Source: Aristolochia californica (taxonomy: Eukaryota > Streptophyta > Magnoliopsida > Piperales > Aristolochiaceae). From it: DNA of 64,000 nt. Below the pieces are notes generated by a model that did no database searches, was not told the origin of the DNA, and saw nothing but the letters and a program-made list of their open reading frames with translations. The position numbers were made by a program, and so were the translations under genes. This document shows positions 1 to 64,000 of the stretch, piece after piece. Within the stretch, counting starts at the first letter, position 1. Every line of letters starts with the position of its first letter. The stretch covers positions 24,086,922-24,150,921 of the forward strand of contig JARWKL010000013.1 in assembly GCA_029961685.1 (NCBI GenBank), in the 5' to 3' direction.

Positions 1-15
1 ATGTTTCAAATAGAG

Positions 16-615
16 CTAATGTGCTCGTAACAAGTTGAAAACAATCCTCAAGTGTGCCAAGTGCTCCTCAAACGACTTGCTATATATCAAAATATCATCG
101 AAAAATACAATAACATATTTTAGAAGATAGGGGCTAAATACCTCGTTCATCAAAGCTTGAAAAGTGGAGGGTGCATTGGATAACCTGAACGGCATGACGA
201 CGAACTCAAAGTGGCCAATGTGCATGCGGAATGTCGTCTTCTCGATATCAGACGGGTGCATCTGGACCTGAAGGTATCCCGAACGGAGGTCGAGTTTAGT
301 GAATAACCACGACCCATGTAACTCATCAAGGAGCTCATCCACTACCAGAATCGAAAACTTGTCTTTTACTGTCTGCACGTTCAACTCCTGATAATCTATG
401 GAGAACATCCATGTCCCATCATGTTTTCTCACAAGTAAGACGGGTGAAGAGAACATGGAGCGACTGGGATGAATAAGACCCTGTTTCAACATCTCCTGGC
501 ACTGACTCTGTATCTCGTCCTTCTGAAGGTGTGGGTAATGGTACGGTCGCACGACCACTACCTCAGATCCTGATTTTAGATAGATCCTGTGGTCACAGTG
601 CCTCAGGGGAGGCAA
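16..615 (-). pseudogene. gypsy reverse transcriptase (element D)
   Basis: About 200 codons open. It starts upstream of RT with a segment containing RHCDHRIYLKSG and [14 protein letters not shown], then the RT core [32 protein letters not shown] and the catalytic box VIVFFDDILIYSKS. Both aspartates of the catalytic box are present. The frame is cut by the window edge region before RNase H. Gypsy RT copies the element's RNA into DNA in cytoplasmic particles. The domain itself looks intact, but the flanking PR segment is in separate frames, so the polyprotein is not made. Confidence 0.88.
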
Positions 616-750
616 ACTCGAAGGCTCCTAGAAGAAGTCAGAGAACTCCTCAACTAGACCCTCACTAGTACTAACAAGCTGTTCCTATGTCTGCAAAGTG
701 TGCATGCAGTGGGCCCTGTCCACCTGACAGCCCTGTAAGAGCATCCGACT

Positions 751-1280
751 CTAGGCCAAGTCAAAGCTCATGGTTAAAGTCAAAAAGTCCAACAGAATGG
801 GCCCCAACGTTTGTAACCATTTAATGCCTAATACCATATCAAATGCCGCCAGGGGAATAACAAAAAATTCAGCATTAAACGAAGTATAGCCAATGGAAAA
901 AGTTACTGCGATACTAATCCTATAGTTAGGGACATTCTCACCATTGGCCACTGAGACGGTGGTTGTCGGATGAGTGTGTATCTGGAGCTGGAGATGCTAT
1001 GCAGCTGTCAAACTCAAAAAATTATGTGTACTCCCTGAGTCGACTAGTCCCACCAGTTCTCGGTCGATGACATGAGCTCGGACTTGCATTGTATTAGGCG
1101 ATTTCTGGCCAGTAATAGCATGCAAGGATATCTCCGGTGGTTCCTCCTCAATAATATCCTCTGGCTCCTCTGAATCCTCCACCTCGAGCTAAAATAATCA
1201 TTAACATTGGTGTCCTACCCTATACTGCTCATCACAGTTAAAACATAAATTTTTGGAACGCCTTTCTGCCATCTCAGCAC
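751..1280 (-). pseudogene. gypsy zinc knuckle and aspartic protease (element D)
   Basis: Two open pieces (997-1182 and 751-951) carry the protease. [11 protein letters not shown] holds the catalytic aspartate, and the second piece ends in FDMVLGIKWLQTLG, the usual protease C-terminal block in plant gypsy elements. Just upstream (about 1200-1280) the minus strand reads CFNCDEQYRVGHQC, a nucleocapsid zinc knuckle. A stop near 1190 and a frame change near 960-990 break the polyprotein. The short acidic stretch EEPEDIIEEEPP before the protease is typical of this spacer. Confidence 0.82.
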
Positions 1281-2286
1281 TCGTTAATTTTTTTATAAAG
1301 CTCGGTAGGGAATTACCAGGGCGGGGATCGGCTACCCGAGTCGTAGTCGGATTGTGTCTGGATGGGGCTGCTAGAGATGCTCCCTAAGATGAAGTATAGC
1401 AGTGCCCTTGCCACGTGGAGGAAGTGTTCCTCTCACCTAACAAACCCGACTTACGTTGTTGCATCTGTTGTCATTGTTCGATTGCTCGTGCCATATTCAT
1501 TGCATGAGCTAAATCTGTAGGCATAAGGAGTTCTACCTCTAGCTGTAAATACTCATTGAGACCTATTGTGAATAGGGAGACCTACTGGTCAACCAATACC
1601 CTCTCACCAGCACGAGGCCACTTTTCCTGGAACAGTTTTTTATATTGTTCCACCGAACCAATTCGTCGCAATAGGATTAACTCTCCCAAGGGGTTGTTGT
1701 TGGCGGGAGGTCCAAATCTAACTGTGCATAGATTTTTAAATTCTCCCCAAGTCATCCCTCATCTCTCTTTCTCTACTTTAGTAACCCATAGCATGGCTTC
1801 ATCTGTCATATGGAACGAGGCTAGTTGCACCTTATCCCATTCAGTAGTCCCTTGGTTCAAAAACATTTTTTCACATCTATGCAACCAAATTAAGGGATCA
1901 ACTGAACCATTGAAAGAGGGAAACTCTAACTTGGTGTACCTTGGAACTGTGCCTCCATGTTGGGGTCCTTGGACAACAGTGCGCCCAGACCACTGCTCCC
2001 CTCTTCTGTGATATGGTTGAGCAACCTCTCTCACCTCTGGAGTATGATGTCTCTCTGCCCTCAACTCCGTTAGCATGCTGATGACTCGGCTCATCTCTTC
2101 TTCCAAACCACAAACATTCCCCAACACTGGTTGTGCTGTTTCAAGGTTATCTTCTATCTTTTGTATCCTGATTTGGATTTCTTCATTGCTGATATTATCC
2201 CCCATGTTACCCTGCTCTGATACCAAGTTGTTACGATCCCGGGTCATGGATTGAGTAACACGGCGTGAAACTTGAGACTCTAGCAC
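1281..2286 (-). pseudogene. gypsy Gag (element D), start inside the LTR
   Basis: The N-terminal half (1759-2286) is open. It begins within the LTR, crosses the PBS, has a predicted coiled-coil-like stretch (ISNEEIQIRIQKIEDNLE) and the capsid block LEFPSFNGSVDPLIWLHRCE. The C-terminal half (about 1300-1757) is recognisable in the same strand (YKKLFQEKWPRAGERVLVDQ, then a stop, then LAHAMNMARAIEQ) but has stops. The start used by the virus-like mRNA is uncertain. The methionine in SMTRDRNN, encoded by the last bases of the LTR, is conserved in element A and the solo LTR at 8543-9362; an internal methionine (MGDNISNEE) downstream of the PBS is the alternative. Confidence 0.8.
2214..2225 (-). other. 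primer binding site, element D
   Basis: On the minus strand TGGTATCAGAGC, the standard plant initiator tRNA-Met primer site, lies 3 nt from the LTR end at 2229. It fixes the LTR boundary and the element's orientation. Confidence 0.9.
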
Positions 2287-3120
2287 TCAGAATTTAAGAT
2301 CACTTCATGTCAAGGGTCTGATATGAGTCTTTCTCTTTGACCAGTGCTCGGCCAGGAGGAAAGCTCCTCTTTTGATGGTCCTAACGAGTTGTTGTGATAG
2401 GTAGGATACCCCACAACAATGCTGAGCTTTCTAGAGCAAGCTGCTCCCTTTTCTTGCTCATAGCAAAGAGGGTTTGGCCCTCTTTGTTGCTACTCTAGCT
2501 AAGAGTGCAATCCTTCTTTCTGAATTAACTTGAAACACGAGTTTGGGATAGATTATTACCTCTTCTTTGCTGCTGATATCAGCTCCCACGTTGCACCACG
2601 ATTGCTCAAGATCTGAGGATGAAGATCCTCACTTCTCTGCTCGTTAAGGGAGGAATTGAGGCCCCTCTTGCTGCAGCTGCCGAGAAGGAGGACAGATGTC
2701 CTCTTTGGGCTCGGAAATGGGCAAGAAGCCCCTCTTCTTAGTATGGATGATGATGGATGAAGTTGGGTGAAGATGGATGGCAATGGAGGATGAAGGATAG
2801 GTTGGATTTTTGGAGTAAACCCTAAACTCGAGATCAAGAGGTGATCTCAACCTGTTTACACTAGGTTATTCTAAAATCTCAAAGTTTACCTATTTCATTC
2901 ATTCCTTTCCCTTAAATAGATCACATCATGGAGTATTAGAGTTAGGGTTAAAATAATTCCCCATAATGCCCCTACATATAAAAGTAATTAGAAATAACTC
3001 CTACTTAAAACAATATAAGAAATAAATCCTACTCAAAGTAATATAAGAAATAAATCCTATTGAGTGAGTTGTTGTTGTCTCCTTTATTGTGTGACTCGGT
3101 GTGCTATTGAGTCCACAACA
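2229..3120 (-). repeat. 5' LTR of element D
   Basis: 892 bp, minus orientation, from TGTTGTGGACTCAATAGCAC (at 3120) to GATCGTAACA (at 2229). The inner end abuts the PBS. The outer end is nearly identical to the start of the solo LTR at 8543 and similar to the LTRs of element A. It encodes the first Gag codons. The matching 3' LTR and TSD are outside the window. Confidence 0.88.
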
Positions 3121-3689
3121 CTTATTCATGCGATCTCTATTTGAACACGTGAGATTAATTTGGCAATCCAAATCATCTAATAGACCAGGCTTCCTTGCTA
3201 ATACATGCGTCATGACTGATCTTTGGATCCCATCATTCCTTTCTCGGTTTTCTCTGTCCACTGTTGCCAACTGATTGGCTGCCTCTTATCTTTGTTGTCT
3301 GTTGTTGTCGACCGATTGGTTTATTTCCATGAGTTATGAAAGTTGCTGAGTTGTTGATTATCATCAATAGAACATTATATGATTTGTTGAGTATAGAGAA
3401 AATTCTGAGTTACTGATTCCTCTTAACTTGAACCAGGAAACAAATGCCCGGATCGGGTTCACTTGGGTTTACTCAGACCAGCAAGGTCTGACTCGGGCCC
3501 AGTCGACTCAAACTCTCCACCTGGTCTCGTGACTCAGGCACTCAATTTCTTGACTCGGTCTCTTGACTCTGGCTTGATTGATAGCCTAGGTTATTACAAC
3601 TTCCTTTACAATGAAGATTATCTTTGCAAAAGAATTTACAATACTTTAGCATATAAAGCGTTTGATGGTTTATACAGACAAACGTGCCA
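3121..3689. other. gene-free stretch, decayed repeats
   Basis: No coding domain seen. About 3440-3590 is a GC-richer block with repeated GACTCGG-like words. This resembles the interior of the non-autonomous elements I and J (34620-34790 and 51690-51850) and may be an old fragment of that family. The rest is unassigned. Confidence 0.4.
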
Positions 3690-5133
3690 CCTCCAACAAG
3701 AATTCTTCTACTGCTGCTACTCCTATACAAGGTATGGTTTCAACTACTTCTCCATCCTAGATCATTGACTCTGGGTTTTTTGAGCACTTGACATATAATG
3801 GTCCTCCTGAATTCTATTTCTCCTTGTTTACTTGAATTTTTTTCTATAGCTGAAGGATCCCAAACCAAGGTATGTGGGGGTGGGGTCCACATTTGCCACA
3901 CCTACTCTTCATTTAAAAGACGTCTTCTTTGTACCTAAGTTTCCATTAAACCTATTATTTTTTAGTCAACTCTCAAAAAGATTTTATTGTTCCATCACTT
4001 TTTGCCCTTCTTCATGTGTTCTTCTGGATCTAAAGGCAAGGTAGGTTATTGGTGGAGGCAGTGAAAGAGGGGGCTCTACTATCTTGATTCACCAACACTA
4101 ACAGTCACCACCAATGGACAACATATAGCTATTCAGTGACACAATAGGCTAGGACATCCATCACTTCATTCTATCAAACAGATTATTTATTCATTACAGT
4201 CTGTTTCAAGTCTCAACTGCAAAGACTATCAAGTAAACACCAGTGGAGTACTTATTCTCCTCGTGGGGAAACCAACAGTTTTGCCCCATTTTTTTATTTC
4301 ACACTAATATATGGGGCCCTATGAATATTTCTAGTGTTTTTCTATCAAAAGTGTTTTGTTACATTTGTGGATGACTTCTCTTGAGGAACATGGTTATTCC
4401 TCCTAAAAGAGATATCCAAAGTCTTACATCTTTTTAAGTTCTTTTGTTCCACTGTGTCTACTAAGTTTAACACTACCTTCAAGATTATTCATTCTAATAA
4501 TGCCAAGGATTATCTATCTTCAAATTTCCAATCCTTTTGTCAAGAACAATGCATCATTCACCAAACCTCTTGTGTCTAAGCTCTACTTCATCATATGCAT
4601 GAGCCTCACTTCTATTGGCCCCATGCCATCCTCACTACCTGTTATCTTATTAACAGGTTACCCTCTTCTGTGCTTGGTAACCAAACACCATACCGGTGAT
4701 AAGCTATTTTCTATCCCTTTGAGAGTATTCTATACTAAATTGGATCACAGGGCAATTAAATGTATTTTTTGAGGTACTCTCAGACTCAAAATGTTATGTC
4801 TGTTACAATCCATTTCTTCGAAATTTTTTTGTTTATAGTGATGCCACATTCTTTGAGGATAAACCCTTCTATCCATCCACGGGTGTCCCACCTAGTTTTT
4901 TTGTAGCTAATGAGTTTCCTAAACTTATTGTGCCCATTGATGATTCTACAATTCATGGTCATCTTGATATACCTGCCATGCCCCCTAATGCATTGGTTGA
5001 CACTAAACCTATGGAGTCTCGAGAATCTTCTAAGTAAGCTCTCCTTCTCCACCTCCTATTTTTGGTCCTTCATTTGATACCCAACCTATTGCTCTTGGGA
5101 AAGAACCTTGGGCCTACACCCAACCTTCTACAT
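3690..5133 (+). pseudogene. decayed copia PR-integrase region (element T)
   Basis: A plus-strand copia polyprotein fragment in many frames. In order: protease remnant (IIDSGFFEHLT), protease tail (SQLSKRFYCSITFCPSSCV), GAG-pre-integrase (VIGGGSERGG, NRLGHPSLHSIKQ), integrase pieces (NAKDYLSSNFQSFCQE, FYWPHAILTTCYLINRLPSS) and the integrase-RT linker. It has numerous stops and frameshifts. It is interrupted at 5133/5134 by the LTR of copia E, and its continuation is not found downstream. Confidence 0.75.
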
Positions 5134-5542
5134 TGTTACAATGTGGGACCCATCATGGTTGCACAAGCTAGTGGGACCCACCATGAGGAAGTGGGATGCC
5201 AAGAAGAGTCCTCACCCAGGCTCGCACGAGTTAGGAGATAAGAAGCACGAGCTGGTATAAGTTAGAAGATTTGAAGATCAAGTGGGAGCCACAAAGATAA
5301 GACCACAAGCCAACCTCCTCTCTTATATCCAGGTGATTAATGAAGAGTTAGAGTTCAAGTTATATTAGGCCTCTAGTAGATTGTGTTATCTTTTAATGAT
5401 AGACTTAACGTAGAGAGTTAGAGTTGGAATGTAATTAGGAGACTTAAAGTGTAATTGTATAAGGACTCTATCACTTTCTCTAATATAAATAGAGGTATTG
5501 TAACTCAGAATTAATCAAGTTCTACAATTCTTTCTTGAGTAA

Positions 5543-5583
<41 letters not shown>

Positions 5584-5709
5584 TGCTTGATGCACACTAT
5601 GTATCTCTTCACCTCTTCTATCTACCCGAGAGTTTTCTTCCCCTTTTCTTCTTTTTATTTCTCTCTTCCCTTGCTCAGAATATTAGGAAAAAGGGTCCTA
5701 AATTCAACA
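5134..5709 (+). repeat. 5' LTR of copia E
   Basis: 576 bp, from TGTTACAATGTGGGACCC to CTAAATTCAACA, followed directly by a PBS. It matches the minus-strand LTRs of F (24365-24983) and C (37376-37962, 56671-57212). It contains a (CT)n tract at about 5546-5575 in the transcribed R/U5 part, and a TATA-like CTAATATAAATAGAG near 5480 that probably drives transcription. Confidence 0.88.
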
Positions 5710-5721
5710 TGGTATCATAGC
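5710..5721 (+). other. primer binding site, copia E
   Basis: TGGTATCATAGC adjoins the LTR end. It is the tRNA-Met primer site with one mismatch to the usual TGGTATCAGAGC. The leader at 5722-6189 shows no ORF. Confidence 0.82.
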
Positions 5722-6189
5722 ATTAAATTTAGGATCCCCATGTCAAAAGGTATGCTTTAAGAAGATATGATCAACACCACTCATAAAAGGCTCCTTATGA
5801 AGGAAGATAAAAAAAACGTGAGATAAGTTCCTTCATTATTTTTCTTCATGTTACTGGTTTCCAAATTTAGAAGACGATTTAAAGATGAGTATGTGAATGT
5901 TTTTCATCTTATGAGATTGAGGATAGGAATGCCTCTCGATCTAGAAGAAGCTATATCAAAGTAGTTTTGTAAGTTTGGAATTTATGTTAACCGAGACCAG
6001 TCCATGATTAGTGAAGATTCCCCTAATATAAAAGATTGATATTGAGTCTATTATGAGTGGTTAATTTTTCTAGAAAAAAATTAGAATAATGATTGTTAGC
6101 GTCAATGCTAAATTTCTCCATGCACCAAGTTGTTGAAGAATACTACTTGGATTTTTTTATTAGAATTTATTGGAGATTTGTTTTCATTG

Positions 6190-6679
6190 AAGTGCCTATT
6201 ATGGCTGAAGAAATATGAGTAGCAAAGGTGATATATGCAGAATTACCACTATTCCCTTACGAAGGGTATCAAATTTTATGAGTTGGTCCACATCGGTTCA
6301 GATGTTTCTTATAAAAAATGACCTACTTGGTCATCTTACCAACCATGGACCACCTATTGTTGAAGAAGACATTTTTTTTATAAAAAAATGGTTAAAAAAT
6401 GATACCATTGTGATTAGTCGGCTAATCAACAACATGGAAAAATTGTGGAAAGAATGCATTTATTGTGGGAGATATGGCCAAACTATAGATACATGCTATT
6501 ACAAGGAAGGCAGTTACTATGAAAAAAATGGTCACTATAGAGAAATATGTTATCATGCCAATGACAACTCTGACTTGACAAAGGCTAATCAAGCCTTAGT
6601 AGGAGATACAAAGGAGGATCAGCCCACCAAATCAACTAAAAAGAAAATTTTTCCTAATGAAGAATATGAGTTGTTTTAG
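6190..6679 (+). pseudogene. copia Gag (element E), internally deleted
   Basis: The start (ATGGCTGAAG near 6200) is followed by a stop. The open part from 6215 has the family's N-terminal block RITTIPLRRVSNFMSW, then WLKNDTIVISRLINNMEKLW. It then jumps directly to the zinc knuckle CIYCGRYGQTIDTCYY. Compared with element C the central capsid region is missing, an in-frame deletion. The end (TKEDQPTKSTKKKIFPNEE) matches the Gag-protease linker of C. Inactive. Confidence 0.82.
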
Positions 6680-6682
6680 AAA

Positions 6683-7335
6683 ATGATGGATTTTTCTCCA
6701 AGTTCCATTGCCACCACTGCTTCAGGTATGTTATCGGCCTCATCTTCATCATGGATAATTGACTTAGAAGGCTCCAAGCATCTTACAAGTGACAAAAATT
6801 TATTACATTCTATATCTTCATGTCTTTCACATAAGTTTGTTACCATAGCTGACGATTCTCAAACCAAAGTTCAAAGGAAAGGATCCACTTCCGTTATACC
6901 ATCACTTCCACTCATTGATATTCTATTTGTTCCTACCTTCCCTTTGAATATGTTATCTGTTAGTCAACTAACAAAATATTTTAATTGCTCTATCACCTTC
7001 TCACCCACTTCGTGTGTATTTCAGGATCTTATAACGAAACATGTGATTGGTGGTGGCTGTGAACAAGGGGGGCTCTAGTACCTAGACATGCCAAAAATAA
7101 ATATTGTTTCCACTGGTGAAAAAGAGACAAGTCTATGACACAACCAGTTGGGACATCTATCTGCACAATCTCTTCATTATATGTTTCCTACTCTTAAAGT
7201 CAGGTCAGAGTTCAATTGTGAAGTTTGTCAAATGAGTATACATCAAAGGAGTACATACTCACCTCGTCCAGAAGTCAAAAGTATTACTCCATTTTCATTA
7301 ATTCATACCATTGTATGGGGACCCTTGAGCGTCTA
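6683..7335 (+). pseudogene. copia protease and GAG-pre-integrase (element E)
   Basis: The protease segment has SSSWIIDLEGSKHLTSDKN, where relatives have DSGAS. The catalytic Asp remains but the Ser-Gly next to it is lost, so activity is unlikely. It continues with LLHSISSCLSHKFVTIAD and FPLNMLSVSQLTKYFNCS, then a stop at about 7076. The GAG-pre-integrase and zinc finger follow (NQLGHLSAQSLHYMF, then FNCEVCQMSIHQRSTYSP, in which a Lys of the relatives is changed). Confidence 0.82.
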
Positions 7336-7899
7336 AAATATTTCTCAAGTCAGGTATTGTATTACATTTATTCACTCGTACCACTTGGTTGTTTCTATTT
7401 AAGGAGCGTTCTGAGATACCATAGATTTTTAAGTCTTTTCATGCTATGGTACTCACTCAGTTTTGTCAGAAAATAAAAATACTTCGGTCTGGTAATGCCT
7501 AAGAATACATTTCCAAGGACCTTGACTCATTTTGTCAAGAAAATGGCATCATCCATCAAACATCATGTGCCTACTCTCCTCAACAAAATGGTGTAGCCGA
7601 ATGGAAAGATCATCATATTCTTGAGGTAGCTCGAGGTTTATTATATGTCATGAAACTTCCATCAAGTGTATCTTTTTAGGATACTCTCACACACAAAAGG
7701 GTTATGTTTTCTATAATCCTACTCTTCAATGTTTACTTGTGTCCTGGGATGTCACATTTTTTGAAGACTCTCAATACTATTCTAACAATGCTCCTCCACG
7801 TTTATCTTCAGTACTAGGTTCTCCTCGACAGGTTGTGCCCCATGCTACATAAACTACTCAGACCCCAGAAACACTGGGTGACACCACACCTACTGAGTT
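7336..7899 (+). pseudogene. copia integrase remnant (element E)
   Basis: Several frames carry integrase pieces: NISQVRYCITFI, then a core remnant with PSNIMC and EVARGLLYVMKLPS. Next, after a deletion of the block that in element R holds YFYWPHAILTTCFLINRLP, comes SSKCIFLGYSHTQKGYVFYN. The DDE set is not complete. A TRIM interrupts the linker at 7899/8206. Confidence 0.75.
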
Positions 7900-8205
7900 T
7901 GTTAAATTGGGTCCAAGGCCTATTCCATAATGACTAGCCAACTTAGGAAACCTCTTTTCCAACTAATAAACTCAAGATCTTTGATATCACTAATCCATGT
8001 GGGACTATTCCTTAACACTCCCCATCACGTATAGGCACGTGGATAATTTAGGTGGAAGCCCACATATGAGTAGTTGCTCTGATACCATGTTAAATTGGGT
8101 CCAAGGCCTATCCCATAATGACTAGCTAACTTAGGAAACCTTCTTTCCAACTAATAAACTCAAGATCTTTGATCTCACTAACGCATGTGGGACTATTCCT
8201 TAATA
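7900..8205 (-). mobile_element. TRIM (miniature LTR retrotransposon) in copia E
   Basis: 306 bp. Two 118-bp direct terminal repeats (7900-8017 and 8088-8205) start TGTTAAATTGGGTCCAAGGC and end CCTTAACA (mutated to CCTTAATA in the second). Between them are only a PPT complement (CTCCCCATCACG at 8018) and, directly next to the right repeat, the PBS complement GCTCTGATACCA (8076-8087). Orientation is therefore minus. The 5-bp TSD GAGTT is at 7895-7899 and 8206-8210. It has no coding capacity, as is typical for TRIM elements, which depend on other elements' enzymes. Confidence 0.93.
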
Positions 8206-8542
8206 GAGTTTATAGATCCCACTAACCCACAATATGATACTCGTCCTACTGCCATTCGAAAAGAACCCAGATCATGCACCATACCCTCTACTTCTCATCC
8301 CATATCAAATTTTGTGTCTCATCATCGTCTTTCCCCTGCATGTTGTCAATTTCTCTCTACTATTTCCTCCATATCTGTACCACAGTCCTATCAGGAGGCT
8401 AAAAGGAGAAATGGATGAAGAAATGCAAGCACTTTATGAAAATCATACATGGGCTCTAGTCCCACTTCCATAAGATAAAAAACCCGTATGTTGTAAATGG
8501 ATGTTTACTGTGAAACACAATCTAGATGGGTCCGTGGCTCGA
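8206..8542 (+). pseudogene. copia integrase-RT linker and RT start (element E)
   Basis: Decayed linker with YDTRPTAIRKEPRSC, STSHPISNFVSHHRLSPAC and PQSYQEAKR, then the RT N-terminus MDEEMQALYENHTWALVPLP. A stop follows, then KPVCCKWMFTVKHNLDGSVAR. The solo gypsy LTR 8543-9362 is inserted at the codons for VARLKARL. Confidence 0.82.
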
Positions 8543-9362
8543 TGTTATGGACTCAATAGCACACCGAGTCACTCAGAGGAGGAGACAATGACTCACCAAG
8601 TCACCTAATTTTACTTTTATTACTTATGTTGCTTTTAATTTCGAATTTGATTGATTATGTAATAAGACTTGAAGGTAGGGGTATAGTTGGGATTTATAAA
8701 CCTAACCCTAACCTATCTTGGCGTGAATGACCCTATTTAAAGGGTAAGGAATGAGAAATAAGGTAAGTTCAAATTTAGAGTAAAATAGAGTAATTAGGTT
8801 CTTACTAGGTTCCCTATCCTAGGGTTCTTGGCGTGAACTATCCTTGGTGGTTTGCTGCATCCACTGGGGGAGTCTTTGAGGAGATCTTGGAAGGAAAAGG
8901 AAGAAGAATCAGTCTTCTCTTCTAAGCTGCAATAGTCATCTATCTCTTCCACGAACCAGCAGTGAGGGAAGGAGGATTTGCGTGAGCCTTAGCATCAAGA
9001 AAGGGGTTTTCAAGTTGCTGATTGAAGGAGGTCTTCAAGAGGTAATTTTATCTATCTTTTTCGAGTTTAGAAGAGCTAGAGACTACCCTCTTTACATTCA
9101 GCATTGGTAGTTGCATGAATTCAGACACCCTACTCATTGACGTGAGGTATAAAGTGGGGTTTCATAATTGGATCCTTAAAACAGTCTCTTGATTGAATTG
9201 GTGCATCTATAATTGAGAAAAGGAAACTCCTTTTCAATTATAATGTGTGAGGGAATTAAAAGAGAGTTTCTTTTCACAAAAATGTGTTAAGAAACCTTTT
9301 AACAGTGCTGGATCCTTATTTGACTTGCCGAGTTACTAGATCCATGGCTAGGGACCATAACA
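8543..9362 (+). repeat. solo LTR of the chromovirus D family
   Basis: 820 bp, from TGTTATGGACTCAATAGCAC to GGGACCATAACA, flanked by the 5-bp TSD CTCGA (8538-8542, 9363-9367). It has no internal region, so it was left by LTR-LTR recombination. It is the same family as the LTR at 2229-3120 but in opposite orientation. Its last 33 bases before the terminal A can be read as [11 protein letters not shown], the conserved LTR-encoded Gag start. Confidence 0.93.
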
Positions 9363-10195
9363 CTCGACTGAAGGCTCGCCTCATGGCTAAAGGCTATACC
9401 CAATGTTATGGAATTGATTATGAAGAATCTTCTCTCCAGTGCCCAAAATGAACTCGATACGCGTGTTATTATCTCTAGTAGCTAGCTCTTCCTGGCAGAT
9501 ATATCAACTTGATGTGAAAAATTCCTTTTCGAATGGGAACATCAAAGAAGAAATTTATATGCAACAACCACCTGGGTATGTGGTTGAGGGGGAGTCAGTA
9601 TGTCGACTAAAAAAATATTTGTATGGTCTAAAATAGCCGCCTTGTGCATGGTTTGAGAAATTTAGTCAAACCCTCATACGGGCTTGATTTTAGAGATGCT
9701 CTAGAGATCACTCAGTATTTATTAAAAACACTCCTAGAGGCAAGGTAATTCTGGCAGTATATGTTGATGATATCATTTTAACTGGTGGTGGTTCTGAGTG
9801 CATCTAAAAAATAAAAGAAAAAATATGTGCTGAATTCAAGATAAAAGATCTTGGACTACTCAAATATTTTTTGGGTATTGAAGTATTATAATCCAAACAT
9901 GGGATTGTGTTATCCCAAAGAAAGTATGCACTTGATCTACTGGAGGAGATAAGAATGATGAGATGCAAACCAGCAAAAACTCCTATGGACTCAAATACAA
10001 AATTATGTGCAGGTACTGGACAAGATATAGATATCGGAAAATATCAAAGACTAGTTGGAACACTCATTTACCTGTGCTTAACAAGGCCAAATATATCCTA
10101 TGCAGTAAGTGAGGTGAGTCAATATATGCACAAACCACAACTTAATCATTGGCAAGCACTAGAAAGGATATTACAATATCTCAAAGGAGCTAAAG
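9363..10195 (+). pseudogene. copia reverse transcriptase and RNase H start (element E)
   Basis: RT resumes in frame after the solo LTR with LKARLMAKGYTQCYGIDYEE. It continues through IYQLDVKNSFSNGNIKEEIY, QQPPGYVVEGESVCRLKK, a stop in place of a codon after LYGLK, and the catalytic box AVYVDDIILTGG near 9755-9785. The connection region follows (QRLVGTLIYLCLTRPNISYA, MHKPQLNHWQALERILQYLK). It ends at 10195 where a hAT-like sequence starts. Several stops make it inactive. Confidence 0.86.
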
Positions 10196-10589
10196 TAGGG
10201 GTGGCATCGACACGAGCCCGTTCGTGAGCCGCTTGAGGTCGGCTCTGTTCCGGCTTGATTCGATTCGAATTTTTTTGGATCTCGAACTTGGGTTCATGAG
10301 CCGCTTGAGGTCGGCTCGGTTCCGGCTCAATTCGATTCAATTTTTTTGGATCTCGAACCAAGTTTGAGATCTAGATGAGTCAGATCATGAACTTAACGAG
10401 GCCCAAGAGGCGCGAGTTGGGAGCAAGACGGGATGTCTTCGTGTTTCAACTCGTAGAGTCAAAAATCATCACCGATTCACCCCGCCCAGGTAAGTGTGTT
10501 TTGCCATCCTTCTATCTAGAGTTTTATAAGCCATCCTCTCATGTGATTCTCTTCTTGTTACCTATGTGGGACTAATAAGCCTCTAATGA
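10196..10589 (+). mobile_element. hAT-like non-autonomous DNA element, one end
   Basis: It begins TAGGGGTGGCATCGACACGA, the type of terminus seen on plant hAT-related elements, and is followed by a GAGCC/CTCGAA-rich zone. It contains a 72-bp direct duplication (about 10219-10290 and 10291-10362). No transposase ORF, and no clear second inverted terminus found. A related sequence starts at 25521. The assignment is by terminus resemblance only. Confidence 0.45.
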
Positions 10590-11335
10590 AGAGGGGAAGG
10601 AAAAAAGAAAAGGAAAAGGAAGGGGATAAAGAAAAAATAAGGGAAGAAAAAGGAAAAAATGGGAGAATAAGGAACAAAAGGAAAAGAAAACAAATAACAA
10701 GAAGAGGAGAAGAGGAAAAGAGTGAAGGAAAAGATAAAATATAAAAGTATATACTTAAAATTTTAAAATGAATTAAAATTATAATTAAAGTGAAAACAAG
10801 GAAATAAATATATAGTATTTTATAAAAATATAAAGAAAAATATGGGAAGAAAAAAGGAAAAAATGGGAGAGTATGAAAAAAAGGAAAATGAAAAAAAAAA
10901 AGGAGGAGAGGAAAAAGGAAAAGAAAAATAAATAAGAGTTTAAAGACAAAAGGAAAAGGAAGCATGAAGAGGAGAAGAGTAAAGAAAAAATTAATTTTTT
11001 TAATATATATATAATTTTAAAATGAATTAAAATTATAATTAAAGTGAAAAATGAGGAAAAAATATAAAATATTTTATAAAGAATATAAAGAAAAATTAAG
11101 GGAATAAAAAAAGGAAAATTGGGAGGATAAGGAAAAAAAGGAAAATGAAAAAAATGGAGGAGAGGGAAAAAGGAAAAGAAAAATAAATAAGAGTTGAAGG
11201 ACAAAAGGAAAAGGAAACAAATAGCAAGAAGAGGAGAAGAGTGGAGGAAATATTTAAAATTTTATAATTGAATTGAAGATATAATTAAAGTGAAAATTGA
11301 GGAAAATAAATATAAACTATTTTAAGAAAAAGATA
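10590..11335 (+). repeat. purine-only tandem repeat, unit about 260 bp
   Basis: Extreme strand asymmetry: the plus strand is almost all A and G in the GAAAAGG/GGAGGAG blocks. These alternate with an AT-rich block carrying AAAATGAATTAAAATTATAA. The order of blocks repeats from about 10720, 10980 and 11250, with a partial copy before. The apparent minus-strand ORFs here are Phe/Leu/Ser-rich artefacts. 11336-11509 holds nothing I recognise. Confidence 0.8.
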
Positions 11336-11509
11336 TTTTTATATATCAGAAATATTTTGTTAATATTTTCTTGTACAATTGAGCCATGTACTTAAATCAT
11401 TGTACTTAAATCTTGTTCTCAGTTTGAAAGTTTCTCTTGTTCATAACTTAAAGTGTATTTCAAGTCTTTGTGAGGGCCAAAAGGTTGAAACCAAACGAAA
11501 GTTGAGAAC

Positions 11510-11824
11510 AATAGGTTTAAGGAGATGAACTTGATCCTATTAATTGAGACTCAATTATTAGCAAAGGATCTTGTTTATCATGCCAAAATAAAGCACATAT
11601 AGGTGCGTTATCACTTCCTCAGACTGGCTCTAGAGGATGGATTCTTTGCACTTGAGAAGATTCAAGAGAGTCAGAATCCGATTGATATGTTGACAAAGAC
11701 TGTTACGATTGAGAAATTGAAGTTGTCTTCAACTTCAGTTGGACTTCTCTATGAGGATTGAGATGTTGTTGCCGCTGTAGAGGAGATATTGATGATGGAT
11801 TAGTCTCTAAGTGGGATATTATTA
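11510..11824 (+). pseudogene. Tnt1-like copia RNase H end (element G)
   Basis: The plus strand reads KDLVYHAKIKHI, a stop, VRYHFLRLALEDGFFALEKI, then ESQNPIDMLTKTVTIEKLK, the conserved tail of Tnt1/Tork-type copia RNase H. It is followed by the 3' LTR. The rest of the element is missing upstream. It is in the same family as element K, judging from the LTR. Confidence 0.82.
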
Positions 11825-12222
11825 TGTTATGGAGCCTAATTAATGCCTTCCGCTAAGTTGGTCGCGGATCGTAAGTGTGTGATCTATGATATATTGACTA
11901 TTATTTCATTAGGGGCAGTTTGGAAATTTTACTCCTGTATTACGGTTGCTCTAATTAGGGTTTGATGATCATATTAATTCGAGAAACATCTCGAGTTGTA
12001 TCCTGAGAGGTTAGAGAGAAACACTTGTAAGTGTGCGATTTCTCTTGTAAACTATTTCATCTTCATAGTGGATTACTACAATGGCGGAAGACAGAACTTA
12101 GTCTCACCTTGGGGAGAACCTGTATAAATGTTGTTGTTTGTTTTCATGCTTATTTTTCCTTTCTTCTGTAGTTATTATTATTGTTCTTGTTAGTTTGGAA
12201 TTAGGGCGTTTAATTCCTAACA
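11825..12222 (+). repeat. 3' LTR of Tnt1-like copia G
   Basis: 398 bp, from TGTTATGGAGCCTAATTAAT to GTTTAATTCCTAACA. It is the reverse-complement relative of the K LTR (36219-36636), and a fragment of the same family lies at 57240-57565. Shared blocks include GAGAAACACTTGTAAGTGTG and CTCACCTTGGGGAGAACCTG. Confidence 0.85.
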
Positions 12223-13084
12223 TTTAGATCATGGTAATGATTGAATCTAAGTGCTCTAACATGTTTTAGAAGATTTACATGAAGTTTTGAAACATGTATG
12301 GGAGCAACTAATATCCTAAAGCTCCATATATAGCATTGAGGAGTTTGGAAGCTCTCTTACATATGGACTGACTTTTGTTATACATTAATGACTTCCTTGA
12401 CTTTAGTTTTTAGTTTGTCTTCTTCTTTATAAGCTGCTTCTTTAAGAGTTGACTTTCCATGATGCTTGAGGTCTTGAGTAGGTTTGTTCAATTCGAGTCT
12501 TTAGACTTTGGGATGCTTGTCTCTTGAAAGTAAAGTATATGAAATACTTAGTTTGCAAATTGTTACTTCTATTATGTTTTTTTATCATCAAAAGCAAAAA
12601 TGAAGTTAACCTATGGTCAACACGTACCAGTGGTAGCAATAGTGGCTATAGGTGCACTTGGAAGAGCAACCATTAGTGTCTTTAGTTTCTATAAGAAGTC
12701 ATAGTCTTCCTCTGTAATGATGATCATCCCTTTTTATATGTAAATTCCAGCACTTTTCAACCAATGCTGCCACTTCTCCTTCCTTGGAAGAACATGGCAG
12801 AATTTCCACTTGATCCAATTGAGATACCTGTTCTTTGCTTGGAATCTTGAGCATGGGCAACACAAACATCATCATTAGAAGGTCTAACAAAATAGCTAAG
12901 TACCTGAGATTTTGCAACATCGAGGAGGGGCTCCAAGTTGGCAAGGCATGTGACTGAAACTAGTGCTTCACACTTTTTCTCTTGAATGGGAATATTAATG
13001 CATTACGGTTATGCTACTTTCCACTCTTATAATAGGTTTCCGAATCTAGAAAGGTACACATGAAGATTGTCACTGTTCGATTTC
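12223..13084 (-). pseudogene. decayed copia gag remnant within unassigned sequence
   Basis: On the minus strand, about 12700-12960 reads ANLEPLLDVAKSQVLSYFVR and SNDDVCVAHAQDSKQRT. This resembles the gag block NIKPYLEVVKTQLLSSSALP of element Q. A possible knuckle trace (CWNLHIKRDDHH) follows. The remaining parts (12223-12690, 12965-13084) show no recognisable feature. Confidence 0.5.
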
Positions 13085-13196
13085 TGTAAAAGAGAAAAAA
13101 ATTCAATAACTTGATGTTATTTGAGTATATGAGCCTCTATTTATAATAGGGTAAATGAGTAAAATCAATTATGATTAAACTACCCTTGTCCCTGTT

Positions 13197-14431
13197 ACAC
13201 TCAAAGTTACATCCATGTTTTGCTCTGGTTAACCCAGAGAACCAGAGACCCGATGATCATTTATTGGTTATGTTCCTTACCGAGTCAACTCAATCTAGAT
13301 CAGCCTTGCTTGACCCATCTCGTGTACTTCCTACCTCAGTTATACGGATCCTAGTGCCGAGTTCTATACCTATTTCTTCCATGACTCGACGATATTGGAC
13401 TGATATCTGACTTGTCTCGACTCGGTCCATTTTTCTTCAAATGGATTATAATTTTGAAGTATTGGCAATTTATTCTTTGGTCAACATATTATTTGGTACA
13501 TAAACTCACAACAGATTACTTTATGGGTCCCTTTTTAAGAATTTTCATTATTTTGTACATGTTAATGGGCCCAGGCCCATTTCAGCTGCTACTATTGTGT
13601 CTCTTGGGCCGAGACATTATTATTGAAGAAGGACTTCTCAATTACTGATTGTTGTCAGCATTGGTTATTCTGATGAAGAAAAAAGCACATGGTGGCCCCA
13701 AAATATTATCTTCCAGGTGATTACCTATTACCTCCTTAATTGGCATTTATTACTCCTACCATTTGAGATTTTGTGTCCTATGGAGGGACACAATATACCA
13801 TTCCTAGCAATGCCTATAGACCCACTACCTACAGAACATAGGAGTGTACCCAACATTCAACATGAGTTCTTTGACTGGAGTATGGAGTGATGTCTTACTG
13901 CTAGGAGTGATTTTACTCTCATTTATAATATACCAATTGGGCCTCTTGAAAGAGACCACCAACTTGAGGGGGAGTGTTGGAAGATATGGTAGACTGCCAT
14001 TTTATACGGGAAGATCCTATACACCATTTGCAACAAGTAGGGCGTTCATGATGTTCTCTCACCCCGGCTTGAGGGGGAGTGTTAGAAGATGAGGTTAAGC
14101 CTATATGACCAAGGAAGGCCCACACATCCAAGAGATGTGGAAGATGGACTCGAGGTGCATAGACCAAGGATAAGGCCAACAAGCCCATATAGTGATGGCG
14201 GGATGATAAATAAAGAGTCATCTCATAGAGATAGCATTGATGCAATTAGTTGAAGTTTTAGGGGCATAATTGTAATATTATAGTTTCATTAATCTATAAA
14301 TTGAGCTTTAGGGGGAGGGTTAGGACATGAGTCCATAACCTGTTCTTTCTCCTATTTTCTCCCAATGAGTCTCTCTCGCTCTCTCTCTTTTTTCTCCATG
14401 AGCTAAATCCATGGAATCCTAAATATCAACA
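13197..14431 (+). mobile_element. non-autonomous LTR element N, 5'-truncated (I/J/L family)
   Basis: The 3' part of an element related to I and L: GACTCGG-rich interior (13250-13430), the GACAAATTATTCCTTGGTCAAC-like block, and the TGGGTCC..GTCTCTT..GAGACATTATTATTGAAGAA block. Then come a first PPT-like motif (13963-13985), the true PPT (14068-14079) and a 352-bp 3' LTR (14080-14431, ending ATATCAACA). The 5' LTR and leader are missing. It lies in the left LTR of M. Confidence 0.75.
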
Positions 14432-15950
14432 ATGAGATTTCTTACTATGAGAGTCATGTGAGACTCTTTCATACCTGCTCTTCAACATACCCCCTCTAGA
14501 TGAAGTTTATAACTTCAGCTTGCAATGAAAAGGATCTTTGGTCTTCAATCTTCATTGGCTAAAACTTTTTCATACATGTTAAATCTTCATCATTTGTTCT
14601 CCCTTTTTCTCGAATATTTTGGCCCCATAAAAATTACCACAACATGTGGAACAAAACACCTCTTTCTTGTACTTGTTCTTCTACTTCTCCCAATCAAGTT
14701 CGGGATAAAATAGACATAGAGACCCAGCTTGGACAAAACACAATGTGGGAGAAGAAAATAACATCTAGCCGTAAGACAGAGCTTCATACACTAGTCAAAA
14801 TGGTCATAATCTAAAACACTCTACTCAATTTTAAAGGAAGAAAAATGGTCCAACCATAGGACTTAAAAAATAGACTACTCACTTTTTAGGGGTACCTCAA
14901 ACATAAATCACCTCTTGCATGAAGAATAAAATACTTGACTCAAACTGGATGTTGGGCACTCTCCTATACTTTTTAAGTAGTAGGCCTAAGCATTGCTCCG
15001 AATAGATGAAAATGCAACATGATAAACTCAATAAATACTAGAGGGAAGCACCTTAAATAGGAAGGAGGCTCTTATGCAACAATAATAAATCCAAATGACA
15101 TTTTTTTTAAACTAGGGGAGGCTATAATGGTAAAAATTAATAAGTTTGACCAAGTACAACTTTTTTTTGGGGTGATCACAATTTTTTGAAGTTAACTATG
15201 CGGAAGATACACAACCAAATAAGGAAAATGCAAAACTTGAAAGCAATATCAAAGCAAGATATTGCATACCTTGAATAAGCACATTATGGAGTCATTAAGT
15301 CTGACCAAAAATCTCAAATTAGAAGAGAAATTTGGATAAAAAACTAGGATTTTAGGAGAAAAGGAAACTCAATTCATGTCAACGCATGGAGAGATAATAG
15401 GAAAGAAAAAAGAAAAAAATAAAGATTTTTGGCAGAACTGACCGTTGGTAATTTTGATATATTTATCTCCAAAAATATAGCTCATAATGACAAAAAATTT
15501 GTTTCTCAAGAAACTAGACTCAAAGAGATTTAAATTAATACCTAATTTGACATAAAAATCTTCGTTCTGTAGCTTGACCTTGCCGACTCCAATGCTCTCC
15601 TTAAATATAGATCAGATTGATAAGAAATTTTCTCCATATGAAACTAAACTTTAATAACTTTCATATAAGTATAAATTTTATTCTTAAAATATACTTCTTT
15701 TGAGAGAAGTAATATGATAGTTTTCAGACTCTTTACTCTGACCGAACTAAGTACTCTTTTTTCTTTGGTCAGCATGACCATTGAGTCTTATGCTCCCTCT
15801 AGAAAACTCAGATTGAGAATTGGTTAGATACATAAGAAAATATACTTAAATATATTTCTTTTGATACATAATTCTCCATATAAAGTTTCATTCTTGATGG
15901 TATAAAATGGGTTGAAAGTTGAAGCTTTTTGTTGCTACTCGAACCTCTCT

Positions 15951-16284
15951 TGTAGAAAAGAGAAAAGAGAAAAACGTCACTAACTTGATATAATTTGAGT
16001 ACAATGAGACTCTATTTATAATAAAATAAATAAATAGAATCCAATTACAATTAAACTACCCATGTCCCTGTTACACCCAATGTTAAACACTAAGAGATAA
16101 GTCCTAGAACAATTAAACAAATGAACATAGATACAAGATTAACATAATTAAAACACCTTTAACTGAGACTCTTCTATGAGACCTCTTGTGAGACTCTTTT
16201 AAGACCCAACCATAATAATTCTGGCTTTATGAGGTTTCTTATTGTGAGAGTCATGTGAGACTCTTTCATACATGCTCTTCAACA
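15951..16284 (-). repeat. right LTR of element M (tentative)
   Basis: 334 bp. It shares with 13085-13196 the blocks CTAACTTGATATAATTTGAG and TTAAACTACCCATGTCCCTG (with small differences), and with 14432-14487 the end GAGAGTCATGTGAGACTC. A CTATTTATAATA motif (near 16013) is in the position of a TATA element seen from the minus strand. Confidence 0.55.
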
Positions 16285-16627
16285 ATCACCTTTCTTAGTC
16301 AAGTAACCTCTTGAAAGATATCATAACTTTTTTTAAGGCCATCAAAGTGGAATTCAATTTCTAACAAGTTGTCCAAACATCTCTTGTTGTAACCACTTGA
16401 ACAAAATTATTAACAATTGGTTCTTCCATGCTATTAATCAACCAGCTTATGACAAACATATCTTCCTTCAACAAATTTTAATAGGAAGAGACATCCTCAT
16501 CAAGTGATGGATGCATCAAGTGTCCAATAATGTCATGTATGATCAGAAAGAGTTTGACAAGTTGAAGCCATGGTGAATAATTATTTACACCTTTAAGTGG
16601 AATAATAGTTCTTGTAAATAAAAATCA
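16285..16627 (-). pseudogene. copia gag fragment
   Basis: Minus-strand words match the copia gag N-terminal half: LVNSMEEPIVNNFVQVVTT and the following KLNSTLMALKKVM. Stops interrupt it. It could be the 5' part of a lost element between M and P. About 16560-16627 is unassigned. Confidence 0.55.
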
Positions 16628-16935
16628 TGTTTGCTGCATTCGGCATAGGAAGATGAGACTTTATTTGAATTTTCTAGCATATTAGACCTGCCAAAAACAT
16701 AAAACCTTTCTAGGGTTTAAGAGGGTAAGGAACTAACATAATTTGATTTGGAATGTGTGGGAGAATCAACAACTTGCAAAAGAAAAACAACAAGTGCTGA
16801 AAAATGTTGATTCCAGGATTCCATAATATTGAGATCAACAATTTAGAGTGTAAAAGAGACGAAGTGAGGTGAAGAGGAGAAGCGGTTAAGTGAGGTGAAT
16901 GAAGAGAGCGAGACAAGAACAAATGAGTGTGTGTT

Positions 16936-16970
<35 letters not shown>

Positions 16971-17161
16971 GAGAGAGAGAGAGAGAGAGATACATAAAGA
17001 AGAGAGAGGAGAATAATGGTCCCCCCCCCCCAACCTTTATTTATAGATAAAAAGGTACATAAATTATAAATATGCACTTCACCCTAGAGAGAGTGAAGGA
17101 GAAACAAAAAACTTGAGATTATTACAATAATGCCATTCAAGCTTGTTTATTTCTTTCAACA
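16628..17161 (-). repeat. 3' LTR of copia P, with microsatellites
   Basis: The inner end is clear: TTTCTTTCAACA then PPT complement CTTCCCCTCAAGC. The outer start is a guess. It contains (GT)n at about 16940-16968, (GA)n at about 16970-16990 and an 11-C run at 17021-17031, followed by TTTATTTATAGAT as a likely TATA seen from the other strand. Confidence 0.6.
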
Positions 17162-18351
17162 CTTCCCCTCAAGCTGGTGGTGGAAAAACATCATATAATC
17201 TCAGTTTGGTACATTCATTGGAGAGGATTTTGGAGTTGATTAACTTCGTGAACATATCAGCAAGGTGTCTATGAGTTGATACATGTTTGAAGTTTATCAT
17301 TCTTGCTTGCAGCTTTTCTCTCACAAAGTGATTGTCCACCTCAATTTGCTAGTTCTCTCATGAAATCTCATGCTACTTGATTATCACAATAGAGTTCCAT
17401 AGGGCCTTCTTTGTGGAATCCTACTTCATCTAGAAGGGATTTAATCCATAGAAGCTCACTTACATATGTCATAGTTCTGTATTTTGTTTTGCACTGAACC
17501 TTGCAACCATATTTTATTTTTCACTCCTCCATGTAACAAGGTTGCCTCCAACTAGGGTACAATATCCTGAAGTAGACTTTTTATAATCTAGTTATCCAGC
17601 CCAGTCTACATCGACAAAGCTTTCAATATTGAGAAGTTAATGATACTTATATAAGAGCCCTTGTCCTGGTGCCCTTTTCAAGTACTTGAGAATCCTCTCC
17701 AATGCCTGCCAATGAGTCATCTATGATTTATGCATATATTGACTAACCATACTGACAGGAAAATAGATATTTAGTCTAGTCACAGTGAGATAGATAAGCT
17801 TGCCAACTAGCCTTCGATACTTGCCAACATCAACTTCTTCTCCTGAGCTAGCACATAGTTTTGTATTTGTCTCCATGGGGATGTCAATAGGACGAAATCC
17901 CACCATTCTTGTTTCTTCAAGCAAGTCAAGGGAATATTTCCTCTGAGATGAGAAAATACCATGCTTGGATTGAAGAACTTCAATACCAAGAAAATACTTG
18001 AGAAGTCCCAAATCTTTTGTCTTGAACTCATTGCATATCATGTTTCTTACTTGACTGATTTTACCAGAATCACTACCCGCCAAAATAATATCATCCACAT
18101 ATAAAACTCATAGTACAACTCCTTTCTCAGTATGCTTGACAAATACATAATGGTCCACAAAGCACCTTGTGAACCCAAAACAAATCATTGCTTGACTAAA
18201 CTTGTTAAACCAGGCTAATGGAGATTGTTTCAGACCATATAATGATTGTTTAAGGTTGCACACCAACTCTCCCTCAACCATGTATCCAGGTGGTTGTTGC
18301 ATATAAATTTCCTTCTTAATATCGCCATTGAGGAAAACATTTTTTACTTCG
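17162..18351 (-). pseudogene. copia RT C-terminal part and RNase H (element P)
   Basis: On the minus strand: QQPPGYMVEGELVCNLKQ, LYGLKQSPLAWFNKFSQAM, the catalytic YVDDIILAGS (near 18080-18105), CNEFKTKDLGLLKYFLGIE, RKYSLDLLEETRM and RRLVGKLIYLTVTRLNIY. RNase H words (ELLWIKSLLDEVGFHKEGP, ELYCDNQ) follow to about 17250 with stops. A stop lies just before YVDDI. Inactive. Confidence 0.85.
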
Positions 18352-18356
18352 AGCTG

Positions 18357-18746
18357 TGTAGAATTTATGATCTCATGAAAAGAACTTTAGATCAACGAGG
18401 AAGAAGAAGAAGAAGAAGAGAGAAAGAGAGGAGAAGAAGAAGGACGTGGAAGGAGAGAGTTTGGATTAAGGGAGAAGAGGTTTGCGTCAAAGTGAAAGTG
18501 ACGGCTAGACGAATTTGTAAAAAGAGAGGAGAGTGCTTCAATGTTCTACCTCTTAGCCAATGACTTTAATTATAGTCTTTACAATGCCGTTAGGGCTATA
18601 ACTGGATGAAATAAAAGATATTAAAAGAACACATATTTACACTTCTATGCCATCTTTAAATGAAGTATCATATTTCACACACATGCAACTCCTTTGACGT
18701 GTGAGTTTCTTGCCATGAGCTTGTGGATTGAGCCCATCTTCCAACA
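18357..18746 (-). repeat. 3' LTR of copia Q
   Basis: 390 bp, starting (minus) TGTTGGAAGATGGGCTCAAT and ending CATAAATTCTACA. It is preceded on the minus strand by the PPT CAACTTGAGGGGGAG. It includes a (GAA)n-rich stretch near 18400-18450. It pairs with 23591-23951. Confidence 0.94.
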
Positions 18747-19507
18747 CTCCCCCTCAAGTTGGAGGAGAAAAGACATCATAAATACCCAACTTGCCACATA
18801 TAAACGATAGGATTTTAGATGTAACGTGTTTAGTGAGAATATCATCTACTTGCTCTTGAGATGACACATGTTTGAGAGGGATTATTCCTGCTTGAAAATT
18901 CTCCCGTATAAAATGACAATCCACCTCAATATGTTTAGTTCTTTCATGAAAAACTGAATTTTGAAGTAATATGAATGGTTACTTGATTATCACAATGTAG
19001 ACCCATGGACCCTTTTTTATAAAAGCCTAATTCGATAAAAAGTGTCCTAACGCATAAAAGTTCACTAAAGGTATGGGCCATAGCTCTGTATTCTGCTTCG
19101 GCGCTAGATCTTGCAACCATATTTTGCTTCTTACTTTTTCATGTAACCAAGTTTCCTCCAACCAAAGTACAATATCCTGATGTAGATTTTCTATCATCAG
19201 GTGATCCAGCCCAATATGCATATGAGAAGCCTTCTATGTTGAAGTGCCCATGTTTTTTCTACATCAATCCTCTTCCTGGAGCTCCTTTTAGGTATCGTAA
19301 TATTCTCTCTTAAGCCTGTCAGTGGGTAATTTGTGGTTTGTGCATGAATTGACTCACCATACTTACAACATATGATATGTTTGGCCTAGTTACCGTGAGA
19401 TAAATCAATTTTCCCATGAGTCTTTGATATTGGTAATCTTCTTCATTTGTGGCACATAATTTTATATTTGTATCCATAGGTGTATCAACTGGTCTACAAC
19501 TCTTCAT
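18747..19507 (-). pseudogene. copia RNase H (element Q)
   Basis: Minus-strand words KSCRPVDTPMDTNIKLCATN, MGKLIYLTVTRPNISYVVSM, SQFMHKPQITH, then pieces of the RNase H domain (SDAEYRAMA-like at 19090-19110, DNQ near 18990) in broken frames. A short frameshift near 18960 disrupts the DNQ/ITSNP region. It is complete in length but decayed compared with R. Confidence 0.83.
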
Positions 19508-20364
19508 TCATGTTTCTTCAAGAAGATCCAAGATATATTTCCTTTAAGACAATATTATTCCATGTTTGGATTGAAGAACTTCTATACCCAAAAAATATTT
19601 AAGCATACCAAGATCTTTAGTCTTGAATTCCAGACATATCATCTTCTTCACCTCTTGTTTGCTCGGAGCATCATCACCGGTTAAGATAATATCATCCACA
19701 TATACGGCCAATAATATTTTCCCTTTGACAGTATCTTTATAATATACAGAATGATCAACAGAGCACCAATGAAAACCAAACCGTAGAAGTGTTTGACTAA
19801 ATTTATCAAACCAAGCCCGAGGGGACTGCTTAAGCCCATATAAAAAAAATTTTAACCGGCATACTGACTCCCCCTCAACCACATAACCAGGTGGTTGAAC
19901 CATATAAATTTCCTCACTTATATCACCATTTAAAAAAACATTTTTAACATCCAATTGATAGACGGGCCATGATGAGTTAGCAGCAATAGATGAGCAACCA
20001 ATCCATCCGGATTATGTTTTACCAAAAAAACCCAACTACAACCAACCGGTCTTTTACCTTTTGGGAGTGATGTTATGGACCATGTTTGATTTTCGTATAA
20101 GGCATGCATTTCTTCATCCATAGCTACCTTCCATCCTGGATGCCTTAGAGCCTCCTGATACGATTGTGGAATGGAAGTAGAAGAAAGAGACAAAAGGAAC
20201 TTAAAAAACGCGGAAGACAAGCGATGGTGAGACATAAAATTTGAGATAGGATGCGAAGTAGTACAAGAACGACGTTCCTTTCTTAAAGCAATAGGCCGAG
20301 TATCAAATTCAGGCCCATACATAGGAGGAGAAGGACTTACCTCTGGTGGATCCAACAACTCCAC
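19508..20364 (-). pseudogene. copia reverse transcriptase and linker (element Q)
   Basis: The linker (EFDTRPIALRKERRS, TSHPISNFMSHHRLSSAF) leads into the RT start MDEEMHALYENQTWSITSLP and KRPVGCSWVFLVKHNPDG. A deletion then follows: VAHLL joins straight to the VYQLDVKNVFLNG block, so the AKGYTQ...EETFSP segment is lost. The catalytic box AVYVDDIILTGDD and CLEFKTKDLGMLKYFLGIE are intact. Confidence 0.86.
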
Positions 20365-21330
20365 AAGTGAAGGTACGATCGGTGCATCAGGGGTTGGGTT
20401 AACTTCAAGATTGAAAGGAACAAGCGGACAAGGAGTGGTAGAAGGACAAATCTATCCTAGAGGAGCATCATGGGAGGAGTAGAAGGATGTGTCCTCAAAG
20501 AAAGTCACATCCCTAGAGATAAGCATCCTCCGAAGGGTAGGATTGTAACAGACATAACCTTTTCGGGTGCGAGAGTACCCCAAAAAAATGCAACTCATAG
20601 ACCGAGGATCAAGTTTATTTTTATGTGGGGATGTAACATGAACAAAACACATACATCCAAACACTTTCAAAGGAAGAGAAAAAGGATCTTCACCATTAAA
20701 TAACACAAAGTAAGGAGTTTTATGATGAAGAACTGATGAAGGTAACCTATTAATAAGAAAACATGTTGTAAGTATCACATGAGGCCAACAGAAATAGGGT
20801 ACCTTCATGGAGTAGAGGAGGCCCCGAGCAACTTCAAGAAGATGACGATTCTTCATTTCAGCAACACCATTTTTTTGAGGAGTATAGGCACATGATGTTT
20901 GGTGAATAAGCCCATTACTCTCACAAAATGATTTGAATTCATTAGACATGTATTCCTTAGCCTTATTAGATCTAAGGATTTGAATTTTCTTCCCAAATTG
21001 TGTCAAGACCATAGCATGAAAATTTTTAAACAAAGGAAGAATTTCTGAACGCTCTTTAAATAAATATAACCAAGTCACTCAAGTAAAATCATCAACAAAA
21101 ATGACAAAATATTTAACTTGGGAAATATTTTAGACATATAAAGGTCCCCATACATCATAATGTATTAGTTCAAAAGGAGCAGTACTTGTAGTTGTAAGAT
21201 GAGGAGAATGTGTACTCCTAACATGTTTACTTAATTGACAAACCTCACAACTAAAATTTGAAAGTTTTTTTAAGGATGGAAGAAAAGAACGAAGTGAAGG
21301 GATAGACGGATGACCAAGTCAATTGTGCCA
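20365..21330 (-). pseudogene. copia integrase (element Q)
   Basis: Core and C-terminal part open over 20452-21078: LYLFKERSEILPLFKNFH, TQFGKKIQILRSNKAKEYMS (the usual SDNAKEY has become SNKAKEY, so the second catalytic Asp is lost), TPQKNGVAEMKNRHLLEVAR, CWPHVILTTCFLINRLPSS and SCIFLGYSRTRKGYVCYN. The zinc-finger part (FSCEVCQLSKHVRS-like, near 21200-21260) lies beyond a stop at 21079. Confidence 0.86.
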
Positions 21331-21804
21331 AAGTTGAGCCTCGGATGTAGTGGATGATAATACAACTAATGGTAGAATAGTGAAGTAGTACAAACCCTCC
21401 TTTTCATGGCTGCCACCAATCACCTGCTTCGTAGTGAGATCTTGAAATACCCAAGAAGACGGTGAGAAGGTGATAGAGCAATTTAATTGTTTGGTTAATT
21501 GACTATCTGAGAGAAAATTTAAAGGAAATTGAGGGACAAATAAAACATCTTGAAGGGGAATAGATGAGGTAAGAGAGGAGGAACCTTTGCCAAGGACCTA
21601 GGTTTGGGTACCATTAGCAATAGTAACAAATTTCTGAGGATAACAAGGAGATAAGGATTGCAACAAGTGTTTGTTACCTGATAGATGTTCAGAGGCCCCG
21701 AAGTTGATGATCCAAGAGGAAGAAGAGGAATAAAGCATACTTGAGGCAATAGTAGTAGCATCAGTAGATGATGAGGGAATAGAGGATTCCATGAAGGAAT
21801 TCAT
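21331..21804 (-). pseudogene. copia protease and GAG-pre-integrase (element Q)
   Basis: SSSWIINFGASEHLSGNKHL: the motif IIDSGAS of relatives has become IINFGAS, losing the catalytic aspartate. Downstream are QKFVTIANGTQT, then in another frame the FPLNFLSDSQLTKQLNCSIT block and the VIGGSHEKEG/YYFTILPLV block. Inactive. Confidence 0.83.
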
Positions 21805-22705
21805 TTTCTGAAGCAGTAAGAGTTACATTTTCGGAGGATGATTCAGCCTTATCTTCATGTTTCTCAACGCTAACAAAGATTGGGTTAGCCGTGGCCCAAT
21901 CAGGCTTGCCATGAAGTTTTCAGCATGTTGCCACATGGTGGTTCTAACCACCACAGTAAGCGCAAAGTCAAGGCTCTGTACAGGAATTATTCGGACCCGT
22001 TCGACCACCTTTATTTTTAGCCCCTCTCATATTTCTGCCCCGTCCTCGGTATGATGAAGATGTACCCCGATTGCCAGAGAACATCGCCGATGGGGCATCA
22101 ATAGAAGAAGGAGGGGATAGATCAGGTATCCGAAGTAATGTAGTACTAATGTCATCAAAGGATGGAAGAGCCGAAGAACTTAGAAGCTGAGTTTTTACAA
22201 CCTCAAGGTAAGGTTTAATATTCAATAAGCAAATGGTTGCTACTAAAGCTTCTCGTTGTCGTTCTTGAACGACAATATTAGTAGAGTATGGCTAATCTAT
22301 TTTCCATTCTTGGAGAAGGCCTCGAAACCGGGCCAAAAATTCGTGAATATTATCTCCTTGTTTCATATGCAGCATATTTTGTAAGACATCATATACTTTT
22401 TGTAATGAGGCAGTACTTGAGTAAAGCTTAGCACAAGTGTCCCATATGTCCTTGGCGGTTTCCAAGTGGACCACATTGTTGGCCACATGCTCTTCCATGC
22501 TATTGATGAGCCAACTTATCACCATGTTATCATTTTTAACCCACTTGTGGTAGCTGTCATCTTCTTCATCAATCAAAGAAGGAAATTTAATAACGTGGCT
22601 TCAGAGGTCACGAGTAATAAGAACCCTTCGGACCGATTGTGACCAACTCATGTAATTGGAGAGACCTCTTAGTGGAATCGTAGTAATACGATTCTACTCT
22701 CCATG
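21805..22705 (-). pseudogene. copia Gag (element Q)
   Basis: Segments from the start: RITTIPLRGLSNYMSWSQS, a stop near 22600, HKWVKNDNMVISWLINSMEE, VVHLETAKDIWDTCAKLYSS, HEFLARFRGLLQEWKID, then YLEVVKTQLLSSSALPSFDD and the Gly/Arg-rich NRGTSSSYRGRGRNMRG. A CCHC remnant sits near 21930-21970 (C-YCGG..NHHVATC-like). It encodes the capsid/nucleocapsid of the particle. Two frame breaks. Confidence 0.84.
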
Positions 22706-23578
22706 ATGAGGCAAGTCAAATGTGGAGGTCAAGAGAATGGACCTTCTTCAAATAACAATTACTCAATTTGAAAAACCCGTGGACCAAATCAGTCACCAAA
22801 AAAGGAGAACAAGAACCAATTTCTTTCACGAGAGAAAGCACCAAATTATCAACAAATTTTTGTTTTTAGCAAGTGAGAATAAAATCCAGCCATCACTCAA
22901 CTCCTCTCGTATTCTTAAAAACAAAGAGAAGAAGGTAGATGCAACCGATTAGGCCTTAATCCAAACTCCAACACAAACTGAGTGATAGAAAAAAATATTT
23001 AGAGAAGATTTTAAGGCAAATCAAGATACTTGGAAGAAATTTATCTTCAACTCATGGGATACTTCAACGTAAAAAAATTCAATTGTTGAAGTTCAAAAGA
23101 AACTACAAAGGGTAAATGACTACTGGAATTTCACCAAACATATATTGGGCATCCAACAACATAACACAAACCCGTGAGCAACATTAAGTAGGAGAAGTTA
23201 TAGCAACATGTGCTGGAATTCTACCTCAAATGAGATTGATCCAAGTTACATAAAGGTAATTGAATCTCACCCATCAATCTTAATAAGACGCAAACAGCAA
23301 ATGATCTTGATCGCGATTGTAATTGATTTACAAGAAGATCAAGATTATAACATCATTAGTCATAAAAATAAATCTTCACAACATATAAGGATTTATTTGA
23401 CTTGATGTGATTCAAAGTTCAAGAAGTAGAAAAACAGTAAAGAGGAGTATGTAAATAAGGAAAGGAAACAATATGTAAATAAGAAGATAATTAACGTATC
23501 TCTTCATGACTGAATTCCTTTTACAACTTCTTGAACAGATTCCTTAATAACTTCATCAAGAGGAATCCTAAACTCCTT
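22706..23578 (-). other. untranslated leader of copia Q
   Basis: About 870 bp between gag and PBS with no coding signal. It is homologous throughout to the leader of R (62150-63054); shared words include ACAACATGTGTTGGAATTCT and CAAATGATCTTGATC. Conservation of such a long leader in two copies is normal for one family. Confidence 0.75.
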
Positions 23579-23590
23579 GCTTTGATACCA
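23579..23590 (-). other. primer binding site, copia Q
   Basis: On the minus strand TGGTATCAAAGC abuts the LTR without spacer; one mismatch to the tRNA-Met site. Confidence 0.87.
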
Positions 23591-23951
23591 TGTAGAATTT
23601 AGGATCTCATGAAAGGAACTTTAGATCAACGAGGAAGAAGAAGAAGAAGAGAGAAGGAGAGGAGAAGAAGAACGACGTGGAAGGAGAGAGTTTGGATTAA
23701 GGGAGAAGAGGTTTGCATCAAAGTGAAAGTGAGGAGAGTGCTTCAATGCTCTACCTCTTAGCCAATGCCTTTATTTATAGTCTTTACAATGCCTTTAGGG
23801 CTAAAACTTGATGAAATAAAAGACATAAAAAAACACATATTTACACCTCTATGCCATCTTTAAGTGAAGTATCATATTTCACACATATGCAACTCCTTTT
23901 ACGTGTGAGTTTCTTGCCTTGAGCTTGTAGGCTTGAGCCCATCTTCCAACA
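23591..23951 (-). repeat. 5' LTR of copia Q
   Basis: 361 bp, bounded by the PBS on the left and TSD AGCTG on the right. It is shorter than the 3' LTR through small deletions (for example near 23725). Confidence 0.94.
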
Positions 23952-23956
23952 AGCTG

Positions 23957-24360
23957 AAAGGCATGCCATAGAGAATTAGCAACCAAAGGCAATAAGAGAT
24001 GCACATAATTAAGTTTTGCAACGGGTGAAAAAATTTCCTCATAATCAATCTTACAACATTGGGTATAGCCTTCAACCAAAAGTCGAGATTTAAGATGGGC
24101 CATTGTGTCGTCCGAAATTTGTTTGACATTGAAGACCCATTTAAAACCGACCGGATTTTTCTATAAGGTAAGGAAACAAGGCACCATATTTGATTCTTGA
24201 AAAGAACTACCATTTCTTCGTCCATGGCTATTTTTCATCCTAGATTCTTAAGAGCCTTCTGTTAAGATTGAGGAATAACAATAGAAGAAATGGAAGCAAG
24301 AAATTGACAACAAGATGGGGATAACTGTTGGGTAGATAAAAATTGAGCAATGGGGTGACA
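23957..24360 (-). pseudogene. copia RT N-terminus (element P, continuation)
   Basis: Minus strand: MDEEMVVLFKNQIWCLVSLP, then MAHLKSRLLVEGYTQCCKID and YEEIFSPVAKLNYVHLLLPL, in overlapping frames. It joins across element Q to LDVKN..NGDIKKEIYMQQPP at 18350. It ends where the LTR of F begins. Confidence 0.85.
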
Positions 24361-24364
24361 TGTA

Positions 24365-24983
24365 TGTTGAATTTAGGACCCTTTTTTCTAATATTCTGAG
24401 CAAGGGAAGAGAGAAAGAAAAGGAAGAAAAGGGGAAGAAGGCTCTCGGGTAGAGAGAAGAGGAGAAGAGAAGAAGAGAAACAAGGAGTGCATCATGCAAA
24501 GAGAGAGAGAGAGATTTACTCAAGAAAGAATTATAGAACTTGATTAATTTCGACTTACAACACCTCTATTTATAGTAGAGGAAGTGATAAAATCCTTATA
24601 CAATTAAACTTTAAGTCTCCTAGTTACATTCCAACTCTAACTCTCTAAGATAAGCCTATCATGAAAAGATAATACAATCTACTAGAGGTCTAATATAACT
24701 TGAACTCTAACTCTTCTTTAATCACGTGGACATAAGAGAGGAGGCTGGCTCGTGGTCTTATCTTTGTGGGTCCCACATGATCTTCCAACTCATGTTGATA
24801 AGGTTACTAGCTCGTGGTATCTTTGTGAGTCCCACTTGATCTTCAAATCTTCTAACTTATTCTAGCTCGTGCTTCTTATCTCCTAACTCGTGCCAGCTTG
24901 GGTGAGGACTCTTCTTGGCATCCCATGTCCTCATGGTGGGTCCCAACAGCTCGTGCAACCATAGTGGGTCCCACATTGTAACA
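24365..24983 (-). repeat. 3' LTR of copia F
   Basis: 619 bp, minus orientation from TGTTACAATGTGGGACCC (at 24983) to CCTAAATTCAACA. The PPT complement ACTCCCCCTCAAGCTGG follows at 24982. It matches the LTR at 5134-5709. Confidence 0.9.
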
Positions 24984-25520
24984 CTCCCCCTCAAGCTGGG
25001 GGTGAGAAAACATCGTCGATGCATATCTTATTGCAGATGGTGGACATAATCTTGTGAGTCACCGGCTTGGTGAGAATATCTGTAACTTGACTTTATGATG
25101 ATATATGCTTTAGAGATACAAAGGCCTATTTGAAACTTTTCTCGTATAAAGTAGCAGTCCAATTCAATATGCTTTAGTCTTTCATGGAAGACTAGATTCG
25201 ATGTAATGTGTATTGCTGCTTGATTATCCCAATATAGATCCATCAGAGCTTCTTTGTAGAATCCCAATTCAGTGAGAAAAAATCTGATCCATAGGAGTTA
25301 ACTAACAGTGTGTGCCCTGGCACTAAATTATGCTTTTGCACTAGATCGATCCACTACATATTGCTTCTTGCTTCTCCATGTAACCAAATTCTCTCCAATC
25401 ATCGTACAAAATCCCGAAGTAGATTTTCTGTCATCCAAGGATCCGGCCCAGTCTGCATCTCAGAATCCTTCGAAGTTAAAGTGACCTTGATTTTTATAGA
25501 GAAACCCTCTTCCTTGAGCT
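24984..25520 (-). pseudogene. copia RNase H (element F)
   Basis: Minus strand: LGFYKEALMDLYWDNQAAIH (relatives have CDNQ), ITSNLVFHERLKHIELDCYF, IREKFQ and a degenerate tail to the PPT. Upstream (25310-25510) are SLDDRKSTSGFCT-like and SDADWAG remnants in other frames. It breaks at 25520 in the codons for KGAPG, the same place where E breaks. Confidence 0.82.
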
Positions 25521-26800
25521 TAGGCGTGGCATCGAGCCAGCTGAGCCCAAACCTGCCTATATTCGAGCCGAGCTTGATTTAAATATTTCCAACTTAAAAC
25601 TCAAGCCGAGTCCAGCCTCAAGCCTAAAATTATTATTGAGCTTGAGCCCAATAATTTTAACCAAGTTCGAGTCAAGTTCGACCTTCAACATTCATTTAAA
25701 ACTTTTCAAAAAATACATGTCAAATAAATTGTATATAAAATTATGCATATATTTGACATAAAATTGGGCATACATTTGACATAAAATTGGGCACGACCTC
25801 TACATAAAATTAGGCAAGACCTCTACTTAAAATTGGGCATAAGGGTGGCATTGAATCGAGCCAAACCCGAACCTTTTTATGTTTGAGCCGAGCCTGATTT
25901 AAATATTTCAAACTCGAGCTTGAGTCGATCCTAGCCTCGAGCCTAAAATTGTAATTGAGCTCGAGCCTAATAATTTTTACCGAGTTCGAGCTTCAACCTA
26001 CATTTAATACTCTGCATAAAATATATGCCAAATAAATTATATATAAAATTATGCATACATTTTAAAAAAAAGAATGATAGGGGAGGTTCGGGATTGAATC
26101 TCGATAATGGATTAGAACGTGCCAATATTAATCTTTTTTACCCCAAATTTTGTCTACCTTATTTTTTAATTTCTGAATTTGGCCATAAATTTACTATGAC
26201 CTCCTTAATGCCCCTAGTTGACAATTTATATTCTAGGAAAAACGAGAAATGTTTTTCCTAGGATACATATTTCCAAAAAAAACTTTTAAATATAATCTTA
26301 TTACTATTATGACTTACTAGAAAATTACAAGAAATATTTTAATGTTTTCTTAGGAAAGTTAAATGGACCTCTTATTTCCTCTTCCAGGGAAATAAATAAA
26401 AATTAATAATCAATCTAATATATTACTATACTTATCGATAAATTTTTAATCAAATAAAATATTAAACAAAACATTTCTATGAAAATTGCCTCATGCTAAA
26501 TGTATGACAACATCAATTGTCAAATAATTATTCAAAAAAAAAATTTATTCGGTTTTCTAACCCATCTTTGTAGGAAAATTTTACTTAGAAAATTATATGA
26601 TTTTTTAAATAAATTTCCAATTAGAAAAATGTTTCCAACAAAATGAGGCACTAATAGTCCCTAAAATGGATTTCTACTAAAAATTTATTTTCAATATTTC
26701 TTGAAAAAATACTAATATGGCTTCGTTTTTAATAATTTTTTATTACCAATACTAAAAATTATTTTGTATGTCATGAAATTTATCTTTGTGATGCGTCAAT
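25521..26800. repeat. hAT-like GAGCC-rich repeats and AT-rich filler
   Basis: Starts TAGGCGTGGCATCGAGCCAG, like the terminus at 10196. A block rich in CTCGAGCC words (25521-25700) is repeated at about 25840-26010 (GGGTGGCATTGAATCGAGCC). A short triplet-like tandem (CATAAAATTGGGCA, several copies) lies at 25745-25840. 26060-26800 is AT-rich with many GGAAAATT words and no gene signal. No transposase. Confidence 0.5.
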
Positions 26801-26849
26801 TAAATTGAAAAGGCATTCTAGATGAGTCTTATTTACTTGACAATCCATA

Positions 26850-27323
26850 TTAATGAATAACACTTTGATTGTCACAATATAACATATTCTTCTCATGTTC
26901 GAGACCTAATTCTTCCCAGAAACAATGTAGCCATACGATCTCTTTTCTGGTTTCGATCACGAGAACATATTCTATCTCAGTAGTGTAAAGAGCAACTATC
27001 TTCTGCAATTTAGAGACCCTACTAATTGTTGTACCACTCAACGTGTTTACATATCCAGTGGTACTCTTCTTGCCATCAATGTCTCTAGCCATGTCAGTAT
27101 CTACATAACCCTGTAATCCCAAGTCTAACTTTCTGAAACATAAGGCTGAGTCTACAGTGCCTCCCAAATACCTGAGTCTCCACTTCACTGCTTTCCAATG
27201 TTGTCTACCTGGATTACACATATATCTACTCACAACTCTCACTGCATGAGTTATGTGTGGTCTAGTACACACCATGGCATACATGAGACTGCCAATAGCA
27301 GAAGCATAAGGTACATTGGCCAT
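26850..27323 (-). pseudogene. copia RNase H (element K)
   Basis: 157 codons open: YASAIGSLMYAMVCTRPHIT, VSRYMCNPGRQHWKAVKWRL, RYLGGTVDSALCFRKLD, YVDTDMARDIDGKKSTTGYV, TTISRVSKLQKIVALYTTEI and MLYCDNQSVIH. Three acidic residues of RNase H (D in YVDTD, E in TEIEYV, D in CDNQ) are present. The conserved W of SWVSKLQ is R. It stops at the junction with AT-rich DNA. Confidence 0.87.
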
Positions 27324-27830
27324 GTTGGCTCGCTCCTGCTCTGTAGAAGGTGACTGCTCCTTAGATAGCCTATAGTGACTGGCCTAAGAAGCACTCATTG
27401 GTTTTGCATCATTCATGTTGAATCTGCTCACCAGCTTATTCACATATTCTTCTTGTGATAGTTTCAAGACATCCGTATCTCTAGTAATCCTCATCCCAAG
27501 GATTTGTTTTGCAGTACCAAAATCCTTCATTTCAAACTTCTTCGTCAATTTCCTTTTCAAATTATCTATTTCCTGTTTGCAAGCACCTGCTATCAACATG
27601 TCATCAACATATAGCAGTAGAATGAAGTAGGAGTCATCAAACTTCTTCACATAATATCAATAATCAATAAACCCTTACCACTCATAAACGTGCCAAACTT
27701 CATATACCATGATCTTGGAGCTTGTTTAAGACCATACAAGCTCTCTTGAAGTTTGCACACCATTTTCTCCTTTCCTTGTGTTTTGAAATCCTGTGGCTGC
27801 ATTATGTAAATTTCTTCCTCCAAATCACCA
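27324..27830 (-). pseudogene. copia reverse transcriptase core (element K)
   Basis: GDLEEEIYIMQPQDFKTQGK, VCKLQESLYGLKQAPRSWY, then a frameshift, FILLLYVDDMLIAGACKQE (catalytic YVDD intact), KKFEMKDFGTAKQILGMRI and LSQEEYVNKLVSRFNM. A stop precedes the connection to RNase H. It continues to the right of element L at 30579. Confidence 0.87.
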
Positions 27831-27835
27831 TGAAG

Positions 27836-28269
27836 TGTTGGAAGATGGGCTCCAAACCACACGACCAAGGAAGGCCCACATATCTAAGAGTATTATAAGA
27901 TGGGTCACATGACCAAGAAAGGTCCACAAGATGGGCCCAAGCCCATAAGAAGTAGGACCCACTATGATTACCACGAGCTGTTATCCTTATCACATAAGTT
28001 GGAAGATCAAGAAACACTCACAAAGGCATCTTTATCTTATGGTTACATCCTATAAGAGTTCTAGTTTGAGTTATGCTTGTCTCTTATCTATATTGAGTTA
28101 TTTAATTATGAGAGGACTTATCTTTAAGTGTTAGAGTTTGGGTGTAATTGGGACAAAGGTAGTTTTATTGTAATTGGACTCTACTACCTTCCTCTATTAT
28201 AAATATAGAGGTTCATGTACTCTGATATGATAAGTCAATGAAGTATTTCTCTTTTTCATAAATTCAACA
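27836..28269 (+). repeat. 5' LTR of element L
   Basis: 434 bp, TGTTGGAAGATGGGCTCCAA to CATAAATTCAACA. TATA-like TATTATAAATATAGAGG near 28200. The opening matches the LTR start of copia Q. Confidence 0.92.
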
Positions 28270-30151
28270 TTGTATCAGAGCAGGTTATGTGTGTTGACGT
28301 GGTCAACCCACAGAGGTAATGTGATCCTTTTCTATAAACCCTAAACCCTAAGTGTAGCTTTCGTATTTTTTTTAGTCCCTAGTCCCTACACCCATTTTTT
28401 TTCTTTGCGTTTTCACCTCTATAATGACATTTTAATATTGAAATTATATATTGAAAGAAATATATTTGAGTCTACTTTCTAAATAAAAACTAATTTTTTC
28501 AATCGGAGTTAGCTAAAGAGAGATATAGATATTTGAATAGGTGAAGGTCAGATTGCAAAAATGTTCAAGCAGCAATAGAAAGCTTAAGCTTCCGAGGTAT
28601 TTTATGCTATAAAAAAATATAATTTATATGGAGAAATATATATCAAAATAAATATATGTAAGTCTATTCTTTTACCTATTCAACCAATTTTTTATTTGAT
28701 TTATCTACAAAAATAATTCGATATTTGAAGCAGCAAAGGTCAGAATTCTAGAGAGGTTTGAGCAGCAGCAGAAAGCTTCAAATTTAAAGATATTTTATGC
28801 TATCAAGAAAGATACTTTATATGGAGAATTATATATCGAAAGAAAGATATGTAAGTATATTTTCTTACCTAATCAACCAGTTTTAGGTATGTGGTTTTTA
28901 TAAGGATATATTTATCTTGGAAGAGTCAATGGTCATTTTGGAAAAAAGGAGAAACAGTACGTAGTTCGGCAAGATGACAGAGACCGAAATCTATCAGATT
29001 ATTTATCTTCTCATAATTATATTTTATGAAGATAAGTTATACTTGGATAAAATTTATTTAAGTCTAGTTTCAAAAGGAGAAAATTTCATGTCAATCTGAT
29101 CTATATTTAAAGATATATTCGAATTGGAATAATCAAAGGTCATACTGGTATTCTATTGTATTGAAAAATCCGAATTTATGCTCATTGTTTTGGATCAAAT
29201 TTTGAGTTGATATATCAGGAAAATAACTCACTTCTCCATGGTTTAGGGATTATTTATACATCTATGTTATTTGTGCTTATTGCTACATCTATGATATTTG
29301 GTTCAAGTTGGGATCACTGCAATACTTCCCAGCTTGAGGGGAGAAGTACAAGAAGTACAAGAATTAGAGGTATTTTATTCCATATGTTGTGGATAAGTTT
29401 AAGTGACCAATATATTCAAGAAATGGGGCGCACAAAAGATGAAGCTTCTGTTTCTAAAAAAAATATTTATATCGGATTATGATTATTTCATGGGTCCTTC
29501 TACAAGGTTTATTATTTTGGTTCGTGTTATATGTGTTGGAAGATGGTCGTGTTATATTACAACTGCCGCTATTATGTCTCTTTGCATGAGATATTATTTT
29601 TGAAGAATAGGTGACCTCAGTACCTTTTCTCACACCATAATTTATTTGACTCTAAAAAATATCACAATTTGGACACCATTAGAGTCGGTGCCCGGATTGG
29701 GACTCCATGATAAATTTGACTCTAAAAAATATCGCAGTTGGGATACTATGAGAGTCGGTGTCCGGATTGGGACACCATTATAACTAAACCCACTCCCCCC
29801 GTAATGGATTTTATTACTCCTACCACTTGAGAGTCGTTGTCCTGTGGAGGGACACGGTGGTGGACACTTAGATCAATGCTGATAGACACACTACCTACAG
29901 AAGACAGAGTGTGCCCTACATCCAACATTAGGACTGGAGTATAGAGCAATGGCTTACTGGCTAGGGGTGATTTTTACTCTCACTTATATTATGCCAGCAG
30001 GGAATCATGGAAGGATGCAACAACATGAGGAGGAGTGTTGGAAGATGAAGGTAGATTGGAAGATGTGCCATTTTATATAAAAAGATTTTATACATCATTA
30101 GTAGCAAGTTGGAAGTTCATGTCGTTCTTTCACCCCCAGCTTGAGGGGGAG

Positions 30152-30573
30152 TACTGGAAGATGGGCTCCAGCCCACACGGCCAAGGAAGACCCACATATC
30201 TAAGAGTAATATAATATGTGCCACATTGCCAAGAATGGCCCACCAGATGGGCCCAAACCTATAAAAAGTAGGACCAACCATGATTACCACGAGCTGGCAT
30301 CTTTATCACATAAGTTGGAAAATCAAGAAGGACTCACAAATGCATCTTTATCTTATGGTCACATCCTAGAAGAGTTCTAGTTTGAGTTATGTTTGTCTTT
30401 TATCTATATTGAGTTATTTAATTATGTTAGGAATTATCTTTAAGTGTTAGAGTTTGGGTGTAATTGGGAGTATTGTAATTGGACTTTACTACCTTCCTCT
30501 ATTATAAATAGAGGTTCATGTACTTTGATTATGATAAGTCAATGAAGTATTTCTCATTTTCATAAATTCTACA
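30152..30573 (+). repeat. 3' LTR of element L
   Basis: 422 bp; first dinucleotides mutated (TACTGGAAG for TGTTGGAAG). Ends CATAAATTCTACA. It pairs with 27836-28269. Confidence 0.92.
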
Positions 30574-30578
30574 TGAAG

Positions 30579-30915
30579 AAAGGCTATCTTTACATCCAAC
30601 TGCTCTAAGTGCAAGTTTTTATTTGCCACTAGTCCAAACACTATTCTAATAGTAGTAAATTTCACAACTGGAGAGAAATTCTCAGTGTAGTCAATGCCTT
30701 CATTTTGTTGAAAGGCCTTTACCACCAGTCTTGCCCTGTACAATTTGCTGCCATCATATTCATCTTTTTATTAGATACACCCATTTATTCTTCAAGACCT
30801 TCTTTCCTTTTGGTAACTCAATCAACTGCCATGTCTGATCAGATAACAATGAATCCATCTCATCCCACATGGACAACTCCCACTTGGTTGATTCATCAAC
30901 TTTCAAGGCTTCCTC
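30579..30915 (-). pseudogene. copia RT N-terminus (element K, continuation)
   Basis: Minus strand: RLVVKAFQQNEGIDYTENFS, PVVKFTTIRIVFGLVANKNL, HLEQLDVKIAFLH, joining through L to GDLEEE. Upstream in another frame are WELSMWDEMDSLLSDQTWQL and PKGKKVLKNKW remnants. Stops at about 30750 and 30915. Confidence 0.83.
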
Positions 30916-31412
30916 TTAACTCTCTGGTTCACCTTTATTAGTCAACAAAATATAATTAAGTACTTGGGAGTACTTCTGTGGTGGTTTGCTAGTTCTGGTA
31001 GATCTCTTGAGTTCAGTCACAGGAATGTTTTGATTTTCTTCTGGTGGTATGTTCTCTAGGTCTTTCTGAGCAATATTCTCGATCTCAATAGCTGGAAGAT
31101 CTCTCAACTGAATCACTTCAAACTTCTTGGCCTCTTCACTTGTGCTCTCAGACTCTGTTCTCAACTTGTCTTTATACAAGGCACCTTCATTGAAGATTAC
31201 GTCCTTGATCCTTATAACCTTATGACTTTGTTCATCCCAAAAGTGAGAACTAAACTCGGTACCACTATAGCCAATAAAGAAACATAATTTAGATTTGGCA
31301 TCAAGTTCAGTTCTAGCAGCAGAATCAATGTGAATATAAGAAACAACCAAACAATTTCAAGAAAGAAAGCTTTACCTCTTTGCCGCTCCAGACCACTTCT
31401 GGTATTTCGCAA
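30916..31412 (-). pseudogene. copia integrase C-terminus and linker (element K)
   Basis: 144 codons open with AARTELDAKSKLCFFIGYSG, HKVIRIKDVIFNEGALYKD and an acidic linker, ending RSTRTSKPPQKYSQVLNYIL. This is the standard Tnt1-type integrase-RT linker (KCIFIGYG...RRSTR.S..PP.RY). An overlapping frame holds the preceding residues. No catalytic residues here. Confidence 0.8.
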
Positions 31413-32010
31413 TCCAATGGTGTTGAGGGACCTCTATTGATCAAGTAGCAATACTACTAATAGCCTTAGACTAGAATATCTTTGGGAATCCCACATGTAA
31501 TCTCATGTTCCTAGCACGCTCGTTCAAAATTTTGTTCATCCTCTCAACCACATCATTCAGTTAAGGTTTTTCATTAATGATCTTCTTCATTTTGATTCCA
31601 TTATCTGCACAGTACCTCTTGAAATCATTATCTACGTATTCTCCCCCATTATCTGACTACAAGCACTTCACCTTTAAATTTTTCTCATTCTCAACCATTG
31701 CTCTCTATCTCTTGAAGTTATCAAAGGCATTGGATTTTTTTTTCAGGATAAACCCATATATTTCTGCTTGCATCATCAATAAATGTCACATAGTATTTAG
31801 AACCACCAAGGGAAGTAACAACTGATGGCCCCCACATCAGTGTGAACCAACACTAATTTTGTTGTCTTTTGTTCCTTTCCGGCCATAGAAAAGTTAACCC
31901 TTTTCTGCTTGCAAAAACATACAGCCTTCACACAAACTATTGTTTACAGTTTTCCCTGGTAGCATCAGCAACTGCAACTGTGTCTCTACAACTAGAAGTG
32001 ATGTAAAAAG
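31413..32010 (-). pseudogene. copia integrase core (element K), decayed
   Basis: Minus-strand words in broken frames: CVKAVCFCKQKRVNFSM (zinc finger part), KLVLVHTDV (first catalytic Asp), the YYVTFIDDASR-like block near 31770, the NGGEY-like block near 31640 and NERARNMRLHVGFPKIF near 31480-31520. Many stops. Confidence 0.75.
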
Positions 32011-32400
32011 TTTCAGTTTTAACTCCTCATGCAATAAACATGGATCCCTTTGTGACTTTCCAGGCAGCACCATTAAAAGTCACATTATGACCTTCATCAT
32101 CAAGTTGCCCTACTAAGATCAGATTACGCATAAGTTTTGGCACATGTCTCACCTTGTGAAATTTCCACATTGTCCTATTTGATATCCTCAAACTGACATT
32201 ACGTATACCGAAAATATCCAAAGGTTCTCCATTAGCAAGATTCACCTTCCCATGATCTCCAACAACATAATACTCCATGATCTCACGATGTGCAATGGTG
32301 TGAAAAGAAGCTCCTGAATCTAACACCCAAGAGTCAATAGGGCTATCAACCGACAAAAGTAAAGCATCTTGTACCTCTTCAGTCACTATATTTGCAGCAT
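32011..32400 (-). pseudogene. copia protease (element K)
   Basis: 119 codons open: EEVQDALLLSVDSPIDSWVL, DSGASFHTIAHREIMEYYVV, GDHGKVNLANGEPLDIFG, KFHKVRHVPKLMRNLILVGQ, LDDEGHNVTFNGAAWKVTKG. The catalytic DSGAS is intact and the domain is full length. It is flanked by the knuckle on the right and GAG-pre-integrase on the left. Confidence 0.88.
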
Positions 32401-33193
32401 TGCTTTTCTTTTTATCCTTCTTTGGTGCTATGCAGTTCTTCTTTATGTGTCCAAACTTGCCACAATTCTAGCATTCCACATTCCTTTCAAATTTGGACTT
32501 GCTTCTACCATTCCTTGACTTCCCTCTACTATTGCCTTTGTTGGAATTCCTCTTGAAGTTCATGCCCCTAGTATCGACACTTACGGCAGAATTAGATGTT
32601 GACGATTCTTCGGAGTCCTTTCTATGAACTTCCTCCATAAGAATGCTATCCCGAATATCATTAAAGATCAACTTCCCGTTGCCTATAGAGTTGTTGCTTA
32701 CAACTCTCATAGGCTCCCATCAATTTGGCAGAGATACCAAAAGAATTAAAGCATGAACCTCATCATCAAATTTAATTTGAACGGATGTCAATTAATTGAA
32801 AATCGTGCTAAACTCATTCAAATGCGATGCAATTGATGTATTTTCTGTCATCCTAAAGTTCAAGAGTTTTTTCATGAGATGTACCTTATTATTTGTGGAA
32901 GGTTTGTCATACATGTTGGATAGAATCTTCATCATCTCCCCTGTGGTTTTCTCCGATGCCACGTTGTGAGCCACGTTCTTCTACAGTATTAATCAGGCTA
33001 CTCCCCTCACTTGTCTATTGAGGAGATTCCACTCATCATTTTTCATACCTTCTGGTTTCATATCCAGAAGTGGTGCGTGCAACTTTTTGCTGTATAGATA
33101 ATCTTTGATTTGCATCCTCCAGAACACAAAATCCATACCATTGAACTTGTTGATCCCTGATGCATATCCTTCTCCACTAGCCATTGCTCTCAA
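32401..33193 (-). pseudogene. copia Gag (element K)
   Basis: Starts MASGEGYASGINKFNGMDF, FWRMQIKDYLYSKKLHAPLL. Then MAHNVASEKTTGEMMKILSN, MYDKPSTNNKVHLMKKLLNF, MTENTSIASHLNEFSTIFN and a Ser/Lys-rich end. The zinc knuckle near 32440-32475 reads C, stop, NCGKFGHIKKNC, so one cysteine pair is split by a stop. Three further stops. This is the UBN2-type copia Gag. Confidence 0.85.
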
Positions 33194-33201
33194 TCATGAA
33201 C

Positions 33202-33579
33202 TGTTGATTTTCAGGACTCCATGAATTTAGCTCATGGAGAAAAAGGAAAAGAAACCCATTTGGTGAAAACTGGAGGAAGAAGGGTTATAGACTTGGATCC
33301 TAACCCTCCCCCTGGAGCTCTATTTATAGATTAATAAAATTATTGTATTACAATAATACCCTTCAACTTAGGGTTTAGGGTTTAGGGTTTTAACCCTACA
33401 ACTTTAATCTAATTACACCAATGCCATCTCTATGAGATGACCCCTTATTTACCATCCTGCCATCATTGTGTGGGCCTGTGGGCCTTCTCTTTAATTTGTG
33501 GGCCTTGAGCCCATCTTCTAACACACTTGGATATGTGGGCCTTCCTTGGTCGTGTGGGTTTGGGCCCTATCTTCCAACA
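33202..33579 (-). repeat. 3' LTR of element J
   Basis: 378 bp. On the minus strand TGTTGGAAGATAGGGCCCAA to GGAGTCCTGAAAATCAACA. It carries GGTTTAGGGTTTAGGGTTT near 33368-33390 (plant telomere-like words, probably chance within an LTR). Confidence 0.9.
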
Positions 33580-33954
33580 CTCCCCCTTATGCGGGGGGTG
33601 AGAGAACAACATGAACTCCCAACTTGCTGCAAATGATGTATAAAATCTTTTTTATATAATATGGCACATCTTCCAACACTCCCCCTCACGCTAGTGCTCT
33701 CATTCATTAGGCCCAACTGGCATAATATCAGTGAGAGTAAATCACTCCTAGCCGCTAAGACATTGCTCTGAAGTGTCCACCTCCATACTCCAGTCTTAAC
33801 TCATGTTGGATGTAGGGCACACTCCATCTTCTGTATGTAATGTGTCTACCGGCATTGTTTTGAAGTGTCCACCTCCTCCGTGTCCCTCCACAAGACAACG
33901 ACTCTCAAGTGGTAGAGTAATATATGATATTAACGGGAGGAAGTAACATAAATG

Positions 33955-34370
33955 TAATAATAAGTTCCTCTGTCATGGACTCCCAACCGTAAATATTTTT
34001 TATATTTTTGATGGGGTATTAAGTTCCTCCGTCATAGAATCCCAACCACAAATACTTTTTATATTTTTGATGGAGTATTAAGTTCCTACGTCATGGACTC
34101 CCAACCGTAAATATTTTTTATATTTTTTATGGGGTATTAAGTTCCTCCATCATAGAATCCCAGCCGCAAATAAATTTGATAACAGGGTATTAAGTTCCTC
34201 CATCATGGAATCCCAGCCGCAAATAAATTTGATAACAGGGTATTAAGTTCATCCGTCATGGAATCCCAATTGCAAATATTTTTTATATTTTTATAGGGTA
34301 TTAAGTTCTTGTGTCATGGAATCCCAACCACAAATATTTTTTAATTTTTTACGGGGACAAATAAATAATG
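33955..34370 (-). repeat. tandem array of about 60-bp units in element J
   Basis: About seven units, each with TATTAAGTTCCTCCGTCATG, AATCCCAACC and AAATATTTTTTATATTTTT. The same unit in opposite orientation forms the array at 52130-52600 of element I; L has two or three variant units. Copy number differs between members. Confidence 0.88.
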
Positions 34371-35818
34371 GTATGAGGCTACCTCTTCTTCAATAATAAT
34401 GTTTCATCAAAAGAGACACAATAGCAGCAGCTGAAATGGGCTTGGGCCCATTTAATACAAACCAAAATAATCCTTGTAAAAGGACCCATGAAATAATCCG
34501 ATGCAAGTATCTGTACTACTATATAATATACTGACAAAGGAATAATTTGTCAATTTTTCAAAGTAATAATCCAGCCAGAGAAAAAATTATCGAGTCACAC
34601 CGAAATATGTATAAAACTTGGGCATGTATACTGAGGCAAAAAATAAGTAGCTTGAATCATGTTGACCCTGTCCGGGTTGACCCGGACCCAGTTGGTCCGA
34701 GTTGACTTGGTCTGGCTAATGCAGAAGCAGTACCCTCAGGTCGACTGGGAACTCGGTCCGGTCCGAGTTGGGCTGGAACAGGCGCGGGCTGTGTTTATTT
34801 CATGTTTCCTAACATAGGAAACATGAAAGATTTGAACAGTGTCGTCTTCTTCCCAACTTCCAAACAAAGCGGAAAAACCAGAGGGAAACTTTCTGACCCG
34901 ATGATAAATCCCACCAGCTGAAAAGAAAACTTTCTGCTCGATGATAACTCCTGCCAATTGAAAGTTTTTGAGGACGTTTCGAAGTAGAAAATCAATCCCG
35001 CAGAAGATATATTATCCAGTGCGTCTTCTTCGGCAACGGTGGGTCGACTTCCCCGAAGAGCGCGTGAGCCAGCAGAGACAGAGCGGGAACTTTCGGAAAT
35101 AAATCAATTTTACAGAGACGTTTGATTGATGATAGACACCAATTACAGGAAAACTATGGGAAAAGAGAGATCAATCCGTAACAAGCTAGATGACTTTTCG
35201 ACAGCAGCAACAGTGCTGAATATTTTACGACAAATCACCGTTCTGAATCAATACAGACACAAAAAAATGATAGGATTTATCTGAGATTGGTGTCATCGTC
35301 TCTGGAAACAACGCCAAATATTTTCTTCTCTGTCACTCTGTTCGGAGCCGACGAAGATGACGGCTAGAGCGGGAGCCAGTGAGACAGAGCTTTATCATTC
35401 AGCTTAATATTAATAGATACAACAACAGAAAAGTTTCTGGATGCTGGGATCACCGAACAGAAGAAATCATAGTAGAGTGATGCTTGGAGTCTAGGGCTGG
35501 ATGCGCGGAGAAGCAGGCAAAATAATGTCTCAGCAGCAGAGTGGCCAGCCAAGGGCTGAGACTTTGCTCGTATGCTGGGTGCGGGAGGCCGGATACACTA
35601 AGAAACTGAAATCTAGCCCAAGAAACCTCTTCGGCAGGAGGCCAATGAGGAGTCTCCACTCAGGAACTAGCACTTAGCAAGGTCTCACAGAGAGAATAAC
35701 AGCAGAAAAAAAAATATAAAATAAAAAACTAATATCTAGCAACTATGAAAAAAAATTGACTGAGAATAAGACATGAAAAACCATAGTCGAAGTCCTGAAA
35801 ATCAAAGTTCTAATACCA

Positions 35819-36195
35819 TGTTGATTTTCAGGACTACATGAATTTAGCTCATGGAGAAAAACGGAGAGAAACCCATTGGGAAAAAACTAGAGAAAGAAGG
35901 GTTATGGACTTGATCCTAACCCTCCCCATGAAAATCTATTTATAGATTAATAAAACTATTGTATTACAATAATACCCCTGCACGTAGGGTTTAAGGTTTA
36001 GGGTTTTAACCCTAAAACTTTAAACTAATTACATCAATGCCATCTCTATTAAATGACCCTTTATTTACCATCATGCCATCATTGTATGGGCATGTGGCCT
36101 TTCTCTTTGATTTGTGGTCCTTGAACCCGTCTCCTATATCTCTTGGATGCATGGGTCTTCCTTGGTCTTATGGGCTTGGGCCCTATCTTCCAACA
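35819..36195 (-). repeat. 5' LTR of element J
   Basis: 377 bp, pairs with 33202-33579; PBS complement lies directly left. CTATTTATAGATTAATAAA near 35936 marks the TATA zone. Confidence 0.9.
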
Positions 36196-36204
36196 CAAAC
36201 CAAA

Positions 36205-36216
36205 GCTCTGATACCA
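36205..36216 (-). other. primer binding site, copia K
   Basis: Minus strand TGGTATCAGAGC, exact tRNA-Met primer site, 2 nt from the LTR at 36219. Confidence 0.9.
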
Positions 36217-36218
36217 TT

Positions 36219-36636
36219 TGTTAGGAATTAAACGTCCTAATTCTAAACTAACGAGAACAATAATAATAATAATAGAAGAACGGAAAAGCAAGTATGAAAA
36301 CAAACAACAAGATTTATACAGGTTCGCCTCATGGTGAGTCTACGTCCTGTCTTCCGTTGCTGCAGTAATCCACTATGAAGATGAAATAGTTTACAAGAGA
36401 AATCACACACTTACAGGTGTTTCTCTCTATCCTCTCGGGCTGCAACTCGAGATGCTCCTCGGATTAAGATGATTTATCAAACCCTAATAGCAGAGCCCCT
36501 CTTCTATAAAGAGAAAATTAGGGCAACCATAATACAAGAGTAAAATTCTCAAATTGCCTTAATGAAATAATAATTAATATATCGTGGACCGCAACGAACT
36601 CTGTGTAGGGCATTAATTAGGCTCCACAACTTAACA
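36219..36636 (-). repeat. 5' LTR of copia K
   Basis: 418 bp, minus orientation, TGTTAAGTTGTGGAGCCTAA to TTTAATTCCTAACA. Related to 11825-12222 and 57240-57565. No second copy in the window. Confidence 0.88.
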
Positions 36637-36990
36637 CTAAAGGTCAATTTAGTTGAACTGGCACTGGAATGATAGATCAAGATATGCCAATGATATATCA
36701 TCCAGAAGTGCATAGGACAAATTTATAAAGCATGATCGATCAACCTAAGTTGATTGACCAATCACCCTGAACATGGCCATATCATGCTATAACGCATGAT
36801 CAATCATGCAACTTGGACTAATCGATCAATATTGGTCAAACAAGAAAACATTACATGGAATGATCGATCATCCCACATGATTGATCGATTGGATAGAATC
36901 TTGCCAATCAGGGACATAAAGTATGATCAGTCATAGAAAACTTGCTAATTGATCATACTTGTATTGCACAACCAAAAGGAATTTGTTGAA
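36637..36990. repeat. dispersed repeat rich in TGATCGATCA palindromes
   Basis: No coding. The reverse complement of 63600-63930: shared blocks include CTTTATGTCCCTGATTGGCA and CACTTCTGGATGATATATCA with small changes. GATCGATCA, TGATCAATCA and related palindromes recur every 30-50 bp. Confidence 0.75.
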
Positions 36991-37375
36991 ACATAAGATT
37001 CCATGATGTGTAATCACTGTAGAAGAAGATTAAGGGGTGAGAAAAAGAAGAGAAGAGGAAGAGTGAAAAATTTAGAGAAAAGAGGAGGAAGAATTGGGTA
37101 ATGGACTTGTCCAAACCCTCCTCTTAAGCTGTATTTATAAATATTAAAAATATTAACATTACAAGAAACATAAATCATAAATTAATTACATCAGTACCAC
37201 CCTAATTACATTATATCTTCCAACGGTATTAGAGAGCCGACAAGAGCACAAAAAATTAGCTTGTCTTGACAAAGTCTTGTATGGTATTCGTGATTGGGAG
37301 TGGTGAGATTATTGACAGTCTTTGTGGCTGAGGGCATAGGATAAGAACCATCAACAAACTTGTAGACATCATAAC
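36991..37375 (-). pseudogene. copia gag N-terminus (element S) and LTR-like flank
   Basis: Minus strand 37205-37373 reads YDVYKFVDGSYPMPSATK and CQDKLIFCALVGSLIPLEDI, the start of a UBN2-type copia Gag (usual form GYDVYKFVDGS...RQDKLIFSALLGS). It is truncated on the right by the LTR of C. 36991-37204 has a GA-rich stretch and TATTTATAAATATT and looks like LTR debris. Confidence 0.65.
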
Positions 37376-37962
37376 TGTTGAATTTAGGATCCCTCTTCCA
37401 ATATTCAGAGCAAGAGAAAGAAGAAAGAAAAAGAAGAAAAGGAAAGAAGAGCTCTCGGGTAGAGACAAGAAAAAAAAAAAGAGAAAAAGAGGTATGCACC
37501 AAGCAAAGAGAGAGGGAGAGATTAACTCAAGAAGGATATGTGTAACTTGATTAATTATGAATTAAAAACCTCTATTTATAGTAGAGGAAGAGATAGAATC
37601 CTTATACAATTAGCCTTTCAATCTCCTAATTACATTGTAACTCTAACTCTCTAAGATAAGTCTATTCAAAACAATCTATGAGAAGACTAATATGAGTTGA
37701 ACTAGAACTCTTTCTTCAATCACGTGAATATAAGGGAGGAGGCCAGCTCGTGGTCTTATCCTTGTGGGTCCCTCATGATCTTCTAGCTTATCTTGATAAG
37801 GTTGCCAGCTCATGGGATATTTGTGGGTCCCACTTGATCTTCGAGTCTTCTAACTCATTTTAGCTTGTGCTTCTTAACTTCTTAACTCCTTAACTCGTCC
37901 TAGCTTGGGTGAGGACTCTTCTTGGTGTCCCATGTCCTCATAATGGGTCCCACATTGTAACA
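37376..37962 (-). repeat. 3' LTR of copia C
   Basis: 587 bp; minus TGTTACAATGTGGGACCC to CCTAAATTCAACA; PPT complement CTCGCCCTCAAGC follows. Same family as 5134-5709 and 24365-24983. Confidence 0.92.
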
Positions 37963-38899
37963 CTCGCCCTCAAGCTAGGGGTGAAAAGACATCATAAATG
38001 CCCAGCTTGCCGCATATGATAGACATAATCTTATGAGTGACCGGCTTGGTGACAATATTTGCAACTTGACTTTGTGATGATTTAGAGATAAGAAACTTGC
38101 TTGGAACTTTTCTCGTATAAAATGGCAGTCCACTTCAACATGCTTTGTTCTTTCATAGAAGACTGGATTCGATGTAATGTGTATTGCTGCTTGATTATCA
38201 CAGTATAGATCTACCAAAGCTTCTTTGTATAATCCCAATTCAATGAGAAGAGATCTTATCCAAAGGAGTTTACTAACAGTTTGTGCCATGACTCTGTATT
38301 CTTCTTCTGCACTAGACTGCGCTACTACATTTTGCTTCTTGCTTTTTCATGTAACCAAATTCCCTCCAACCATCGTACAAAATCCCGAAGTAATTTTTTT
38401 TTCATCTAGGGATCCAACCCAGTCTGCATCAGAGAATCCTTCGATGTTGAAGTGACCATGGTTTTTATAGAGAAACCTTCTTCCTGGAGCTCCTTTTAGA
38501 TATCGTAGTATCCTTTCAAGTGTTTGCCAATGACTAAGTTGTGGTTTGTGCATGTATTGACTTACCACACTTACTATATATGAAATATCCAGCCTTGTTA
38601 CACACAAGTACATAAGTCTTCCGACTAGTCTTTGATATTTTCCAATATCTACATCTTCTCCAGTGCCTCCACATAATTTTGTATTTGAGTCCATAAGCGT
38701 GTCTGCCAGTTTGCATCCCATCATTCATGTATCCTCTAGTAGAATAAGGGCATACTTCCTTTGGGATAGCACAATCCCATGTCTGGATTGTAATAGTTCA
38801 ATGCCCAAAAAAAATATTTGAGTAGCCCAAGATCCTTTGTCTTGAATTCAGCACATATTTTTTCCTTTGTTTTCTGGATGCCTTTGGAATCACTACCAG
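37963..38899 (-). pseudogene. copia RT end and RNase H (element C)
   Basis: After B the frame resumes with TGSDSKGIQKTKEKICAEFK and TKDLGLLKYFF, then in other frames GCKLADTLMDSNTKLCGGTG, QRLVGRLMYLCVTRLDISYI, LERILRYLKGAPGRRFLYKN and GFSDADWVGSLDEKKITSGF. RNase H follows: SKLLWIRSLLIELGLYKEAL, DLYCDNQAAIHITSNPVFYE, RTKHVEVDCHFIREKF. Catalytic D in SDADW and CDNQ are present. Stops and a frameshift near 38340. Confidence 0.87.
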
Positions 38900-38904
38900 T
38901 GAAA

Positions 38905-39348
38905 TGTTATGCACACAATAACATTATTATTTTAGTTGTTTTTATTTAATTTACTTTATTTTATTTCAGTTGAGGCCACAAGGGTATTTTTGGAATATTT
39001 TATTTATAGGGGTATTTTTGGAATATTTTAATTTTAGGGGTGTTTTTGTAATATTTTATATTAAACCCTAACAGGGTGAACCCTATTTAAGGGGTAAGAG
39101 TAATGAGAAAGGGGGAATTGAAGTATTAAGAATTAGGGTAACTCTAGCGTAAAGAGGTTTGAGATCACATTCTTGATCTCGAGGTTAGGGGTTTCCTCAA
39201 AAACCCACGTATTCTCTCATCCTTCATTGATCTTCTTCTTCCCCATGCCTTCCTACTATCCCTACAGTAATGCCTGGGAGACCCGTAATCCGTGGCAAAA
39301 TCCCAGATCCTCCCAAAGAATCCTTGTGTCAGATCTGGGACCGTAACA
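38905..39348 (+). repeat. 5' LTR of element B
   Basis: 444 bp, TGTTATGCACACAATAAC to GATCTGGGACCGTAACA. It contains GGGTATTTTTGGAATATTTT repeated twice and ACCCTATTTAAGGGG as a likely TATA zone near 39083. Confidence 0.93.
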
Positions 39349-39350
39349 AC

Positions 39351-39362
39351 TGGTATCAGAGC
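39351..39362 (+). other. primer binding site, element B
   Basis: TGGTATCAGAGC, exact tRNA-Met primer site, 2 nt after the LTR. Confidence 0.93.
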
Positions 39363-39447
39363 AGGAACACAATGAGCTATTCATTTTTCCCAAAAGGATG
39401 GATTATTCTAGACAAGGTATACGATTTAATGGAAAGTATGCAAAGAT

Positions 39448-42400
39448 ATGGGAAAAATACGTGCATCGTTTGAATCTTCCATTGAAATTGTTGCAATTGA
39501 AGTTTCTACAATTCCCATTGAAATTGATGCAATTGAAGTTTCTACAATTCCCATTGAAATTGCTGCAATTGAAGTTTCTACAATTAAGAGGGCTGCCACA
39601 GTCGATGCTGGCTCGGATAGGCAGGAGATTCAAGCAATCAGAGACCTCTCTGTATCTCCGGCGGCGGCGACCTCCGAATTTTGGGATTCAGAAATTCCAA
39701 AAACGGAAGGGTATTCAACATACCCTTCGTCAGAAAATCGAGAATGGGAAATCTCCAAGCAGGAAACTCCAGCGATGGCCCCGTCAAAATTGATTTCCGG
39801 ATCACGAAAATCTGACAAGCAAGACCCTGAACTTCCGAAATCGAAGTCGATATCAACTCCGAAACCAGCCTCAACACTTCCGAAATCAGACGGCGGGACA
39901 TCAGATATTAGGACATTGTTAGGATCCTCACGAGTCATGGATCTTGTCACCCTCCTCTCTTCTCTTCCTCCCATTGCTTGCTTGACGTAGGGATAGATTG
40001 ATGGAGTGATGTAAAGAAGAAATTTGGAAAGGGGATTTGGGGAAAAAGGGGGAGAGCTTGAAGGAGCTCTCAACCTGTTACTCTAATTTACTCTAGGCTA
40101 ATTTGATAATTCAGTAGCTACCTTTCATTAACCTAGCCGTCCCCTTAAATAGGGTTGAGGACGCCAAATACAATTCAGACCCTTGGGTCACTGGTTCAAG
40201 CTAAATAAATTACAAACCAAACCAAACCAAACCAAAATCAATTACATGAAAATTGAAAACCACATTAATTAATTCCTACACCTGCTGGTAACTCGTGATG
40301 CTATTGAGTCCATAACATCACCCCCCTCCTGGAGAAAGCGTTTGTCCTCAAGCTCGAAGGAAGGGTAGAGAAGACGAAATGCTGATTATGGCTCCCATGT
40401 AGTGTCACTGGGGTCTGCATCTGCCCACTATACGAGAATTTCCCAATAGCCTTGAACGTGGCGTGCCTGCAATACTTGAGCTGGAGTAGAAAGGACACGG
40501 CCTTCATGGAGTGGTGGCAGAGGGGTGTGCAGCAAGGGAGAGTCGCCCTGGGCTTCAGTTGGGATACGTGAAATACATTATGTATCTTTGCCTCGGGTGG
40601 TAGCTGCAAGCGGTAGGCCATTGGGCCAATGCGGTCCAACACCTGAAATGGACCATGATATTTCGGAGAAAGCTTGTGGCGCTTGGAGGCAGTCAGTGAT
40701 AGTTGGTGGTAGTGTTGGAGCTTCACACATAATCTCCTGGGGAATAATATACCTCTCAGTGTTTCTTATCATATTAGAACTTCATAGAGTGTTGGGCCTC
40801 CTGGAGATGAGTACGCACCTTAGTGAGCATAGCGTCTCTTTCAGCTAACTCTTGGTCCAAAGTGGCGACTTTGGAAACCCCTGGTTCATAGGATAACAAA
40901 TGAGGTGGATCTCTGCCATAAACTACCCTGAAAGGAGTAGTTCCCAGTGCGTTGTGGTAAGAGGTGTTATAGCAAAATTCTGCCCAGGAAAGCCACTTAA
41001 CCCACGGTTTAGGTGAGTCCCCCAAAAAATAGCGAATATACATTTCGATCGTGCGATTGACAACCTCGGTTTGTCTGTCAGTCTATGGATGATATGCAGA
41101 AGAGAATGCCAATTTGGTGCCATGTAACTTGAATAATTCTTTCCAAAAGGTACTGGTAAAAATGGCATCCCTGTCACTGATAATGGATGCTGGAATCCCG
41201 TGTAATCGGACAATGTGGTCCATAAATAACTGAGCTACATGAGTAGTAGTATAAGGATGCACCAAAGAAATGAAGTGAGCATATTTTGAAAAACGGTCAA
41301 CCACAACGATTATCACGGATTTACCTGATGAAGTTGGAAGGCCATCAATGAAGTCCATGGAAATGTCGGACCAGATTTGAGACGGTAGTTGCATAGGTTG
41401 TAGTAAGCCGGCAGGACTTAAAGATTTGGCCTTGCTTCGTTGACAAATCTGACAAGCAGCTATATAATCAACAATCGTGCTCTTCCCTCCAATAAAATTC
41501 CCGACTTATTCGAAAATATGTTTTCTGTCAACCCTCATGTGTGCTATCATGGAAAGAGGACAGAATGGTGTGAAGAAGTGGGGACGTGTGATGCATAAAA
41601 ATCTTGTTTTTGAATAGGTTAAGACGATCCTGAATCGTCCAATGACTAGCTATTGTCCCTTGCTGAATATCCTGATATAATGAAATAAGTTCTGGATATT
41701 GATGTGTCTCCTCTCGAATAGAATCCAACAAAAGTGAGCATGGGTGGCTGAGAGCATAAACGTGTGGTTCTGGAATGTCCCGACAAGACAAAGCGTCAAC
41801 CCCCAAATTCAAACTGCCTGGCTTATATTGAACTATAAAATCGAAGCCCATGAGTTTACTCAACCAGTGCTGTTGCGGTGATGTGGTGAGGCGTTGCTCA
41901 AGAAGATACTTGAGGCTGCAATGATCTGTAGGAATCAGAAATGGTCATCCCCAGAGATAAGGCCACCAATGTTGGATAGCCTTGGCTAACCCAATCAGTT
42001 CCCTCTCATATGCAGCTAACTTGTCGTGGTGTTGTCCCAACTGGAGGCTGAAATAAGCGATGGGATGTCCCAATTGCTGTAACACTGCACCAATACTTCC
42101 TCCAGATGCATCACATTCCACCACAAAGGATTCATCAAAATCTGGTAGCTGTAGCACAGGCGCTGAGGCTAAGGCCTCCTTTAACTGCTGAAAGGCCTGA
42201 GCCGCTGAGGAAGACCAAGTGAATGCATGTTTCTTGAGAAGGTTGTTGAGTGGTGCTGCTATCTGGCCATAAGTACGGATAAATTTTCTGTAATATCCCT
42301 CTAGGCTCAAAAACCCCCTTAATGCGGTAAGGGAGGTGGGAGGAGGCCAATCTGTGACGGCTTGTATCTTACTCTGGTCAACCTTCACACCCACTACTGA

Positions 42401-45400
42401 TATAACGTGGCCCATATATGCCACTTCTGAAGTGCCCACAGAACATTTGGATTTATTCAAAACCAAATGATGGGAGCATAGAATGGTAAATACCTAATGG
42501 AGGTATTGGAGATGTTCGTCCCAAGTTTTGCTATAGACCAAGATGTCATAAAAAAATACTAACACATATTTCCTTAGAAGTGAGGAAAATACCTCATTCA
42601 TGAGGGCTTGAAAGGTGGAGGGCGCATTGGAGAGACCAAAGGGCATGACAAGGAACTCGAAATGACCATGGGGCGTGAGGAACGCAGTCTTCTCCACATC
42701 TATAGGGTGAACTCTAATTTGATGATAGCCCAATTTCAAATCTAACTTGGTAAAAATGGTAGCACCATGTAACTCATCCAGCAACTCGTTCACCACTGGG
42801 ATGGGGAACTTGTCTTTAATTGTATGCAAATTGAGTTGCCTGTAGTCGACACAAAACCTTCATGATTTATCCTTTTTGCGGACCAGTAAAACAGGGGATG
42901 AGAAGTGAGACCTAACGGGCAGGATAACTCCCTGAGCGAGCATATTTAGGCATTGTCTTTCGATTTCATCTTTCATTATATGTGGGTAACGATAAAGACA
43001 CACCACCACTGGATCGGTTCCCAACTTCAAACGAATGCGGTGATCACAGTGACGCACTGGTGGTAGACCAGTAGGGTCATTAAATAAATCCGCAAATGCT
43101 GTAAGTAATGGAGATAACTTACAATCACCAGTGCTCTGAATCTGGAAAGTGTGAAGTGTGTTGTTATGGTCTTGGGTTAAGTACCTATGTCTTTCGCTCC
43201 TAACAAGCCGGTCTTTTGGGTAGTATTGGCTAGGTGCTTAACATTTGGTATCAGAGTGGGCTCCCACGTCGCAAGTTCGAGTCCCGGGGCACGCAAAGGC
43301 TGGATTAAAATTATTGGTAGGTTCAAAAGGGGTGACCTAGCGGAGAGGGCGACCTGGAGAACTGCGAAGAGGCACTAGGAGTAGGCCACTGCTAGAGTAG
43401 GCCACCGGGTTGGGCTAGTGTCGTTGCGCCACCGTGGTCGTCGGCTCGCGAAGGTGGGGTGTGATGTTATGGTCTTGGGTTAAGTACCTATGTTTTCCGC
43501 TTTAACAGGTCGGTCGTTTGGGTAGTATTGGCTAGGTGCTTAACATGTGTTGGGCATTTGTGCCTTAATACCCTGCAATGTAATCTAGCCCTGTTGTGCA
43601 GTAAATGTCATAGTCCGATCCTGAAAATCCCACAATATAGGGCCTAATAGCTAAAGCCATTTTACCCCAAGCACCAAATCAAATCCTGCTAAAGGAATGA
43701 CCAGTAAGTTAGCCTTAAATGAATTTCCCTCAATAGTAAAAGGGGTGGCTGTGCATAACCCCACACTGGAAATTTTAGCCCCATTGGCCACTGAAACCGA
43801 GAGACCCTTTTGCTATTGGATTTCTAATCCCAATTGTTTCGCTGCAGGCTCATTGATAAAATTATGTGTGCTGCCAGAATCAACTAAAGTAAGTAACTGG
43901 AGATGGTGTAACTTGGCCTTTACCTGCATGGTATTAGAACAACGCAGGCCATGCATGTCATGGAGGGAGAGCTATGGGTCTTGCTATTCCTCTTCAGCAA
44001 TATCAGCTTCAGGAAGCACTTCTGGACATTCTTCTCAAAGTTCTATACTGAATAATCTTTTGCTGGTATGTCCTGGGAGAAATTGTTCATCACAATTAAA
44101 ACAGAGGCCCTTGGCCTTTCTTGCATCCATTTCTTGTTTAGTCAAGAATTTACGTGGAGGATTGGGGGGGGGGGAACTCTTGTAGACTGCTCTGCACGGT
44201 TAGGGGCAGAAGAGCCAAAACGTGGCCCAGGTGCAGTACCCGGTAGTCTATTGGTCCAAAAGGGTTTTCGACCTAATGATTCCCTTAGAACTCTTTGTTT
44301 CTATTCCACAGCCCTGGCATAATTCATGGTTGTTATGCACGCAATAACATTATTATTTTAGTATTTTCTTTAATTTACTTTATTTATTTCAGTTTTAGGC
44401 CACATGGGTATTTTGGAATATTTTATTTATAGGGGTATTTTTGTAATATTTTATCTTAAACCCTAACAGGGTGAACCCTATTTAAGGGGTATGATTAATG
44501 AGAAACAAAAGCATTGAAGTATTAAGAATTAGGTTAAATCTAGTGTAAAGAGGTTAGATCCGAGGTTAGGGTTTTTCTCTAAAACCCACGTATTCTTTCA
44601 TCCTCCATTGATCTTCATCTTCCCTATGTCTTCCTACTACCCCTATGATAATGCTTGGAAGACCTGTAAGCTCAGCTGGCAAGCATGTTTAAAATTTAGT
44701 CAATCCTGAGTCGAATGGACATTTTAGTAGTTATAGAAGCACATGAGCGCTTCATCGAGCAGGTGGTAGGCGGCCAACGTGACCTTGTCCACATCCAACG
44801 TTTGTTGATGATAGAAAAATTGCTCACATTTCGTGAACCAAAGTAAAGGATCCTTTGATCCATCATAGGTAGGAAAATTGAGTTTAAAGTACCTGGGAAC
44901 CGTAGTTGGTCCCTGTGCATGAGCAGCCACAGGAATAGTTTGTGGGCGCAGTGGTGGGGATGGTGGTGGCGTGAAGTGTGAGTGGTGTGCTGCCGGTGGT
45001 TGAGAGTTTGTTGCTGGTGGTGGCGCTGGCGATTGAAGTGCTGCAAGTTGGCGGATGACGGTTTGGAGAGAAGTTTCCAGCGTGTGCAATGAATTATTGA
45101 TGTTAGTAATTTCAGCACCTCGATGCGTGGATCTTTGTTGAAGATCTGAAAGAGCTTGACGTATGTCCTCTGGAGAAGAGGAGTCACCGAGGGTGGACCT
45201 GTCTGATACCACGTTGTTAGAATCCTCACGAGCCATGGATCTTGTCACCCTCCTCTCTTCTCTTCCTTCCATTGCTTGCTTGATGTAGGGATAGATTGAT
45301 GGAGTGATGTAAAGAAGAAATTCGGAAAGGGGATTTGGGGAAAAAGGGGGAGAGCTTGAAGGAGCTCTCGACCTGTTACTCTAATTTACTCTAGGCTAAT

Positions 45401-45757
45401 TTGATAATTCAATCGCTACCTTTCATTAACCTAGCCGTCCCCTTAGATAGGGTTGAGGATGTCAAATACAATTCAGACCCTCGGGTCACTAGTTCAAGCC
45501 AAATAAATTGTAAACCAAACCAAACCAAAATCAATTACAAAAAATTAAAAACCACATTAATTAATTCCTACGCCTGCTGGTAACTTGTGATGCTATTGAG
45601 TCCATAACAGACATCGGACGGGTTTTCTGCCAAATCGTCGAATCCGACTCCGGGGACCTTGCAAATCTCCGAGAAGGACCCCGGAAAGCCAAAATCGGAG
45701 AGATATTCTGCTCCACCCTCGTCGGCGTTGGAAATATGTCACGCGCAAATATCCTGA
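39448..45757 (+). CDS. element B ORF1, interrupted by chromovirus A
   Basis: Two exon-like parts (39448-39911 and 45610-45757) are one open frame of 203 codons once A and one TSD copy are ignored; the frame is preserved across the junction. It begins with three 12-residue repeats of the form [12 protein letters not shown] encoded by a 36-bp tandem repeat (about 39479-39586). It continues as a polar Ser/Pro/Lys/Glu-rich sequence with several KSD and PKS words. No zinc finger or known domain. It could be a relic of a gag start or sequence acquired with the other cargo. The methionine at 39448 is the first in frame; function unknown. Confidence 0.55.
39917..40317 (-). repeat. 3' LTR of chromovirus A
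   Basis: 401 bp; minus TGTTATGGACTCAATAGCAT to GGATCCTAACA. The PPT on the minus strand is CAGGAGGGGGGTGA. The LTR sequence contains the Gag start codons ([11 protein letters not shown]), unused in this copy. Confidence 0.94.
40301..40773 (-). pseudogene. integrase C-terminus and chromodomain (chromovirus A)
   Basis: Minus-strand words [40 protein letters not shown], then in a shifted frame the chromodomain [16 protein letters not shown], followed by [20 protein letters not shown]. The tail continues through the PPT into the LTR before stopping. Chromodomains bind histone methyl marks and guide integration. Frameshifts at about 40510 and 40400. Confidence 0.82.
40774..41500 (-). pseudogene. 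gypsy integrase core (chromovirus A)
   Basis: [20 protein letters not shown] (first Asp), [35 protein letters not shown] (second Asp), [14 protein letters not shown], a stop, then [19 protein letters not shown] (Glu) and [17 protein letters not shown]. The DDE triad is complete, but the stop between HP and TD truncates it. Zinc-finger part near 41440-41500 ([17 protein letters not shown]). Confidence 0.88.
41501..42490 (-). pseudogene. gypsy RNase H and RT end (chromovirus A)
   Basis: Minus: [78 protein letters not shown] (first RNase H Asp), [40 protein letters not shown] stop at about 41944, then [14 protein letters not shown] and [29 protein letters not shown]. Confidence 0.87.
42491..43156 (-). 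pseudogene. gypsy reverse transcriptase (chromovirus A)
   Basis: [33 protein letters not shown], a break, [58 protein letters not shown], then [19 protein letters not shown]. The catalytic box reads FFYDIL where D (element D) has FFDDIL: one catalytic aspartate is replaced by tyrosine, so this RT is dead independently of the stops. The TRIM lies just upstream. Confidence 0.9.
43162..43545 (+). mobile_element. TRIM in chromovirus A
   Basis: 384 bp. Direct terminal repeats of 82 bp (43162-43243) and 81 bp (43465-43545), TGTTATGGTCTTGGGTTAAG to GTGCTTAACA. PBS TGGTATCAGAG at 43246-43256, PPT AAGGTGGGGTGTGA just before the right repeat, TSD TGTGT (43157-43161, 43546-43550). No coding capacity. 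After the PBS the sequence continues into GCAAGTTCGAGTCCCGG, a B-box-like word (see findings). Confidence 0.95.
43551..44330 (-). pseudogene. gag end, zinc knuckle and protease (chromovirus A)
   Basis: Minus-strand words: MNYARAVE (end of capsid helix region), [20 protein letters not shown], the knuckle [15 protein letters not shown] (last Cys missing), [40 protein letters not shown] with the protease catalytic Asp, [20 protein letters not shown] and [13 protein letters not shown]. Two stops between knuckle and protease. The plus-strand ORF over 43697-44185 is its shadow. Confidence 0.85.
44331..44669 (+). repeat. truncated B-type LTR inside chromovirus A
   Basis: From TGTTATGCACGCAATAAC to about GGAAGACCTGTAA, matching the B LTRs except that the last 75-80 bp are gone. 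It is followed by about 55 bp of filler and then the broken gag frame. The missing gag middle shows that a deletion removed the LTR end and part of gag together. So another B-family copy inserted in A. Confidence 0.88.
44724..45272 (-). pseudogene. gypsy Gag N-terminus (chromovirus A), start in LTR
   Basis: 182 codons open. Starts in the 5' LTR with [17 protein letters not shown], crosses the PBS, then [20 protein letters not shown], a Pro/His-rich spacer and the capsid block [20 protein letters not shown] and [16 protein letters not shown]. It ends at a stop where the deletion linked with the B-type LTR begins. The proposed start is either the MEGREE methionine at 45272 or MAREDSNN; both are inside the LTR. 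Confidence 0.85.
45201..45211 (-). other. primer binding site, chromovirus A
   Basis: Minus TGGTATCAGAC, 3 nt from the LTR end; one mismatch at the end relative to the tRNA-Met site. Confidence 0.87.
45215..45609 (-). repeat. 5' LTR of chromovirus A
   Basis: 395 bp; pairs with 39917-40317 and carries the functional position of the LTR-encoded Gag start. Confidence 0.94.
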
Positions 45758-46477
45758 GCTGGGCAATGGCACCCAGAAATTCTGATATCAAACCTCCCCT
45801 GCTCAGGGCAAGCCACACTTAGTCCCAAACAGGAGAAAGAAAATTTTCCGGCCACTATGCCGACCTGGAAATATTTTCGAGAGCCCTCTGTCTCAGAAAA
45901 TTTTCATGCGGCGAAGCCTCCAAGGGCTGCTATTCACCACCGGAGAAGGGGGAGACTCTGTCGGCTTTGTTGAACAAATTTTCGCTCCACCTCGGCCTCG
46001 AAAGTTCAGTGGGGAACCATCTTCATCGCAATTAGGGGTAAGCTTCGGAAACTCCCTCGATTTTTAGATCAACACATGTCTTTCAGGGCGTTGATGTGGC
46101 TCAAAGGGGCTGAGCAGCAGCAACGCTGCTCAAAAATTAGAGACGAATGTTCTCTGTGTCATGACGCAGAGAATCCATGGCCAATTGATGGAATTTCGAA
46201 TTGGGGGTATGTAGTGCGAGTTGAACTTTTTTGGAGGATGCCGGGATCTATTGGAAAATTTTTTTGGGGACCTCTGAAATTTTTTTTCGAGTGGCTTGGT
46301 TGTTTTGTGGATGATTTGGATGCTGCTCGGGCCTTGTTCATGCTGAATGGGATGTCTTCGATTGTGGTGAAGGAATACAATAGCACTGTGGCGGTTTTGG
46401 GTTATTTTTGGGGAAATTGTGTACTAAATGGGCTGTATTCATTGGTTCTTGGTGAATTTTTTACTTAGATCTCTTTC
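45758..46477 (+). other. element B interior, unassigned, with a 130-codon ORF
   Basis: Contains a plus-strand ORF at 46076-46468 (130 codons: starts MSFRALMWLKGAEQQQ, has FVDDLDAARALFMLNGMSS and ends VLGEFFT). I recognise no family. It lies directly before the xylose isomerase fragment and may be its 5' UTR, another captured piece, or old element sequence. Confidence 0.35.
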
Positions 46478-47034
46478 ATGTGCAAAAATTTGGAGGCTAG
46501 AAAAATTCTTCTGTTACTCTGTTTGGATTTGTCTTTCCTGGCCGTTATTGCAGTAGGGCCACATACGTGTCCTGCTAATGTTGATGCAAGATGTGATGAT
46601 GGATTTTCGGATGAATGGGAAGGCGGATTTCCCCCTAATGTTCCCCAAATTAAGTTTGAGGGTCCTACTAGCACCCTCTTGCATTTACATGGTATACTGA
46701 TGATGAAGTGCTCCTTGGGAACAAAATGAAAGATTGGATGAGATTTAGTGTGGCATTGTCTCATTGCTGCTACTACAACAAGCTTTCTACTCAAATATGA
46801 TCTTTCAGAGGAACTCAAACTCAACTGTGCGTGTAACCATGCTACACTATCCAAAACACAGTTATTTCCAGGAACTTGAAACTGCAAGGATCAGTGGGTT
46901 GCTTGGAAACATTGAGGCAACCACCGACGCACCAGATTGGTGGGGATACTGATCAATTCCTCGTGGTCATCGACGAGGCAACTCTGCTTGTGCGTAATGT
47001 GATGCTGAAATTATTTTGTGGAGGGCTCTATTTC
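46478..47034 (+). pseudogene. captured xylose isomerase fragment (element B)
   Basis: Plant xylose isomerase converts D-xylose to D-xylulose and has a signal-anchor N-terminus. Seen here: a hydrophobic N-terminus KILLLLCLDLSFLAVIAVG, PHTCPANVDARC, EWEGGFPPNVPQIKFEGPTS, then in a shifted frame LLGNKMKDWMRFSVAL. A long central segment is missing. Then FLLKYDLSEELKLNCACNHA, ELETARISGLLGNIEATT and GGDTDQFLVVIDEATLLV. These correspond in order to the start and the later part of the family; the catalytic middle is lost. At least four frame changes; no introns visible. Sense to element B. Confidence 0.85.
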
Positions 47035-47049
47035 ACTGTTGATGAGCAC

Positions 47050-47376
47050 AGTGGCTTGGTAGTTCTGCATGATGTGAGGGCCATATGGCTACGCAATCCC
47101 AAAGAGGTTACTGCTGAAGAGTCCTACAATTTTTACCATTCTTCTGCAAAGGACTTTGGTGATGAAATGCCATTGGCTTGGAGTCACCTAATTGCTGAAG
47201 GTGATGTAGTGTTCAAAGTTGTCCTGTTTGTTCCTCCTCAGGCTTCACCTGATTTGTATGAGAGTTACTACACTACCAACAAAGCCAATTTGAAGTTGTA
47301 TGGGCAAGTCTTCCTCTCGAATGAATTTGATGAGCTTCTTCCAAAATATTTAAGCTTTTTGAAGGGTTTGGAATCA
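47050..47376 (+). pseudogene. captured endoplasmin (HSP90.7/GRP94) middle-domain fragment
   Basis: About 100 codons in one open frame: VLHDVRAIWLRNPKEVTAEE, FYHSSAKDFGDEMPLAWSHL, AEGDVVFKVVLFVPPQASPD, LYESYYTTNKANLKLYGQVF and SNEFDELLPKYLSFLKGLES. The PKEVT, AWSH.TAEGDVEFK and LYESYY..NKANLKLYVRRVF blocks are those of the ER-resident HSP90, not the cytosolic form. The VRRVF core has become GQVF (two residues lost). ATPase and C-terminal domains are absent. It is joined directly to the xylose isomerase piece. Confidence 0.88.
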
Positions 47377-47844
47377 AATATTGGGCATGCCATGATAGTC
47401 AGATTCTGCTACACCAGGAATGCTGGGGAAGTACTGTGTGTCTTTAAGGAGAGGGCAAAACAATAGGGGAGGAAACAGGAGGAAGATGCTGGTTTTGCAG
47501 CCCTTAAGCTCTTCCACAACTTGTGGGGTGTTGCTGCTTTGACAGTGCAGAAATGGACTCAACTGACCACAATAGACCCCAGAAAACTTATTGATCCATC
47601 GCTAGGCCAGCAACATAATCATGTGTATTGGAAGTATGGTAGTTTTCCCTATTGTTCCAGCGCAATCCACTGCAATCCTAGATTGTACCACGCTGTTATG
47701 ACATTGCAGAAAACAGTCCTACCACTTGCAAGAACTCTTCTATGGGCAGGTGCTGGAGTTGGTCACTCTGGGATTGGCATAGTGCAAAATGGCATAGTCA
47801 AGCTTTTTGACAGTTTGGAACATCCTGAGGATGACCACGCAGAA
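47377..47844 (+). other. element B interior, unassigned coding-like stretch
   Basis: Continues open to a stop at 47464, then the frame from about 47470 holds EDAGFAALKLFHNLWGVAAL, DPRKLIDPSLGQ and RTLLWAGAGVGHSGIGIVQN. It has the look of decayed protein-coding DNA but I cannot name the source. It could be a fourth captured gene. Confidence 0.35.
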
Positions 47845-48480
47845 CTAAATGTGATTGACTTTCAAATCGGGTGTCCTATGAAGGACACAAAGGACCCAAC
47901 AGAATGTGATGATACAGTTATCACTTCTCTTGGATTTGATAATCAAAACATGGAAAAATGGATGGGCGACTCAAATACTGTTGCTGACAATCCAGTGCTG
48001 CACAAAGCGCACGATGCTCAAGTTGGTAAGAGTTCCAGGGGTTATTTTACCATTTTGCCTACACTTCTTATTCATAATAGCCAGTGTCTAGGGACGTTAG
48101 AGGAACTGTAATGAAGGCTAGTTGTGATGGGTTTGAGGAAACTTTTGAAGTTATTGTTGGTTTGGGTAATGATATTCAGCACAATGAATGCTTGAGCATC
48201 AATGGGGGTTGTTGGCGAGATAAAATGGTGACTTTAACAACTTTCATGGACACCTTCCGTGGTAGAGTCAGTGAGACTCCTTGGCTAGAAGGAGTGCAAT
48301 TCAGTGGGGATGGTTATAGCCATTGTGTAGCAAGTGGGCTTGGATGATGCAAGCTAAACAATGGAGGCTATTGGCATGCTGCTCCTGATGGACATTCCGT
48401 CTCAGCTTGTCAGGAGGCTGAGGGCAGTAAAGGCCCATGTCCAGCTAGATTCAGGGATGCATGGGGGTGTGCACATGTTC
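47845..48480 (+). pseudogene. captured vacuolar sorting receptor fragment (element B)
   Basis: Vacuolar sorting receptors (BP80 type) carry cargo from Golgi to prevacuole. Seen: VIDFQIGCPMKDTKDPTECD, NPVLHKAHDAQVGKSSRGYF, TILPTLLIHNSQCLGTLEE, a frameshift near 48105, ASCDGFEETFEVIVGLGND, NECLSINGGCWRDK, DTFRGRVSETPWLEGVQFSG, DGYSHCVASG and NNGGYWHAAPDGHS. This covers the central lumenal domain and the first EGF-like repeats. Several EGF cysteines are changed (CEC to SET; GGCW to GGYW), so the protein would not fold. No introns visible. Sense to element B. Confidence 0.88.
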
Positions 48481-48938
48481 TTGATAGGGACGAGAGGTTT
48501 CACCAAAGGTATAGCTTGGAATTGGTGGATCTTGACAAAGCAGGTGACCTCACTGTTGTTGACATCATGCTCAGTGTTACAACCATGATACTTTCGTGGA
48601 GTATGCGGGGCAATTGGCTGAACATGGACTGGGTCCAAAGAATGAGGTTATCAGGGATAGGTTATTTTGTACCAATGTGGCAAATGTTGAATCAGTAGTT
48701 ACCAGTTTGGCGAAGGTAACAATTCCACTTGTTGTTTGTTTTCTTCCCGTATTGGGGTATGCTACAACAAGTGCAATGAGAAAATAATAATAATAATAAT
48801 AATAATAATAGCTCCGGTTTTGGGAGTCCAGCGGGCGAACATAGCGATCGCGGATGCTACTCGGCCACAGGTGAAGACGTTGGCATACAGACACTGCTTC
48901 CGAGCTTGAGGAGAAGCTCGTTCTTCCAGGGGGTGTAA
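48481..48938 (+). other. element B 3' interior, unassigned, (AAT)n and PPT
   Basis: 48490-48780 again looks like decayed coding DNA (VDLDKAGDLTVVDIMLSV, then in another frame EYAGQLAEHGLGPKNEVIRD and TNVANVESVVTSLAK); source not recognised. (AAT)n microsatellite at about 48786-48811. 48880-48938 may be the last codons of a gypsy pol (ELEEKLVLPGGV), ending in the PPT CCAGGGGGTGTAA. Confidence 0.4.
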
Positions 48939-49352
48939 TGTTATGCACGCAATAACATTATTATTTTAGTTATTTTTATTTAATTTACTTTATTTTATTT
49001 CAGTTTAGGCCACAAGGGTATTTTTGGAATATTTTATTTATAGGGGTATTTTTGGAATATTTTATATTAAATCCTAACAGGGTGAACCCTATTTAAGGGG
49101 TAAGAATAATGAGAAAAGGAAAATTGAAGTATTAAGAATTAGGTTAAATCTAGCGTAAAGAGGCTTGAGATCACCTTCTTGATCTCGAGGTTAGGGTTTT
49201 CCTAAAAAACCCACGTATTCTCTCATCCTCCATTGGTCTTCGTCTTTCCCATGTCTTCCTATTATCCCTACAGTAATGCCTGGGAGACCTGTAACCCGTG
49301 GCAGATCCCAGATCCTCCCAAATAATCTTGTATCAGATCCGGGACCGTAACA
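48939..49352 (+). repeat. 3' LTR of element B
   Basis: 414 bp, TGTTATGCACGCAATAAC to ATCCGGGACCGTAACA; pairs with 38905-39348; TSD TGAAA follows. Confidence 0.94.
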
Positions 49353-49357
49353 TGAAA

Positions 49358-49709
49358 ATGATATCATCAACATATACAGCCAAAATCACCTTACCTCTCA
49401 GTGTATTTTCAATAAATACTAAGTGATCTCCAAAGCATCTGTAAAAGACCCATATGAGGGCTTGACTAAATTTCTCAAACCATGCTTGAGGGGACTGCTT
49501 TAGACCATATAAAGTTGTTTTAGGCAGCATACTGACTCCCCGTCAACCTCATACCTAGGTGGTTATTGCATATAAATTTCTTCTTTAATATCACCATTAA
49601 GAAATAAAATTTTCACATCAAGTTGATATATCGGCCATGATGAATTGGCCGCCAGAGATAATAATATACTTAGCAAGTTCATTTTTGTCACTGGAGAGAA
49701 GGTTTCTTC
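49358..49709 (-). pseudogene. copia RT middle (element C)
   Basis: Minus: VTKMNLLSILLSLAANSSWP, IYQLDVKILFLNGDIKEEIY, a stop after YMQ, TLYGLKQSPQAWFEKFSQAL in another frame, and KVILAVYVDDIIF. Element B is inserted directly after YVDDII; element I lies before EETFSP. Confidence 0.87.
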
Positions 49710-49714
49710 ATAAT

Positions 49715-50120
49715 TGTTAAAAGACAGGGCCCAAGCCCACCCGATCAAGGAAAACCCACTTAACAAAGAGTATAAGAAGATGGGCCCATGCCCATAAGAC
49801 CAAGGAAGACCTATGGATTCAAGAGATATTGAAGACGGACTCAAGGCCCATAGGCCCGCATACATTGATGGCAGGATGGTAAATAAAGGGTCATCTCATA
49901 GAGATGGTATTGATATAATTATGTTAAAGTTCCAGGGTTAAAACCCTAAACCCTAAACCCTAAGTTCAAAGGTATTATTGTAATATTATAGTTTCCTAAA
50001 TCTATAAATAGAGTTTCATGGAGAGGGTAAGGAAGAACCCTTCTTCCTCCTGTTTTCTCCCAATGGATTTTTTTCCCTTTTTTTCCATGAACTAAATTCA
50101 TGGAGTCCTGAAAATCAACA
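49715..50120 (+). repeat. 5' LTR of element I
   Basis: 406 bp, TGTTAAAAGACAGGGCCC to CCTGAAAATCAACA; carries CCCTAAACCCTAAACCC near 49944 and CTATAAATAGAG near 50003 (TATA). Confidence 0.93.
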
Positions 50121-50399
50121 TGGTATTATAGCTTTGATTTTCAGGACTCTAACTATAGTTTTTCAGGTTTCATTCTCTTCCTTTTAGGATTAGAATTTTT
50201 TTTCCCTTTTATTTGTTAGTTTCTGTGTACTAGTTTTTTGCTTTCATCTTTTTTATTAAATTATCATCTACCGTGCCTGTATACTCTCTCGTCCACAACA
50301 TTGATTGCCTTCATTGACTCCATATTGCCAGATCCATGGGTCTTCTCCTCCGTTTAGGTTTAGAATTTTTTTTCTTTTATTTCGCGTTACGACTGGTCG

Positions 50400-51640
50400 T
50401 CTTGCCGCAGAAAACCTTCGTTTTAGATACATGCTGAGTTGAGAGGGCCCCGATATCGTCCGTTACGTCCATTCAAACATTTCTAAAAACCGTCGGCAAC
50501 CTTACGCAGTGTCTCGACGCGCAAGATCATCAGACCTCTGGCGAGTCTTGGGGAACTGGACGCACTGTGTCTAGGATCCCTCGTGTTCCTCGGGGTGGTA
50601 CTCACCGCGCCGGGCAGGGTGCCTTCGGAAACATGTGCTGAGGGGACCGACTGTTCACCCCGACCAGCGTCTCGCGATCATCCCAATGCACCACCGGGAA
50701 AAGGTCACCTGGATGAATCCTTTGCCGGACGGATCTTCGAGTAGTGAAAACGTAGCGTTTGAGAGGAAGGAAAAATTCGCATTAGATGTTGATTGCGTAT
50801 TTTCTGGGGAGTTCTGGTACGGAAGCATCCGGTGGATGCTTTCATTCTTTTGTTTGGGTTTACTGGCTTATGAACAGCTTCTTGCCCAGATCTATTTCGT
50901 CGGCCTGCGGGCTGCGGCCTCCGTGATTGACAGAGACTTCAGCATCGACGTACTATTAGAAGAAATGCTGGGGGATATATGAGACGCACTCCTGCACTAT
51001 CTCCTTGGCGTCCTTGGATATCTTCGCGTTCGCCGGCAGCGCCTTCTTCATGATCCAACTCACGTTATCGATCGGAAGGATCCTGTCCTACTCCCTCGGC
51101 GAGAACTAGCTGTTAGCGTTGCTGTTATTCTGTTCCCCCGATTCGTTGTCCGAGTCTGCCATTCGGAAACATTACGGAGGTCAATCAGGAAGACTCTCTG
51201 TTGGATTTTCCAAGCTGTCTTTGTTATCGCTGTGATCCCGTGCTGTTTGGGAGCCAGTGCTGCGGGGAAGATGATATTTTTGGAAGGTCTATTCTGGAGT
51301 GAAGTTTTTTCGTCGGAAAGTTCTTCTCTATTCGACGCCGAGAAGATGAAGATGGTTGCCGTTTCTGGAAGCAGCTGCTCTCTGGTTTATTCCGGAAAGT
51401 TTCCTCCCGAAGTTTCTTTGTTTTCCACTAGTTCGGCGCAGGGAAGAAGCACTTTTTCCGCTGTGAGTCCCGTGCTTCTCGGTTGCCTTTCCGGCGCCAG
51501 ATGAGTTTCCGTTTTGGGAGGAAGAACATGGCGTCTCGAGGGGAAAGTTTCCTTCCGAAGACGATCTCTGTTTCCATTTGCGAGAGGAACAAAAATTTGA
51601 TATTTCACGAGAGAGGAAGAAGACGAGCACTGTTGATTTA
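50400..51640 (+). other. GC-rich cargo-like zone of element I
   Basis: Base composition is markedly richer in GC than the surroundings. An ORF at 50635-50982 contains EKVTWMNPLPDGSSSS, FALDVDCVFSGEFWYGSIRW, a hydrophobic stretch MLSFFCLGLLAYEQLLAQIY and FVGLRAAASVIDRDFSIDVL; next to it another frame reads [20 protein letters not shown]. 51232-51504 is also open (IPCCLGASAAGKMIFLEG). No family recognised; the residues look partly membrane-like. Element J has a different GC-rich zone here. Confidence 0.4.
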
Positions 51641-52129
51641 TTTCAATGTTTCTTAAGTTAAGAAACATGAAATAAATCAACAGTGGATTCAGCAACCCGG
51701 GCTCGACTCGCCCGAGTCAACTCGGACCAGTGCGCCAGCCTTCCCAGCCGACCCGAGGGTAATGCTTCTGCACCAGCCAGACCGAGTCAACCCAGACCAA
51801 CTCGGACCGGGTAACCTCGGGTTCGCGTCAATCTGAGTCGGGCCATTTATTTTCTACCTCGGTATGTGTGCCCAAGATTTCGGCCCGACTCAGGTAAATT
51901 TTTTTCTCTGGCTGGATTATTATTTTTGAAGAATTGACAAATTATTCCTTGGTCAACATTTTATTTTGTCTAGATATGTGCATTGGATTATTTCATGGGT
52001 GATATTACAAGAATTATTTTGGATTGTGTTAAGTGGGCCCAAGCCAAGCCTAGTTAAGTTGTTGTTATGGTGTCTCTTTTGATGAGACAGTATTATTGAA
52101 GAAGCGGTAGCCTCATACAATTATTTATT

Positions 52130-52600
52130 GTCAACCCCATAAAAAATATCAAAACTTTTTTGGTTGAGAGTCTATGATGGAGGAACTTATTGTTATATTT
52201 ATTGTCAACCCCGTCAAAAATATCAATTTTTTTTTGTTGGGAGTCCATGACGAAGGAACTTATTTTTATATTTATTGTCAACCCCATAAAAAATATCAAA
52301 TTTATTTGTGGTTGGGAGTCCATGATGGCGGAACTTCATCCCCGTCAAAAGTTTCAAATTTATTTATGGTTAGGAGCCTATGACGGAGGAACTTATTGTT
52401 ATATTTATTGTCAACCCCATAAAAAATATCAAATTTATTTGTGGTTGGGAGTCCATGAAGGAGGAACTTCATCCCCGTCAAAAATATCAAAATTTTTGTG
52501 GTTGGAAGTCTATGATAGAGGAACTTCATCCCCGTAAAAAAATATCACATTTTTGTGGCTGAAAGTCCATGACGGAGGAACCTATTGTTATGTTTATGTT
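52130..52600 (+). repeat. tandem array in element I
   Basis: Six to seven units of about 60-75 bp with TTATTGTCAACCCCATAAAA, AAATATCAAATTTATTTGTG and GTTGGGAGTCCATGATGG. Reverse-complement relative of 33955-34370 in J. Confidence 0.88.
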
Positions 52601-52878
52601 ACTTCCCCCCATTAATATCATATATTAATTTACCACTTGAGAGTTATTGTCCTGTGGAGGGACACGGAAGTAGAGGTGGACACTTTAGAACAATGTCTTA
52701 GCAGCTAGGAGTGATTTTACTCTCACTGATATTATACCAGTTGGGCCTCATGAACGAGAGCACCAGCGTGAGGGGGACTGTTGGAAGATGAAAGCATATT
52801 ATACAAAAAAAAAATTTATACATCATTTGTAGCAAGCTGGGAGTTCATGCTGCTCTCTCACCCCCACTTGAGGGGGAG

Positions 52879-53317
52879 TGTTGGAAGATAGGGCCCAAGC
52901 CCACACGACCAAGGAAAGCCCACATATCAAAGTGTATAAGAAGATGGGCCCTAGCCCATAAGACCAAGGAAGGCCCATGAATTCAAGAGATATTGAAGAC
53001 GGGTTCAAGGCCCATAGATCAAGGAGAAGACCTATAGGCCCACATACATTGATGGCAGGATGGTAAATAAAGGGTCATCTCATAGAGATGGCATTGATGT
53101 AATTATGTTAAAGTTCTAGGGTTAAAACCCTAAACTCTAAACCCTAAGTTCAAAGGTATTATTGTAATATTGTAGTTTCATAAATTTTTAAATATAGCTT
53201 CAAGGGGAAAGTAAGGAAGAATCAATTCCATAACCCTTACTTTCTCCGGTTTTCTCCCAATGGGTTTTTTTCCTTTTTTCTCCATGACCTAAATTAATGG
53301 AGTCCTGAAAATCAACA
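52879..53317 (+). repeat. 3' LTR of element I
   Basis: 439 bp, TGTTGGAAGATAGGGCCCAA to GGAGTCCTGAAAATCAACA. It holds a 33-bp stretch missing in the 5' copy (AGATCAAGGAGAAGACC...). Confidence 0.93.
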
Positions 53318-53322
53318 ATAAT

Positions 53323-54050
53323 CAATTCCATAACACTGAGTATAACCTTTGGAAACCAGTCGAGTCTTCAGTCGTGCAATTGACCCATCTGGATTATGTT
53401 TGACAATATAAACCCACTTACAGCCAACGGGTTTTTTATCTGTTGGAAGAGGAACTAGTGACCATGTATGATTGTCATTAAGTGCCTTCATTTCTTCATC
53501 CATTGATGCCTTCCACCCTGGATATTGTAGAACCTCCTAATATGACTTTAGAATAGATATAGAGGAAATAGAAGAAAGAAACTGACAACATAAAGGTGAG
53601 AGGCCATCATGAGACACAAAATTTGAAATGGGATGAGAAGTAGAAGGTCTAGAGCATGATCTAGGTTCTTTCCTTATAGCAATAGGACGAATATCACATT
53701 GAGGGCCAAAAATAACTAGTGATGAAGGACTTACCTTTGTTGGATCTATTAACTCGGCAGGTGTGGTGTCGGCCGTTGTATAATCTCTGTATCACGAGGC
53801 ACAACCGATCGAGGGGTACCTGGTACTATGGACAAACCAGGAGGAGATCTATCAGAATAAAATGAGTAGTCTTCAAAAAATGTTACATCCCTGGACAAAA
53901 ATAAACGTTGAAGAGTGGTACTATAACAAACATAACCATTTTGTGTGCGAGAGTATCTCAAGAAGATACACTTGATAGATTTAGGATCAAGTTTGATGTG
54001 TCTAGGAAAGTAATTATGAACAAAACCTTGACATCTAAAGACTTTCAAAG
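53323..54050 (-). pseudogene. copia RT start, linker and integrase C-terminus (element C)
   Basis: Minus: KVFRCQGFVHNYFPRHIKLD, KCIFLRYSRTQNGYVCYS, linker with RPIAIRKEPRSCS-like and SHPISNFVSHDGLSPLCC-like words (stops), then MDEEMKALNDNHTWSLVPLP, KKPVGCKWVYIVKHNPDGS and ARLKTRLVSKGYTQ, joining through element I to EETFSPVTK. Confidence 0.86.
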
Positions 54051-54830
54051 GTAGTGAAAACGGATCATCATTTGGTAATTATCTAGGGTAAGGAGATTTA
54101 TTACTAAGAACGGAAGATGGTAGACGATTTATAAGAAAGCAAGTCGTAAGGACTGCATGAGGCCAATAAAAGTATGAAACTTTAATGACATATTATAAAC
54201 CTCGACCTACCTCAAGAATATGACGATTTTTTCGTTCGGCTACTCAATTTTGTTAAGGAGTGTAGACGTATGATGTTTGATGGATAATGCCATTTTCTTG
54301 ACAAAAAGAGTCAAGGTCTTTGGAAACATATCCTTTGGCATTATAAGACAGGAGAATTTTTATTTTCTGACAAAATTGTGTGAGTACCATAGCATGAAAT
54401 GACTTAAAAATAAATGGTATCTCAGAACGCTCCTTAAATATAAACAACCAAGTTGTGCGAGTGAAATCATCAATAAATGTAATAAAATATTTTGCTTGAG
54501 AAATGTTGGAGGCACTCAAGGGCTCCCGAACATCAATATGAATTAAAGAAAATGGAGTAACACTTTTGACTTCTGGACGAGGAGAGTATGTACTCCTTTG
54601 ATGTTTACACAATTGACAAACCTCACAATGAAATTCTGACCTTACTTTAGGAGAAGGAAACATATACTGAAGAGACTGTGCAGATGGATGTCCCAACCAA
54701 TTGTTCCATAATCGTGTCTCATTTTCGGTAGTGGAAACCATATTCATTTTTGGCACATCCAAATAGTAAAGCCCCCCTTGTTCATGGTCTCCACCAATCA
54801 CCTGCTTTGTTATAAGATCCTAAAAGACAC
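54051..54830 (-). pseudogene. copia integrase and GAG-pre-integrase (element C)
   Basis: 182 codons open (54253-54801): GGDHEQGGLYYLDVPKMNM, NNWLGHPSAQSLQYMFPSPK, the HHCC finger (HCEVCQLCKHQRSTYSP), LIHIDVREPLSA (first Asp), YFITFIDDFTRTTWLFIFKE, KIKILLSYNAKGYVS (second Asp lost) and IIHQTSYVYTP, then a stop before QQNGVAE. The rest to 54051 is in other frames. Confidence 0.87.
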
Positions 54831-55190
54831 ATGAAGTGGGTGAGAAGTTAACAGAGCAATTAAACTATTTTGTCAGCTGACTAACAGATAATAGATTCAA
54901 AGGGAAAGTAAGAACAAAAGGAATATCAGTGAGAGAAAGTGATGGTGTGACAGAAGTGGAACGTTTCCCTTAAACTTTGGTTTGAGAACCGTCAGCTATG
55001 GTAACAAACTTGTGTGAAAGACTCAGAGATAGAGAATGTTATAAATTTTTGTTACCTGTAAGATGCACGGAGGATCCTGAGTCAATTATCCAGAATGAAG
55101 ATGGGGTAGATAGCATACCTGAAATGGTAGTGCTAGCGGTAGTTGGGGAGGAACTAGGAGAAGAACCCAACATTGTTTTCATTTTCTGAA
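54831..55190 (-). pseudogene. copia protease (element C)
   Basis: SSFWIIDSGSSVHLTGNKNL with catalytic Asp in DSGSS, then in another frame FVTIADGSQTKV-like, a stop, ITLSFPLVLTFPLNLLSVSQ and LTK. The catalytic motif is intact but the frame breaks at about 55038. Confidence 0.83.
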
Positions 55191-56217
55191 ATAGATCACA
55201 CTCTTCATTAGTAAAAATTTTCTGTGCTGCTGATTTTGTGGGTTGTTCTTCTTTTGTATCACTTACAAAGGCTTGATTAGCCCTTGTCAATTCTAATTGT
55301 CCATTGGCTTTATAACATATTTTTTTTATAATGGCCATATTGTCCACAGTAACTGCATGCCTTGGAATCCTTGTAATAGCATCGATCTATAGTGTGACCA
55401 AATTTTTTACAATGAGTACATTCTTTCCCATCTGCTCTGCGAGCCCCATTTCTTCCACCTCTTCCTCTGCCTCCTCTATAACCTCTGCCTCGGCCTCGAC
55501 CGTGGTCAGATGATGATCCTCTATGATTGAAATACATAGCGGATGATACTTCATTAGTGGAGGAAGATGTGTCTGGAATACGAAGTAGTGTTGCACATAC
55601 ATCATCAAACTTGGGGACAGCAGAAGCACTCAGAAGTTGACTCTTGGCATTCTCAAGGTGGGGTTAGCATTTGCAATGCAAATAGCATTAATCAAGGTTT
55701 CCTTCTACATGTCTTGGATAGAAATATTTGTGGTTGAAAGCTGAGCTAACCTCCACTCTTGAAGAAAACCTCTTAAGCGGCCCAAGTACTCATGGATATT
55801 TTTTCCTTGTTTAGTGTTCAACATTCATTGGAGAATGTCAAATGGTTTATGTAGAGTATCTGTGCAAAAGTATAGTTTAACACATGTCTCCCAAATTTGT
55901 TTAGTAGTGTCAAGATGAATGACATTGTTGGAGACATGTTCTTCCATGCTATTGATTAGCCAACTAATCACCAAAGTATCATTTTTCAACCATTTGTTAT
56001 GAAAAATATCATCTTCATCAATAGGTAGTCCTCGGGTGGTGAGGTGACCAAGTAGGTCTTTTGTTATAAGGAACCTCCGAATTGATGTGGTCCAACTCCT
56101 AAAATTTGATACCCCACGTAAGGGTATGGTGGTAATTCTGAGTATATCACTTTTGATATTCATATTCTCGTTAGCCATGATAGACCCTTCTTCAAAAAAT
56201 TCTAATAATAACACCAA
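55191..56217 (-). pseudogene. copia Gag (element C)
   Basis: Start near 56178 (MANENMNIKSDILRI) with RITTIPLRGVSNFRSWTTSI, LTTRGLPIDEDDIFHNKWLK, LINSMEEHVSNNVIHLDTTK and IWETCVKLYF. A stop near 55824, then the Arg/Gly-rich region YNHRG..GRGRGYRGGRGRG and two CCHC knuckles (CTHCKKFGHTIDRC and CSYCGQYGHYKKNM, the second losing its last residues). The Gag-PR linker holds TKEEQPTKSAAQKIFTNEE. Confidence 0.87.
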
Positions 56218-56658
56218 GTAGTACTCTTCAAAAAACTCAATGTATGGGAAATTTTAGCATTGATGCTAAATTATTATTTTGATTTTTTCCCTCTAATACC
56301 ACTCATAAGAGACTCAATAACAATCTTCTATATCAGGGGACTCTTGTTCCCACGAAAACAAATTCTAACAATCTCATAATGGACTGGTCTCGGTTAATAG
56401 AATTTCCAAACTGACAAAACTGTTTTGATAGCTTCTTCTAGATAGAGAGGCATGCATATCCATAGTATAATAAGATGAAAACATTCACATACTCATCTTT
56501 AAATCATCTTCTAAATTCAGACACTAGTAACATGAAGAAAACAAATTTAAGCAGTTATCTCACGACATGTGATCTTCCTTCATAAAAGAGCCTTCTTTGA
56601 GTGGTGTTGATCATCACTTCTTTAAAACTTTCCTTTGACGAGAGATCCTAAATTTAAT
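56218..56658 (-). other. untranslated leader of copia C
   Basis: About 440 bp without ORF, homologous to 5722-6189 of copia E (shared word TTGAGTCTCTTATGAGTGGT with small changes). Confidence 0.7.
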
Positions 56659-56670
56659 GCTCTGATACCA
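56659..56670 (-). other. primer binding site, copia C
   Basis: Minus TGGTATCAGAGC directly abutting the LTR at 56671; exact tRNA-Met primer site. Confidence 0.92.
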
Positions 56671-57212
56671 TGTTGAATTTAGGATCCCTTTTCCAATATT
56701 CCGAGCAAGAGAAAGAATAAAGAAAATGAAGAAAAGGGAAGAAGAGCTCTCGAGTAGAGAGAAGAAAAATGAAAAAAGAAAAAGAGGTATGCGCCAAGCA
56801 CAAAGAGAGGGAGAGATTAACTCAAGAAGGAGATGTGTAACTTGATTAATTCCGAATTACAACACCTCTATTTATAGTAGAGGAAGATATAGATTCCTTA
56901 TACAATTAACATTTCAATCTCCTAATTACATTCCAACTCTAACTCTCTAAGATATCTATTCAAAACAATCTATTAGAACACTAATATGAGTTGAACTAGA
57001 ACTCTTTCTTTAATCACGTGAATATAATGGAGAAGGCCAACAAGTGGGATATTTGTGGGTCCACTTGATCTTCAAGTCTTCTAACTCATTTCAGCTTCTG
57101 CTTTTTAATTCCTTAACTCGTGCTAGCTTGTGTGAGGACTTTTCTTGGTGTCCCACATCCTCATGGTGGGTCCCACTAGCTCAAGCACCATGGAGGGTCC
57201 CACATTGTAACA
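56671..57212 (-). repeat. 5' LTR of copia C
   Basis: 542 bp; pairs with 37376-37962. Contains CTCTATTTATAGTAG near 56870 (TATA from the minus side). Confidence 0.92.
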
Positions 57213-57239
57213 CACCTTACACAAAGTCAGTACGCATAT

Positions 57240-57565
57240 CGAAATATACACTCTATTAAGTTTGGGGATTTCACACTTGTATTTCGGTTGTCCTAGTTTT
57301 CACCTGGTATTTGGGGGCGTCGTCATTAATGTGATTGACCACCTAGTGTTGCGGGAGAGATAGGTTAGAGAAAAACACTTGAATGTGTGCAATTTCTCTT
57401 GTGAACTATTGTCATCATAGTGAATTATTGCAATAGGGGAAGAATGGGACGTAGTCTCACCTTGAGGTGAACCTGTATAAATATTGTGTTCATGCATGAT
57501 AATTTCTTCTTCTGTGATTATTATTGATCTCGATAGTATTGAATTAGGGTGTTTAATTCCTAACA
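57240..57565 (+). repeat. truncated LTR of the Tnt1-like G/K family
   Basis: Blocks AGAGAAAAACACTTGAATGT, GTAGTCTCACCTTGAGGTGA and the end GTGTTTAATTCCTAACA match 11825-12222. The LTR start is missing. 57566-57880 downstream holds no recognisable feature. Confidence 0.75.
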
Positions 57566-57885
57566 TGCCCTTACTCGGAGAGATCCTTCTCCTTGAGAGA
57601 TCCAAGCTTCCACTTCTTTAGTAGCACAATATGAAGTGATTGAAGGAGTTTGACTAATATGAATACAAGGATAGGATGGAAAGAGATGTGAAATTTCAAA
57701 GGCTAAGGCTCACTCTTTCACTCTAAATCACTTTTTGAGAGTTTTGTAACATCGAGAGTAAAGGCTTGAAGTATTTTCCAATTTAAAGCTTATTAACTTC
57801 TATATACATAGTTTGGTAGGGTATTTATAACTACCCCAACTCAAACTAGCCATTTGTTTGCCTGTTTGCAAAAGTCAATGCTTTG

Positions 57886-58254
57886 TATAGAATTTAGGAT
57901 CTCATGAAAGGAACTTTAGATCAACAAGAAAGAAGAAGAAGAAGAAGAGAGAAGGAGAAGAAAAGAAGAAGAACGTGGAAGAAGAGAGTTTGGATTAAGA
58001 AAGAAGAGGGTTGCGTCAAAATGAAAAATGAGGGTTGGACGAATTTGTGGAAAGAGAGAAGAGTGCTTCAATGCCCTACCTCTTAGCCAATGCCTTTATT
58101 TATAGTTTTACAATGCCCTTAGGGCTACAACTTGATAAAACAAAAGACATAAAAGGAACACATATTTATACTTCTATGTCATCTTTATGGAAAGTACCAT
58201 ATTTTACACATATGCCACTCCTTTGACGTGTGGGCTTGAACCCATCTTCCAATA
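57886..58254 (-). repeat. 3' LTR of copia R
   Basis: 369 bp; minus strand starts TATTGGAAGATGGG (relatives TGTTGGAAGAT) and ends CCTAAATTCTATA. (GAA)n tract near 57930-57960. PPT complement CTTCCCCTCAAGCTGG follows. Confidence 0.93.
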
Positions 58255-58261
58255 CTTCCCC

Positions 58262-59158
58262 TCAAGCTGGAGGAGAAAAAACATCATAAATACCCAACTT
58301 GCCACATATAAACGATAGGATTTTAGATGTGACAGGTTTAGTGAGAATATCAGCTACTTGCACTTGAGATGACACATGTTTGAGAGAGATTATTCCTGCT
58401 TGAAACTTCTCTGGTATAAAATGACAATCCACCTCAATATGTTTAGTTCTTTCATGAAAAACTGGATTTGAAGTGATATGAATGGCTGCTTGATTATCAC
58501 AATGCATATTCATGGACCCCTTTTTATAAAAACCTAGTTCGATAAGAAGGGTCCTGATCCATAAAAGTTCACTAACAGTATGGGCCATAGCTCTGTATTC
58601 TGCTTCGGCGCTAGATCTTGCAACTATATTTTGCTTCTTACTTTTCCATGTAACCAAGTTTCCCCCAACCAGAGTACAATATCCTAAAGTAGATTTTCTA
58701 TTATCAGGAGATCCAGCCCAATCTACATTTGGGAAGCCTTCTATGTTGAAGTGCCCATGTTTTTTATACAGCAATCCTCTTCCTGGAGCTCCTTTTAGAT
58801 AATGTAATATTCTCTCTAAAGCCTGCCAGTGGGTAATTTGTGGTTTGTGCATGAATTGACTCACCACACTTACAACATACGATATGTTTGACCTAGTTAC
58901 CGTGAGATAAATTAGTTTTCCCACGAGCCTTTGATGTTTTCCAATATCAATATCTTCTTCATTTGTGGCACATAATTTTACATTTGTATCCATAGGTGGT
59001 CTACAACCCTTCATTCCTGTTTCTTCAAGGAGATCCAAGACATATTTCCTTTGAGACAATATTATCCTATGTTTGGATTGAAGAACTTCTATACCCAAAA
59101 AATATTTAAGCATACCAAGGTATTTAGTCTTGAATTCCTGACATATCATCTGCTTCAC
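58262..59158 (-). pseudogene. copia RT end and RNase H (element R)
   Basis: 298 codons open, to the natural stop: CQEFKTKYLGMLKYFLGIEV, RKYVLDLLEETGMKGCRPPM, RLVGKLIYLTVTRSNISYVV, LERILHYLKGAPGRGLLYKK, GFPNVDWAGSPDNRKSTLGY, KQNIVARSSAEAEYRAMAHT, MHCDNQAAIHITSNPVFHER and QVADILTKPVTSKILSFICG. The RNase H acidic residues (D of VDWAG, E of AEAEY, D of CDNQ) are all there. Only a stop at 59160 separates it from RT. The tail ends KLGIYDVFSPPA at the PPT. Confidence 0.92.
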
Positions 59159-59161
59159 CTC

Positions 59162-59762
59162 TTATATGCTCAAAGCATCATCACCGGTTAAGATAATATC
59201 ATCCACGTATATGGCCAATAATATTTTTCCTTTGACCGTATCTTTATAATATACGGAATTATCAACTGAGCACCGATGAAAACCAAACCATAGGAGTGTT
59301 TGACTAAATTTATCAAACCAAGCCCGAGGGGACTGCTTAAGCCCATATGAAAACTTTTTTAACCGGCATACTGACTCCCCCTCAACCACATAACCAGGTG
59401 GTTGAACCACATAAATTTCTTCACTGATATCACCATTTAAAAAAGCATTTTTAACATCCAACTGATAGACGGGCCATGAGGAGTTAGCAGCAATAGATAA
59501 GATGATGCATACCAAATTCAATTTTGCAACAGTAGAGAAGGTCTCCTCATAATCTATCCCATAGCACTGCGTATAGCCCTTAGCAACCAGTCGAGCTTTA
59601 AGATGAGCAACCGATCCATCCAGATTATGTTTCACCGAAAAAACCCATTGACAACCAACCGGTCTTTTACCTTTCGGGAGTGATGTTAAGTACCAGGTTT
59701 GGTTTTCGTATAAGGCGTGCATTTCTTCATCCATAACCGCCTTCCATCCTGGATGTCTCAGA
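59162..59762 (-). pseudogene. copia reverse transcriptase (element R)
   Basis: 190 codons open: MDEEMHALYENQTWYLTSLP, KRPVGCQWVFSVKHNLDGSV, LKARLVAKGYTQCYGIDYEE, TFSTVAKLNLVCIILSIAAN, VYQLDVKNAFLNGDISEEIY, QPPGYVVEGESVCRLKKFSY, GLKQSPRAWFDKFSQTLL and the catalytic AIYVDDIILTGDD. A stop after DALSI separates it from the connection domain; another precedes the start at 59765. Confidence 0.92.
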
Positions 59763-59767
59763 GCCTC

Positions 59768-60740
59768 CTAATATGACTGTGGAACGGAAGTAGAAGAAAG
59801 GGATGCAAGAAACTGAAAACACTTGGAAAACAAGCGATGGTGAGACATAAAATTTGAGATAGGATGCGATGTAGTACATGAGCGACGTTCTTTTCTTAAA
59901 GCAATAGGCCGAGTATCAAATTCAGGCCCATACATAGGAGCAAAAGGACATACCTCGGGTGGATCCGACAACTCCATAGGTGAAGGTACGACCGGTGCAT
60001 CACCTTTTTGGGTGCAAGAGTATCCCAAAAAAATGCACTTCATAGACCGAGGATCAAGTTTATTTTTATGTGGAGATGTAACATGAACAAAACACGTACA
60101 TCCAAACACTTTTAAAGGAAGAGAAAAATGATCTTCACCATTAAATAACACAGAGTAAGGAGTTTTATGATGAAGGTAACCTATTAATGAGAAAGCATGT
60201 TGTAAGTATAGCATGAGGCCAATAGAAATAGGGTACCTTCATGGAGTAGAGGGGGCCCCGAGCAACTTCAAGAAGATGACGATTCTTCCTTTCAGCAACA
60301 CCATTTTGTTGAGGAGTATAGGCACATGATGTTTGATGAATAAACCCATTACTCTCACAAAATGATTTGAAGTCATGAGACATGTATTCCTTAGCATTAT
60401 CAGATCTAAGGGTTTGAATTTTCTTCCCAAATTGTGTCAAGACCATAACATGAAAATTTTGAAACAAAGGAAGAATATCGGAACGCTCTTTAAATAGATA
60501 TAACCAAGTCACTTGATTAAAATCATCAACAAAAATGACAAAATATTTAACTTGGGAAATATTTGAGACACATAAAGGGCCCCATACATCAGAATGTATT
60601 AGCTCAAACGGAGCAGTACTTGTAGTTGTAAGACGAGGAGAATATGTACTCCTGACATGTTTACTTAATTGACAAACTTCACAACTGAAATTAGAAAGTC
60701 CTTTTAAAGATGGAACCAAAGAACGAAGTGAAGGGGTAGA
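59768..60740 (-). pseudogene. copia integrase and linker (element R)
   Basis: FSCEVCQLSKHVRSTYSPRL (finger), FELIHSDVWGPLCV (Asp), KYFVIFVDDFNQVTWLYLFK, IQTLRSDNAKEYMSHDFKSF (Asp), TPQQNGVAERKNRHLLEVAR (Glu): DDE triad intact. A small deletion after NRLPSS shifts frame to HHKTPYSVLFNGEDHFSLPL. The ORF then runs on to SCTQKGDAPVVPSPMELSDP, where the block GYVCYN...RDVTFFED of Q is deleted. Linker EFDTRPIALRKERRSC. A stop at 60720 separates the H of the finger. Confidence 0.9.
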
Positions 60741-61200
60741 CGGATGACCAAGTCAGTTGTGCCAAAGTTGGGCCTTAGATGTAGTGGACGATAATGCAAC
60801 TAATGGTGGAAGAGTGAAGTAGTACAAACCCCCCTTTTCATGGCCGCCACCAATCACCCGCTTCGTAGTGAGATCCTGAAAGACATAAGAAGACGGTGAG
60901 AAGGTGATAGAGCAACTTAATTGTTTGGTCAATTGGCTAACCGAGATCAAATTTAAAGGAAATTGAGGAACAAACAAAACATCTTGAAGGCGAATAGATG
61001 AAGTAAGAGAGGATGAACCTTTGCCAAGGACCTTGGTTTGGGTACCATCAGTAATAGTAATGAATTTATGAGGACAACAAGGAGATAAGGACTGCAACAA
61101 GTGTTTGTTACCTGATAGATTTTCAGAGGCCCTGGAGTCGATGATCAAGAGGAAGAGGAAGAAGAGGAAGAAAGCATACCTGAGGCAATAGTAGTGGCAG
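60741..61200 (-). pseudogene. copia protease and GAG-pre-integrase (element R)
   Basis: 131 codons: IIDSRASENLSGNKHLLQSL (relatives DSGASEHL; the Gly of the active-site DSG is Arg, probably inactivating), HKFITITDGTQTKVLGKGSS, QDVLFVPQFPLNLISVSQLT, KQLSCSITFSPSSYVFQDLT, TKRVIGGGHEKGGLYYFTLP. Frameshift just before IIDS. Confidence 0.9.
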
Positions 61201-62110
61201 TAGTAGATGATGAGGGAATAGAGGATTCCATGAAGGACTTCATTTTCTGAAATGCAGCATAGTCCTTAGCTTTAAGAGTCACATTTCCGGATGATGATTT
61301 AGCATTATCTTCATTTTTCTCAACGTTAACCGAGATTGGGTTAGCTGTGGCCCAATCAGGCTTGCCATGAATTTTCTAGCATGATGCCAGAAGGTGGTTC
61401 TGACGGCCACAATAAGTGCAAAGTTGAGGCTCAGTACGAAAAGAATTCTGACCCGTTCTACCATCTCTATTTTCAGCCCCTCTCATAGTCCGACCCCCTC
61501 TCATATTTCTGCCCCATCCTCGGGATGAGAAAGATGTTCCCCAATTGCCAGAGAACATCGCCTATGGAGCATCAATAGGAGAAGGAGGGGATGGATCCGG
61601 TATCCGAATTAATGTAGCACTAATATCATTGAAGGATGGAAGAGCAGAAGAACTTAGAAGCTGAGTTTTGGCCACCTCAAGGTATGGTTTAATATTCGAT
61701 AAGCGAATGGCTGCTGCCAAAGCTTCTCTTTGTCGTTCAGTGGAATATGGTTGAGCTAGTTTCCATTCTTGAAGAAGACCTCGAAATTGTGCCAAAAATT
61801 CGTGAATATTATCTCCATGTTTCGTAAGCAGCATGTTTTGTAATACATCATATATTTTTTGTAATGAAGCAGTGCTTGAGTAAAGCTTGGCACAAGTGTC
61901 CCATATGTTCTTGGCGGTTTCCAAGTGAACCACATTGTTGACCACCTGCTCTTCCATGCTATTAATGAGCCAACTTATCACCATGTTATCATGCATCTTC
62001 TTCATCAATTGGAGGAGGAAAGTTAACAACGTGGCTCAAGAGGTCATGAGTAATAAGAACCCTTCGAACCGATTGTGACCAGCTCATGTAATTGGAGAAA
62101 CCTCTAAGTG
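61201..62110 (-). pseudogene. copia Gag (element R)
   Basis: From the start: RIPTIPLRGFSNYMSWSQSV (near 62060-62120), a deletion and frame change, then 155 open codons: NMVISWLINSMEEQVVNNVV, HLETAKNIWDTCAKLYSSTA, FLAQFRGLLQEWKLAQPYST, SNIKPYLEVAKTQLLSSSAL. A stop after SPIDAP, then the basic region SSRGWGRNMRGGRTMRGAEN and the knuckle CTYCGRQNHLLASC (C-x2-C-x4-H-x4-C complete). Confidence 0.9.
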
Positions 62111-63054
62111 GAATTGTAGGAATACGGAGTATATCACTCTTATTACTATTGTATCCAATTTCCATGATGAGGCAAGTAAAATATGGAGGTCAAGGGAAAA
62201 AGGTCTTCTTCAAAGAACAATTACTCAATGTAATTTGAAGAACCCGTAGACCAAATCAATCACCAACAAAAGAGAACAAGAACCAATTTCTTTCACAAGG
62301 GCAAGCACCAAATTATAAAAAAATTGTGCCTTTAGAAAGTGATAATAACATCCAGCTATCACTCAACTTCTCTTGTATTCATAAGAACAAAGAAAAGAAA
62401 GTAGATGCAACCGATTAGGCCTTAATCCAAACTCCAACACAAACGAGCAATAGACAAAAATTTAGAGAAGATTTAATGACAAACCAAAACACTTGGAAGA
62501 GATTTATCTTCAGCTCATGGGAGACTTCAACGTAAAAAAAAATTCAATTGTTGAAGTTAAAAAAAAAGGGAACTACAAAGGGTAAATGACTGCTGGAATT
62601 TCATAAAATATATAATGGGCATCCAACAACATAACACAAACCCATGAGAAACCTTAAGTAGGAGAAGATACAACAACATGTGTTGGAATTCTACCTCAAA
62701 TGAGATGGATCCAAATTACATAAAGGTAATTGAATTTCACCCATCAATCTTTATAAGATGCAAACAACAAATGATCTTGATCACTCTTATAATTGATTTA
62801 CAAGGAGTCAAGATTATGACATCAATTTATTCATAAAAATAAATCTTTACAACATATAAAGATTTATCTTGACTTGATGTGACTCAAAATTCAAGAAGTA
62901 AAGAAAAACAGTAAAAAGGAGTATGTAAATAAGAAAAGGAAACAAAAAAAATATAAATAAGAAGAGTATGAACTTATCTCTTCATGACTGAACTCCTTTT
63001 ACAACTTCTTGAACAAATTTCATAATAACTCCATGAAAAGATCCTAAACTCCTT
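62111..63054 (-). other. untranslated leader of copia R
   Basis: About 940 bp, no ORF, homologous to the leader of Q (22706-23578). Confidence 0.75.
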
Positions 63055-63066
63055 GCTCTGATACCA
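63055..63066 (-). other. primer binding site, copia R
   Basis: Minus TGGTATCAGAGC, exact tRNA-Met primer site abutting the LTR at 63067. Confidence 0.93.
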
Positions 63067-63457
63067 TGTGGAATTTAGGATCTCATGAAAGGAACTTTAG
63101 ATTGACAAGAAAGAAGAAGAAGAAGAAGAGAGAAGGAGAAGAAAAGAAGAAGAACGTGGAAGGAGAGAGTTTGGATTAAGGACGAAGAGGGTTGCGTCAA
63201 AAAGAAAAATGAGTGCTAGACGAATTTGTGGAAAGAGAGGAGAGTGTTTCAATGCCCTACCTCTTAGCCAATGCCTTCATTTATAGTTTTACAATGCTCT
63301 GAGGGCTACAACTTGATAAAACAAAAGACATAAAAGGAACACATATTTACACTTCTATGCCATCTTTATGGAAAGTACCAAATTTTACACATATGCCACT
63401 CCTTTGACATGTGGGCTTCTTGTCTTGAGCTCGTGGGCTTGAGCCCATCTTCCAATA
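63067..63457 (-). repeat. 5' LTR of copia R
   Basis: 391 bp; pairs with 57886-58254 and is longer by about 22 bp (CTTCTTGTCTTGAGCTCGTG, near 63416), deleted from the 3' copy. Many single-base differences between the two copies, so the insertion is not recent. Confidence 0.94.
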
Positions 63458-63462
63458 CTTTG

Positions 63463-64000
63463 ATTGATCAATCAATCGATCATAACAACTATTTTTCTAT
63501 TAGATTTATTGATTGATGGACTGGTCAATCAATATGTTATTGTTGGTCCAAAATACTTAAGTTGGTCTATCATTGACTAGGGGATAATCGATCAATCAGA
63601 ATTCCCTCTAGTTGTGCAGTATAATTATGATCGATCATGCTTTATGTCCCTAACTGGCAAGATTTTGTTTGATTCAAAAATCAGGTAAGATGATCGGCTG
63701 TTCCATGTAAAATTTGCTTGCATGGGTATAATTGATCGATCAATCCAATTGGCATGATTGATCATACTTTATAGCATGAAATGTCCATGTTCTAGATGAT
63801 AGATTAATTGACTTTGGTTGATTGATCATGTTTTATATTTTTGGCATGCACTCTTCTGGATGACCGATCATTGGCCGAGATTGATCGATCATTCTAGTGA
63901 CAGTTCAACTATGTTGACTTTTAAAGTATGTGAATGTTTTTATCTAAGTGCTTTAAGATATTTCAAATGATGTTTATGATTTTCCTGAACATATCTATAT
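63463..64000. repeat. TGATCGATCA-rich dispersed repeat
   Basis: Non-coding. 63600-63930 is the reverse complement relative of 36637-36990, with palindromes ATTGATCGATCAAT, TTGATTGATCA and TGATCGATCAT every 30-60 bp. R is inserted at its left border. Confidence 0.75.

Follow-up and report, generated by a model that had tools for sequence, protein, structure and literature searches.

How pieces of several host genes came to lie between the LTRs of an element without gag-pol is the question raised by element B (38905-49352), which lies within the window, the 64,000-nt stretch of Aristolochia californica DNA that was analysed. A sequence-only reading had described B as having LTRs, a PBS, a PPT and the target-site duplication (TSD) TGAAA, and as carrying sense-strand pieces of xylose isomerase (XI), endoplasmin and a vacuolar sorting receptor (VSR). 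Sequence reading and LTR alignment confirmed the structure, and comparison with the host XI gene, Pfam (HSP90, VSR_TRX) and PDB confirmed the cargo. We find that B is a single decayed member of a cargo-swapping family. With a probability of roughly 0.8, the family is non-autonomous and probably descended from a chromovirus, acquires pieces of host mRNAs when reverse transcription switches template, exchanges cargo through recombination and is mobilized in trans.

The TSD TGAAA was read from the sequence on both sides of B (38900-38904 and 49353-49357). The 5' LTR (38905-39348; 444 nt) and the 3' LTR (48939-49352; 414 nt), both on the plus strand like all features of B given below, align to each other by blastn and differ by 26 substitutions and three gaps over 414 aligned sites (K 0.066), the 5' LTR having one additional 28-nt tandem unit. 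Based on this divergence and on general substitution rates, B would have inserted about 2.5-4.7 My ago. The PBS TGGTATCAGAGC (39351-39362, sequence reading), which we take from its tRNA match to be of the initiator-Met type, is followed by the remainder of a leader (39349-39911) that differs between sister elements and contains a 36-nt tandem repeat (39479-39585), while the purine tract CCAGGGGGTGTAA adjoins the 3' LTR immediately before 48939. Paired direct LTRs with TG..CA-type ends, a 5-nt TSD, a PBS and a PPT, as expected of an LTR retrotransposon, are all present in B; gag and pol, which an autonomous element has between its LTRs, are not. Seven gag/pol ORF queries (chromovirus and copia; E 1e-4) gave no match in either part of the B interior, in agreement with the claim that B has no gag-pol once the nested chromovirus A is removed, and an Rfam search returned nothing at the gathering threshold.

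Chromovirus A (39917-45609, minus strand) is inserted into B with its own LTRs (39917-40317 and about 45215-45609) and the TSD GACAT (39912-39916 and 45610-45614, sequence reading), and its reading frames are interrupted. A B-family LTR fragment was also seen inside chromovirus A, at 44331-44669. A chromovirus in the window has the LTR end GGGATCGTAACA and the PBS TGGTATCAGAGC, as in B; the LTR of B is 80.6% identical to the window chromovirus LTR over 98 nt, and the 3' tail of B weakly resembles chromovirus A (79.5% over 44 nt, E 0.015). The B family, which has no RT left for classification, is probably derived from a chromovirus, and its LTR ends and PBS suggest that an autonomous chromovirus could act as its helper.

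Behind chromovirus A, comparison with sister elements delimited a 5' backbone module, 'up' (45615-46338), parts of which recur in all sister subfamilies with a readable 5' half. It is followed in B-type copies by an additional stretch (46339-46466) that is spanned jointly with the XI start at 18 places and matched without XI at two further places (C13, C46). The interval 46339-46468 was considered as an XI 5' UTR, which is unsupported because the similarity to host XI starts only at 46467; a separate UTR exon would be compatible with this. XI piece 1 (46467-46765) comprises residues 1-98 and about 11 nt upstream of the ATG, and its 5' capture edge shows an overlap of 4 nt, AGAT. XI piece 2 (46766-47010) comprises residues 294 to about 373, so that 195 internal codons are skipped in the alignment to A. 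californica XI (residues 1-98 and 294-373). The XI identity comes from a protein-database search of the cargo (E-values down to 1e-67) and from the host gene, since the XI piece alone matched nothing in Pfam, PDB or NCBIfam. Next come 42 nt of non-host backbone (47011-47052), the 3' end of the 'up' module, which recur in L010, L016 and L029-L033 at 82-86%, and then the endoplasmin (HSP90B) piece (47053-47373; aligned part 47062-47373, about 104 residues; Pfam HSP90 2.3e-30, PDB 2.6e-19). The VSR piece (47851-48510; VSR1 residues 282-485, with a frame change near 48100) matched Pfam VSR_TRX (9.5e-16) and, over VSR1 residues 282-445, PDB (1.5e-18 and 7.6e-26), its last 37 residues matching weakly (E 0.25); a search for the VSR parent gave many more matches at 47-77%.

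Two stretches, P4 (47374-47850; 477 nt between endoplasmin and VSR, present in B-type copies and free of stops in the reading frame of the adjacent pieces except for one TAG in B) and P5 (48511-48782; 272 nt after VSR), gave no convincing match in the protein database, PDB, Pfam or NCBIfam, one of the protein-database searches having probably been dominated by low-complexity sequence in a serine-rich leader frame. Part of P5 may be backbone, since 235 nt match L028 at 66% next to a tail there. The interior closes with an A-rich edge, (AAT)n in B (48783-48810), and with the 3' backbone common to sister elements (48811-48938), which ends in the purine tract. Contrary to the proposal of direct junctions throughout, 42 nt of backbone separate XI from endoplasmin, and the 477 nt of P4 separate endoplasmin from VSR. 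Frame changes and stop codons occur several times in the B copy.

With a probe that spans the beginning of XI, 18 places in the genome were matched (40 of 41 candidates scored), and the cargo behind it was read at 16 of them. Sister elements were sampled among the top LTR matches only (40 of 3074 first-look candidates scored). We found no fewer than seven distinct cargo sets in elements with related LTRs, most of these sets comprising at least two genes, although some partners are weakly supported. Sisters carry endoplasmin with purple acid phosphatase and AUG8; amidohydrolase with prolidase and alpha-galactosidase; E(z); alpha-mannosidase; amidohydrolase with XI; or RRM with XI. The genomic copies, proposed as the check on chance similarity, therefore uphold the host-gene assignment, the relatives carrying other multi-gene cargo. 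Conserved throughout the family are related LTRs, the PBS, the 5' backbone module and a 3' tail of about 130 nt or shorter with the purine tract. Among ten two-LTR sisters, six have a perfect TSD and none has a gag/pol match in its interior (E 1e-4). L009 is a recombinant that joins an L017-type left half to an L019-type right half. L014 and L019, whose cargoes are unrelated, differ in their 5' LTRs by K 0.063, compared to 0.051 and 0.038 between the two LTRs within each element.

The cargo lacks six introns of the host XI gene (after codons 24, 62 and 87 in piece 1; at about codons 307/308, 325 and 353 in piece 2), indicating that XI was derived from a spliced mRNA. This comparison covers one host gene, XI, whose exon edges were deduced from gene-model variants and later taken from the gene itself. 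The identified cargo pieces are all in sense frames, and no Pfam match was obtained for antisense ORFs (10 of the 28 ORFs of at least 100 aa in seven interiors, including the longest of each). We propose that element RNA would be packaged with host mRNAs in particles from an autonomous chromovirus, and that reverse transcriptase would switch between element RNA and host mRNAs, sometimes several times, before switching back to element RNA, so that a chimeric cDNA with intact ends could be integrated. Later switching between co-packaged element RNAs would recombine cargo sets. After its insertion, B would have decayed without detectable selection and then been interrupted by chromovirus A. Only a few capture edges show a short overlap (AGAT at XI; the residues HRI, common to both sides of the phosphatase/AUG8 junction), which could be due to chance, and the cargo could have been put together in the genome before capture.

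An alternative explanation, which we consider unlikely, is that processed pseudogenes made by LINEs landed in LTR elements and were then carried along. Runs of 8-18 A at the 3' cargo edge of L011, L014, L024 and L025, at the position of the (AAT)n edge of B, would fit this route, as would the A-runs of L009, L012 and L019, which lie about 136-177 nt upstream of the 3' LTR. The A-run of L009 is, however, probably not the tail of the alpha-galactosidase message because the piece that it follows matches only the start of the C-terminal domain. Entry of cargo by poly(A) tails is therefore a lead, with one of its A-runs behind a piece that seems to end within a coding region, and the LINE route does not readily account for several partial messages in tandem, all in sense frames. 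It is also improbable that the cargo was acquired at the DNA level, with gene pieces inserted into an LTR element through ectopic repair or recombination. Both XI breakpoints (98 and 294) fall within exons, internal parts are missing and the XI gene copies are clustered on one scaffold, as such a process might leave them; however, it would not be expected to remove six introns, to place every identified piece in sense, or to leave E(z), M24 and XI open in one frame over about 217-290 residues.

We give similarly little credence to the idea that the chimeric open frames encode element proteins that are expressed, or are recruited genes on which selection acts. In seven interiors the longest sense frame spans 244-689 aa and the longest antisense frame 128-199 aa, and some junctions are in frame (XI-endoplasmin-VSR in L024, 537 aa; amidohydrolase-XI in L031, 454 aa), whereas others are not. 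In-frame junctions seemed common on inspection, but their frequency is left out of the argument because the pieces were located through long frames, which biases the count. Between-copy omega was 0.51-1.28 without a third-position excess (13 cargo comparisons), no coding constraint was detected on the 'up' module in 19 copy comparisons, with protein-guided alignments that favour amino-acid matches, and other copies of the same chimeric frames contain 0-7 stops. Substitutions that are even over codon positions in both sets look neutral, so that frames as long as 689 aa give no indication of selection; a maintained reading frame, and with it the suggestion of useful fusion products, is not supported. 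Annotators should be aware that the 400-690-aa open frames that encode enzyme domains here belong to mobile elements. Nothing was found in favour of chance similarity or misassembly, which is already contradicted by E-values to 1e-67, by independent copies with their own duplications and by an assembly that the accessible text of its report describes as HiFi-based (PMC11334207).

Under the preferred reading of mRNA capture by template switching, many copies with swappable cargo provide many datable capture and swap events in one genome that retains at least one of the parent genes. Retrotransposon uptake of cellular mRNA, template-switch sites and the frequency of fused reading frames could become measurable instead of guessed. 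More tentatively, the family may be a serial sampler of the host transcriptome, taking up mRNA so frequently that whole multi-gene cargo sets are replaced before the LTRs have diverged to the same extent, as the K values of L014 and L019 would allow. Many of the captured genes presumably encode proteins of the secretory pathway (XI, endoplasmin, VSR, phosphatase, alpha-galactosidase, alpha-mannosidase and amidohydrolase), which would be consistent with switching of template among mRNAs that collect at the endoplasmic reticulum. In general terms, a plant genome mixes and spreads pieces of its own genes via a virus-like family of jumping genes.

Pack-MULEs and gene-carrying Helitrons, which are DNA elements that take up genomic DNA with introns, likewise transport and reshuffle pieces of several host genes, whereas the B family is an RNA element with intron-free XI pieces. 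LARD and TRIM elements keep LTRs, PBS and PPT without gag-pol and are moved in trans. The B family resembles them in these retained parts, but its interior contains long host coding stretches, with sister frames of up to 689 aa that include host domains, in contrast to the non-coding sequence that defines LARD and TRIM. LTR elements with host-gene fragments are described in maize, rice and sorghum, many being pseudogenes in rice, and the maize survey, in its accessible text, reports no element that combines fragments of two or more standard nuclear genes (PMC2774510, PMC3726574), unlike most of the cargo sets seen here. The closest precedent, as the sequence-only reading had rightly suggested, is Bs1 of maize, an LTR element with pieces of three host genes according to the accessible part of its description (PMC13317346). 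B, too, carries fragments of several unrelated host genes in sense and, for XI, intron-free, while differing from Bs1 in belonging to a family, with other genes and in another host lineage; given the different cargo and plant lineage, sequence descent from Bs1 is unlikely. Within the accessible text of the open-licence papers searched, no family like that of B was found. What is known of LTR elements that capture several genes comes mainly from Bs1, a single-element precedent of which a family with swappable multi-gene cargo is a new form.

Element B (38905-49352, plus strand) carries the LTRs, PBS, purine tract and target-site duplication that the sequence-only reading had ascribed to it, all of which were read in the sequence: the 5' LTR (38905-39348) measures 444 nt, including one additional 28-nt unit, the 3' LTR (48939-49352) measures 414 nt, TGAAA stands on either side of the LTRs, the PBS TGGTATCAGAGC starts 2 nt past the 5' LTR, and the purine tract CCAGGGGGTGTAA has its last base at 48938. 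The nested chromovirus A (39917-45609) lies on the opposite strand and has its own duplication, GACAT. The two LTRs of B have diverged at 26 of 414 sites (K 0.066), and those of A at 20 of 394 sites (K 0.053). Once A was removed, seven gag/pol ORF queries gave no match at E 1e-4 in either interior part of B, in agreement with the earlier claim that gag-pol is missing. A itself contains a B-family LTR fragment without its last 60 nt (44331-44669; 78% to the 5' and 86% to the 3' LTR of B), and two neighbouring sense frames of 135 and 173 aa lie just 3' of B (50575-51504).

Protein, Pfam and PDB matches confirmed that the interior of B holds pieces of xylose isomerase (XI), endoplasmin and a vacuolar sorting receptor (VSR). 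Of 7996 candidates scored against the XI piece, 543 proteins matched; the top 120 of these were either named xylose isomerase or unnamed with a similar make-up, and the top match was the XI protein of A. californica itself (P0001; E 1.0e-67, next 9.6e-49). This piece comprises residues 1-98 and then 294-373, with 195 codons absent and frame shifts from block to block. Endoplasmin was recognized by Pfam (HSP90, 2.3e-30) and PDB (endoplasmin, 2.6e-19), and VSR by Pfam (9.5e-16) and by PDB VSR1 at residues 282-365 (1.5e-18), 367-445 (7.6e-26) and, weakly, 449-485 (0.25). Contrary to the earlier claim, the pieces are not all joined directly: XI and endoplasmin are separated by 42 nt of backbone (the element's own sequence), which recurs in other subfamilies, and endoplasmin and VSR by the 477-nt piece P4. 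No homologue of P4, or of the 272-nt piece P5 located 3' of VSR, was found in any search made. Part of P5 may be backbone because a 66% match to it lies next to a tail in another stretch, L028.

The host XI gene on contig C46 of the same assembly was used to assess the origin of the XI cargo. Its exon stretches read as P0001, five of the seven exon peptides letter for letter and the other two crossing split codons, and the exon borders are GT..AG where both sides were read. Introns lie after codons 24, 62 and 87, at ~307/308 (placed by the acceptor and a gap, 273-307, common to gene models), in 325, at ~353 and after 376. In this comparison, which covers XI alone among the cargo genes, all six host introns falling inside B-type XI pieces are absent from the cargo, which points to spliced mRNA as the source of the XI cargo. 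Exon skipping as the source of the XI gap is excluded because breakpoints 98 and 294 both lie within exons. In 16 copies, 5.5-9.6% of cargo XI sites differ from the host gene, and the 350 sites compared in five exons include 19 fixed differences (3, 7 and 9 at codon positions 1-3). The host gene has several additional or partial copies nearby (C46 ~1343-1440 kb, of which L059 and L060 are part), and another XI copy lies on contig C57 near 23.95 Mb.

A genome search for further copies, as the sequence-only reading had proposed, showed that the cargo recurs: with 40 of the 41 candidates scored, the XI-start probe (46339-46520) matched 18 places at 85-100% over almost its full length. Among the loci examined, B-type XI occupies 16 separate places (B, L011, L014, L024, L025, L026, L037, L040, L041, L042, L043, L044, L046, L047, L049 and L051), followed by endoplasmin at 15 (exception L042) and then by P4 and VSR at 13, the exceptions (L026, L042, L043) being interrupted or cut. 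One open frame of 537 aa in L024 runs through the second XI piece, endoplasmin, P4 and VSR. A VSR genome search gave 56 matches, 17 of them B-type places at 83% or more; the other 39, at 47-77%, are in many cases contiguous and open; among them are a decayed B-type copy, genes and possibly pieces borne by other elements.

The B 5' LTR gave at least 43 matches (40 of 3074 first-look candidates scored), and twenty stretches around the top matches were examined. Ten sisters have two full or near-full LTRs and an interior (L009, L010, L011, L012, L014, L015, L017, L019, L020, L025); this count leaves aside stretches showing a single LTR, L022 and L028 (one full LTR plus fragments each) and L013, where a B-family LTR pair 736 nt apart (665-1843) has identical flanks on both sides and is apparently a local tandem duplication. 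A perfect 5-nt duplication flanks six of the ten (L010, L011, L012, L017, L019, L025), four of five positions match in L009 and L014, and none was seen at the LTR flanks of L015 and L020; L015 has a PBS-like sequence directly after its 3' LTR. None of the ten interiors matched pol. Pol matches occurred at six other loci (L016, L018, L021, L022, L023, L026), whose pol-bearing stretches look like nested elements. LTR-pair K across the ten was 0.038-0.075, which corresponds to 1.5-5.3 My under the two substitution rates applied.

Related LTRs also enclose other cargo sets. L017 and L020 carry HSP90 (7.8e-34 and 5.8e-34) and a 427-aa frame combining purple acid phosphatase (PDB diphosphonucleotide phosphatase, 6.6e-57) with AUG8/QWRF (Pfam 4.6e-23, PDB 1.5e-14), the residues HRI being common to both alignments, and, by eye only, an amine-oxidase-like part. 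The set of L009 and L019/L027 contains an M20 amidohydrolase (8.7e-5 in L009, 3.8e-14 in L019) and prolidase-type M24 with its N-terminal domain (3.8e-34, 5.4e-35), joined in L009 by alpha-galactosidase (2.2e-18) within the same 490-aa frame as M24. L010 and L016 hold an E(z) piece with CXC domain in a 689-aa frame (PDB EZH2 3.4e-24, Pfam 4.9e-6) and, by eye only, a kinesin-light-chain-like TPR part, and L015 holds GH38 alpha-mannosidase (1.3e-14 and 4e-9) with BRCT-like (1.1e-4) and TPR-like (0.0078) matches, both under the Pfam cut-off. XI residues ~191-475, or part thereof, occur in L029-L033, accompanied by an amidohydrolase stretch in L029, L030, L031 and L033; in L031, M20 (1.2e-10) and XI (84% over 242 residues) share a single 454-aa frame. 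L036, L039, L048 and L054 carry XI 1-109 and then 394-480, with an RRM piece in L036 (1.1e-7) and L039 (1.7e-7). Across five Pfam searches of 10, 8, 7, 8 and 6 proteins, 2, 1 (P0001 itself), 6, 6 and 5 had a match at E 0.01, compared with none of 10 antisense ORFs, drawn from 28 of at least 100 aa and including the longest from each of seven interiors. A 93-nt piece at 84% identity is common to L010 (interior 3213-3305) and L017 (2019-2110), whose cargo is otherwise different.

The subfamilies have parts of the 5' backbone module and of the 3' tail in common, and leaders and cargo recombine between them. The first 1556 nt of L009 correspond to L017 (88.6%) and the remainder to L019 (90.1%), and L016 combines a leader of B type with cargo of L010 type. 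The endoplasmin pieces of B type and L017 type span different parts and XI cargo takes three forms, which indicates repeated capture, or recutting, of individual host messages. The XI of B type and of the cluster on contig C478 is probably not independent, since the two share ~28 nt before XI and five fixed differences from host XI (of 15 and 10, respectively).

The longest frame per interior was 244-689 aa in sense and 128-199 aa in antisense; long sense frames would be expected from recent capture of coding sequence. Between-copy omega was 0.51-1.28 (13 comparisons), with 0-7 stops in the other copy. No third-position excess was found between cargo copies (13 comparisons, smallest p 0.18) or in the 5' module (19 comparisons, smallest p 0.11).

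We propose that reverse transcription within particles, switching template from packaged element RNA to host mRNAs and back, would account for the intact ends, sense orientation, intron loss, mid-exon breaks, several genes per element and the recombinants of different cargo sets. Template switching has been described as a way in which complex LTR elements arise (PMC1950507). A four-base overlap, AGAT, lies at the XI edge (46467-46470): similarity to the probe extends through base 132 at two places that lack XI, and starts at base 129 in the host gene. Several copies have A-runs ~127-177 nt upstream of the 3' LTR, on or close to the border between cargo and tail (L009 4543-4558; B 48783-48810; L012 and L019 near the 3' LTR), a possible switch point. 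A separate chromovirus LTR in the window (~2229-3120, minus strand, borders by eye) ends in GGGATCGTAACA, has a PBS type like that of B and matches the B LTR at 80.6% over 98 nt. From this shared LTR end, PBS type and partial LTR similarity, we infer a candidate helper lineage for the B family.

LTR elements with host-gene pieces are known as a kind. Bs1 of maize carries pieces of three host genes (PMC13317346), and B likewise carries pieces of three identified host genes. A maize survey (PMC2774510) found gene fragments in 425 elements; under its conditions no element combined fragments from two or more standard nuclear genes, whereas multi-gene cargo is frequent in the B family. The term 'gene capture' is absent from the A. 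fimbriata genome paper. On these comparisons, what is new here is the scale of the family, its frequent multi-gene cargo and the swapping of cargo.
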